Shown here: positions 1-64,000 of the stretch, piece after piece | Layout of the letters: each line of letters starts with the position of its first letter | Numbering within the stretch: position 1 is the stretch's first letter | Assembly (NCBI RefSeq): GCF_008831285.2 | Contig: NC_045138.2 | Location: 29,113,934-29,177,933, forward strand | Direction of reading: 5' to 3' | Length of the DNA: 64,000 bases | DNA from: Nymphaea colorata | Taxonomy: Eukaryota > Streptophyta > Magnoliopsida > Nymphaeales > Nymphaeaceae | Translations under genes and position numbers: made by a program | Notes under the pieces: generated by a model | Seen by the model: the letters and a program-made list of their open reading frames with translations, nothing else | Database searches by the model: none | What the model was told of the DNA's origin: nothing

Positions 1-724
1 AAAACTCCTGCCGTGACTTTGAGGAAACTTAACTGATTTCAAGAATAGTATTTTTAATGTTTGATAAAGAAATGTCAATATTTTCCTGAGAAAGTAGCAG
101 ATTTCAGGAATGGGTAAAACGTACAGCACATAGACCGAATGCTTTGGTCCTTTTCCTATAAAATAGAGGCACTTTTTGTTTTTCCTTTTTCAAACAAAGA
201 ATCTACTTTTGAAGATGGTAGACTTATTGGCACTTGTTTAACTTGTGGTTGCCTTCCTACAGCGCACATAAAACATTTAAGATTTTTATTCATACACATT
301 CTTGCACAATAAATAAATAAATAAGTAAATTACACTCACATTTTTATCTCTAGTTCTCATTATCTTCACGCAAGTTCATGTTTTTGCCTTGGAAAACAAA
401 ATTTAGATAAAAGATAGTGTAGTGAGAGCGAGTGATCTCTCGTAGCCTCGGGAGGCATGGAAAAGCCTGTTGTGCTATGGCCAATGAAACCGTTAGTTCA
501 ATTTTCAATTTTCATGGAGTGTCTCTATGCCAATGGGGTGGGAGTATTGCATTAGTTGACCGACATTGGACATATACTAAGCACCAATGCAGTCCTGAAC
601 CGTAGGGATAAAGGCAATAAGTCTGTTTTATTTCACTAACTACTCATTTGCATTAATGTTATTATTTGAGAGCAATTGTCATGTGATTTCATTACCCAAA
701 CCAAATTTTATGAGAGCATGAATT

Positions 725-735
725 CACACACACAC

Positions 736-800
<65 letters not shown>
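725..800. repeat. Compound microsatellite (CA)n-(AT)n-(AG)n
   Basis: Three dinucleotide runs follow one another without a gap: CA to about 738, AT to 770, AG to 800. The same AT-then-AG order recurs at 15722-15769. Confidence 0.97.
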
Positions 801-803
<3 letters not shown>

Positions 804-3800
804 CGAACATACTTTTGGATATTGCAAGATTTTTTGAGGTGTGGATTTGAGTTGCAATGAAAAGATTAGAAAGCAAAGGCAATGTGGACAACGGCTAAGC
901 TACAGTACATGAATAATTGCAGTCTCTCAGATGGAGCATTAATTTCATGACATGATATATACCGATACTATCTTGGAAGAAGCAGAGCAAAGATGCCTTC
1001 ACAGCCCAAACATTAAAAAGAAAGAATGAACACCTTTCCTCCTTTATTGAACACATGCGGGGGGTTTTGTTACCAACACTTTCACCCACTGTCCGTCTCG
1101 AAGCAAGTTCTCTTCTTTCCCTGTGTTGGCCATTTTGTCCAAGGAATACCAACTTAGACTTAGACGCCTACCATTAGGTAGACAGAGTGAACTGAAAGAA
1201 ACGACAATCAAAATTTAAGCAATTAGATGCTTCTCGTTTTAACTGCGTACCTCTTATATTATAATGGCTGTCATCACGAGGACATGGACGAAGTCACGTC
1301 AGAGCGAGCATGTAACCTCAACACCGTGTGTGATCTCCTTTATATCTCCGTCACTTTGCTTTTTTGTACGTCCTCATCAAAATGAAAATAACATATGCAT
1401 AGATTTGTGTGTTGCTCGCCAGCTTGAAGCATTTAATTAGCATGTCATGTCATGTAAATTCCGCATTCACGGTGAGTAAGGAATATCAAATCATGTATAA
1501 GTTGGAGAATTGAAATAAGCTGGCTGACAGATGGCCAACTGTTGAAACCATTTCATAAAAACATCATAAACTATCATTAAGAGCACTATAAACTGTATAT
1601 CCTATAGCATGCTGTATTTAATTAATGGCAGTTTTTTTAATATATTTTTTCATCTCACAACAATGGCAGCCGCTTTTTTTGAATTCCACCCAAGTTTTTT
1701 TTTTTTTTTTAAGTGAAGCTAATTTTATGGTAGGAGAGAAGGAAGAGTATTTCATCTTACATTTGAAGCTACCATCATTCATCCAATCTGTCGATTAAGT
1801 CTGTTTTTGGTGACTCAAGGTTCTTAATTATTTTTGGGTATTGGATAGGTCTCTCATCCGATGTTATATATAGGTGCCCATAACATATAAGTTTTTATTT
1901 TTATTTTCTCTTCTCTTAAATCAATTTAAAATAATTTGAATTATTTTGTGAAAGTCATGTAATACAAATAGAGTGGTAACATATATATGACGATTTTTAA
2001 GTATATTGGCCGGTAGCAAACTGATATGACATTAAGGAAACGTCAAACCTGTCTTGTCCCATATAATTGTCACATAGTTAAAACTTAAAAATTAATTGCT
2101 AAAAAAATATGCAGTGACTGTCTTCTATTCATAAAATCTTAAATTTTAATGTTTCGGCAACATCCGGCACACGGCAGCGCATGACACTAACACCAATTTT
2201 TTTGCAACATTGTTCTCTTCTCTTTAAAAGGAAAGCAAGCGGTAACCATACAAATCCTGAGCACCATACCATGGGAAGGGTTACATCAAACCCCATGTTA
2301 CTGCACTTCTACTGCATTTTCTAGTTGGCATAAATAAATTAATACTAGGATATCTATATGAACTTTCGACATGCATTTAAGTCACATCTTTGCTAATTTG
2401 GAGATATATTCATGCCCCCACTTCCCAAAAAGTTATCGTTGTCCTATTACCTACGTGATTAGTTTAATTCCTTCCATAAAATAATTAATTAAGCCGACGA
2501 TATGCCACGTTAATGCGTTCATATAGGAGTTCTTTGACTTTATTTAGAAGCAGATGAAATGTCTGCATCCCAATGATGTAGAAAGCCGCCTGCATACATG
2601 TCATCGATCATTAGTTAATATTTGATTAATTATGTTTCAGGCTGGACTAGTTATGATTTGATCAATTATGTTTCCTGCCGGACTCTAAGCTCCCAATTAA
2701 GTTTATAGAATCCAGTTCCCTGACATTTCATGTTTGAATTAAGAAAAACTAAGTTCATTAATGGGGTTGATGTTGATACTCAAGAAACGTTGAATTAAAA
2801 AAAAAGAAGAAGATCATTAATGGGGTTGATGTTGATATTTATCAAATCTGTGGGCCTGTGGAAGAAGAATACAGATAGTGTGAGCGAAAGGATTGCGACT
2901 CACCACCGAAAAGGAGTCCGAACGCCCCCATGTTAAATGGACGCCTCTTGTGGTAATTGTGGAGCTCAAAAAAAAAAAAACAAGAAAAAAAAACAAAAAA
3001 GTCGGTCCCAAAATATCTGTCTTTGCAATTTCGCTTTTTGACTTATTGGCAGCTCTAAGATCATCTGTCCGGCAAGCTCTCAGACTGCCTCCTCCTAGAA
3101 GAAATGTCACCGTCTATATATATATATATATATATTAGTAGTTACATGTTTTATCCATGTGCTAGCTGCTAAGAATTAAGATGTAAACTCAAAATTCAAA
3201 CGTCTTTAACCAAAACAAATTGTTGTGTGATCTTCCCAAAGAATTAATGAGTTAAGATTATATATATAGCATTTAAAAAAAACGCATTTCATGACATGAT
3301 TTAACTTGGGGCCTCGAAGAGCGTACATGAATACGGTTGTTTTTTTCTTTTTAAACATTATGGTTCATTGACTCCCATATGGGAAGTTCTCCAGTACGAT
3401 AATATGTTGACATGGTACTAGCGAAACACATTCACTGTATTAAAAGGATTCAATGAGTTCCATATTATATGTCTATGCTTATGAGATTGAAGAGCATATC
3501 TTTCTTATTATATATGTTAATGACCTAACCTCAGCGTCGAGTCACTATGGCATGGAGATGCATAAATTTCTTACTGCATTTCATTTTATGTGCGTGTTTC
3601 TCGTTGTAAGATTAACAAATATGATGAGAACTATTGTTATCCCATTTAGTGTCACAATAAAAAAAAAAAAACCATGAAAACTTTTCTCCGAATAATTCGT
3701 GAGAACTATATTCTGCAAGCTTTATTGATCTGCTGAATTAAATAAACGGCGTTGTCCTATTCGAATTCTTTATTGCAGTTCGTTGCGCTTTCCTGTGGCG

Positions 3801-4424
3801 ATGAGCAGGCATACGTGTTCAATTCATGTTCTCACGTGTTTTCAATATTGAAAATCAACTCAAATCGATCGATACCTTGTTTATACAAGTCCAATCTTGT
3901 TAACATATTCAATTAAATATTGCCATAAGCAAAATAAAGTCGAGGGAATATAATGTTCTTCTATTCTTTTTCTAATATTATTCAGAGCAAGTTAATGAAA
4001 ATAACTTGACATTATTATTCCCTTTGAAATTGAAAAGGAAAAATAAAAATCCTAGCAACTTCGTGGTTGGGCATATTCCATCAGTGGTGTTCTCTGCCAA
4101 CTACAGGGGGCATTGACAATGGAATCTTTTATATCAACGTGCCTTTTGTTAATATTGCTTCCGATCATTGACAGCCACACCAAGAGTCGTCGAGTACCTT
4201 TTGAAATGGACTTCTTATTCTATATTATATTAATAAAAGACTTCATTTTCTAGCAGCAGAGGATTCCCCTTGCGCAACAAGCCACATGTTTTGTTCTAGT
4301 TAGAACCGTACAATTTGATAAATATCTGCCACTTGGATGGAAGAATGATGAAGCCAAGAAAATGATTTTTTCCTCATCAATGGTTAATCAATATTACAGT
4401 TTTGTTATTTTGGATAAGCGGCAC

Positions 4425-4620
4425 GCCACCCCATAGGCCGAAGGAAGGCTCAAAGGCCTCTCATTCACCTTGCTTATGAGGTCTTGGGTTGCGTCGGGAC
4501 TTGTGTGAAGTAAATATGCCATTCAACTTGAGTGTCATGATCCTACTTTTTACGGTTTAGGAGAGTAACACCCCACGAAAATTGAATAGGCGATGTGCTT
4601 TTTAGACATCCATCGAACCA
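4425..4620. repeat. Dispersed repeat, possibly tRNA-derived SINE
   Basis: The segment has a phrase near 4480 (ttgggttgcgtcgg) that resembles a degenerate pol III B box. Its 3' half (about 4513-4612: ttcaacttgagtgtcatg, then tacggtttaggagagtaacacc) matches a second copy at about 53248-53335 with many substitutions. Two diverged copies show it is a dispersed repeat. SINE ancestry is inferred only from the box-like sequence. Confidence 0.4.
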
Positions 4621-6342
4621 ACCAGCTATACTGTTTTGTTATTATTTTTTTGCAAAGAAATGACAACCAGGTAGTAAAAGTACCCACTTTGCAGGAGAAT
4701 GGGAACGGGAAAAAGAAAAGCTCTTGCAATGCATGGTTTTTTCATTTTTAATTTACAGCTCAAAGATTTCTGGAATCGGCCCTTGAAAGCTGAGACAAAA
4801 ACTGATGCTTAATTTGTTTCTCTTTACTAGCATTTTTTCACATTCGTAAGGGGTTAGTTGGCCTGAAGAACCGTGTTTTATGAATCTATCACAAATATTG
4901 CAGCAAATTCATAAAATACTTGTTCAAATGGTTCATGAATGTCTATTTAGTAAAGATTCATGAAATACTCACACAATGGTCCTCATACCAAAGGACACGT
5001 AAGAGGTTGTTTGACACAAGTAACAAATTGTTACTTATCAAATGAAACTGCCTCAAAAATTGGGGCTGATTCATAAAGCCCTATAATATATTGTTTTATG
5101 AATTTAACTAAATTTGGCAATAAATCATGTGATAAAAACAATCTGTTATAGGTGCCGAACGGCTTCTAAGGTTCATTTTTTAGGAAGCTGGTGATGATAT
5201 CCAGAAGGGCTTTGAGGTAAACAACTTCTGGTCTACTGGAATCATTTTTTGAAGGGTATAGAACTAACCCCCATGAGATGGATCGCTCAATGGAGAGTTT
5301 TGAGTTAAAAGAGTTAATTTAAGTGTTGTGTTCCTTAGACATCAGCTCCATGTCATCCCCACAGAACAATGGTAATAATAATAATAATAAACAGTAGAGA
5401 CTCTACTTCACTTGCGGAATCTTTAGGTCTTTACCAGGCCTAGAGGTTAGAGGTCCATCTAATTATTTTTATATAAGGTTACTGCCCTACTCCGTATTCA
5501 TGTGAACGTAAGATGCTTGCTGGAGTAATATATTTAAGAGGGAGTCACCGTCAGTATGCATGGCTTTTACTCATCTGGGAGGGGCAACTGATCTTGCACG
5601 TCACCAAGTTGATGATGTTTAATTAAACTAGTTTCCAAGTTTAAAAAACTTAATTTTGCCCTAAGACTGAACCTGGAGTTAATTAAAATGTACGCTCAGA
5701 TGGACCAGATTTGATGGCAACATTTTTTTCATGTTCTTTATTTTTATTTTTTTTGCGGATTCAATTCATCTATAACAACTCCTTAATTTAATTAGCCAGA
5801 TGATGAAATTGGGGTGAGACAAATTAAAATCAGCCGCAGCAAGATTACAAAGTCAGATTGTCTAAATAAAATCCTGTACAGAAGGTTTTTAGGTGAGTAG
5901 AATAAGTATTTCATTTTACCGCTGAGAAAGTAGCCGAAGCACTCACTCCAACCCCTCAAGATTACATGATATGCTTTCAGTGTATTGGGGTGCTGTTTCT
6001 GCGTCAACATGCATATCAGTAGCCCTTCTTTTGCAATACAAAGAGTCTTGATCAAATAAAAACCAAAACCAAATAATAAAAAAAAGGCACACATTCTAAC
6101 ATCAGATCTGGATTCTTGGGGCGGAGTCAAATTAAGATTGGCAGGTGTTTCATTGACCATTCCTTGTAAATTCCACGTGGTCGCTGCTCTCTTTCTTACA
6201 ATTACCACTTGGGAACTTCACCTGATTGTAGTTCAGCAATCAAAGCTATGACCAATCTTTTTCTCCCCGTCTATTCTACCGTTTCTCTTGCTGGTCCATA
6301 CAAAACACTAAGAATTTAGAAGCATGACCAGCATGTTTATTG

Positions 6343-6345
<3 letters not shown>

Positions 6346-6383
<38 letters not shown>
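6346..6383. repeat. (CT)n microsatellite
   Basis: A nearly pure CT run of about 38 bases. Confidence 0.97.
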
Positions 6384-6384
<1 letters not shown>

Positions 6385-6533
6385 AGAGAGTCCCAAGTCT
6401 ATCATATCTACAAACCCATATTTGGGTAAGTAGGCTTCGAAGTTGTGATTAATGCATGGACCAAGTAATGCAGCTAGCGACAGAGCCAGAAAAATTAGTT
6501 GGAGGGGCACTTGTTTAACAACATTTATATTAG

Positions 6534-6568
<35 letters not shown>

Positions 6569-7107
6569 AATTTGTCAATATAAAAATGAAGAAATTTTAA
6601 AAAGCGGTGGACAACTCAACCCACTTGTGGCTAGGCCATTGACTGCTGCAGCAAGAAGGGATAGTCCACTTGCTCCTGGGTGGACGCCGCTCAAGCCGAA
6701 AATGCTATTTTTTTTTTTTTTTTTTTGCAGGCGCCAGGAAGGTTTTCTCAAAATTTCTATACATGTAAGTTTGCAATAATTAATGTGAATAAACTCTTTT
6801 ACATCTACATCTTTGGTAGCAGGCCCGCAAGTACGGTGCTTTAATGAGGCATCCAGCTTTCTCCACAACTTCTTTCCAGTCAAACAACCCCAACCCACCG
6901 CATTCGTACTCATTGCATGCATCTATGTACACTTTGCATATATATATATATATAAGGTTTCTTTTTATATACATGTACAAACACATATTTTTGTTGGAAG
7001 ATTGTTAGAGAGTACTGAGAGAAGGGCAGAGAATAAGTATATCCAACCTTTACTGGGAGGACAGCAAAGAGAGAAGCTTGCGGACAGGGAAACCTAGCGT
7101 GCTGACC

Positions 7108-7303
7108 CAGGGGTGGAGCTAATATGGGGCCGGCAGGGGTCCTAAACCTCTTTAGTTTTTTTTTTTTTTTAAATTTACATGTAATTTTTTAAAAAACTTA
7201 TTTACCATATATAAAAATTTTAAAAAAATGATATTTCAGTCCTTGTCAAAATTTTCAAATATAATTCTACATTTTTCATGAAAAATTCTTCATTCTGCCC
7301 TTA
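7108..7303. mobile_element. hAT-type miniature element (MITE)
   Basis: A 196-bp AT-rich element is bounded by a perfect 8-bp direct repeat, TGCTGACC, at 7100-7107 and 7304-7311. The left end reads CAGGGGTGGAGC. The reverse complement of the right end, TAAGGGCAGAAT, is an imperfect inverted match. An 8-bp target duplication and CAGGG-like ends are characteristic of the hAT superfamily. It has no coding capacity, so it would be non-autonomous. It is the first of several relatives in this window. Confidence 0.75.
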
Positions 7304-7340
7304 TGCTGACCCCTTGCTGGGAGGAGCAACCATTGTTGGC

Positions 7341-7501
7341 CAGTGGCGGAGCCACACGCCCACATTAGTCTCTTAAAATTTTTTTATTTTTAAATAAACA
7401 TTTTGATACACACATATATATATATATATAAAACTGTCTCACCAGATATGAGTATTTTTAAATGAGTGCCCATTCAGCCAATTTTTCTAGCTTCGCCACT
7501 A
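7341..7501. mobile_element. hAT-type miniature element, second copy
   Basis: The ends CAGTGGCGGAGCCA and, read from the other side, TAGTGGCGAAGCTA form imperfect terminal inverted repeats like those at 18323 and 24768. The flanking 8-mers, TTGTTGGC at 7333-7340 and CTATTGGC at 7502-7509, agree at six of eight bases, consistent with an old target duplication. It lies only 37 bp after the previous element and contains a short AT run. Confidence 0.6.
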
Positions 7502-10500
7502 CTATTGGCCACAGCAAGCTGCGGCTGATTGTTTATCTTTCCACGTCTTTATCGTTCTTTACTACCATTTTTCAAGGGAACCTTCCACATCTCGCGAGGG
7601 ATTTGTATATATCAGGTTTTTCTTATTCTAAAAATGAGAACGTAAGGCCAAGAGTGACTACCCAACTTCCACAAATAGTAAGGATGCCCAGCTTATTTAA
7701 TTCAATTTAAAAGGAACCAAACAAAACAGATTTCGCGCATGGAAAGGGAACATTGTCATTGCGTATCAAAAGGCAGCTCCCCTCATTTGTCTTCCATTTA
7801 AATTACTATTTGAAAAATGGTAGGTGAAGATATATTGCTTCCCCAATTCGTTCATTATTTTAGCCTTATGAGCCAAGAAAAAGAGCTACCCATATTAGCG
7901 GGCAAGTGTGTTCGCAAATGTTTGCTGGTTAGATCTAGCAGGACAAGACATATTGGAGTGGTTCAGTCCTTGACACAGGACAAGATAAGTTAGGTTCGGC
8001 ATTTGCCCAAGTAGGTTCTTTTAATTTGTGGTCAGGTCCAGGTCCTGGCCATACCGGCTGGTTCGATTCCAATGGCACTGCTATACGTTGCTGTCCAAGC
8101 CATGAGGCACTTTAAAACATTGAATTTATGTATTGATTTCGGTGAACTTGGTTCTAGTTATATAAGGCAGCCCTACAAGACCCAGGTCGGTGCTCCAAGT
8201 CTAATTGAAAATTTGATAATTATGTATTTAATACCTCATAAAAATAAAAAAAATTCTAGCTCTGCACCTAGCACAAACCTAGCCCAATTATACACCACTT
8301 AAATCACTTCACCTCTTCGTCCCTTTCACTCGCTGACCGTCATACTTTTTTTGGATAGGCAAGTTGGGGTTAGGCTGACACCTACCAGTTTGGTTGCAAT
8401 ATTGAATTCTTCACCTCCATTTAAAGGGTTTTAATTCTAACCCCATAGCCCTGTGGCTGGTCGATCAATTCAGGTATACCCATTTGCTTGACAGGCACAT
8501 CCGACAGTACATTTACTACTAGTTATGCGCATCTATTGTGTGTTACCCCACTAAAAGTTTTATGTGACAATAGAAAACTAATATAACTTTTTTGTTGTGC
8601 AGCAAAGCAGCCCTAGACCCCGAAGACAGGAGAACTCCGTCTCTTTGGAGTATTTCTCTTCCTGCGCACCACATGTCACATCCACAACCTCCTCCAATGA
8701 AATGCCCTGTGTGAAAGTAGACTGCCTGAAAACCGAAGCATTGATTTAGAGATCAAGCACTGAAAGCTGAATCGCGACACCTGTCTGATAATTATTTTTT
8801 TGGGATACCCTCCACCTCCTCTAGATATGTGCATTTAATGACGCATGCACCACCTAATTATTGGTCTCTAAGTAAGGCAAAGAACTTTATAATGAGACAA
8901 ATGATGGAGTTGACGACTAAATAAAAGAAAAGATTATAATCAATAGGTGGTGGTTTGAAATGCAACCTGGGGAAGGAAAACTGGTTGAGTGGTGATGGAA
9001 TTTTCAGAAATAAAAGAATATTTTAGGTGTGAAGACTAAAGTATTTGGTTATATTGGGGTTGATGGTTATGGAGGTTGTTTGGAAAAATGCAATTGAGGA
9101 GAAGATGATAGCAACTTCTTGGCATGCCATCCTCTCCATATTCTTACTAAACAAAGGATGAGGGAGAAAGTATATTATATATTGTTAGGAGAAGGAAGGT
9201 AGGGGCCGGAAGAGTAACCGGCGGGTATAACCCCCCTTCTGGCTATGAACAGCTTCAAGGAACAAGGATTGCCAAAACTTTTTTGTTTCTTAAACATTTA
9301 ATATTGACAGTTACAGAAACCGTGTCCAATAAATGCCCAAGTTGGCAAAGGGGCTTCTTTTTAGCATTGCCAGCACATAACATTTGCCAATTTATACAAA
9401 TAATAATAATAATAAGAACAGCAATTCTCTCTCTCTCTCTCTCCCACATGAAAGAGACATACATAAGCACAAAATATTTCTGCACTTAGCATTGACCACA
9501 AGCAAAGTATAGTTCATTTCTTCTCAGTTTCTTCCTACTGTGAAGATTTAGGTACATGTTCTCTTCAATTGGTCTGAAAGAAGGAAGGAAAAGAAACAAA
9601 GTTAGGCAATTTAAGAAACATGGATCCTGCTATGTGTCTGGTTGTCCCTGCACACCTGTGATCGCTGGTCGTCATGGGACTAAATTAAGTGAAGATGGTT
9701 GTTGTCTTGGTGATCGTTCTATGGGCACCAAGATGCTAAAATGGAAACAAAACGTGAACTATGTTGCATCTCCAACTTCTTCTTCTACTCACTTGTTCCA
9801 TTATATATGTAAAATTCTTGCATTGATACTTTAGCAATTTGCATGTTTCATATTGCATCTTTGACTATTAATTCTTTTGCTTCTCCCTGATGTATTTCTT
9901 CTAAAAGACGATAATGGTGCTTCTAACTTTTCCACAAGCAGCCAGGAAGGCGTCCTCCTCAGGCTGGCCCTGACGCCTCTAATTAATGGTTATGGACTTT
10001 ATCATCCATTTTATTTAATGTAGGCGTAGGAGATGAAGTGCAGTAAATAGTGCTGCGCAGGAACAATAATTCGCAGTACATGAGGGACAGAATGTCGTTG
10101 GAGACCATTTTGCTCGCAGTGACTGCCGTATATGCACTTAACTTCGTCTAATTTCCAAAATCACTGTAAAAAATTTATGTTTTATCATTTTAATTTGGGG
10201 GAATTCATGGTGCCCATTGATCTGTCTACTCTCATCAAAGTGTACTTTCACCTCAAAATCTGGTAATGAGAGTCGTGGTCTCTGCCTACCGCTCTTATTT
10301 CCTTTGATGTTAACGTGAAAAAGTGAAGAAAGTCTTGGATTTTTTTCATCCGGGGTTTGATTGCTCCAACTACGATCTTATATAGTGAGTCTGTATCCTG
10401 GAGATCAGTGTAGTTGGGATGATCAGTGACAGTAAATAAAGGGCGGATAGTGACTGAAACTGTATTAGGTGTGGACTACGTGGTCTTGCAAGACTACCCA

Positions 10501-11660
10501 TACTCTGTACCTTAAAGGCCTCTGTCCTCTCCGTAGCTTTCTTCTCTGTGCTAATTAATGGAGATCCCTAGTACAGGAAAACGAAGGCAAAAGGAGATCC
10601 AGATCACCAAATTTCACCTTGAACTCTTCTTTCTCGTCGCCGAGAAGCTTTCTTCCAGACTTGAGATTGACGACCTATTTGATCATAAGATGTGTCACCA
10701 AGACACGTTTTCCCTTTTTTGGAGGTACCCATCAATTGGCTCATTGGGAAGGCTGTTGAAAGAATAAACAATTGTGGAAGAAGAAGGGTGAGGTTGGAGA
10801 TGAGAGCTTGGAGGGATGTTCAGTGGTCTGGAATGAATTTATTATCCAATTGACTCATCAGTTGTTTCTTCCTTCAGGTTGCGAGGAGGCAACCCGGGTT
10901 GAAGAAGAAGGCTCTTTTTAAAAGGAGATGTAAATATAATTGAGGTCGGATAGGGCAGCTATCGTCCCAACCTGTGTGTAGAAAAAGGACGTACGTTGTC
11001 TCTTTCCAGGCCGGAAAAGCTACAGTTTAGATTTTCCCTCATCCTTCAATATTTAATTACCACGCTTTCTCCTTCCCTTCTCCTTCCTTTGTTTCTTCTG
11101 ATTTTATCCATGGCGGCAAACGATAAAAATATCCACCTTGACCTGCTTTGCATCTTTTTGGATTCACGCTCATGGCTCCCACCGCACGTGACTCTCTCTC
11201 TCCTCCACACAGCGACTTCTTTCTCGCCTGTGAGATTGTGTGTATGTGCAGATACGGGAGGAATAAAAGGCAAAAGTCATACACACAACAGTTTGTTTTC
11301 TGCTCCATCTTTCCCAGAAAAGAAGCAGTGGGCTGGTTTTTCTCGAAATATTTATTCTCAATCTCATGATGAGATCTTCAAAGGCCAAGAAAAACGTGAT
11401 ATTTTGTAAGATCATATGGTGGTGCTGCGCAATAATATCAGCACAGTTGAAAAACGGGTCTCTTTTCCTTCCCTATGACGGTGTAGGCGCGAACACGTTG
11501 TGGATTCTTTCCGAGAAAACCATTTCCCAGGTTCCGCGAGGTTTGCCACTGGTAACATTTTCCTCGGGAAAATGAGAATGCGACAAAGGCAGTAGATGAG
11601 AAATCAATGAGTTCATGCAAGTTTCTATCCCACTTGCGCTAGAAAACAACAGCAGATCAA

Positions 11661-11693
<33 letters not shown>

Positions 11694-12181
11694 GACAAAA
11701 TACAGGAATGGCAATTGGCTTATTGTCCTGGCTTGGACGAAGATATGCTCTCTGCTGGTTTCTGAAAATTGAGAGCCAGAGTCTAAGGATGGTAATTACT
11801 AATTAATAGTAAAAAGGAAGAATGAAATCAATGAGAAAAGTAGCAATTAAGTCACGCATAATGATGGGGAGCCAACCGTTGAAGAAAATGCTGGCAGCTT
11901 GCAGATACCAACTTTTTTTTTTCTTGTTTTGAGGTAGAAGCAATGGAATTGAGTACGAGCAAGAAGAAATATTTTACACCATCAACTCTTTTTTTTTTTT
12001 TCATTTCTCTCGGTCCAAAGCTGTACAGTTTATGCTCTCAGAGAGAACAGATCGGTCTTCAGAACAAGGGAAAGCGCGCCCATAGACGCAGGAGAAGAAG
12101 CGAAATGAAGAACGAGAAAGAAAGAAAGAAAAAGAAACATTGAGAGAATTACGAATGAGAAAGCCTGACTCAGTGGTACTG
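7502..12181. other. Intergenic region, no gene recognised
   Basis: Many short open frames occur, but none shows a domain, a codon pattern or an exon structure I can defend. Simple repeats include an AAT run near 9401, a CT run near 9427 and a GA run at 11661-11687. The part nearest 12181 lies downstream of the AP2/ERF gene and may include its 3' untranslated region. I see no clear polyadenylation signal that would fix it. Confidence 0.55.
11661..11687. repeat. (GA)n microsatellite
   Basis: A GA run of about 27 bases in the 3' flank of the AP2/ERF gene. Confidence 0.95.
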
Positions 12182-12979
12182 CTAGTAACCCCACAATGGA
12201 GTTTCTAGATAGCCGTTGCCGTCGAACCCGTTTTCCGCCGTCGCCATCTGGTCAAGGAACCCGAAGTCGCCGGAGTTGGGGTACCACGCCGCGATCGATT
12301 CCGCGGCCGCCGAGAAATTTGGCGGCATGTCATACAGGAAATTGTCCTCGAACGCCGATTGGTAGGAAAAATGTGGTGCAGGGGAATAACTCCCATTCAG
12401 TGATGGCAGCTCAGTGATATCCTCATCCCCGCCGATGACATCAAAGTCGTCCGTGTCTAAAGTGGCGGGACCTGCAGCCGACGCACTTGAAGTCGGTTCC
12501 ATGGCAGCCGCGGCAGCCGCGGCCGCCTGGATGTCCCGAGGAGATAATGTGGCGGGCCTAGGGAGGGAGGACGACAACTCGGGGAAATTCAGTACCGCCG
12601 TGGCGCCTTTGATGCTCAGGGCGGCGACGTCGTGGGCCCTGGCCGCCATTTCCGGCGTGGCGAAGGTCCCCAGCCAGATTCTCGACTTCTTCCTTGGTTC
12701 GCGGATCTCAGAGACCCACTTTCCCCAGTTCCTCATCCTCACTCCCCTGTACACGGGGTGCTTGGTGTCCTTTGCCTTCTTCTTCTTGGTGTTGTCTTGA
12801 TCCTCTGAATTAGGCATAGGCTTTGGGTGGTGGTGGCTCGGAGTCTTGTGAATTGGCTGCTGGTGGTGGTGGGAGGAGGAAGAGGCGGTGGAGGGGGAGC
12901 GTGGGGATGATGATGATGATGAGAGTGATGCTGTGCTGCTGGCTTCTGAAGAAGCTTCTGAGATGCTAGGACCTCTCAT
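12182..12979 (-). CDS. AP2/ERF transcription factor, DREB A-4 (TINY/ERF034-like)
   Basis: This single-exon gene encodes 265 residues. I use the ATG at 12979, which opens [10 protein letters not shown]. The frame stays open upstream, but that part looks like untranslated leader. Residues 11-60 are rich in Ser, His and Pro, followed by a basic KKKKAK patch (65-70) that could act as a nuclear localisation signal. One AP2 domain spans about 76-133, from [19 protein letters not shown] to WLGTF and ending AVLNFPEL. The Val and Glu in WVSEIREP are the residues typical of DREB factors that bind DRE/CRT (GCCGAC) elements. The C-terminal part is Ala-rich, then acidic, and ends LWGY, resembling the LWSY-type tail of DREB activators. 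A TATAAG sits at about 13037-13042 on the gene strand, 58 bp before the ATG. By family it is a nuclear regulator of stress or growth genes. Subgroup assignment is by motif only. Confidence 0.92.
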
Positions 12980-13842
12980 GGCGACACACCTTTTCTCTGT
13001 CTCTGTATGAGGCAAAGTAGAGACTTGTGTGGTGGTCTTATAGCGTGGAAAAAGTTGGTGTCCACCTTCATTTACGCATGTGGAGAGAGAGATAGAGAGA
13101 AGGTGCGAATTAAATAAACAATTTGAAGGAGGCACTTTAATTTTTTCGTCGTTATTCATCAAGAGGGTGTAAGGCCTTTATGAGAGAGAGCTTTTTTTTT
13201 TTTTTTTTTTTTTTAAACAAAGTTTGGTATCTCAAGAGAGAGAAAGAGCATAATTATTGGACTTTTAAAAAAGAGGGATATTCATTTATTTTTTTAAGTA
13301 CTTAAGATAGTGCCATCTCCTTATAAAAACGTACCACATTTTGACCTACCAGTTTAGAAAATCACACTCGTGCTAATCAAGTATTTTACTAAGGTTCTTA
13401 AAGGCGTAAGCTTAATCTTATTAAGTCATAAAATCTAATTAGACATAAAAAGAGAGATGGCTGCTGAAATGTCATCTGTCCGTCAGATTTTATAACAACT
13501 TCAAAATCAACTGTACGAATTCTCATGTCATAAACTTTGATTTATTCATGATTATTTGTTAGGTATATACATTCTGATCACCATTTGTTATATATATATA
13601 TATATATATTAGTGACCGAAGGGTGATTGTTGTTGTCCACACTTATTATTTAACCATTTAATTAGGACCGGTCATCTGATCCATATAGATGGTTGAGAGA
13701 AAAACTTAAGGAAAAAAATATAAACCAATACTAGATCACGAAAATTGCCATCAATTTTTTCTCTTAATCATCCATTATGTTGCATCAAACGATCCTGATT
13801 AGATGGTTGGATGAATTTAAAAAGATAAAGTTACCATTTGAT

Positions 13843-13843
<1 letters not shown>

Positions 13844-13887
<44 letters not shown>
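13844..13887. repeat. Compound (AT)n-(GT)n microsatellite
   Basis: An AT run passes directly into a GT run ending near 13887. Confidence 0.96.
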
Positions 13888-14166
13888 AGGTGCACATCAT
13901 ACATCTTATCTAAATACTTCTCAATGGATCTAACCATATATGCAGTTGGATTATACATGTCTAAAACTTAATGAAAAATTACATGTTTCGGAATACATAG
14001 ATTAGTTTATACGTAAAAAAAATTTCAAAATGTTCAATTTTTTAGAGCATTTTAGGATCTGATTATGCACTAAAAAAACGATACTTTTGTTCATTATTTT
14101 CTGGCATATATGGATCACAATATCATATAGTTTGTTTTGTAGAAAGAGATGGTAAGGTAAATTGCT

Positions 14167-14169
<3 letters not shown>

Positions 14170-14214
<45 letters not shown>
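14170..14214. repeat. (AT)n microsatellite
   Basis: An uninterrupted AT run of about 45 bases, among the longest simple repeats in the window. Confidence 0.97.
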
Positions 14215-14215
<1 letters not shown>

Positions 14216-15502
14216 CACTATAAGTGTCGTTTTTTTTATAAATCAAACCTTGATGCAAATATTAAAATCTACAAGACTCCACGTTTGTAATATTTTAAAA
14301 TTAATGTTCTTTGATTTCTCAGCTCATAAAATTCTACTTAGACATCAGTAACTCAAGATTTTTTTACATTGTTATATTTTCACATATTTAGCATTCACGT
14401 TTAGAGTTAAATTTATGAAACAATATCCTAAAACAGTAGAAGGCATGCATAGTAGCCATATTTCGGGTGATGTAAACTAAGAATTAAATATAAATTTGCT
14501 AGATATCTCTAGCCATCCGTCTATCCAGCTCCTCATGCTGTGAGGGGATGGATGACAGATGGTTGGTATATATATAATTTGTGGATTTCTCTTTTTGAAG
14601 TTGGATGAAGAGATCGTCTAGGCTCTCACAGTATATACTGCATCAGATTAGATGGTGTGTTCAGTCATATTTACTTGATGCATTGTATTAGGCAACCGTG
14701 ATTAGATAAAACACAAAAATGGCCAGAGAATTTCAGCTCATCACACACAGACACATATGTATTAATTTGTGTCACACACACACATATATATATATGTTTG
14801 TGTGGGTGATATTTATGGTCATCCAGCTGGTTCATCTGATTTTTGCCCATTTTTTGAAGGACTTTCACGCACGAGTCTAAAGATCTCAATTCGATAGGTT
14901 TGTAAAATATATACGTCTAGAGATCCAATTTGCTCATTGATTTTTTGCTACTTCTGCTTTCTCCAATTAAATCTATATGTGACCTCACTGATTATAAAAA
15001 AAAAAAACCGGCTACATAAAATCTGACCAAATAGTTATAATTAAGGAGATTCTGGCCGTACCTAATACCAAAGTTTTGAGCTAATGACAAACGCATTGTA
15101 GCTCATTGACCTCTTAAGCACGCAACTAAAAAACTTGCTTCCATGTCACTGTCGTGAGATTTAAGCACGGTCTGCCTTGTAAACAGCATATGTAGCTAGA
15201 TAATATACATATAAGGTTCAGAAGAGGACAAAGTGGCTCCCCGGAGGGGGTTCGTCCACTGGTTTGTGACAGTGGCTGGTAGGCAGCTGATTATTAGTTC
15301 GAGTAGCATGACCACCACTCCTTCTTATGCCAGCAACACTGGGCCAGTGTATTAGCTGACGCTTCCTTACCCAGCCGTAGAAACAGAAAAGAGGAACCTT
15401 ATGACCAAGAAATTCAAAACCATTTTCTCTTAACGGTGTCCATTTAAATGCATTAATTAACTTGATACAAATTTCAAAAAGAAACAAAATTATTGCCTCC
15501 AG

Positions 15503-15560
15503 GGCTGGGCATCAGCCGGGCAGGCTGGCCCCCTTAATTTTCGGGCCGGGGCCGACCGCT
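15503..15560. mobile_element. hAT-like transposon end (fragment)
   Basis: A locally GC-rich patch begins cagggctgggcatcagccgg and continues with gggcc-rich words (cgggccggggccgaccgc) in AT-rich surroundings. CAGGGSTGGGCA is close to the terminal sequence of many plant hAT transposons, whose subterminal parts carry such GGCC-rich words. I could not find a matching opposite end or a target duplication, so this is probably a remnant. Confidence 0.4.
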
Positions 15561-15720
15561 AACTTCATTATGGTCAGCTATTTGGTTGGACTTCAATCCT
15601 TATTTGAAACTATTGACATTTTCTTTTCTAGCATCCTAGAAACCTTCGGAGATGCATCAAGAGTTTCTAAGGGAGTGTTCAGCAATAAGCCAAAAGTTCC
15701 TAAAGAACCGAGCCGGTTGC

Positions 15721-15721
<1 letters not shown>

Positions 15722-15769
<48 letters not shown>
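15722..15769. repeat. Compound (AT)n-(AG)n microsatellite
   Basis: An AT run to about 15753 followed by an AG run. A pure GA run follows at 15893-15922. Confidence 0.97.
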
Positions 15770-15885
15770 ACGAACAAAATAAAAGATGTGAAGAGGTAGA
15801 GTTTAAATGTATATATTGGGCAGAAGTGCACCTTTAATTGTCTTTAAAAATTAATTAGGTTAGTTTAAGTGCACCACGAACGAAC

Positions 15886-15923
<38 letters not shown>

Positions 15924-18322
15924 ACCAGCTTCAAGAGGTGGGGATCTTCGTTTCTCAATAATATCATCAAGCATTGATGGATCTCCTAAATGACTAGGTG
16001 CATCCATGCATCCACTGCTACCAACCCTTGTTAAAACTTCTTAAATTTTCCATCCATGAAGCATGTGGGCAGATCACGGCCAAGAGCTAGAGAGAGAGAG
16101 AGAGTTTGGGGGGGGGGTCTAAACGATCTAGGTACGGAGATACTATTCTAAATTTCCTCATCCTTGTCAGTCTCTTAACCCAACCCATTCTCGAGTCCCA
16201 ACCCACTCTCTAACAGTTTCAGTTTTAATCTCGAAAAAACTAAGAATCAGAATAACCAACTACATTAACAATCCCATTTATGAGCTATTAAAGATCCCTC
16301 ACAATCTCAAAACATAACTAAATTTTTGTGACGTTACACTCAGAGAACATGAAAAACTGTTTATAAGAAGAAGAAGAAAAGGAATTACCATGAAGGGGTG
16401 AAACAGTAGCCCAAGAGATTCTGAGTGAGGGGCATGGGACCTCCTCTTGTAGTTTGATGAGTTGTCCCAGTAAACTTGTTCCTTTTCTTTATTTAGTGAT
16501 GCTAAAGGTACGTGACTGATTCTCCAGATATGAGACGAGGCCAATAAATGAAGCCTGCCCGGCGCCAGCGAGCTCCATGAACCACCGTGTCGCCCGGATT
16601 CCATATCTCGACCAGTCCATGACATGCCACTGACTACATTGGCTTTATTCGGAAGAGGTATGAACTTATAGGGATGGAGAACAAAAGTATTCTTTGTTTT
16701 TTTCTAGTAACTATATTGTAACTTATATATATATATATGCATGAGAGGACAATTTCCTAACTGTTTTCGTGGGTTTTTTTCTTTTCTTCCATCAACTAAA
16801 AGTCTTTTATCTTCAGCTTATAATTACTTCCATGGCTCAACTGCTCATTGGTAGCCGCAGATTTTTCTTGCTAATGACAAGGGAAAATTTTCGGCATTTC
16901 TGTGATTGTGGCAGCTAAGTTTGCCGATCGACCATGCACCTGGGTGGTGCATGCTTGCCCTGTCCTATTCTCCTATTCCAATTGTGCAACCAACTCTAGG
17001 CAGTGGTGGATGCAGGTGTATGGTGTAGACCTGTGCGGGCAAATAGACACACATAGAGTGATTATTAATATAATGATGACTGAATCCATCTGCTGCTTCT
17101 TAAGAGTTTGTTTGGCAAACAGAACAGTATGTAATTGTTTTATAAATACGACCCAAAAGGTGAGGCAGATTCATGAAACACGTTAACTAAAAAAGTATCT
17201 TATAAATCTGTTTAGTATTCATGACACAATTACAAACACTTTCATTTACCAAGCGAGCCTTAAACATCTGAGGCTTAGAAGCATTGGTGTTCCTTAGCTA
17301 AGTACAAACTTCTTTCCTTCATATATAGGTATGAATTCCTTCCTAGCGATTTGGTGTGACTGCTTGTCTTCAAAATGGCATATATTGGTTATGTCATCGA
17401 AATTGGAACATGCATCTATTAGGTCAATTCAATGCATAATTGCCAAAAAGATAATATATATTTTAAAAGATAAAAGACAAAATCATTAGAATAATTTCAA
17501 AATAATTTTTTTTAAGTAAAAACGAATCAGCGTATGTATGCACTTTGATTTTATCGAATCGATTTGCCATGTATTTGGTTTCAATTGGTCAATTTGACAA
17601 CAATATCGGTTTGCAGCAGCCAATTGAACATCTATTTTAGGATCCGATGTTACCTAAGGGACATACTATTATTTAAATACTTTACAAAGTTATTAAATAA
17701 AAGAAGAAAACAGTGCAGAATGAATCCTTTGTCTTCATAAACAAAGCAGTACGTACATAATCGACTGTACGTCCAGCGGGCGCTAATAATTTGAGATCTC
17801 TGGTCCGCACAACTTTTGGGTCAAAAGATCATCATAACCACTGCAAGCAAAGGGGCCATTTTCTGATCTTGGCCTTAAATTCACCATGACTAGGTTTCAA
17901 ACAGTGGCCTTATGATCTCTATTTCGTTTCTCTAAATGCATCGAGCCCTATCGACTGGTACGTCTCACCATCTATTGTTAACCTTGAAATTAATTTTGTG
18001 CATAACTTCCTACTTGGAAGCTAGTCCGCAAACGCGGAGCCACATGTGGGCATGTATAGGCAATTGTTCATACAGTCCAATAAAATTTTCTTATTTACTT
18101 ATCGGCGGTTGATATATATATATATATAACCCTCAAATTGAATCTCACTTTAGGTTTTTGCCAAATTTTTTTCTTTTACTGCATGCACTGGATTTGATCC
18201 TGGCCTGAACTTATCTCTAAACTATGCCTGCAACCCAATACCAGCAGCTTTAAGCAATGCATGCATCTTAGATTATGGAAAGGTGATTTTGTTTTTAAAC
18301 CTTCCATGTTTGATCTTATAGG

Positions 18323-18499
18323 CAGTAGCAGAGCTACATATAGGTATGTGTGGCAGTTGCTCACACCAGCAACAAATTTTTTTATTTATTTTTACATAGA
18401 TTTCTTATAATTATTTACTTATTTATATATATTTTTCCCTTTTAAAAGTGAAAATTTATATAGCAGTGCCGTATAGCCAAAATTCTGGCTCTGCCACTG
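18323..18499. mobile_element. hAT-type miniature element, third copy
   Basis: The left end CAGTAGCAGAGCTA and the reverse complement of the right end CAGTGGCAGAGCCA are terminal inverted repeats with two mismatches. The flanking 8-mers are CTTATAGG (18315-18322) and CTTATACG (18500-18507), seven of eight identical. The interior is AT-rich with no frame. Ends, size (177 bp) and duplication length match the copies at 7108 and 24768. Confidence 0.75.
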
Positions 18500-18507
18500 C
18501 TTATACG

Positions 18508-21500
18508 TGGTTCACCTCCATAGTACCATGGCGTTTTAGTCATTTGAACACCCAAGTATTGAATTCAATGCTCGGTCCGAGAGCGTTAACTCACTTATCA
18601 ATACTACAATTATTTTAGTGCATGTAGATGAAGTGGACATAATTTTTAATAATTGCCTTAACGAAAACACAATTACATATAGGAGCCCAACTCAAGGGTT
18701 GTAACATAACTGGTTGGGGCAGGGATCATATGGACGACACGTCCCCGCTTCAATTCTCATGAGTACTACTTCTTTGGTCTGCAAAAAGTGTGGGTGTTCC
18801 CAACTCAGCTCAGGAACTTAGAGGCAGGACGAATGGGCTCTTTTCTGGGCAGTAGAAACCCAAGGAGAAGTTTTCAAGATATGCAGCTTTGAAAGAGAAA
18901 GGAATGGGCTCCATAGATTACATTTGCTTTCAACTTTGATTGTTTCAAAGTGAAGGCACAAGTATAACACGTAGATACTAATTTCACTAATATGATGTAA
19001 ACAATTTGCAGGAATGACCAAAGATCAAGTGCCTTTACCATCCGTGATATTCCCTCTTGGATTGTAGTGCTCTGACTGCGGCGCTTCAATACTCATCTGA
19101 CAAGAGTGAATTACTGATGATGGGATGTCATGAGTTCAGAAATTCATGGCGGACAAACCTTGTCATGAAGGAGAAGCTAAATGTACTCTCTGGTAGCTCA
19201 AAAACGCTTAGCCAACTTTACCATTTATCGGAAGATGCCAATGTGCCGGTAATTGTAACGTTCTCTAGCTTAGTCATATAAACCCAGCTCCAAACAGCAA
19301 CCTCTCTATAAATCTCTCGGTCATTGTTTGAGAGTGCAAGCAGATCCGGATATGTCTTGTGCCTGGCGGTGTGGAGAGTCTAAATAAACAACTTATGTTT
19401 AAAATCTGACTGCCTTCAAATTGCACTTTGGTCAGAACTATATTTATCTAGATCCACTCTAAAATACTGCTAGTGATACAAACGCAATCCGCTTTATCAA
19501 ATCGAAAACGATTTAGAGATCACGAGGTCCATGGTTTCATTACCCTGGCTCAAGATCAATGAAATATTCTCAATTATATATAAACGCATCCCTTTGGTAC
19601 CCCGTCCATGTGTTTGCCGTAGACTTTTGTGGACATGCTGTGGAAAAAAGGAAGCTCAAATAATGAGAACGAGGAAATTAGTGGGTTACAAACATAATTC
19701 AAAATGTAATTGGTATGTCATCAATATCTTGTCTCTTTGCAAACTTGAACCTTGGAATTTTCTTTGCCTTCTCGCATAATATTTTGTCATACATAGCTGG
19801 TAATTAGCCCAAACACTTTTTTGAGATTGAAAATGTCTTCTTCCACATCTAATGATTACAAGGTTGATAGTTTGGCTTTGATTGTTGATCTGGAGTTGAA
19901 CATGGTGGGGCATGAGCAACCTGCATACTGCAATTAACAGCAAACCTTTTGGATGTACATTTACATGCATGAATTGGTTCTTGTATTACTCCTAAGAAAA
20001 TGTCTTGCACACATGGATAAAATCTGCACTATATTTACTGTCAACCAAAGTCCAGTATCGTATGGAGGTGAAAGATGGAGAATATGAACTTTATATCAAC
20101 CATACATCGAAATAGGATGAATCAGTATGTTGTCATTTTCTCGGTGGAGAAAAAATATTGCCACATTTAAATTATTGAGGGTCTGGTATTCGATTTTTGT
20201 GCGTGGCGCCGACATTATGATGTAACATTGGTGAAATTGGTGTTTCATGTGCAGGTTTTGGGAAAAGGAAGATTATCTTGTTCGAGATTCTTCTGATTCT
20301 TGAGGAAATTTGAGCATTATTGCTTCCTATTTCCTTTTCTGAAGAGTACTTTTTGGATTAAGACTTTTGTCGACTGAACAAGAGTTCAGTTGGCAGTTTT
20401 CGGAGGCTACCTTCATATGAGCTAATCATGATGAATCAAGACAAAGAAGTCCTTAAATTGTGCTCGTAAGGTACCAAATGGGCATCTACTCCATTTCTAA
20501 TGCCGGTTATAAATATAACCATGGTTATAAAGAGTGTCGCCTGATGGAAAGGAAATGGTTAATTGAAAAAGGCGATTGTTCGTTCACTTTTTTTGAATGC
20601 CCATTTATGAGTTATTAGATACATCACATTCGATGTACTATATTAGTCCATACACAGCTCATATTCTAGGTGAGTAGGACCTGACAACTCACTATTTTGA
20701 AAAACAGGAGCGAAGGTGCCCCTCCCCAACTTCCCACCACCACCCAATTTGTCCTGCTCTTGGGGTTTCCCAGTTGAGTCAATTTCTGGGTAGGTTACGG
20801 TACATCCGTCAACTTAGTTTTACCCATTAGTCATACTATTTATGGTCCAAGGAAATAGTACCCACATGAATCAAACCGATAACATACCTTTTAAGTGCCA
20901 CTTGCCTAAACACCTACGCTATGCCCCTTGGAAACATGCAATGCTCATATTTGAAAGTGCTTATATGCTAAAAACATTTTTTATTTGTCAAAAGATTTTC
21001 GAACTAATGATGTGTAATATAAAGATATGTTAACTATTAATTAATAATTAGCTAGTCAGTTTATACGAATTAATCTGATACAAGCACATAATAGTTTTAT
21101 GTTAGCCCTTCTTATGAGCATGACCCAGTTCTTTACATGATGCACAGGCCAATTTCCCTTAGAAGCGGGCTAGGAGAACACATATTATGTACTGGGGGTT
21201 GTGTACGGTGTACCTCCGTGCACATAACCACCTCTCATCTGAAAGGCGAGCACTTGGGCAAGATTGTTTCTCACAACTATTTGTGACTCATAAATGACGT
21301 GAGTTGTCGGGCAACCATGAATTGGCGATGATCGATGTGGCTAGCTACTATTGGGAGAAGCTGCCATTTCAAAGAGGAGAGAAAGAAAAAGGGAAAAGTA
21401 AAGTCTCGCAAGTGAACTGGGATGCTAGAAGAAATTCATCTACTTGTAGGGCAAATTGGCTCACCAGTAGCCTCGTCTCGTTGCGTTGCACTTGGTAACA

Positions 21501-22574
21501 ATCTAATTGTACCCTGTGCATCTCGTCCTTCTCAATTCACCAAAAGCTTCTGTAACTACAGCATGCGTTTAGTTGTTGTTGCACATTAAATTTATTCATT
21601 CAGAAAATATTTGATCATTCGAAATAAAATATTAATTGTGACAAGCTAAGGATTAACCCTTATAGAATGTCAAAGACCTTCATCATTATGTGTTAGATAA
21701 CGAGCAAAAGAAATATTTGGTTATTGAATCGCGGAAAATGTAGTGAATAGCAGAAAAAGTAGTGCTTGGCCTGCCAATGTTCCCATGTGAAAACTACTGA
21801 CTGGCACTTGATGATCATCGGGGAGGTGGATTATGGTAAGACCATGCACTCACCAGTCACCATAGCGGTGCCTTTACTCCTTCAGCAACTCAGACTTGAA
21901 CCAGTTTTCTCAGAGACCAAAACGACCACACATATATACACACAAAGAGAGAGAGAGAGAGAGAGAGGAATCCATATACTTGGCCATCCTAACAGCACTC
22001 CTAATCCCATGATTAGCATTTCTCAATACCGTCAGCATAGCACCCTCCAAAAATGGAACTGAAGAATTGGTTACTGCACGCTACCCAATCTGACCAGTTG
22101 AGCTACCCATATAAGAAGAAGAAGAAGAAGAAGAAGAAGATCGATTCCGAACGGAAGTAGATATTTGCTCAATTGATTAGTTTAAATGCTTTCTTATGCG
22201 TGATCGAGTTCTTTGACTTCGTGAGAAATATTTTAGTGGCTGAGGAGGTTGCTTTAGCATATTAGTACTTTACAAAAATCAAAAAATGAAAGATCATCCT
22301 TAGCGAGGAGCTATTTTTTTCTTCTTTTTGCATGACTAGGGAAAGCAACCGGGTTTTTTTACATGATGAACTTGCAAAGATAGGAAGTACGTGTTTATCG
22401 TGCCCTACCTTGGTTGATTCTAGGCGTTCAACTTCAGGAGGTTCCAATGGCCATAATGGCCTTCACCGTTGGCTATTTAGGCGCAGAAACGAACAAGAAA
22501 ACCACTTAAATTCTTAGCCAACCTATATCTGGATACATATTTAGTACAAAGAGTGTTCTGATTCAAGTTATTTT
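18508..22574. other. Intergenic region, no gene recognised
   Basis: Short frames near 19057-19281 and 19531-19779 show no domain, and I do not call them genes. Simple repeats include a GA run near 21945-21967 and an AAG run at 22113-22140. A tRNA-like repeat is noted separately near 18695. Confidence 0.5.
18695..18770 (+). repeat. Possible tRNA-derived SINE fragment
   Basis: The stretch reads taacataactggttgggg, then a spacer, then ccccgcttcaattctcatg. These resemble a pol III A box and a degenerate B box at plausible spacing, as in plant SINEs. The B box has lost its TTCGA core and no A-rich tail or target duplication was found, so this is a weak call. Confidence 0.3.
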
Positions 22575-23378
22575 TTGTTCTGGCTGGAGCTGTATTTGTT
22601 CGGATTGGAGCTGTATTTGTTCGGATTGGAGTTGTATTTGTTTCTATCGGAGTTCCCATTCTTTGTTGTTTCTGCCTCTTTTGCTTTTTCTCATATGCTT
22701 TCCTTGCTCTTTCAGGTGACAACAGGCCATGCTCCATCATCCTGCCAACGGAAGAAGCATTTAGTACCTCATAGCTGTTAAAATTCTTCACAATTGATCG
22801 TGACAATTGGCCCTTGTGCTCATCAGTCTAAATCTATGACACGGTGAGATGCTATCTAGGGGCATGACATGGACGGCATGGGCCAAACATGCTTGCAAGT
22901 ATAGATCCATCATTTCAATAAATTTTAACAGTTTAAAATACATTCCATGATAATCAATAGGCATTATTGCATTCACTAAGTGAATGTTTTTCTACTTAAT
23001 TCATGTCCCTTATTCCTATTACTCAAAAAAGATGTCCATGTCAGCCTGCTAAATCATACTTATCTTTGTGATGAGACCAAAATATTCTTTAATGTGGAAA
23101 TGACCAGCCTCGCTTCTCACTGTTACTAAGACCATGATGTTGCATAAGAAGCATTCTATGTTTGGTATGTTCACGTTATTAATGCTACTTGCTGGAGTGA
23201 CTTGTCTTCTCCAAAGATATGCTGCAAAGGAACTCTACCAGATGCTTTATCAAGTGAATTCCAATGCGAACAACCATATTCAAAGAGATGAGTGTGGTGC
23301 TCCTGGAGATGATGAGCCAAAGCCCTAGTGGCCTTGTCGAGGGTATTGATCACCAGAAGCAGCCAGACAAAGCTGGAA
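22575..23378 (-). pseudogene. Truncated copy of the lysine-rich gene at 33.5-35.5 kb
   Basis: This segment is a near-identical direct copy of about 33785-34596. That covers part of the last exon and part of the third intron of the intact gene. On the minus strand it reads MMEHGLLSPERARKAYEKKQ and on into the TNTAPIR repeats. It has fewer repeat units than the intact gene and runs into unrelated sequence before the acidic tail. Exons 1-3 are absent. It cannot encode the normal protein and marks the left edge of the duplicated region. Confidence 0.85.
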
Positions 23379-24759
23379 AACAAAGCCCTAGCAGCCTCTT
23401 AGTCTGTTTCATATTTCTCTTGGTCTTTGGCACAAGTTATCTATTGGTATCCCTTTTCTTAGTTTCTTATTAGAAGTTCTATTGCGTGGCGTAGAAAGAA
23501 GTAAGCTGTAGAGGAAGCTTTATACAATAAATATGTTCGATAACCCTTAGGGTTGTATGCTTCTTGGAGTAGCTACAGAGATAAAGTGATTCAGTGGAAA
23601 AGTATGACATAAAGCAAAACATTAGAGAACCACAAGTTATGACAAATAAAGCAAAACATTGGAGCACTACAAGTGTGCAACAATCACGCAAGTTAACTCA
23701 TGTTGAATTGTATCTCGGACAACTTTTCTGAAGCAATGAATGATCTACGCCAATACTAGTTAGCAGTAACATGACACCATGCATGTCACGCCATAGTCTT
23801 GCTAAGAGTTTCCATGCTAAAAGCTAGAACCCACATTTCCCCCCAATGAAATAAGACAAAAGAAAGGGGACAATTTGTAATAATCATAAATAAAATGGCC
23901 AACCAGAAGAACTACACATCTGGTATGGTAGCTGATACTTTACTTGATAAACAACACATGATCATGAAAAAACCAGGAAAAGGTCCATTAAGGAGATCCT
24001 TGTCAATAATTCATGTTTCTCCTTCAGCATAAATTCCAATAATAAGTGAATGAGGGAGTTTGTTAAGAAACAGAAAGTTGGATTTTATAGAGTACTCAGT
24101 TTTTCAGCTCTGGTATTGGAATACATAGTTGCAATGTTGCATTTGATGTTTGACCAACCATGTCACTGGGTTCTCGGCAGATCCATGTGTAGTCCATTAA
24201 ATAAAGCATTGTCAATATTAAATTTTCATTTTCTTAGATATCTGATCCGCCACGTATGGGACGTTCACTGGCTGTTACTCTACTTATATGATTGAGGTCC
24301 AGGATGTCATGTAAAAGACAGCCAAAATCTGATACTTTGAGCAACGGAAAAAGCCAGACCCAATATACATCTCAGCACCGAATCATTTTTGCTACGACCG
24401 TATCTTGTAGGTGACCAATTAACAAATCGAGATAAACAAATTACAAATTGAGTGGAGAACATGAACATTGAGAAGCATAAAAGACTCTTCTCTAGTAAGT
24501 GAAAATGTGACAAGTAGCTCCTGAGAAGGTAGTAAAGGAGCACAGAGAGATGTCATTATAGAGCCCTTTTTTGTGCCTTATCTGTTTCTATTTCATTTTG
24601 AAATATTGTGTATAATATGTGAATGGAAACCACATCCATCACTTGAGAAAAAACAAGAAAGAAGAATTAGAGGCAAGAAGGAAAAAGTACTATATTTTTC
24701 ACAGAGCTGCTTCTCCTCAATATCATAGGATGTGTGGCAGCCCAATTGAGAAAGAAGCC
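23379..24759. other. Intergenic spacer, no gene recognised
   Basis: AT-rich spacer between the lysine-rich gene fragment and the decayed GT47 pair. I see no repeat boundary, RNA gene or coding domain in it. Confidence 0.5.
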
Positions 24760-24767
24760 CACTAAAC

Positions 24768-24949
24768 CATGGGTGGAGCCAGAAATTTTTTTGTATGGGA
24801 CACTAAGTATATAGTTAATAAATTTTCAATTGATTGTAGGGCAGTGACCCGAGTCTCTTGGGGCAACCTTATATAATTGGACCCAGGTCCACCCAGGTCC
24901 AACCTACTGAACTAAAGTCCTGCAGAGACCCCACGTATCTCCGCCCCTG
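24768..24949. mobile_element. hAT-type miniature element, best-defined copy
   Basis: A perfect 8-bp target duplication, CACTAAAC, flanks the element at 24760-24767 and 24950-24957. The left end is CATGGGTGGAGCCA and the reverse complement of the right end is CAGGGGCGGAGATA. This is the clearest evidence that the whole family belongs to the hAT superfamily. The 182-bp element has no coding capacity. Confidence 0.82.
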
Positions 24950-25110
24950 CACTAAACAGAACTTAAATCTAGTAGATCTGTCAGTAAAACAGCTAAGAAC
25001 AAATAGCATTTAGCACAAGGCCATTTTCCAAATTTATATTGACCATCATGCAAATAGCACAAGGCAATCTACTTTTCAAATGCAAGAATGACCTTGGATG
25101 GCAGAACTGA

Positions 25111-26935
25111 TCAATTTTACCAACCGAGGGGAGTCAATCAGGATATGATGCATTCAGGCTGACGAATTGCCTATTAGATCAAATTTAGGATTCAAAATGC
25201 TTACCCAGTCATGGCAAGCAACAAGAAAGTGATCTGCTCCATGTGTTTTATTACAGAAACGATATTTTGCACCAAGCATACTGATGTAGTTTTTCAAATA
25301 TAGTGCTAGAAATTTCTGCCTCGTTGCTCCAGTCGTATTTGTTGCACTTCGTAGCTTCAGTGCACTATATGGCAAGTAAAACATGTGAGCTCTGCTTGGA
25401 TCATTTGCAGACAAGTATTTGCTCGTTTCCATCAGTTTCATAAACCATCCTTCCGAAGCATAGATTCCCGAGATATGGTTTATGAAAAATGGGTGATCCT
25501 CCATCCTTGTAGACGTAGACCTTAAATATTTTTTCCATCAACTCATAGCTCCTGCAGATGGTTAGACCACGAGGCCGATATTTTCAGTATGAAAATACTC
25601 TCTACCAGTAAAAAGGTTACATTTTACAGGCAAACACTATAATGGAGAAAAGAAAAAACCCTAAGTAGCTGATTGGTTGCAGAACTGAAATTTACCGTTA
25701 TTTCCTCACAAGCACCAATACAAGCAAAAGCAAAGCATCCAAAATTTTAATGTTACGAAAGAGAATGTCTAGATCTATCTTATGTAAGACATTGATGTAT
25801 ACTATTATGCCAAAGATGAAGAGGTGAAAATATGAATTAAGGCAAACAACTGAATTATAGTTGTTTTTGGACTATGGTTCTATTTAAATATTCATATGTT
25901 CAATAGCGTGCTTATGGTCCAAACCTTGTGATTAGACTGCATGTTCCCCATAGTCACACGCACAGGGGGCAGTTTCCAAGATGTCAGAATCTCTCTTCAC
26001 ACTCAGAATATTGGAGACTTCTCCCTAATCACCCAAAGAAAATTATCTGCTGCTAGATTCCAAAAGACCGACGTCGCCAACGGCTTCAGCAAGTTTTGTA
26101 AAATTATCAGGTGGGGAAACTTCTAAAAAAACGATGTTGTCAAATTTTGTGTCCATCTTTTTAGGCAGAAGATTGTTGGTATTTGACAAAGAAGATGAAA
26201 GCTCGCTCAAGTAGGAAAACGTATAGAGCTGAAGGTCATGCCTGCTGTTTGGTTGGAGGGAAAGGAAGGAAAAGGGAAGGGAGAAAAAAAAAAAGGGAAT
26301 AAATCTAATCCTTTTAAAATTGGAGGGATTGGGAAGGAAAGGAAAAGTCTATCACTTTTTACTGTGTATACCCTTTCAACTTCGCCCGCAAAAGAAACAT
26401 CAACCAACCTTGCCTGACTCTTTCTTTCCCTCCTCACTGCTGGTTAAGACTTCGACGGGCGCCGAGCCTGTCACTCCACAACGGCCCCTTTACCAAAATC
26501 AATTTTTTGTCATTTTTATGTCATCCAATTAGTGTACCTGAAAATTTGTTTGATTGATATAAATTTTTATCATATTTGTTATTATAGAATGAAATGTCAA
26601 ATGTGTGGTTTCTCTTTTATTGAATCACAAAGTCAAATTAAATATATTTTTATTTGAATGATCAATTTTTGAATGTTATGGATATTATTGTAAAGTATTA
26701 AAAATACTATCATTTCATTTCCTTTTTATCCAAAGAAGTTTTATAATCATCTTTTTTCTTTCTTTCCTTTCCATTCCATTTCTTTCTCATTCTTTTTCCC
26801 TCCCTTTCTTTTCCTTTTCATCCCTCTCCCTCCATCAAAACAAAGCTTTAGAACAAGAAACACCATGGCACCAAACATTACACCTGTCTTTCGTATGATC
26901 CGAACTTTCCTTCTTATCCAATTTGAGATCCCCAT
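25111..26935 (-). pseudogene. GT47 pseudogene A (copy of gene C)
   Basis: This is the left-hand copy of the intact GT47 gene at 49527-52336. The ATG equivalent is at 26935 (MGISNWIRRKVRI). Exon 3 survives at about 25202-25552, including GIYASEGWFMKLMET and GADHFLVACHDW. A 2-bp loss before GIYASEG, with nearby substitutions, shifts the frame. Sequence equal to about 51090-51995 of the intact gene is deleted, removing exon 2 and the end of exon 1. Exon 4, which carries the core glycosyltransferase block, lies outside the duplicated segment and is missing. A 0.6-kb insertion splits what remains of exon 1. No functional enzyme is possible. Confidence 0.9.
26235..26845. mobile_element. Insertion with imperfect inverted ends in pseudogene A
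   Basis: Gene C and pseudogene A match on both sides of this stretch (gaag before, ctttagaac after), but gene C lacks the 611 bp between. The ends are imperfect inverted repeats: TGTTTGGTTGGAGGGAAAGG near the left, and TGTTTTGATGGAGGGAGAGG when the right end is read in reverse. They continue as purine-rich and pyrimidine-rich arms. The target duplication is at best 3 bp (AAG). It looks like a non-autonomous DNA transposon; the superfamily is not determined. Confidence 0.6.
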
Positions 26936-28637
26936 CCTTATACACCCTCAAATTATTGGCTCTCCATTGCTTCGAAAATGAAACGAAAGCCTCTCAACAA
27001 CGCCAAGTAGTTGACAACAAAGAGTGTTAAGTAGTCCAAAGTTTATGCATTGCACGAAAAAATCGAAATACCCACAAGGAATCCAGCAAGAAAAGGATCA
27101 TAGTAGATGTTTACATCAGACCAAAAAGAAGATCATTTATCCTGTAAAACCGACATAAGAAAATCCAGACAGCAGGTTAGCCCCTTTTTTCCAGAAATTT
27201 CCTCTTTGTTCCCATTGAAAAGTACCTGTGGCACCCCAAAACCCTCGTCTTCTTCTTTCTACTAGATCATCATGTTGTAGTTTGGTTGCAGTCTAATTGT
27301 TCCGGCGGCTCTCCTCTCCTGTCCTTCATTTACACATAAAGCACCTAATTATTCATAATTTTCGGAAAGCCGCCTAACTTGCCAGTTATAACATTTAGGT
27401 GCGGGTTCTTTGAGAGCCTGCTCCTGTCGACAAGTCTGTGCAGGAAGTAAATTGTTAAGGTTAGGAATTAGCCTAGTCCGACTAATTAAGATCCGACATT
27501 TACATATATTAGTTTCGGATTACTATTGGATTTCAGGGTCAATTTGTGCAGTACGTGAATTCTAACTCCGATGGAAAATGGCACACTGAATCTGAATCAA
27601 TTTGGTCACTGGATCCTATTTTCTTTACTAAATCCAACTAATGTTATTTGGATTTGGGTCAACCGTCAGTAAATGCAGCCACTCAAATTTGACTATCATC
27701 GGTCCAGCATAAACAGATCCAACCTAACCGCTGACAGACTAGAATTCTCTAAAGTTGCCACCTATGTGGGTCTAAAATGTATAAAGGCAGGTGTCTAGTT
27801 TGATTTATGTTGGCGTTATTTTCCTGTCTTAAGGTGGTAGAGTGCGACATCCAAATTGAAAGGTACAATGTTGCAGCTGAAGACTCCAAAGGCAGAAGGA
27901 ATGAAGAGGCCTTCGAACCTTTTTCGAGCGGTGAAATTAATAACTCTTGCTCACCCGAAAAGACTCGTTGTCTATGCATCCCTCGCTGACCAGATATGAT
28001 ATGCTAAACCTAATCAATGAAGTGATTGCTCTGTCACTTTACATACGTAGCCTGCACTCCAACTGTTTACATGTATTTATTTACTAAAATTGGAAGACCA
28101 GTTTATCAGGGAATTTATGACTCAAAGTAGTAAATTTACATTCCGCTTCCTGCTTACGGAATGAAGCCAAAGATTCGAGGCCTCGAGTTTGGTAAAGTGA
28201 CATTTTGCCATCTTGTCGTTTCTAATCGAGGAAACATCCCTCGAAATCTTCCCGAAAACAGAAGAAATAAAACCATTCCAAATCTTCTCTGATCTCACAA
28301 ACATACACTCGGCTTCAGTTTGCGCAAGAGGTGGTGCCCAGTATAGCACTACACCGACCCCTTTGGCTGTCGATGTTTTTATTTTCAATCTCTTTTTTTT
28401 ATTCAAGTTCTGCCAATCTCATTCATCGTGCAAATAAAGCATGAAAAAGACTTCAGTTCACTCTCTGAAATATACAGGAAAACAACAAGACATATACAAT
28501 CTAGAAAAAGGAAGCGATGTAAATAGATTCAATGAGACTGAACATGGCGCGGTCTTCGCTGACTGACTTCTTAGCATGCAAGCATAACGCAGGTCCTTTT
28601 GAGGCTCCCATCTTCCAACGTCAAAGCTCTGCAACTT

Positions 28638-31533
28638 CTACCCTTTTATCTGATATAATCGGTTAAGCCAAATTGAATGAAGAACCATATGAAATATGTC
28701 ATACTTGACAGGCTTTAGATGCCACAGGAAGTGCTTTTGAACTCTTTTCACCCCTGTCTGCAGCATAAGATACTTCTTCTCTGGGACTGATTGACAACAA
28801 TATTTCCTTCAAACTTGGGAATGTCCTTCTCAGGTATAATGACTGAAAAAGCATCCCAATTTAGGACTTCAAAGAAAGGTGGAACGAAATTGTCTGACAT
28901 AATTACAGGAACACACACATAGTAACCTCTAGGACAGATGCAGTACTTGCTAGATTTCATGTGTTCTATGTAGGAAACTTTGCTTGCGACTCCACGGGGC
29001 ATAGCTACATAGATTTTCATGTCAGTATCTTTCTTCTCCCATTGATTAAGCAAAATGGGTCTAAGATAACCATGCATTCGTCCAGCAAAGAAGGTGAGGA
29101 TTGGCCTTTGACATGCAGGCTTACCTCCAACATCCCTAAGAGGATTTTGTCCAGAACGAATGTTCGTCTGTGGAAAAGAAACATCTTTACCCAACTTGAA
29201 GAAGCCTTGTGAGACATCTGCATTGCATATAGCTTTTATTGCATTCTTTCGAAGTTCACGGTGCAACTTTGTTTCAAATGGTCCTTGAGAATCTAGATGA
29301 ATCAGAATGATATTTCAAGGAGAATTGCCTCAGGAGGTCAAGAGAAACAACAAGGCTATGTTCAACTGACAATAGGGAACAAAGTATATACCCAGTCATG
29401 GCAGGCAACAATAGAGTGATCAGCACCTCCAGTTCTATTCCGGAAACGATATTTTCTAGCCAGCATGTCAACGTAGTCTTTTAAGATACAGCTAAAGGAC
29501 TTACCCTATGTGAATTAGGTACATACAGTAACTCCCGCATCATGGAGGAACTGTAGGGCATGTAAAACATGTGAGTTTTTCTTGGGTCCTTGACAACAAA
29601 TCTTCTGTTCCCTTCCATCTGTTTCATAAACCATCCCTCAGAAGCATAAATGCCCCTGAAAAAGGGTTTGTGGAAAATGGGTTTGCTTCCTTCCTTATAG
29701 ATATAAACCTTGAACATTTGCTCCATTAGTTCGTAGCTCCTGAAACAAGGACAACAAAGTTCTTATCATCGACATGAGGGCAAAATTCTAGATGCAACTA
29801 AATTTCTTTAGGGAAAATAACCATAGTTTCACAGCATAATCTTCGAGTATCAGCTATAGATAGGAGGAACTTCAAGGAAGAAAATTGCATGTTTAGTTCA
29901 ACAGCATTTGCAGCAGAAATTTTTTCTAAATCGCAACAGGGACCATGGTGCGTGACATTTGAAATTCTAACAGCACACAACTGCGGTTTTCAATTAATGT
30001 ACCATACTGCAGTAGTTGACTTATGTTAGACCAAAAAAAGAAATCACATAGTTATAGTCTACTCTTTGAATACATGAGAAACAATGGTGGAAAACACTGC
30101 ATAGACTGTCTAAGATTTTTCTGAACGCTCATTAGAGACGGTCATGGTTTCAAAATGTCAATGAGATACAACTAAATATTCAGTTAATCTAGCACTCTGC
30201 AAGTTTAACAGCATATAATTTCATCAGGCAAAGATAGAAAAACCAGAACTGCTTTAGGCATAACAAAAGATCCTAAAGCATGAAACTTCAGATCTTTCCG
30301 TGTCGTGAATATTACATCTTGATTGCTATTCTTTACCAAGAATTCATGATGTGAAAAACAATCGGAATTCTGAATAACCAGCGCCAGTTGCAGACAAAGG
30401 TGTTAGTCATGTACCTCTTGAACATGGAGACATTACGCAATACTGGTGCATAAAGATCGCGATCGTTTCTTATCATAGGTGCATTTTGAATTTGTTTCCT
30501 TGCAGATAATAGCTCCTTGTCCCGTGGCGATGGCCACCGAGGTCTCTGCATAGGGAAAACCAAGTATGAGGAATAGATTCATCACGACGGCATCACGCAT
30601 GGACGTGGATTATGCTGTTGATCCATACCATAGAACCAGAAGGAATGCCATTCCAATCAACCATGTAAACGCTCTCAACAATCTTATTCCTCATTGTTAG
30701 GCGTGGAGTTAATGGGTCCATGGAATCGGGTCAGCAGCTCCATCGTCTCCTCCATGCGCTCCCTGTGAGCTTCCACAGCAGCCGTTACGTCCTTGGAAGT
30801 CACCTTGTATTTGTTAGCCATAGCTCTGATACCAGTGTTAGCCGCCTGCTAACAGAGGGCTATTACTCCTGCGAAAGCCCAGCCTTCACATCGGTCCTTA
30901 TATATACTGCGGTCCAATACATGGGATGGGTTTATTAAGACCTACCATCTACCCGACCCATTCCTAACAGACTTCACGCAGGGCAGATCCTGCCACCGCT
31001 GACCTGACTCCATGGACCCATTAACTCCACGCCCAACACTCATCCAGTGCTTTTGTCTCGGCTCATTGATAATCACTAAACCACCATGTAAGGCATAGCA
31101 AGTGTTCGTTTTGGAGCCTAACTCTACCTTTCTCACCCCCATGGATGATGACAAAATGGGAACAACTGGGGTCACTAGCAAAGTTCCTTTGATTTTCCCA
31201 TGACTTCGTCACTCTTAAAAGAAACGACTGGACATGATTCAGCAGCCGGAACAGTAGCTGCCCCTTTTCCATCTACATCCTTTCCTTCTTCTCTCTGTTC
31301 CTCTTGGATACCTCCATCCATACTCACAACTTCAGTTTCCTCCACTTCATCGTTAAAAATAAATGTACGATTAGAGTTACCAGAATCACTGAGTCCAGGG
31401 TTATAGGCACATGGACTTTGCTGTCAGGAAACAAAGAGCAGAAATTACTCAAATAAGAAATACTGCAAGATTGGAACACTAGCAGAAATGTTCCCAAGAT
31501 AACAACCACCAAAGTTAGCTTTCTGTGTTCCAT
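28638..31533 (-). pseudogene. GT47 pseudogene B (copy of gene D)
   Basis: This left-hand copy of gene D has the same four-exon layout from the ATG at 31533 (MEHRKLTLVVVILG). Exon 1 carries a 344-bp retroelement-derived insertion, and it lacks about 75 bp found in D (the GTPSSEYSAPEVTDFGEIND region), which also breaks the frame. Exon 2 is intact. Exon 3 has lost one base near 29490, giving a stop soon after SHRVSPLAVS. The exon 4 acceptor reads TTCTCAA where D has TTCTCAG. In exon 4, 36 bp are deleted, removing 12 residues (EVNSPRILEAIY) from the most conserved block. A 1-bp and a 4-bp insertion then shift the frame. Overall similarity to D remains very high, so decay is fairly recent. Confidence 0.93.
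30695..31038 (-). mobile_element. LTR-retroelement fragment with inverted end
   Basis: A 344-bp insertion in exon 1 of pseudogene B is flanked by a perfect 5-bp target duplication, CTCAT (30690-30694 and 31039-31043). Gene D has the empty site. On the minus strand it starts TGTTGGGCGTGG, has a TATATATA box and ends an LTR of about 203 bp in CTAACA (31038-30836). After one base comes TGGTATCAGAGC (30834-30823), the standard primer-binding site for initiator Met tRNA. An ATG at 30821 follows, with MANKYKVTSKDVTAAVEAHR and on for about 40 codons, a gag-like start. The sequence ends CACGCCTAACA, an inverted copy of about the first 30 bases of the LTR. There is no second LTR, polymerase or polypurine tract. 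It may be a TRIM-like or aberrantly reverse-transcribed element. Confidence 0.82.
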
Positions 31534-31749
31534 TATGGGTGCTTCCTTGTCATCTGTACAGCAACCTCCATGGAGCAAACAACCCCAAAACCTTTCCCAG
31601 AAGAGGGGAAAACAATAGTCATACTGCAAAAAGCAATCATGATCACAAAAAAACCAACAAGAACAAAATGTACAGATACCCATTTCCTAAAACAGTATAG
31701 CGTGAGACAACTACAAAGAGAAAGTGAAGGACAAACCTGAAAAGAAATC

Positions 31750-32056
31750 AGGGCTGCAATGCAAACTGAATCACTCCAACCACTGCAAAGATCAAAGACA
31801 GTGAAAAATGAGGATTTAAAGATACTCATTTCAGGAAAATTGTGGACGATATCCGCTACAGATGCATATTGAAGAGTAACCAAAGCTGCTTCCTTTAGAT
31901 ATTCTCGAGCCCCAAGTATGCTCACGAAGAATGAGTCGACTTTCTTACTTCAGAGTTCAGACCCCTACAATCTGGTCCTCTAAAAAACATTAAAGAGAAA
32001 ATGGAGGTCGTGGTAGGCAGTGGTGTGCCCCACTCATTGGGAAAGGGTCGTTAACC
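31750..32056 (-). other. Conserved leader upstream of pseudogene B
   Basis: This stretch matches the region upstream of gene D (about 57005-57320) with few differences, as well as the coding exons do. On the minus strand, CAG|GTTTGT near 31735 and an acceptor-like TGTACAG about 20 bp before the ATG could bound an intron in the 5' untranslated region. The splice assignment is inference. Confidence 0.4.
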
Positions 32057-33527
32057 TCATCTCCTCTAAAATCTGTCCCTCTCTCTTTCTAGATCTCTCT
32101 CTGAGTGCCAGGCCTGTCATGTCGTTGGCCCTGCCATAAAGTACCTCTGTAAGAGTTTCCGTACGCCATTTCCGTTCGATCAGTGCATCATACTTAGGAA
32201 CGACACCTGAAAGTCCAGTCACTAGTGGAACTGCACTGGCGGTTAACCGCATACTGCAGATCTCCGGATTCTGGTTACGTGGGAAGGGTTGATAAACATT
32301 TCAAGAGTTTTACACTTCGACTCAACTCTTGATCAAGAATATTGGGATAAACACTTACGCCTAAAATTTGGGTTCGCAGGTTTTTTAAATCTTATTGCCA
32401 GTCCACTGAATGAGAATCATGCTAGAAATCAGACCGTAGCAAGTTGCCTTTGAGTGTTTTACTGCTGGAACAATTCAAGTATGACCTACGATACACAGAG
32501 GAATGAGAATAAACAGAAAAGAGAGCACTTTCTCTCACCCTGACTCACACCCTCATCATCATCACCTTTGACAGCTCCCAATGTTTGTCCGGTCAGTGTT
32601 CGAGAGGATGCAAACGTTTGCAGGAGGATCATCATTTTAAGAACCTCAAATATGGCTTCTGAGTCAAATTTTTTGCACCGTACATTAGATTATATAAAGA
32701 TTTAAAAGTTAGATGAAAATTTGACAATAGGGAAAGGCAAAAGGATTGTTTTTTCTTCATAGCATTAGATCCTATCTACATATCCAAAAAGACTTGATTA
32801 AAGAGGCGCTTCTTATGCTCTTAAATCTCAACCATGGAAAGCAGATAGCTGGGGCGTCCTGAATCTTGCAGTTGAATACGCATTTGGGAGCATTATCCAG
32901 CCAGCATATCATCTTTTCTTTGGTCTTCCCACTGAGAGGCTAGATAAGATTCTTTATTTACTTCATCTGCACACGCTTATGCAACTTGGTTCAACAGATT
33001 CTTCAAATTTCTAGTACCTGATCATGCTTATTGAAAAATGACAATGGAGAATCTTTAAGGTCTTCAGTTTCTATCCAATAAAAACTACTTTGCAATTGTA
33101 TGGCTCTCCTAGGAGGAAAACAGTATGTATAATATATCATAGAGAGAGTGAACACCTTTGTTCAGGGAGATCTGATCAGTTAAATATTGTGGAAAAAACA
33201 TTAGCATCTGAGCTCTTCTCTGAAATTTATCTCCTTGAAATTAAGACCGGTGAAATAAAGTGTTATTTAGCACATAATGAACTATGTGAAAATATATTTC
33301 TCAGCATGTTTTTTTGAAACGGAATACAAATAATGTCTTCATTTATTACATCTACCGGCCTGGGGAAAACATCAGCTCAATAATTAGATTTTCTAAGTCC
33401 TAACAATAATAAATCAACTTCTATCAGCCCATTTTCTTTAGCCAGCTGAAGATTGTTGTTGCATGCTTCAAACTCCCATCGCATTTTATTTCTCCATAAA
33501 TTGTACTCTGGCCACTGCAATGCCTTC
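32057..33527. other. Intergenic spacer with an unassigned ORF remnant
   Basis: This lies between the end of the left duplicated block and the stop of the lysine-rich gene. It contains the unexplained coding-like stretch at 32802-33014, listed separately. Otherwise I see no gene. Confidence 0.5.
32802..33014 (+). pseudogene. Unassigned coding-like remnant, about 70 residues
   Basis: The frame is open from a TAA at 32799 to a TAG at 33012-33014 and reads, in part, PWKADSWGVLNLAVEYAFGS, then PAYHLFFGLPTERLDKILYL, then LHLHTLMQLG. The composition, with Trp and regular hydrophobic spacing, looks like real protein. There is no start codon near the beginning and no recognisable partner exon. I do not recognise the family. 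It may be an exon remnant or a gene fragment carried in by a transposon. Confidence 0.35.
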
Positions 33528-35504
33528 TCACTTCAGTTTTGCTTTCTTGGGTTTCATAATCAAGTCATCATCATCATCATCATAATCAAATATGCTTCTC
33601 CTGGCCTTCAAGTCACCATTTTTTGCCATAGGTGGTCTTTGGGAGAGCTCGGGGTTTTGCTTCATTGTGTTTACTTTGGTTGGAGCTGAATTTGTTTTGG
33701 CTGGGATTGCATTTGCTTTGACTGGAGCAGCACTTGTTTTGATTGGAGCTGTATTTGTTCTGGCTGGAGCTGTGTTTGTTCTGGCTGGAGCTGTATTTGT
33801 TCTGGCTGGACCTGTATTTGTTCGGATTGGAGTTGTATTTGTTTTTATCGGAGTTCCCATTCTTTGTTGTTTCTGCCTCTTTTGCTTTTTCTCATATGCT
33901 TTCCTTGCTCTTTCAGGTGACAACAGGCCATGCTCCATCATCCTGCCAACGGAAGAAGCATTTAGTACCTCATAGCTGTTAAAAAATTCTCCACAATTGA
34001 TCGTGACAATTGGCCCTTTCTAGCTTGTTGTGCTCATCAGTCTAAATCTATGACATGGTGAGATGCTATCTAGAGGCATGACATGGATGGCATGGGCCAA
34101 ACATGCTTGCATGTATAGAGCCATCATTTCAATAAATTTTAACAGTTTAAAATACATTCCATAATAATCAAATAGGCATTATTGCATTCACTAAGTGAAT
34201 GTTTTTCTACTTTATTCATGTCCCTTATTCCTATTACTCAAAAAAGATTTCCATGTCAGCCTGCTAAATCATACTTGTCTTTGTGATGAGACCAAAATAT
34301 TCTTTAATGTGAAAATGACCAGCCTCACTTCTCCCTATTAGTAAGACCATGATGTTGCGTAAGAAGCATTCTATGTTGGTAGGTTCACATTATTAATGCT
34401 ACTTGCTGGAGTGACTTGTCTTCTCCAAAGACATGCTGCAAAGGAACTCTACCAGATGCTTTATCATGTATTTTCCAATAGAACAACCATATTCAAAGAG
34501 ATGAATGTGGTGCTCTTGGAGATGATGAGGCAAAGTCCTAGTGGCCTTGTCGAGGGTATTGATCCCCAGAAGCAGCCAGATAACCCTGGAAAACAAAATT
34601 TTGGAGACAGTGTTTGGTAGTTCAGAAAGGAGACTAGCTTGACACTGTAATTTTAATTTTGCATCATGGCCTCTAGAAAGGGGACCACGATTAAAACTCA
34701 TAGTCAGTAGAGCCAACTAAAATATCAGTGCAAAAATTCGGCGACAACCAGACTGTAATGTTCTTGGTTCTAGCGTCAAAAAAGACAGCAAAGTGCTTCC
34801 TTCCCAAAGATGTCCACTTTCAATCCCCATTAACAGACACGCACGTCAAGGCAGAAACAAACTGTAAGGAAAATCAAAAGAAAGAAAACAGACCAAAATT
34901 CTGCCATTTCACTCTCTGGTCTCTGTTTCATCAACGATTCGTAGAAGATCCTCAACGGTTCCCTCTGCTCAGAAGATGAGGGAAGGGGCAGTCAGTAATT
35001 GGCAGCATACTCAGCCTTTTTAACCCCAAAACGCAACCGAAGAAAAGGGGAAAAGTAGAAAACAAAGTTAAAGGACAGATCCCCGCAAAACTGTAAGAGA
35101 TCATTATACCTGTTCAGGTGGATCATATTTCTGGCCAGGCAAAGTGTACACCTTCTTCTCTGACTTTGTCTTCACAGAGCTAACGCTTTTGGAAGAACTC
35201 CCAGAAGTTTTGCCCTTGATCTACAGAACAAAGAATTATCAAACACCAATCATGAAAAGGACCAAGAATCATCAAAATCCAACCAAACGGTAAACAAAAA
35301 CCACCCCTTTATAAAAGATCAAGACGGTACCTCTGGTTTTGAGACATTATGCACTGATTTGCTCTTGGCATCTCCACTCTGCCTATTTGATGAGCTCTCC
35401 ACCTTCTTGTTGATGACCACAACTCCCTTTGGCCTTACGGAGCCATCATCCTTGATTGGTGGCCTCAATTTCACAAGATTTGCTCTGGCCTCAGCAGCAG
35501 CCAT
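33528..35504 (-). CDS. Conserved plant lysine-rich protein, unknown function
   Basis: Four exons (35331-35504, 35110-35220, 34894-34964, 33528-33942) with GT-AG borders and consistent phases give 256 residues. The order is an N-terminal MAAAEARANLVKLRPPIKDD, a Ser/Lys-rich linker, the block KKVYTLPGQKYDPPEQ, the block REPLRIFYESLMKQRPESEM ending AEFW across the last intron, and MMEHGLLSPERARKAYEKKQ. Then come about nine 7-residue repeats of the form xxP(A/I)(R/K)TN, an Asp run (YDDDDDDL) and a basic end KPKKAKLK. I recall similar proteins in other plants with the same central blocks and no assigned function. The charge pattern suggests a nuclear or nucleolar protein, by inference. Its last exon was partly copied to 22575-23378. 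Confidence 0.85.
33667..33863 (-). repeat. 21-bp coding minisatellite
   Basis: About nine in-frame 21-bp units encode heptads such as TAPARTN, TGPARTN, TAPIKTS, AAPVKAN and SAPTKVN inside the last exon of the lysine-rich gene. The central units are nearly identical at DNA level. The truncated copy at 22575 has fewer units, so the array has changed length since duplication. Confidence 0.9.
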
Positions 35505-38500
35505 GCCTGGAACTGCCCTACCTTACGCTTCTTTCCTGATGCTCATTACCTCCAATCTACCTAGTCAATCTTCGGACGACCTACAGATCGGTGCGGGAGC
35601 CGAATCTGTTCAAAATCGTTCTAGTTCTTTTTCCCCTTTTCTATTTTCCGTGCTTCTTTGACCATGGCATGTTTATATAGAGAGAGAAAGGGGGATGGCT
35701 TGGACTCGGAGTCATCATTTTGAGAATTTCTTTCTTCCCAGTTTTCATTTGTCTGGATAAAAGGGGAAAAAAATAAATGTGGGTTATCCGTTTACCTGCT
35801 TTGTAACCACTTTTGATGTGTAAAAACGGAAAAAAATGCTTCATGTTTTCCATTTGTGGCATGATTTCGCCTCCCCATTTTTCTTCCCTCTTTCCTAGCT
35901 GATGACCGCATCTATGTGTCTGACGACACGCTTGGCCGTGCAATCCGGTCTCTTGGTCAGGTTCTTATCTCTTCTCTGCTGCCACTTCCCACGTTATCCT
36001 ATTCTTCAGGTCAAATCTACCGCAGTTAATTCATCAGAGTACCGCTTTCATCGTGTGCGGCGCTCGGTCGCCTATCTCGAAGCGCTTTGGTCAGTGGCCG
36101 TAAGTAATGTCTTAACGAACTTTTATGCTTCGAGGATGACTCCACTGTCAAGGGGCGCTGATGATGACGACGATGATTTTGAGGATGACCTTTTTTTAGT
36201 TGGTGAAGATCACCGTGTGAATCCAACCTGGTTGATGCACTAGAATCAATCATGTTAGATCCTGATTTTAGCGTCAAAACATATTTCCTTTAAACTAAAA
36301 TTACTTTTTCGTGTTGTAAATGACATCTCTACGAGCCAAAACTAAAAGTGGTTGCTGCTTTTTCAACCTTACGACATGGGCTCATGGGCGGAGGAGCCCA
36401 TTGTATTAGACAACGTACATGAAGGGGCTTTATTCACTCTGGTGGTCGAATACTATCTACTCGTCCGGTTCATGCTTAATCTGAAACTTTAATTTGCGAT
36501 TACATGTCAAATTTGATTAACTTTCAGCATACCAAAGGGTATATTTATATGGTTTCCAACGCATTTTTTTTTATGTCATCGTGGGTTGCTTATATTGTTG
36601 TTCACCAACAAAATCCATTAGTTGGCACAACGGCTTGGGGTTCTTAGCGGTCAATCTTCAATTTCAATCTCTTTTGTTGCAGAAAAGAGGTCACCAACAC
36701 ACAAGTTAAAGCGCGGCAATGAGGGTGGCACTTTAAATGCCTTGATATTAAACTTGATTATTTCGCACTCCAGGATTCATGTGTGACACTCTATCTGAGC
36801 ATTCAAACTAGGCTCTTAAGTCGTTAAGCTGGAGTAAAGTATGAACTCAAATTCCAATAGTGGGTATAAACTGGTAGGCAGATTTGGCTTAGCCCCAAGT
36901 TGCCATTTAAAAAGAAAAAGTTAAAAAGAAAGAAAAGGGAAAATATGAAGCCACCACCCAATGTGCCAGTTCAACGAGGACGTTTAAAATTTTGTTAAGC
37001 CCTTCACCACAGGGTAAAAAGAATGATGATTGGACGCATGCGTAGCTCAGGAACGTTAATTGATTCCCTTGTATAAAAAAGAATAATACAACGAAAAAAG
37101 CATGCTTCTCTTTGAATCCTCTCATGTTGGCCATGTTTACTTTTCTTATTCAGCTTCAAAATATATATGTTAATTCACCTGTGCTCAATCAAACTGATAT
37201 CTTCTTCCACTATATATATATATTTGATAATCATGTCGGAATACTCGTTGGCTTTGATATTTGTTAAGGACGTATATTTTTCTATTTTTGTCATAAATTC
37301 AACAAGAGGCCCAGGCGTTTCATGACAATTATTTTTTTCAGATGATTTGTTTTCCTTGTGATCGATAAGAGTAAAAATTGCATGAAAGATGTGTCTGTCC
37401 GCCCCAAGGCGGACTTTTCCTAAGTTTTAGCCATGTGAGTTCAAAATGTATCATTCATTTAGTGTACTTTGTAATATTTTTCAACGTTATCAAATGCCCC
37501 CTAATCAACATCGTTCTCTAAGTAACTTTTTTTTTTTTTTACAATTTTAATTGCATGACCCTCATGCGTAAAGAACCTGCACAAAATATTTTAGAGTTTT
37601 ATTGTGTACAAGTACACGGTTTGAAAATTTATAAGTATACTGTTTGTGCAATAATTAACTAAAGTTATGTGGATAGAAGAAATCTGCTTGGGTTTTCCAT
37701 ATTTCTTCTTTCGCTTTGCTTTCCGCTCGGCACTTCTTTTCTAGTCCCATCGTCCATTCTAATGCAACATTTTATTTTCCATATTCGATTTTTCACCTAA
37801 TCCATTTCAGGCGTGTTTGAATCATGGAACATTCGTGACAATATATGTATTTTGCATCTATCTTTCCATGGAATATAATGGTCAATGAGGATAGCTAATT
37901 GGTCAGGAGAGTTTTTTTGCTTCAAGAAAAGTGGGGGAAAGACGAACTTTGTTTGACTGTTTATCGAAAAGAAGTAATCCAGGACAAGAGCAACCTGAGA
38001 TAACTTCGCCATGCCTTCATGTATGCATATAGTTGTCAGCAGTTAAGATTGGAATACAGGTTTAATTCGACCTCCTCACAACAAATTTCTGGTTTCGCTC
38101 CTGCATACACGGATAGCTGCATAGCTCTAGATGAATTGATCTGCATGGTACAAGGGAAACACAAAGGCATTGCGTAACGAAAATGCTCTTTCTGCGAGGC
38201 CACTATGTTTCTAATCGTTAGTGCTTGGTGACCCGCGCCACCACCGTCTCTGGCCACCCCCATTTTCCCCTCTTTTCTTCTCCCACCGGCGACCTCTCCT
38301 GTCGGCGGTCTCCTGTTGGTAAAAAATAGTTCTCTCTCTCTCCCTCTGTGGCAAACTGCGTTGGCCACGCAGTCCTTGGATATGAACACTGGAGTTGCTA
38401 ATGCCAGCTTTCCTGGGTTACCTGCGTGTCCCATAGGGGGATGGGCAAAATGGTAATCTTCTAGAGAGACGACGGCCTAGAATTCGAGGGAGAGAGAACC

Positions 38501-38547
38501 GATGTTTTAGGCAATCGGGCTGCATTCCTCTCTTTAAAATTTCACAT
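35505..38547. other. Intergenic region between divergent genes
   Basis: This holds the 5' flank of the lysine-rich gene on the left and of the tRNase Z gene on the right. Short open frames near 35902-36243 and 38036-38434 have no recognisable domain. I see no RNA gene or transposon boundary in it. Confidence 0.5.
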
Positions 38548-41500
38548 ATGTCAAGAATGCCCCCCGTCTCAGGCCTCAGGCTCTTCTTCTCGACTTCTCC
38601 TCTGTTAATCCCCAAACCCAAAACCCCTCTCATCCCTCTCCGACCTTTCCCGCCACCTCGCTTCACCGTTCTCTGCGCATCATTCGGCAAGAAAACTCAG
38701 TTTCCGAGAAGGTTTTCAACTCTCAGAAACCCAAAGACCAGAGAGAAACCGCCACAAATGGAAGAGAAAGAGAAGGAAGGCGTCGGTTTCAACAAAAGGA
38801 GGGCAGAAGGGAAGGATAAAGGCCAACCGAAGAATCTCCAACTCAAAAGCAGAAAATTAAATCCTGTCAATACTATCTGTTACGTTCAGGTTGCTCTCTT
38901 CGTCTTTGTATTCGTTGCCATTGCTGTTTTCTTACTTCTTCTTTGAGTTATGACTAAAGAGTTGCTTTTGGGAGATGAGAGCAAAGAGGATCCCTGAATC
39001 AGACATTTTCCCCATGTGGGCATCATGAATTTGGCTTACTTGTGACAGATTTTGGGAACCGGAATGGATACACAGGACACTTCACCATCGGTTTTGCTGT
39101 TCTTCGATAAGCAACGCTTTTTTTTTAATGCTGGAGAGGTGATGCTTCTTCAATTTATTTAGAATACTGGCTTCTTCTTATTAAAATTGTGGGCTTCTGG
39201 TTATCATGGCAACTTGATTTTGAAAGTTTACATTGCTAAACTCGTCGCGGTGTGAACCTAGCTTGGGGTTTATAGCATGGTAGGAGTTGGTAAATGTCGA
39301 TGTGTTCAAAAATCTTGCTGATTAGAAGTCGATACTCATGCTTTTGAAGCAACTGTGATTTTATTCTTTAAAATTCCGTTGTTGCTTGACTTTCTTTTTT
39401 CCCTCCGCCAGGGCTTGCAACGTTTCTGCACGGAGCACAAGATTAAGTTGTCTAAGGTAAGGTCCTTGTCTATGCGTTTGTTCAAGGAAAAGCTTGAATA
39501 TGTCTTCATTGGTGATTGCAACTGTGAGTTTTAAAGCTGTTGAAATGTCATTCAGATTGATCACATATTCCTCACTCGTGTTTGCTCTGAAACTGCTGGT
39601 GGTCTTCCAGGTTAGTGATTCTCTAACACGGTTGTACATTTGCAGCTTGTGCTTTATAATAATTCGCACGCTCCAATTGCCATGAATGAAAAACTGAATT
39701 AGATGGCATTGAATTGAGGACGTAGTCACGTAAGCACATGATTGAGATCTGATCTCAGAAATTGTTGCGTGCTCTGCAGGACTTTTATTGACAATGGCCG
39801 GCATTGGTGATGATGGGATGAGTGTAAGTGTGCTTTATCTCAAAATTAGTTTATGTTATTTTTAATGGTCTCTTCCTAGTTCCTACAAATTTTCGAGCAC
39901 TTGCAGCACAAGTTTACAATTTGTGAAGCTCTGACTATATTTTCTCGAGCTTCTCATATATGTTTCTGTAAGAACTAAGAACTTACTTGACACAAAATCT
40001 GGCTCACTTGGGTGCACTCTCTTCTTGTGGAAACCATGCCACTCACTACAGTTATGATCACGCACCATGATGCTCCACTGGGAAATTAGGGATGTTCTTT
40101 GTTCCCCTATGTGCTCTAATATGTTTTTTTGTTTGTACTGAAGGTTAATATGTGGGGTCCATCTGATCTCAAGTATCTGGTGGATGCAATGCGGACCTTT
40201 ATTCCAAATGCTGCTACAGTGCACACTCATAGTTTTGGACCTGCACCTGGCTCAATCTCCGGCCTACTTAAAGATCCAATAATCCTCGTGAATGATGAAG
40301 TTGTCAAGATATCGGCAATTATCTTGTGCCCAGCTTTGTCTGGAACTAACGAAAGTATAGACCAGGTTGACAATGGTTCAGATGTTACTGGTTTTGACTT
40401 TGAAAGAAATCTGGATGACTTCTCCAAGTACCCATCTTTGAGTCCACCTGGATCTCCTAAAAAAGCAAGTTTGGCTACGAAACCTGGTGATTTGGCTGTT
40501 GTTTATATGTGTGAGTTACCTGAGATCAAGGGGAAGTTCGATCCGGCAAAAGCTATGGCCCTTGGGCTGAAACCAGGGCCAAAATATCGTGAGCTGCAGC
40601 TTGGGAACACTGTTATGTCTGATCGTAAAAACATAATGGTAGGAGAAATAAAAATAATTGTATCCATTTCTGTAGCCTATGTTGAATTACCAAAGGCACT
40701 TGACTTAAAATAAGGTACTTGTGCAGGTGCGCCCAAGTGATGTACTCGGTCCATCAATTCCAGGACCAGTTGTCATTCTAGTGGACTGCCCGACACTATC
40801 TCATGTTCATGGATTGGTTTCAGTTCCATCTCTCAAAAAGTATTACGTGGACTCAACTGACCCCGATTGGGGTAGCTCTAAGCCCGTGAATTGTGTTATT
40901 CACTTGGGTCCTGCTTCTGTGACAAGTACAGAGTCCTACAGGAAATGGATGTCAAGATTTGGTGGGGCACAACATATCATGGCTGGACATGAAATGTAAA
41001 TTTCTCATATCTTAAATTTCTTATATCTTAGTTGTTTTCTATTACCAGCATGATGTTCTGCCCGCAAGCAATTAGAAGTAGTACAACGGTTCTGGCAACA
41101 AAGTGTTGTTTATCTTTTGTATTTTTTTTTTTCATTATTTATCCTTTACAGGAAAAACGTTGAAATACCAATCCTCAAGGCCAGTGCAAGGATAGCGTCG
41201 AGACTGAATTATGTGTGTCCACAGCTCTTCCCTACAAATGGATTCTGGACTGTAGGGAATATTGACAGCTGTCCCATGGATTCAATTTCCTCAAGCAAGG
41301 TTTGTTATTTCTAGTCTCTAACAATTAAAGATCATAATCTATGTTACAACATGCACTTGACATTCCCCATGCACGCACATATCTTTAGGTTCCTGAAATA
41401 TATGTATTAGTTATGAAGGATCCAATCAATCAAGTTGATCAAATGACTTATGATGGACACAATCGTGATATTTTCTTAGTGCACTTATTCTATGAATATG

Positions 41501-44500
41501 ATACGCACAACCAGATATATGTGTGTGTGTGTGTGTATAGGCTTATATGAGCACTAATCAATGTCTTTTTTCTAACTTGAATATGATGAAAGCCAAATAA
41601 TTCAGTGAAAACCTGCACACACGTATTGTTTATTATGCAAGAACATAATGAGTTGACTGCCTATTTTTTCTTCTTTAGGAGGTTCTCCAGTGCATCCCGT
41701 CAGAAAATCTTTTAAAGGTACGTAATTTGATAGGTTCCTATTTTTGTTGTAGTCTGTCATTATTTCTTCCCCCTCCCCCTCTCCTCCAAAGAAAATAAAG
41801 AGACAAAAAAGGGATCTTCATCCTGCCTTCAATACTTATATAATGAATATGCAGAAAAGAACTAACAAATGGTGCTCATCTAGTGCATTTGCATGACTGT
41901 TTATGTCTAGGGATTTTAATCCTAACTGATTTAAATTCATTCACAATCTTGCTGCCACAGTTATATCATAACCACATTGTAACGTGTTGAAATACTCATT
42001 AGAAAGATAGGAAGAAAGATCTGTTCCCTCCTCTGAATAATTTTTATATATATTATTAATATTAGTTTTGATATCCCACGATCGGGACAATTGGCATGTC
42101 CTTGCTGAAAATTCTTGCTTTTGTGCCATTAGAATTAAGAGTATTGCACAAGCCTACTTCCACATATATTTCTTGCCCTTCACTATACAACTCTCGACCC
42201 AAATGCAGCATGATAGGTAAGCATGTTACTGTTTCTTGAATCGTGGGATATGCATTAAGTGGTCTGTGAAAAGCAAGAATCACCTGGCTTCACATTGATA
42301 AAATGGCATCCTAAAATTTGCTATTCAAATTGTGGTCATTCACTTCTACCAGAAACCTGTTATTTATGGCCTTATCCATGTCGCTCCAGAGCATAATGAA
42401 ATGCTACAACTAAATCATGTTTCGTCTGAGGTGTTAGAAGAAAGAAATACCTATTTATTGTTGGTGTGAAATGAACTAATGTAAGGCCATGAACTCATGG
42501 ACTTTAATTAACTCACACTGATAAACAACGTCCTAGATTTTGCTAGTCAAGTTTTGGTCATTCACTCCTAAATCTACCAGGACTTGTTAAATATCTCTTC
42601 GTGTGGTGTTATTCATGTAGTCCAAGGATATATGATGAAGTCAATAACTAAATCATGTTTCCTAGAGGAGGTGTAGAAAGGAAGACCCATATATCATCAT
42701 TGTGAAATGAACTGGTGGACTTCAAAGCCATGCATTTCTGGTCTTTAAATGCCCCCTCCTTTTCCTTTTTCCTGACTAATATTGCTTACAAGCTAATACA
42801 TTTTATATTTATGCAGTTCCACTTGCGTCCTTATGCAAATCTTGGGTTAGATAAATCTGGGATTCCACCGTCTCCTAAACCTTCATATTTCATAAATGAA
42901 CTCCTTTCAGAAATTCCTGAAATTGAAGATGCTTCAAAAGTTGTTAGGAAGTTCTGGGAGTGCCCAACAGAAAAGGCTGGAAACAATTCATTCCCTGTGG
43001 AAGAGCCATGGATTAGTGAGGCATCTGTTGAGGAAGTTCAGTACCAAAAAGGGAATGAGAACATGTCTTTTGAAGATGTGTCCCAGATTCCAGCTTCTCT
43101 AGAGAACATATCAAGAGAGGACATGGAAATAGTCCTCTTGGGCACTGGTTCGTCACAGCCATCCAAGTATCGGAATGTTAGTTCTATCTATATCAATCTT
43201 TTCGCCAGAGGAAGTCTGCTTCTAGATTGTGGTGAAGGAACCTTAGGGCAGTTGAAGAGAAGGTAACTCTATTATAGCTTTTTGCTAGTTACATATGTAG
43301 CGTAGTGAATATTTCACATGGTGATGGTTTGTTTTGACTGTTCAGATTTGGTATGAAGGGTGCTGATGATGCTATAAAAAGTTTGAAGTGCATCTGGATT
43401 TCCCACATCCATGCAGATCACCACACAGGGCTAGCAAGGGTCCTAGCACTCCGATCCCAATTGTTGAGGCATGAACCCCACGAGCCACTTCTGGTTATTG
43501 GACCAAGGCAGCTGAAGAGGTTTTTGGATGCTTACTCTATGTTGGAGGATCTTGATATGCAGTTCCTAGATTGCAGGCAGACCTTGGAAATCTCGAAGGA
43601 TGTTAGTAAGAAGTCCCTTGAGACAGTAAGCACTCATGATATCTTGCAGCAAGGAAATGGTTCTCGGGAAAATGGTATTGCTGGTTCAGGAAGCTTAACT
43701 ATGGCTGACGGTGGGAATCCACTTCAAACGTTGGAAGGGACCTTGTTTGTAAAGAGTAAGATGCAAAGCTACTGGAAGAAATCAGGCTTCCAGGGAGATG
43801 CAGTGGTTGACACTGCTGGCTTGGAAAAACTAAGAAGCTTATTGGAGGATTCAGGCTTAGAAGCACTGATCAGTGTTCCTGTTGTTCACTGCCCTCAAGC
43901 ATTTGGACTTGTCTTGAAAGCTGCAAGTAGAATTAATTCAACCGGCAAAACTATACCTGGTTGGAAGCTTGTTTATTCTGGTGATACAAGGCCATGTCAA
44001 GCTCTTATAGATGCTTCTCGGGGGGCGACAGTGTTGATACATGAGGTAAGATACTCAATGCGTAGGCTGCCAAGTCTGGTACGCGCTGATGCAAAATATA
44101 CATGAGCATCTCATTTGAATAATCCAAATTCATAAAATGTCCTCGACTTTTGTTAGTAAGCCAGATGCAAACATCCACTGAACGTGTCTTTTTTGCATTA
44201 CCATAACTGCAAAAAGTTATATGGTAACTAAATCCTGACAACCACTACTGTGTCAAACAATGCTTCATCTCTCTCTTTCATTCATTGTGAAACATTCATG
44301 AGAAAGATAAGGACAGTTTGATTTGTTTCAGACAGTAGTCAGTATCTAATCAGACTACTGTCTGAAAGAGAGAGAGATCACTCCCTCGAATTTATATAAG
44401 CCTTCTTTCTATCTTGCTTCTAAGCATTTGACGCGATAAGGTGTTGATGGTTACTATTGCAGGCAACTTTTGAGGATAGTCTGCTCGAGGAAGCCATTGC

Positions 44501-44771
44501 CAGAAACCATAGCACAACAAAAGAAGCAGTACAAGTGGGAGAATCTGCAGGCGTGTACAGGGTAATCCTTACGCATTTTAGCCAGCGGTACCCCAAGATT
44601 CCTGTGGTTGATGAGACACACATGAACACATGTATTGGCTTTGATATGATGAGTGTGAACGTGGCAGACCTCCCTGTTCTCCCGAAGGTCATGCCTTTCC
44701 TCAAGCTCTTGTTTAGGAATGAAATGGTAGCTGATGAAACTGATGAATCGCTGACCGCTGAATCATATTAA
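38548..44771 (+). CDS. TRZ: Long-form tRNase Z (tRNA 3'-processing endonuclease)
   Basis: Removes the 3' trailer of precursor tRNAs so CCA can be added. Twelve exons: 38548-38889, 39049-39138, 39412-39456, 39556-39610, 39780-39823, 40144-40638, 40727-40995, 41152-41299, 41679-41717, 42817-43262, 43346-44045, 44463-44771. They sum to 2982 bp, 993 residues, with all phases joining. The first 60 residues are rich in Ser, Arg and Pro with almost no acidic residues, like an organelle transit peptide. The N-terminal half is the non-catalytic beta-lactamase fold of long forms. The C-terminal half has [24 protein letters not shown], the zinc motif HIHADHH (678-684), H839 in [15 protein letters not shown] with D871, HEATF (890-894) and THFSQRYPK (H929). 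All key metal ligands are present. Length fits Arabidopsis TRZ3/TRZ4; which one is not decided. Confidence 0.95.
42291..42481. repeat. Diverged direct repeat in tRNase Z intron 9, unit 1
   Basis: Starts cacattgataaaatggcatc and ends gtgtgaaatgaactaatg. It matches unit 2 at 42514-42717 along its length, including shared phrases tttgctagt/tttgctatt, ggtcattcact, ctaaatcatgttt and gtgaaatgaact. The two units lie head to tail inside the 1.1-kb ninth intron. Confidence 0.8.
42514..42717. repeat. Diverged direct repeat in tRNase Z intron 9, unit 2
   Basis: Starts cacactgataaacaacgtcc and ends tgtgaaatgaactggtg. It is the second unit of a tandem duplication in the intron, and ends about 100 bp before exon 10. 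Confidence 0.8.
44326..44367. repeat. Perfect 15-bp hairpin in tRNase Z intron 11
   Basis: TTTCAGACAGTAGTC (44326-44340) and GACTACTGTCTGAAA (44353-44367) are exact reverse complements with a 12-base loop. A (CT)n tract about 55 bp upstream and a (GA)n tract directly after the right arm could extend pairing. This may be an old MITE or simply an intronic stem. Confidence 0.85.
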
Positions 44772-47141
44772 GTTATAAAAACACCCATTTTTCTGTAAAA
44801 AGAATTCTTCCAGGGTTTAATTTTGCCCTATCAATTTTGTATCTTTAGCTTTTTCCTTTTTTTATAATTGTATTTTCTCCAAGACAAACAGCTTGCTTGT
44901 ATTCACGCTAATTAAATTCTCCCGACGGTGGCTTTTATTCTTTTTCTGAAGCACCATGGAGACAAGTTAGTCAATATTTTCATTTAACGCAGCTTGTATT
45001 TAGCAGCTTATTTACCATCTTGAAAGAACGAAACGAAGAGAATTAGATTATGTGACATCTGTTTGAAAATGAAATTCTTGTAAGCGTACTTGTGCAGACA
45101 CGGGGTTCTGTCCTTCACAGAAGTTTCCATGTTAAAACCGTTGCTTAATGATTTACCCGCTTGGATGTGGAGACCGAAGTCGAGGCTAATTCTCAGATAT
45201 GGAAAGCTGGTTGCAGAATTGTATAGGTGGACCTCATGGATTTCAGTTTTGATATTGAGGCAGTACCCATTCCCGGATGAATTTGATCTTGAGTGGTGAT
45301 CATGTATCGTCTGAAGTTGTCGAACTTCTTGCTGTGGGAGCTGAGTTTGGTAGGCATTTAACGTAGGCCAGGTTTCATCGGTTTTCTGTGTTATTCTCTT
45401 TTGGTTGTGCGTGGCTAATCTTATGGATGTTCTCTTTCTATTCTTTCATTTTATTCATGTTCTTTTCAAATGAATTCCGGGGATCCTCCCCAGCAGGGAT
45501 TCATCACAACCAGGGTCCTTCCAAATTAAAACAATGACCCGCCCTATGGTCGAGTTTCTCAGATATTCAATTGTATTTCTGGAATACCAAAAAGGCCATC
45601 ATGCACAAATTTTAAAGCTCAATTTGGCAAGATACAAGAAAAAATCATATATCCATTTCTTTATTAATCATGCTGTAAAGTTTGCATTTGTGAACAAAAA
45701 GCAGTGCCTACTACGTCTTGAAAAATCAACTGCTCTAAAAGCAGAGTAGTTTGCAGGTTCTTCGCTTTTTTTTTTTTGGTTAAAAATCTACTAAAACCTT
45801 GAAAAGGCCGCTGTTAAGGACCTCTTGCAAATTTAGTTACCTGAATGCATATTTTCGAAAACAATATGCATGATTGTGGATATGTTCTTAAAATTAAATG
45901 CAAGAATGGTAGTCCCGTAGGACTTAGTATAGTTGGTCGGACAGTTGTGTGGTAAAGTGGGGTGTTAAGTTCCTGTTCTGAAAATGGGGAAGCAATGATG
46001 AATTAGTTGACATGCAGTGAGCTCATCCTGAACTACCAAAGCAGCCCGAGGCCTACGGGGGATTCGCCCATCGGAATAGGCTCACTAGTGGGTTAGTTTC
46101 GCCAGTAGGCATCTCTGGTCGACGGTTCGTCGGAAAGATGGCTGGCGAATGAGAACGATAGGAGGAGAGAGAGGGGGTTTGGCGAGCCGTTCTAAAGTAT
46201 TTAACCCTCACGATTCGTCTTTGACGTGATAATGAAACGTTAGAGAAAGACTAACAACAAACGCCCAGGCGAGACGTCAGAAATTTCTAAATCACGTACA
46301 CCACGCAACTGTTGACGGTCAGCGAACGCATCAATAAATAGACTTTCAATGGCGCAAAACATCAACTCGTAAGGAACAATCTGCCTTTACTGATAAGCCC
46401 TCCTTCGTTAGTAAAGATTTTATGGAATAAGATTTGACTTTTACTGAAGTCTTCTAGTAGAAGCCAAGCCATTGACATTCCAAAGGGTAGCATTTCATAC
46501 ATGTTGCATGTGAAACATCAACAACAAACATAATTGGAAGCCAGAAGAGGCATTATCAACCTCAGAGGCGCTTGGGGAACCCGAAAGGAAGATATAAGGT
46601 AAAGAGAAGGAATTCCGACTCAATTGCAATAAAATATGAAATTCTTGTATCATCAGAATCGGGAGAACCAAACACAAACTGGTGCGAGCATGTTCGGATC
46701 ATAATTTTCTCCACTTGTATCGAGAAAGCAGAAACTTTACATTGTTCTTAAGAAATTCCCATCAACCATAAAGAATCAAAGAAATGATCATGAATTGAGA
46801 AAGTAAACACCTTCCAAAGACGGGCAAAAACTTACAGATTTCGAAACAGTCGAAAGGAAAAGGGAAGAGCAAACTTTAAGATCTTCGAACGAGGCGATCA
46901 GCAAGGCAACGAAAAGGCTCTCACGATAACATGGAGAAAATGAAGATGGGTAGGAAAAAAATTGGTAAGATCCGCCTAAGCGGGTTGCCTTAACCATATG
47001 TGGTAACGGAAAGCTCGAAAGCTATTCCCGTCCCTGTCAGGGGAGATGCCAACCGTCTCTCCTTTCAACGAACACGGTGAAAGTGTTACAGCTTTTCTAT
47101 TAAATTACGCAAGTCTTTTCCAAAATCGGCCAATACAGGAC
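44772..47141. other. Intergenic region after tRNase Z
   Basis: The first part should hold the tRNase Z 3' untranslated region; no canonical polyadenylation signal stands out. A segment near 45905-45985 (gacttagtatagttggtcgg) looks faintly tRNA-like, as in SINEs. A less AT-rich patch at about 46010-46330 has no frame or repeat I recognise. Confidence 0.5.
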
Positions 47142-49020
47142 TATTTTCCCCCTCTCACACCACCACTTCCTGGGGGTTTCGCTCCCCAGCAAAACCCAGT
47201 CCCGAAGAAAGTTTTCACTCTCATTAACCCAAAGACCAGGGAGAAACCACCACATATGGAAGAGAAAGAGGAGGAGGCATAGGCCATGGGTCCACCAGGA
47301 TGGTGGTTCTCTGACATGTTAATACAGTTGCACCTTGTTCTTTTTTATAGTATTTGGGGCGCTCGAAATTGCCATGTGAGAAAAACTCAATTTGATGGTG
47401 GAGGACTTGAACACATAATTAAGAATCTGAGATCTTATCTTAGAAACTGTTGTTTGTTTTGCAGGACCTCTATTGACAATGGCCACCATTGGTGATGATG
47501 GGATGATTTTTAGCGTACTTAATCTCGAAAATTAGTTTGTGCTATTTTTATGGTCTCTTCCTAGTTCCTACCAATTTTCAAGCACATCTAGCCCCACTGA
47601 GCAATTTGCGAAATCTCTGACTATTTTCATCTAGAGCTTCTCGGATATGTTTCTTTTAGACATGACTTGATTCAAAATCTTGTTCCTTGCCGTTTCCTGC
47701 TCTTATTTTTCTGTAATGGCGTCTTCTTCGTCCTTCCCATACCCATCGACTCTCAACGTTTGGAAGTTGGTTTCGCTGAAGCTCAACTCTGATAATTATT
47801 TGCTATGAAAAATCTTGGCGTTTGGTGAGAGCCAACATCTTCAGGGTATCATCACTGGTGAAGTTACTCTATCGGATCAGTTCATATCTGATTCCTGCTC
47901 GGTTGGTAGATCTGCCAAAACCATTTTAAATCCTGCCTTCGTTGCTTGGCGTAAGTCCGACCGCCTCCTCAAGAGATGGATTACCAGCACGCTTTCAGAA
48001 AGCGTCTTCGGCCTCGTGGTTGGCCTTGATTCTCTATTACTATTCTCCTTTGATGAAGTAGATAGCCTCACAGCATACATACTTTTTTTGCAAAGAGATT
48101 GTTGTTGCTGTCCCCTCCTATATCCCTTTTTACATGCACGCCTCTAGAAATTAGTGTGAAGTATGATCTGGTAGACTTTTAATTGGGCTCATATGCTTAA
48201 ATTTTTGCTTTTGCCACTGGCAGTTGTCCTGACTTGTGATCTTTACATTCTCTCAGCTAATTGTTTTACACGTTCCAAGATTGCGTGGCATTCATCTCAT
48301 TTCTTTCACTCATTGATTCATGTTTTATTTTAGTGAGTTGCTTTATTCCATAAATCAATATTTCAGGCTCTTTCTCAAAAACGTGAATCAGAATGTACAT
48401 AGTTTAAGAACTAGGGATGCATAAATCACTTTATTTTTTAGTCAACATGGGAATTGACAAATGGCTGTGGTTTTCTCATACGTTAGAAACGAAAAAATAT
48501 ACTTATAACATGTTTAAAATTTGATGATCGAGTATAACTGTAATTGTTCTTCTTGACAGATGATTCCCTGAAAGGTCTGGCACTTCATATAGGACAGTTT
48601 ACTAAATGAAAGTGAAAGACACATACGTATCATTTGGAGGCTGGAGAAAAGGTGTTTTACAAACCGAACCACTTTAGCCCTTCGTTCTCTGTTTTCTTAT
48701 TTTCTATACCACTCACTGCAGTTATTTTCACGCGACATTCGGGAAACTAAGGATGTACTTTGTTCCCCTATGTGCTCTATTCTTTTTATTTTTCCTTGTA
48801 CAGAAGGTTAATACGTGGGGTCCTTCTCATCTGAAGTGTCTGATGGATGCAATCCGGCCCTTCATCCCAAGTGCTGCTACAGTGCACATTCATAATATCG
48901 CGAAGTGCAGCTTGAAACATTGCCATGACTTATCGTAAAAACACAATGGTTGGAGATATCAATTGTATCCATTTCTGCAGCCTATGTCGAAGTAGGCAGT
49001 TGAGTTAAAAATAAGCTAAA
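47142..49020 (+). pseudogene. Truncated tRNase Z pseudogene
   Basis: Three blocks match the intact gene in order. About 47142-47283 resembles the end of exon 1 ([15 protein letters not shown]). 47357-47680 matches intron 4, exon 5 and intron 5 (TMATIGDDGM after an intact TTTGCAG acceptor). 48709-49020 matches the end of intron 5, the start of exon 6 (VNTWGPSHLKCLMDAIRPFI) and, after an internal deletion, the exon 6 end with the start of intron 6. Exons 2-4 and 7-12, including the catalytic domain, are missing. A retroelement piece interrupts intron 5. There is no prospect of function as a nuclease. Confidence 0.88.
47716..48147 (+). mobile_element. Ty1/copia gag fragment, inactive
   Basis: From the ATG at 47716 the frame reads MASSSSFPYPSTLNVWKLVS and LKLNSDNYLL, then a TGA where copia gag proteins normally have Trp. 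It continues through AFGESQHLQGIITGEV and NPAFVAWRKSDRLLKRWITS to ESVFGLVVGL. The order N-D-N-Y-L-L-W, xxW, xxDRLLxxWI, xLSESV is typical of plant copia gag N-termini. The stop and the loss of all downstream domains show it is dead. It lies within an insertion of about 1 kb (47682-48709) in the tRNase Z pseudogene; no LTR was identified. Confidence 0.75.
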
Positions 49021-49526
49021 ATTGAGACTGGCACATACAAAACATAAGACTAAGATTCCAAAACCGTGAGCAATAAAATCTTGGAATAAACTCCCTAATT
49101 TGCAAATAAACACTTACAACATCTAATAAATAGAAAGGATTCTTGCGCTTTTGCCTTTATTCCATAAAAATATTCCAGCATGGTGCTCTGGGCAATTCTG
49201 AATTGGCTTTTGGATTCATTAGGTACGAGTTTGATGTTTTGCCAACTCGAACATAGAATATTATGGCATACCATGGATGAGTAGGATTTTCACATAACAA
49301 ATAACCGTCCTGTAGAAATCCTTATTTACAGCAATTAGCACACATACCCATGCAAAGAAGTTCCTCTGATCAAAGCATATCTACAATATAATCTCTCATA
49401 TGACCCCTTAGGTAGAACTTTGTCATAAAATAAGCACTGCATGCAAGTCCTGGTTCTGTCAAATGCATCATGTCCTTTCTTTCATTGCATTGAGCAATTC
49501 AAGTGGCAATTAGACCTCTAAACAAG
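49021..49526. other. Spacer downstream of GT47 gene C
   Basis: This separates the tRNase Z pseudogene from the GT47 stop codon and should hold the 3' untranslated region of gene C. I see no other feature. Confidence 0.5.
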
Positions 49527-52336
49527 TCATATCCTTATCTGCCTTAATCTGCTAAACCAAACTGAGTGAAGAATCATGTGAAATATGTCATATTTAACAG
49601 GATTTGCATGCCAAAGAAAATGCTTCTGCACTCTTCTCACCCCCAACTGTAACATACGATACCTGTGGTCTGGGATAGATAGCAGTATCTCCTTTAGTCT
49701 AGGAATGTCTTTCTCACGTACAGTTACTGCAAAAGCATCCCAGTTCAGAACTTCATCAAATGGTAGCACGTAGTCATCTGAGATTATAACAGGAACACAC
49801 TCATAGTATATGGCCTCAACCACACGTGGGCTGTTCACCTCATAACCTCTGGGACAGATGCAGTACCTGCTAGATTTCATATTCTCTCTATATGACCCCT
49901 TGCTCTGGATCCTATCAGGCATTTCACCCTGTATTTTCATGTCTGTGTCTTGTTCCCAGTGCTGCAACATGACCGGACGAACTCTACCATGCATTTGACC
50001 TGCAAAGAAGGCCAGAGTCTGTCTTTCATGTGCCGGTTTACCTCCCACATCTTTGAGAGGATCCTGTCCTGAGCGAATGTATGTAGTCGGAAGTGAAACA
50101 TCTCTGCCTAACTTGAAGATGCCTTTTGAAGGATTGGCATTGCACAGTGCCTTGATTGTATTCAATTTAACCTCCTCATGAAGCCTTGTCTGTTGTGGTC
50201 CCTGTGAAAGTACAAGTAGCAATTTTACCAACCGAGGGGAGTCAATCAGGATATGATGCATTCAGGATGACGAATTGCCTATTAGACCAAATTTAGGATT
50301 CAAAATGCTTACCCAGTCATGGCAAGCAACAAGAAAGTGATCTGCTCCATGTGTTTTATTCCAGAAAGGATATTTTGCAGCAAGCATACTGATGTAGTTT
50401 TTCAAATATAGTGCGAGAAATTTCTGCCTCGTTGCTCCAGTCGCATTTGTTGCACTTCGTAGCTTCAGTGCACTATATGGCAAGTAAAACATGTGAGCTC
50501 TGCTTGGATCGTTTGCAGAAAAGTATTTGCTTGTTTCCATCAGTTTCATAAACCATCCTTCTGAAGCATAGATTCCCCTGAGATAAGGTTTATGAAAAAT
50601 GGGCGATCCTCCATCCTTGTAGACGTAGACCTTAAATATTTTTTCCATCAACTCATAGCTCCTGCAGATGGTTTGACCATGAGGCCGATATTTTCAGTAT
50701 GAAAATGCTCTCCAACAGTAAAAAGGTTACACTTTACAAGCAAACTATAATGGAGAATAGAAAAACCTTAAGTAGCTGATTGCTTGCAGAACTGAAATTT
50801 ACAGTTATTTCCTCACAAGCACCAATACAAGCAAAAGCAAAGCATCCGAAATTTTAATGTGACGAAAGAGAATATCTAGATCTATCTTATGTAAGAGATT
50901 GATGTATGCACTATTATGCCAAAGATCAAGAGGTGAAAATATGAATTAAGGCAAACAACTGAATTACAGTAGTTTTTCGACCATGGTTCCCTTTAAATAT
51001 TTCATATGTTCAATAGCGTGCTTATGGTCCAAAACTTGTGATTAGACTGCGTGTTCACCATAGTCACACGCACAGGGGGCAGTTACCAAGATTTGGCAGG
51101 GAACCTTCATTATTTGTTTATGCAACAAGAAGCTGCCAACAACCTACGCAGAATGCCATTTATTGTGCTTTTCTTACTAAATATAATGATCTGAAATTTC
51201 TTTGAAAAATATAGCGCTATTACACATAAGAGCTCATAATTAACTAGTAGAGAAATTTTAGTTTCATGTATTGGGTGACTGTAAGAAGTGTCATATGTTC
51301 TCTTTATTTTGCCAACTGCAAAATGTAGAAGCTGTAAAAAATAACTTTCACTTTAGAACTATCTTAAGCCCAAGAACTCCATGACTGCACTAAGAAGTAG
51401 TTGCTATCTCTTCACCCATTATTGGTAATTGTAATCAAGACAGTGCAACTAAACGGGTCTTACAAGATATCGAGTATATTCACCTCTTAAACATGGAAAT
51501 GTTCCGAAAGAGAGGTGCGTACAATTCACGGACATTCTCCAGATGAGGAGCACGATAAATTTCTCTTTTCGCAGACAAAAGCTCCTTTTCCAAAGGTGAA
51601 ATTCTTACTGGCTTCTGCATAATATGGAGCAATATCACAAAAACCTACCTAGGGGGCAATCATGTTAGTAATCAAGATAAGAGCATCCAACATCACATAC
51701 CTTACTATACGAATTGCCACTACGTTTCTTCCCGGCTTGATCCTCCCCTGTAAGGAAACGGCTCATTCCTGCGGAATTACCAGTCGAACTCACTGACGTC
51801 CTCTGTGAAGGATATGAACGTTTTCTTTTAGCAGCCAAAGCAGTTGCTTCTGCTCCCAATGTAGGCATTTTCCTTGGCACCATTAAAGGGTTCTCAGTTG
51901 GTGTTCCTACCATTTTCGCATTCACGTGGGTAGCAAGTGGTAATGCTGCCTTTTTATGTCTTCCTCTAAGCATTTCTTTTGCATTATCTGGCATCTCAAA
52001 ATCTCTCTTCACACTCAGAATATTAGAGACTTCACCCTGATCACCCAAAGAAAATAATCTGCTGCTAGATTCGAAGAGACCGACGTCGCCAACGGCTTCA
52101 GCAAGTTTTGTAAAATTATCGGGTGGGGAAACTTCTAGAAAACCCATGCTGTCAAATTTTGTGCCCATCTTTTTAGGCAGAGGATTGTTGGTATTCGACA
52201 AAGAAGATGAAAGCTCGTTCAAGTAGGGAAACGTATAGAACTGAAGCTCTAGAACAAGAAACACCATGACACCAAACACTACACTGGTCTTTCGTCTGAT
52301 CCGAACTTTCATTCTTATCCAATTTGAGGTCCCCAT
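49527..52336 (-). CDS. GT47 exostosin-family glycosyltransferase C
   Basis: A probable Golgi type II glycosyltransferase of the plant exostosin-like clade, acting on cell-wall or glycoprotein glycans; donor and acceptor cannot be told. Exons: 51701-52336, 51484-51614, 50313-50661, 49527-50201, GT-AG borders, 1791 bp, 596 residues. A basic start (MGTSNWIRMKVRIRRK) precedes a membrane anchor at about 17-33. A variable stem of about 180 residues follows. The exostosin domain begins near residue 255: KIFKVYVYKDG, GIYASEGWFMKLM, AHMFYLPYS, GADHFLVACHDWGP. It continues TLAFFAGQMHGRVRP, MKSSRYCICPRGYEVNSPRV, YYECVPVIISDDYVLPF and VLNWDAFAV. The C-terminus is KYDIFHMILHSVWFSRLRQI. Nothing is broken. 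It is the working counterpart of pseudogene A and lies 1.8 kb from its tandem paralogue D. Confidence 0.93.
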
Positions 52337-54128
52337 CCTTATATACCCTCAAATTATTGACTCTCCATTGCTTCGAAAATGAAACGAAAGCTTCTCAACA
52401 ACGCCAAGTAGTTGACAACAAAGAGTGTTAAGTAGTCCAAAGTTTATGCATTGCACGAAAAAGTCGAAATACCCACAAGGAATCCAGCAAGAAAAGGATC
52501 ATAGTAAGATGTTCAAATCAGACCAAAAAGAAAATGATTTATGCTGTAACACCGACATAAGAAAATCCGACAGCAAGTTAGCTCCTTTTCTCCAGAAACT
52601 TCCACTTTTTTCGCATGAAAAAGTACCTGCGGCTCCCCAAAACCCTCGTCTTCTTCTTTCCTCTAGATCATGTTAATAGTTTGGTTGTAATCTTACAGAC
52701 GGGAAGTGCGGGGGTTTCCGCGTACATTGTTCCGGCGCCTCTTATGTCCTTCATTTACACATAAAGCACCTACTTGTTCATAATTTTCGGAAAGCCGCCT
52801 AACTTGTCAATTATAACGTTCAGGTGCCGGTCCTTTGAGAGCATGCTCCTGTCGACAAGTCCGTGCAGGAAGTAAATTGTCAAGATTCGGAACAAGCCTA
52901 GTCCGACTAACTAAGATCCGACATTTACATATATTAGTTTCGGATTATTATTGAATTTCAGGGTCAATTTGTGCAGTACGTGAAAACTCCGATGGAAAAT
53001 GGCACACTGAATCTGAATCAATTTGGTAACTGGATCCTATTTTCTTTACTAAATCCAACTAACCTTATTTGGATTTGAGTCAACCATCAGATAAATGCAG
53101 CCACTCAAATTTGTCTATCATAAGTCCAGCATAATTATATCCAGCCTAGTCACCGACAAACTAAAATTCAACTAGTTTGTATTCTAGAGTTGCCATCTAT
53201 GTGGTGGTATGCCAAAGGTAAAAATTATCCCTTTTAAGATACATTTTTCAATTTGAGTGTTATGCACGTTGCTATTTACAGTTTAGAAAAGTAACACTCA
53301 CAAAAATCGAACTAGACTAGCGACCTGTTGTCCATGCATTCCTCCGGCAACCATTAATGAAGTGATTGTTCTATCATTTTATATATGTAGCCTGCACTCC
53401 AACTGTTTACATGTATTTATTTACTAAAATAGCAAGACTAGTTAATTAGGGAATCTATGACTCAAAGTAGTAAATTTACAGCCCGCTTCTTGTTTACAGA
53501 ATGAAGCCAAAGATTCAATGCCTTGAGTTAGGTAAAGTGAGATTTTGCCATCTTGTTGTTTCTAATCGAGGAAACATCCCTCAGGATTTTCCCGAAAACA
53601 GAAGAAATAAAACCATTCAAAATGTTCCCCGATCTCCAGACATACACTCTGCTTCAGTTTGCGCAAGAGGTAGTGCCTAGTATAGCACTACATCACCCTT
53701 TGATAGGGCGGCGCCAAGAATTTTTTGTCTGAGTTTCAAAATTTTAACAAGCGTCAAAATAGAAAATTTCAAATTATATATATATATTACACTAATTTTT
53801 TTAGATTTATATATAATTTTGTTAAGTTTTTAAAATCCGAGGGGAGGGGGGGACAAGGCCCCTGTTTTTATTTTCAATCTCCTTTTTTTTAATTCAAGTA
53901 CTGCCAATCTCATTCATCGTGCAAATAAAGCATGAAAAGGACTTCAGTTCACTCTCTGAAATATACAGGAAAACAACAAGATATATACAATCTAGAAAAA
54001 GGAAGCGATGTAAATAGATTCAATGAGACTGAACATGGCACGGTCTTTGCTGACTGACTTCTTAGCATGCAAGCATAACGCAGGTCCTTTTGAGGCTCCC
54101 ATCTTCCAATGTCAAAGCTCTGAAACTT
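52337..54128. other. Spacer between GT47 genes C and D
   Basis: This is the 5' flank of gene C and 3' flank of gene D. Most of it is shared with 26936-28637, with small differences. It contains a dispersed repeat at 53248-53335 and an insertion at about 53704-53864 absent from the left copy. Confidence 0.65.
53704..53864. mobile_element. Probable hAT-type miniature insertion
   Basis: The left duplicated copy reads cccctttggctgtcgatg then tttttattttc. The right copy has about 160 bp of AT-rich sequence between the same flanks, starting tagggcggcgccaagaat and ending caaggcccctg. End sequence and composition resemble the hAT miniature elements elsewhere in the window. A target duplication could not be established. 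Confidence 0.5.
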
Positions 54129-56773
54129 CTAACCTTTTATCTGATATAATCGGTTAAACCAAATTGAATGAAGAATCATATGAAATATGTCATACTTGAC
54201 AGGCTTTAGATGCCACAGGAAGTGTTTTTGAACTCTTTTCACCCCCGTCTGCAGCATAAGATACTTCTTCTCTGGGATTGACAACAATATTTCCTTCAAC
54301 TTGGGAATGTCCTTCTCAGGTATAATGACTGAAAAAGCATCCCAATTTAGGACTTCAAAGAAAGGTGGAACGAAATTGTCTGATATAATTACAGGAACAC
54401 ACTCATAGTATATTGCCTCAAGGATCCGCGGACTGTTGACCTCGTAACCTCTAGGACAGATGCAGTACTTGCTAGATTTCATGTGTTCTATGTAGGAAAG
54501 TTTGCTTGCGACTCCACGGGGCATAGCTCCATAGATTTTCATGTCAGTATCTTTCTTCTCCCAGTGATTAAGCAAAATGGGTCTAAGATAACCATGCATT
54601 CGTCCAGCAAAGAAGGCGAGGGTTGGCCTTTGAGATGCAGGATTACCTCCAACATCCCTCAGAGGATTTCGTCCAGAACGAATGTTCGTCTGTGGAAGAG
54701 AAACATCTTTACCCAATTTGAAGAAGCCTTGTGAGACATCTGCATTGCATATAGCTTTGATTGCATGCTTTCGAAGTTCACGATGCAACTTCGTTGCAAA
54801 TGGTCCCTGAGAATCTAGATGAATCAGAATGATATTTCAAGGAGAATTGACTCAGGAGGTCAAGAGAAATAACAAGGCTATGTTCAACTGAACAATAGGG
54901 GACAAAATACATACCCAGTTATGGCAGGCAACAATAAAGTGGTCAGCACCTCCGGTTCTATTCCAGAAACGATATTTTCTAGACAGCAGGTCAACGTAGT
55001 CTTTTAAGAATACAGCTAAAGGAATTACCCTATGTGAATTAGGTACATACAGCAACTCCCGCATCATGGAGGAACTGTAGGGCAAGTAAAACATGTGAGC
55101 TTTTCTTGGGTCCTTAACAACAAATCTTCTGTTCCCTTCCATCTGTTTCATAAACCATCCCTCAGAAGCATAAATGCCCCTGAAAAATGGTTTGTGGAAA
55201 ATGGGTTTGCTTCCTTCCTTATAGATATAAACCTTGAACATTTGCTCCATTAGTTCGTAACTCCTGAAACAAGGACAACAAAGCCCTTATCATCCACATG
55301 AAGGCAAAATTCTAGATGCAACTAAATTTCTTTAGGGAAAATAACCATAGTTTCACAGCATACTCTTTGAGTATCAGCTATAGATAGGGGGAACTTCAAG
55401 GAAGAAAATTGCATGTTTATTACGACAGCATTTGCAGCAGAAATTTTTTCTAAATCACAACAGGGACCATGGTGCGTGACATTTGAAATTCTAACAGCAC
55501 ACAACTGTGGGTTTCAATTAATGTACCATACTGCAGTACTTAACTTATGTTACACCAAAAAAAAAATCACATAGTTATCGTCTACTCTTTGAATACATGA
55601 GAAACAATGGTGGAATACACTGCATAGATTGTCTAAGATTTTTCTAGACACTCATTAGATGCGGTCATGGTTTCGAAATGTCAATGAGATACAACTAAAC
55701 ATTCAGTTAATCTAGCGCTCTGCAAGTTTAACCGTATATAATTTCATCAGGCAAAGATCGAAAAAACCAGAACTGCTTTAGCCATAACAAATGATCCTAA
55801 GGCATGAAACTTCAGATCTTTCCATGTCGTGAATATTACATCCTGATTGCTGTTCATTACCAAGAATTCATGATGTGAAAAACAATCGGAATTCTGAATA
55901 ACCAGCGCCAGTTACAGACAAAAATGTTAGTCATGTACCTCTTGAACATGGAGACATTACGAAATACTGGCGCGAAAAGATCGCGATCGTTTCTTATCAT
56001 AGGTGCATTTTGAATTTCTTTCCTTGCAGATAATAGCTCCTTGTCCCGTGGCGATGGCCACCGAGGTCTCTGCATAGGGAAAAACAAGTATGAGGAATAG
56101 ATTCATCACGACAGCATCACGCATGGACGTGGATTATGCTGTTGATCCATACCATAGAACCAGAAGGAATGCCATTCCAATCAACCCTGTAAACGCTCTC
56201 AGCAATCTTATTCCTCATCCAATGCTTTTGTCTCGGCTCATTGGTAATCACCAAACCACCATGTAAGGCATAGGAAGTGTTCGGTTCGGAGCCTAACTCT
56301 ACCTTTCTCACCCCCATGGATGACGACAAAATGGGAACAACTGGAGTTACTAGCAAAGTTCCATTTGATTTTCCCACGACTTCGTCACTTTTAAAAGAAA
56401 CGACTGGAGATGATTCAGCAGCCGGAAGAGTGGCTGCCCCTTTCCCATCTACATCCTTTCCTTCTTCTCTCTGTTCCTCTTGGATGCCTCCATCCATACT
56501 CACAACTTCAGTTTCCTCCACTTCATCGTTAGAAATAAATGTACGATTAGAGTTATCAGAGTCACTGAGGTCGTTAATCTCGCCAAAATCCGTTACTTCG
56601 GGAGCAGAATATTCACTACTGGGAGTACCCATGTCCAGGGTTATAGGTACATGGGCTTTGCTGTCAGGAAACAAAGAGCAGAAAGTACTCAAATAAGAAA
56701 TACTGCAAGATTGGAACACTAGCAGAAGTGTTCCCAAGATAACAATCACCAAAGTTAGCTTTCCGTGTTCCAT
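54129..56773 (-). CDS. GT47 exostosin-family glycosyltransferase D
   Basis: A tandem paralogue of gene C with the same exon plan: 56153-56773, 55939-56069, 54915-55263, 54129-54806, 1779 bp, 592 residues. Exons 2 and 3 have identical lengths in both genes (131 and 349 bp). I use the ATG at 56773 (MEHGKLTLVIVILG). Residues 5-28 form the signal anchor, and an acidic, Ser-rich stem follows (GTPSSEYSAPEV, EINDLSDSDN). The exostosin domain has FKVYIYKEGSKPIFHKPF, GIYASEGWFMKQM, GADHFIVACHNW, LAFFAGRMHGYLRP and MKSSKYCICPRGYEVNSPRI (near 475-495). YYECVPVIISDNFVPPF, VLNWDAFSVII and IFHMILHSIWFNRL follow. Protein similarity to C is clear in the catalytic half and low in the stem, so the C/D pair is older than the segmental copy. 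Substrate unknown. Confidence 0.93.
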
Positions 56774-57320
56774 TATGGGTGCTTCCTTGTCATCTGTACA
56801 GCAACCTCCACGCAGCAAACAACCCCAAAACCTTTCCTAGAAGAGGGGAAAATGATACCCCATAAGAAATCTTCCTATAATACTGCAAAAAGCAATCATG
56901 ATCACAAAAAACCAAAAAGAACAAAATGTACAGATACCCATTTCCTAAAACAGTAAAGCGTGAGACAACTACAAAGAGAACGTGAAGAACAAACCTAAAA
57001 AGAAATCAGGGCTGCAATGCAAACTGAATCACTCCAACCACTACAAAGATCAAAGACAGTGAAAAATGAGAATTTAAAGATACTCATTTCAGGAAAATTG
57101 TGGACGATATCCGCAACGGATGCATAGTGAAGAGTGACCAAAGCTGCTTCCTTCAGATATTCTCGAACCCCAAGTATGCTCACCAAGAATGTGTCGACTT
57201 TCTTACTTCAGAGTTCAGACCCCTGCAACTGGTCCTCTAAAAAGCATTAAAGAAAAAATGGAGGTCGTGGTAGCCAGTGGTGTGACTGTGGCCCACTTTC
57301 TGGGAAAGGGTCGTTTAACT

Positions 57321-60300
57321 TATTGAACACCAAATTTTCAGTTTAAGTACCACTGTTTGCACACACTAGTGGGCATCTCTTTGTTCCAAAACTCAAAGCT
57401 AAAATTGAATGCAGAAATTACTCACTGGTGAAAAAACTTACTTTGACAGAAGCAGAAGTATCAAACCTTTTCGAATGGATATATTTTTCAATTCATATCA
57501 ACCTTCAAAGTCACTCCCTTGGATCAATGCCTAGTAATTACTCCATTTGATCAGATGCGCGGTAAAACTCGCTCCATCTTACTTGTTTGTTGTTTGTTGC
57601 AAAAAGTTGCTCCAATACCATCAATCAACTTGTGAGGAACCTATTTTTTTTCATCTATTAAAGCGTCGCTTTCAGTTTATTGACGACGGATGCGACTCCA
57701 ATAGCAAGAGGATGGCCTTAGTGGTCAGGAAATAAATGACCAACAAGTGAAAAAGAAAAGAAAGAAGACATATAATTGTATATCAACTTTTTTTTGTTAC
57801 ACTAAATTATTTGTACCCTTGTTTTAAGGAGGGTAGCATAGATAGTCGGGTAGACACACATAGAAGGCATGTTGCCAAGAAATGTAACTGTACTTATATA
57901 TTTTGTCGTTGTTTTTAAATTCAAAAATTAAACATTAGCACCATACTTTTTGAAATAAGTTCATAATGTTCTTGAAACATGTAGCTTAGGGCTAGGTGTT
58001 CTAAGAACACAATGTTTTTCATACTGATACTTTCTTACCATTTGATATGCCTCCTTAGATACTTAAATTATTACAAACTCAAGAATTACAAGCTAAAGGA
58101 TGTCAGGATCGAGATTACAGGTTTGGTCATATAAAATTGATTGGATTCAATTTAGCGGTCTAGTTTGTCGTCTTTATATCTGGATCTACAACACTGATAA
58201 ATCGTGTTCGGATATGGCACCATGATCCGGTCCGCGACCCGCTGTTCGTTTCCTTCTCGCGTTTCCGTCCTTGATAGTTGATACCCATGAGGGGCAGTTC
58301 GGTAATATGTTTCCTCATGGCACGCAGGAAGGCCCCACAAGACAGGGCAGTGACTGCACAAGTCAGAATCCTTTTTTGTCCTTTTTCCAGTCAAGCTGAG
58401 AAGAAAGGCATTAAAAATTTCAAGGCTTATCCAGATATGGCGTCTTCTTTTCAGTAAAAACTTTTCCCAGAATTTTCCCTTTCCAGAAAACAATGAGAGG
58501 CTTCTTTTGGAGCATCGGATTCAGGAAGAAGGGGCATTTGAATTTTTTAAGTTGCATCGTTTTTCTAGTGTTTTTAGAATCAAAACCTCTTAAAGTACTG
58601 CCAAGTTGGGATTTAGAATTCAATCACTTTCCAAAAGAATCGGAAAAACAAAAAGTTCGAGCACCTTTTTGGAAAAACAAAAAATCAAAATCAAAATTTA
58701 TAGAAAATTCAAGACTCATATGTTTGAGAATCAATTGATAATCTGGTCAAGACTTAAAAATTGCAGAAATGTATGAGGGGAATTGGTAAGGGAGGCTGTG
58801 CTCTGTGCACGAGGGGGATTGATAGGCAGTCAATTCAGCCTAATAAAATTTTTAATATTATTTTTGCTTATTTTTATATATTATTTTAATATTTTATTAC
58901 AATTAGTTACATTTATATATTATTTTATATTAAAAACATATATTTTTTAATTTTAATCCAATAGGACCCATACTTAGGTTTTGGGTGTCGGGCTGGCTCA
59001 GCCCGAGCCTGACTCCTTATCCACATTCCTATACTTGCCTATATCTTATTTGAAAAAAAAAAGTTTTTTTAAATAAAATTTTTTGGGTGTGCTAAATAAG
59101 GATGTCCAGGGATTAGATTAAGATTCTGGCCAAAATGATTCAAAAAATAGGGAAAAAATTTAATACATCCAATTAAGAAAACAATTCGATTAGAATTCAA
59201 ACAATAACATTTCATCAATTTAGTGATTTCATTCTAAATAAATTCCCAATCAGAAGGGAGAAAAGTGGATATGAAATCACACTTTTTTCTCCTTGTTTTA
59301 TCTCAACTATGGATCTGAAAAGGATCAAATATTGAGAATGCCGTTTACCATCTAAGTATCTAGCACCTACCAGTTTTTTTTTTTTTTTTGTTCTTTCTCC
59401 TTTTATCGTTTTTTATATACATATAGTTTAACAATTTAAATAAAAGACAAAAAAAAAAAAAAAAAAAAAACAGCGTGATGCCAAATGAAGAGAAGGATAT
59501 CTAACGAACAAAGATTCTGGTCCGGGGTACTGAATGTAAGACTTTATAAATTGATAAAAATAAAGAGTTGAATACGAGGCGTGTAACTCTTTGCATAAGC
59601 AAGCTGGTAGAGCCCTTCTATTGCAAATTGACCAAAAAAATATTATTCAATTCTTATTAAAAACAAGTCTTCACAAACAAGTAGTAAAGAAGGGGAAGGT
59701 TGCTCTTAATCGCTTTCCACAATCTTCAATCGCCTTTTAATTGCTGGCACGAAGAAGCTTCCCAATTTGCCTCGTAGACTTGTTACATTATTAAAAGCAG
59801 TTTCTTGGAAACATGGCAAGTTAATCTCTATCGTCATTCTGCCTCTTACTTTTGTTCCATTAGTTTCCATTCAATCTTCGTTTCGTCGTTTTCTATTAAT
59901 TTTCTACACTGCCTTCTTGTATGTTTCCCTTCTAGTTTCCGGGATGCTTCAAAAGAGCTTCATATGAATTACATCATGCATCCGTCTGCTTAAAGTTTTT
60001 AGTATATTACATGAGTGGACCACATAAAAGTATATTGGCATGCACCCTTCTATTTCTCATGTCTTCTAAAAATATTTGATAGTGGACCGCACAAAATTCA
60101 TAAAGATTTTCTTCTTCCAATTCCTACCAAAAACAATTGAAAATTCAAATACATTCTTTCCGTTGTTAAACAGAAAAGCAAACATGTAATTAGCCTTTAA
60201 GTTGGCCTCTCATAAATCTTTACTATCTAGGGAATCACAGTCCAGATGATTCTACTTTTATTAGGGCTAGGATTTTTTTTTTTTTGTTGTAAGAGCCGAA

Positions 60301-60760
60301 TTATAGTTTTAACAGAAGCCAAAATATAATTTTTCAAATTCTTTATATAGGCTAAACTAAAATTTTTAAAATAAAATTTTTAAAATTTTAGTTTATCGAG
60401 TTTTCACCAATGACAATATTTTCATTAATTGCTGGTTATATTAATAACTGACCTACTTTCTCTCCAAAACCAGCTGCAAGATCTATACCTTTTTATCTAC
60501 GCTAGTCTCCTTTCCTAAAACTGAGTCATGCCGTTCATGGAGCTCAATGAATGTAAAGTTAGCGGAAAATAAGTTTTTTTCGGATGGGCATTTTGAATTA
60601 TTGAAAAGGAAGAAAGGAGACTTCTGCACGGTAATTGGGAAGAAACTACGAATCATGGACCGAGCCACCAACTTAAATATGTCATGGAGATCTGTCAAAG
60701 GCTATTAGATCGAGGTGCAGGATTAGTTTGCAACCGAACCCCAAAAGAATTCTTCGGAGA
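57321..60760. other. AT-rich intergenic region
   Basis: I see no gene. A patch at about 58150-58400 is less AT-rich and may be transposon debris. A GGCTGGCTCAGCCCGAGCC word near 58990 resembles subterminal repeats of plant hAT elements. Poly-T near 59373 and poly-A near 59450-59470 flank a short AT-rich stretch. No coding domain was found. Confidence 0.5.
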
Positions 60761-61375
60761 ATGCGTTTATCTCCTCTGATTCTTCTCTTCATCCTACCAT
60801 TTTCTCTGGCAGAAGAGGAGACACCAATTTCCTCTAAAATCTCTGGCTACTTCATCGTGTTCTTCTTGCTCCTTTGTGCGGTTCTTCTCAAGTACATACT
60901 GCGAAATTGCAGAAGCAGGGGTAGCACCAGAGACAGCAACCTCAACGTCGTCAATGTAGAAGTTGGTGATCTTCAAGGGCTCTCTGTTGGTGCTCCCCAA
61001 CAATCCTCTGGTGGAGTTGACAGGAACCTCATCAATTCACTGCCGGTTTTCGAGTTTGCAGCCCTCACTGAATCGAGCGTAGGCTCGGAATGTGCGATTT
61101 GCCTTGGCAGATTTGAGGGCAAAGATTCGCTTCACTTGCTTCCAAAGTGCAGACACGCTTTTCACAGAGAGTGCATAGACAAATGGCTTGAAGATCATTC
61201 TAGCTGCCCCATCTGCAGGCAAAGCGTCGACGCTCAGGACATCTCTGCTTTTGTATCCAGCAATTCTCGTGATTGTACAAACCTGAAGGTAGATGGTGCA
61301 GATAGGAAACGAGTTCATGGTTTTGAGCATAGGATCACTGTTTTAGATGCAAATTTTGACAGTACAAGTCGCTAA
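60761..61375 (+). CDS. RING-H2 (ATL-type) E3 ubiquitin ligase
   Basis: A single-exon gene of 204 residues from the ATG at 60761. The frame extends 11 codons further upstream but only to a TTG. Residues 1-17 (MRLSPLILLFILPFSLA) look like a signal peptide. A membrane span covers about 27-47. GVDRNLINSLPVFEF (85-99) corresponds to the GLD motif of ATL proteins. The RING-H2 finger has ligands C111, C114, C130, H132, H135, C138, C149 and C152, with W142 and P150 also conserved for E2 contact. The order of signal peptide, span, GLD and RING-H2 with no introns is the ATL pattern, implying a membrane-bound ligase that ubiquitinates unknown targets. ATL genes are often induced by elicitors or stress; nothing in the sequence shows this here. 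Confidence 0.93.
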   Translation: MRLSPLILLFILPFSLAEEETPISSKISGYFIVFFLLLCAVLLKYILRNCRSRGSTRDSNLNVVNVEVGDLQGLSVGAPQQSSGGVDRNLINSLPVFEFAALTESSVGSECAICLGRFEGKDSLHLLPKCRHAFHRECIDKWLEDHSSCPICRQSVDAQDISAFVSSNSRDCTNLKVDGADRKRVHGFEHRITVLDANFDSTSR

Positions 61376-63874
61376 ATGAATATGTCATCGATGGCTTGAG
61401 TCTCGTGGTTTTGAACTCCGTCTCTCTTTTTCCCCGAGAGCTTGCCAAGGATCAAGACCTGCTCTGCTGCGGATGCCAAGGGCAGTAAGTCCTGCGCTTT
61501 CTCCCTCGCGTTAGGACTTCTCCTCTAGTCCGTTTATTGATCTTGGTCTCTGAAGCATCCCCGTATTCTCTTGATTGGCGCCATGGGGAAAATGTCAGAG
61601 CATAATTCTGGTGATTTGTTTTCAGAAAAACACGAAGAAAATGTAAGATAAGTTGATGCTCTTTCACTGCTTTTATTGAGACTGTCTGTCACATTGGAAA
61701 AATCTTTCACACTCCCAAGGAATTCGTTCGCAGCATTTGAAAGTGCAGAAAGACAGCTTGTTCTTGATTGTATTTCATCATAAACCATTTAAAAGAAAAC
61801 TAAAGCTTCCATCTAATTTTCACTAAGATTTTTCTGAACCATTTTCACTGCTTTAGATTACATAATACTTGAAAGCATCAAGCTTCTTTGGTGCTATATC
61901 ATCCTTTGGGAATCTAATAATAAGGTCGTTGGCATTTCTTAAAATTTTCTGATTATCGCAATTATGCAACACCCCAAGCAACAGTTGAGGCAGGCAGAGT
62001 AGGTGGGCAATGGCCATCGTGCACGCAATCACTGTTACCATTAAGGTTCAACCTTTTCGCAAATTGAACCGAAAAGGGAAAAAGGAAAAGGCATTGAGCA
62101 CAATATGCCAAGTGGTAGATATTATTGCTATTAAACATGATCATACATGCGATAATGTGACAGGTGACTCTCAGGTTTGGAGAAGAAAGCACAGGAAACG
62201 ACCAGACATTTTGCTGTATAATTAAACTTATATTTACTGCTACTAATATATTTACTCCCAGTAAAAAAAACGGAGCGGTTTATCAAGATTTAAATGAAGA
62301 AAAAATATCACCATATTTGAACAGTTAATATAGAATAATTTACAAAAGCAAGCTCAACCATCGAGAGCATTACAGAAAGATGATCATGTTGTTAATCCTA
62401 TTGCAACAGTAGTGAAAGTCGTAAAGTTAGTTTCTCTCTTGAAAAGCGTATTTGCGTAGATTGTCCATTTTGGTTGTTAATTTTTGGCAATTTGATGAGA
62501 CTTTAACCTTTACACGTTCGTTCAGGTTGTTCATCTATCTTTTTCTTTGAGGTTGCAAAGTTTTCCAATTGTTCATATATGGACAATTTAGAGAAACTTA
62601 AATTAAGCATGAAAGAGATATTCCTCGCCCGTGAACCTCAACAAATGGACATGCAGTGTCAGCACATTGAAAACTTGAGAATAGGCAGCGAAATCAAATT
62701 CCTTGTTGGTGGCAGCCATTTTTTTCTCTGCTACAAAGAAGAAAATACTCTTAACTGTAATTTTATTTGCCATAAAAGAAACTAAACTTTTTAGTCCGGC
62801 TAAAATGCAGAGTTAACCGAAGCCTACTTTTTTTTAATGTGACGGATGGTGGCAGCCTGGCTAGAGTACTCAGGATTTGGAAATCAAAGAGCATCAAAAG
62901 GATCGATGGGAAGGAGGAGGAGGAGGAGAGGGCGGTGAGGGATATTTATTTTGGTGTGATTTTGAGGTCTGTTTGGCAAATAGAACAATGTGTAAACTGT
63001 AACATGAATGTGCTCCAAACGTTGAGGCAGTTTTATTCCATGAATAATGAATTTGCCACAATTTTTGGATCTTATTTAAAGAATAATTTCATACCATTTT
63101 TTTTTTGTCAAACGGACCCTTAAAAATCCTTTAGAAGCAGACTACTTAAAGAGTATCTATTGAATCAACTTCAAATATTGGAGCAGATTCATGAAACATT
63201 AGTTCTAATACTCTAACTGCAATATCTAAGTTATGGAACACTAGTTTTAGTTCTATCATGATAGAATGTCGTTACTGCCAAACAACCCATCACATAACTC
63301 AAATGAAACCATAGTCATGAAGCGAAAAATATGATACTAGAGCATTTTTTTTATGATCCCAATAATATAATTGAACGTGTATCTGAAAAATTCTCCAATA
63401 ACATATAGCTCACTGAGGAAACTTGAACTCAAATGGAGTTGGGAAAATGTATGCATCCCAACGTTCAACTGTCCTGTCCTTCTACTACATAGAAGAGATG
63501 AAGGGTACTTTGAGAAACAGCCATATATGTTTCTAAAGGGGGTGTTTGAATGGTAGATAAGAACGTCTGATACAACCTCCTATCCGGACCCTACTTTCCC
63601 ATTGAAATATGGTGGAGAATGGCTCTGTACAATGTACATTTTCCACAAAGGTTGCGTTTGACAGTGATCTGAAATTTTGCACGGATCCAGGACTTAGATC
63701 TGGACATGTTGCCCGACTTCACCTTTATCGGATCATAAATCTACGGTTTTTTCTTTCGACCGAAAGATCAGAACCCACATTATTGAAATTGAGCAATGGA
63801 TTTCACCAGAAAGAGCAGAGAAGAAGAATGTCCGAGTGCTTCGCCGGGGATTATTTCCTCCCCGTGATTTAACT
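61376..63874. other. Intergenic region, no gene recognised
   Basis: The first few hundred bases should hold the 3' untranslated region of the RING gene. An 84-codon minus-strand frame at 61534-61788 has no recognisable domain. The rest is AT-rich without clear repeats. Confidence 0.5.
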
Positions 63875-64000
63875 TAGGCCTGGGCGCCGGGCCGGGTCGT
63901 CGGCGGGTACCCGGTACCCGGCCCGAAACGGGCCCGGGTCCGGGTAGTGCTTTGCGCTCTTCGGGCTCCCGCCAGTTGCGCCCGGCCCGGCCCGACATTA
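63875..64000. mobile_element. hAT-like transposon end, running off the window
   Basis: The sequence switches abruptly from AT-rich to very GC-rich at taggcctgggcgccgggccg and stays so to the window end, with repeated gggcccgg and cccggcccg words. TAG/CAG followed by GGSCTGGGC and GGGCC-rich subterminal repeats is typical of plant hAT termini. The other end and the target duplication lie outside the window. Confidence 0.45.

Follow-up and report, generated by a model that had tools for sequence, protein, structure and literature searches.

A Ty3/gypsy derivative with two inverted U3 ends in a duplicated gene copy of Nymphaea colorata

One of two duplicated gene copies in Nymphaea colorata carries a short insertion with the anatomy of a long terminal repeat (LTR) retrotransposon: a single LTR, a primer-binding site (PBS) and the start of gag. 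At its far end it has an inverted copy of the beginning of its own LTR in place of a second direct LTR, and both ends lie within one perfect target site duplication. How was such a molecule made, and how did it come to be integrated? We addressed this question in a 64-kb stretch of DNA, analysed as a whole and referred to below as the window, and in the remainder of the genome assembly. The features on which the argument rests are collected in Table 1.

Table 1. Coordinates of the insertion, its parts, its target site and its two-LTR relatives. Positions are those of the window, except in the last three rows, which give positions on C6, C2 and C11.
Feature	Position	Strand or orientation	Length or basis
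Whole insertion	30695..31038	− (reads 5′ to 3′)	344 nt; paralogue lacks it
Single LTR, TGTTGG...CTAACA	30836..31038	−	203 nt
U3 end, left arm of terminal inverted repeat	30996..31038	−	element nt 1–43
TATATAA within LTR	30898–30904	−	TATA box
Primer-binding site TGGTATCAGAGC	30823..30834	−	sole 12-mer match in window (≤1 substitution)
gag start, codons 1–29 (ATG to CTG)	30735..30821	−	comparison with relatives' gag
Junction CTG, common to gag and U3 complement	30735..30737	−	relatives' gag and U3
Inverted U3 end, right arm	30695..30737	+	40 nt U3 only + 3 nt shared with gag
Target site duplication CTCAT, left copy	30690..30694		abuts insertion
Target site duplication CTCAT, right copy	31039..31043		abuts insertion
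Empty target site in paralogous gene copy	56214..56218		one CTCAT only
C6 relative, two LTRs	19199644 and 19204336	same orientation	
C2 relative, two LTRs	28524459 and 28514742	same orientation	
C11 relative, two LTRs	568887 and 558736	same orientation	

The insertion, its host gene and its anatomy

An earlier note on this DNA described a CTCAT-flanked insertion of 344 bp that was missing from the paralogue, and its coordinates, its length and the perfect duplication, which touches both U3 ends, are all borne out. The host sequence is a gene copy whose paralogue has an open exon at the insertion point. To the left of the insertion, positions 28374–30694 match 53863–56218 with 93.8% identity over 2362 aligned columns; to the right, 31039–31393 match 56214–56569 with 94.4% identity over 356 columns, and the two flank matches overlap by exactly CTCAT, which marks the empty site. 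The note had allowed that related empty sites might differ, in which case the repeats would not be a target duplication; the paralogous site carries a single CTCAT, so the duplication stands. The empty state of that site suggests that the insertion arose after the segment had been duplicated. The window holds no further copy of the insertion, and its remaining matches to the window are ≤19 nt.

The filled gene copy contains two frame changes within 31041–31578, separate from the insertion, and therefore looks like a pseudogene. Open reading frames near the insertion gave Pfam matches to GT47 exostosin, and the host exon itself matched no Pfam family. The duplicated segments as a whole (25112–32060 and 50220–57323) carry GT47 exostosin-like open reading frames and are 87–95% identical in their main collinear blocks. 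The window also contains a U6atac minor spliceosomal RNA gene at 46954–47075 on the minus strand (97.6 bits, model positions 1–126 of 126).

Read on the minus strand, the element consists of the LTR, one C, the PBS TGGTATCAGAGC, which we take to match the plant initiator tRNA-Met, one T, and an ATG that begins 42 codons open to the end. The LTR of ~203 bp, the PBS and the open gag start that had been described are thus each present, the LTR measuring 203 nt. Neither terminus has a U5 end; the element has two U3 ends, inverted relative to each other, and one PBS. Its 3′ end, examined for a normal direct LTR, is an inverted U3 tip, and this right arm terminates exactly at U3 nucleotide 1. The inverted match to the LTR start had been put at ~30 bp; the match is real but longer, with 38 of 41 positions identical between the last and first 41 nt, or 39 of 43 when the arms are judged against the gag/U3 boundary of relatives. 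A chance inverted match was rejected, since the best terminal match in any other 344-nt span of the window, compared without gaps, reaches only 23/41. RNA folding of the insertion (z −9.4) merely restates the inverted arms. The 42-residue peptide of the insertion matched no Pfam family, and a comparison of the insertion with a plasmid collection gave no match, which is uninformative for a plant.

Relatives elsewhere in the genome

A search of 407.8 Mb in 783 contigs, in which all counts are lower bounds, returned at least 22 matches to the insertion, three of which belong to the window insertion itself (the whole copy and each arm). Among the matches listed, only the window copy is covered over its full length. 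This search had been proposed in the earlier note as a means of telling a real family from a single aberrant copy; it yielded one full copy among the matches listed and no family of the same form.

U3, PBS region and gag occur together, among the matches listed, in three further copies, on C6, C2 and C11. All three possess a second LTR in direct orientation, 4.7, 9.7 and 10.2 kb away, respectively, a count that excludes diverged places with U5, PBS and gag only (for example on C5, C8 and C14). A Pfam comparison of the C6 element, cut into nine separate pieces, gave matches for five, ordered Retrotrans_gag, RVP_2, RVT_1, Integrase_H2C2 and SH3_Tf2-1; neither RNase H nor an integrase core was matched among the nine pieces. 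This is the gypsy order, by which the relatives are classed as a Ty3/gypsy LTR retrotransposon family. The window insertion shares with it LTR, PBS and gag homology as well as a 5-bp duplication, and lacks the two direct LTRs; it is a derivative of the family rather than an intact member, because an inverted U3 tip takes the place of the second direct LTR. No close parent was found in the genome search, the best identities being 75% over element nt 3–309 (C6) and 86% over the 138 nt of U3 at nt 1–138 (C1 and C7), and the gag and U3 of the donor therefore had to be deduced from cousins.

Normal members of this family terminate in U5; their ends are TG...CA, mostly CTAACA, and are accompanied by 5-bp duplications, namely CCAAG at C2 and GTAAC/ATAAC at C6, with CATTC and TTTGG/TTTGA (4/5) at solo LTRs on C1 (C1:31717185) and C13 (C13:8122768). 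At C11, GTTTTT stands on both sides, which suggests a 6-bp duplication or a change in the T-run. The LTR of the insertion is 203 nt long, versus 255 nt in the C6 relative; it lacks ~41 nt adjoining the TATA box and another 13 nt farther along, and 7/7 other aligned loci (L002–L008) have extra sequence next to the TATA box.

The relatives have structural peculiarities of their own. The 3′ LTR of the C6 element is split by a nested insertion of ~2.4 kb (L009, 5913–8328). Between the LTRs of the C2 element lies a copia-type element (L010, 3385–8838; RVT_2, rve and gag_pre-integrs) with a ~490-bp repeat pair at its ends. Between the C11 LTRs, positions 2853–2894 of L011 match element nt 77–118 at 81% in the opposite orientation, without a U3 start, and this weak match falls within a repeat of 230 nt in that interval.

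The junction and the two termini

The point at which gag gives way to U3 was located by comparison with other gag copies, as the earlier note had proposed. Of at least 15 places found with gag, ten were fetched, of which one is the window itself, one (L036) fails to cover the junction and eight were compared. All eight read TGATGA at the junction, that is, A where the window has C, and the three closest read on as MELMTQRL. The departure follows codon 29. The residues FHGPINSTP, previously described as gag-encoded, are thus inverted U3 and not gag, because gag reads differently at the junction in 8/8 other copies; of the gag start estimated at ~40 codons, the open frame stands, at 42 codons, but only codons 1–29 are gag and the rest is inverted U3. 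The U3 starts of 13 aligned relatives mostly continue CAGCAGAGG, and the right arm therefore comprises 43 nt of U3, with CTG shared with gag.

The two arms differ at four of the 43 positions (5, 31, 34 and 42). Relatives read A at position 5 (13/13), G at 31 (10/11), G at 34 (8/11) and A at 42 (13/13), where the denominators of 11 count the relatives with a letter there. At 5, 34 and 42 it is the left arm that deviates from the family, at 31 the right arm. These differences are compatible with later changes in either arm, and position 34, which varies among the relatives, could mean two donor U3s.

At the junction, gag CTGATGACCC and the U3 complement CTGCTGACCC match at nine of ten positions. 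Of the eight gag copies, only two, L028 and L030, read CTGATGACCC, and L029 has CTGATGACTC; agreement is poorer in the other five, which are more distant. With the C11 gag piece, an equally good match across the junction occurs in 28 of 33696 registers for the U3 of L007 and in 29 of 33696 for that of L043; for the U3 of L005, 10 of 33696 registers are as good and the 9/10 homology is absent at the place of the junction. The base retained at the sole mismatch is that of U3, C in the sense of the element; the gag copies have A in 8/8, and the U3 strand has G in all 11 relatives with a letter there.

A purine-rich tract adjoining the U3 start is the usual plus-strand primer site. Such a tract lies directly upstream of a TGTTAGG-like U3 start in 8/13 aligned relatives, and it is in these relatives, not in the window copy, that the polypurine tract is visible. 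Since this tract ends next to the U3 start, each end of the insertion is of the type that plus-strand priming produces, and neither is U5. The U3 terminus TGTTAGGC begins with the same six bases as the U5 terminus when the latter is read inwards (TGTTAGCC), which may be the reason why integrase accepted two U3 ends. Retroviral integrase reactions have been staged in vitro with model U3 or U5 ends, according to the part of the account available to us (PMC11054761), and a partly available study describes U5 as more efficient than U3 in in vitro integration (PMC4468133). The insertion apparently documents, in nature, the concerted joining of two U3 ends by the integrase of a plant gypsy family, and the identity of the strand that switched template may be preserved at its junction.

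Origin of the insertion and comparison with known systems

The insertion is best explained, with a probability of about 0.6, as a single aberrant Ty3/gypsy retrotransposition product in which nascent U3 DNA re-primed on gag before integration of U3 to U3. During reverse transcription, the plus strand would start at the polypurine tract (U3 nucleotide 1), copy ~43 nt of U3 and let go. The 3′ end of the freed strand, GGGTCAGCAG, would anneal to CTGATGACCC in a plus-sense copy of gag and prime synthesis running back across gag, PBS, U5, R and U3 of a plus-strand DNA to the U3 terminus of that strand. The resulting duplex would have two U3 ends of the polypurine-tract-primed kind, and the integrase of the family could join U3/U3 as it would U3/U5, given the six shared terminal bases. 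Snap-back priming or template switching during reverse transcription had already been suggested in the earlier note, in agreement with the single full copy listed, the homology-marked junction and the position of both ends within one 5-bp duplication. Lacking a second R or U5, the insertion is expected to be incapable of copying itself, and one aberrant copy in a pseudogene has no evident function.

Snap-back in the strict sense is possible, if somewhat doubtful. Here a plus strand running U3-R-U5-PBS-gag would have ended within gag, folded back to pair with its own U3 and copied that U3 as far as the 5′ end, followed by U3-to-U3 integration; this gives the same anatomy and the exact U3 terminus, and homology is indeed present at the junction. 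The two polarities make different predictions for the single mismatch. A gag strand ending CTGATGACCC and folded onto U3 over the 10-nt homology would be expected to leave the A of gag unless repaired, whereas the C of U3 is found; had the strand ended at CTG, only 3 nt would have been paired and the further homology would be coincidence. A nascent U3 strand ending GGGTCAGCAG on gag has its last three bases paired and the mismatch internal, so the U3 base would be kept without repair. As the base kept is that of U3, the aligned sequences favour re-priming of nascent U3 DNA on gag over plus-strand snap-back from gag, a polarity that depends on one base.

End joining of two broken cDNA ends before integration, with a U3 tip joined onto a break in gag, is unlikely. 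End joining often leaves short shared sequence at junctions, and 3 nt are common to both sides here; the 9/10 match, in contrast, is rare at the register counts given above and not needed for such joining, although it is based on the sequences of cousins.

The earlier note had offered a distinct non-autonomous family, with a gag-encoded end recognised by integrase, as an alternative, which we now regard as very improbable. The uninterrupted reading frame speaks for it weakly, as by our estimate 13 more codons would lack a stop by chance in about half of all cases. Against it stand the divergent junctions of all eight gag copies, the single full copy among the genome matches listed and the lack of any second inverted U3 end in the loci searched. 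A 79-nt query from the U3 start found at least ten places, two being the arms in the window, and no inverted pair among the other eight; a 141-nt U3 query, blind to short arms (the short arm in the window itself is unlisted), gave 15 listed places and no inverted pair. Of the 52 fetched loci, only five have U3 starts in both orientations, and all five contain the window site (L001, L018, L027, L034 and L047). Rearrangement of a normal element or solo LTR after insertion, by deletion, inversion or a second insertion, is scarcely credible, since CTCAT abuts the inverted U3 terminus and a later event would have to end exactly there, even if nested insertions do occur in relatives. A DNA transposon or MITE, which has terminal inverted repeats in common with the insertion, was rejected on the PBS, the LTR anatomy, the gypsy kinship and the one full copy listed.

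Aberrant reverse transcripts are already known as a kind; the present architecture was not found in the literature searched. Within open-licence publications, judged mostly by titles and the beginnings of abstracts, no U3-U3 element with a PBS and a gag fragment was found, and the portion of PMC5668417 available to us, which discusses recombination of Onsen, does not contain the word 'inverted'. Returning to re-priming of nascent U3, we put forward only tentatively that it is a side route of plant gypsy elements, in which a freed polypurine-tract-primed U3 strand re-primes by short homology on plus-sense element DNA and U3-U3 miniatures, accepted by integrase, recur in many families. If so, such insertions would have escaped notice because annotation is geared to direct LTRs. 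Their signature is searchable, consisting of two inverted LTR starts, one duplication and a PBS inside, and is missed by a direct-LTR search.

Among known elements, solo LTRs of the same family (the C1 and C13 copies above) share the LTR and the 5-bp duplication (4/5 at C13) but end in U5 and, unlike the window insertion, are without PBS or gag. TRIM elements are likewise short, with a PBS and no full coding region; they have direct terminal repeats, as described in the part of PMC4717578 available to us, whereas the insertion has inverted ends and one copy. The same partial source describes an inverted TA-TRIM of maize Zma-SMART, two inverted TRIMs measuring 559 bp by coordinates and flanked by a single CTTCA target duplication, and gives in that part no mechanism for the inversion. 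The likeness is that a small LTR element in inverted arrangement is enclosed by a single target duplication; in place of two inverted TRIMs, the window insertion combines one LTR and a gag fragment with only 43 nt of inverted U3. Template-switching complexes of LTR retrotransposons, flanked by 5-bp duplications (Sabot and Schulman 2007, PMC1950507), resemble it in that an abnormal product of reverse transcription was integrated as a unit in a single event. Those complexes are large, with an internal third LTR and a switch between the R regions of two RNAs, neither of which the insertion has; it is a short gypsy product instead, its U3 ends inverted and its switch lying between U3 and gag.
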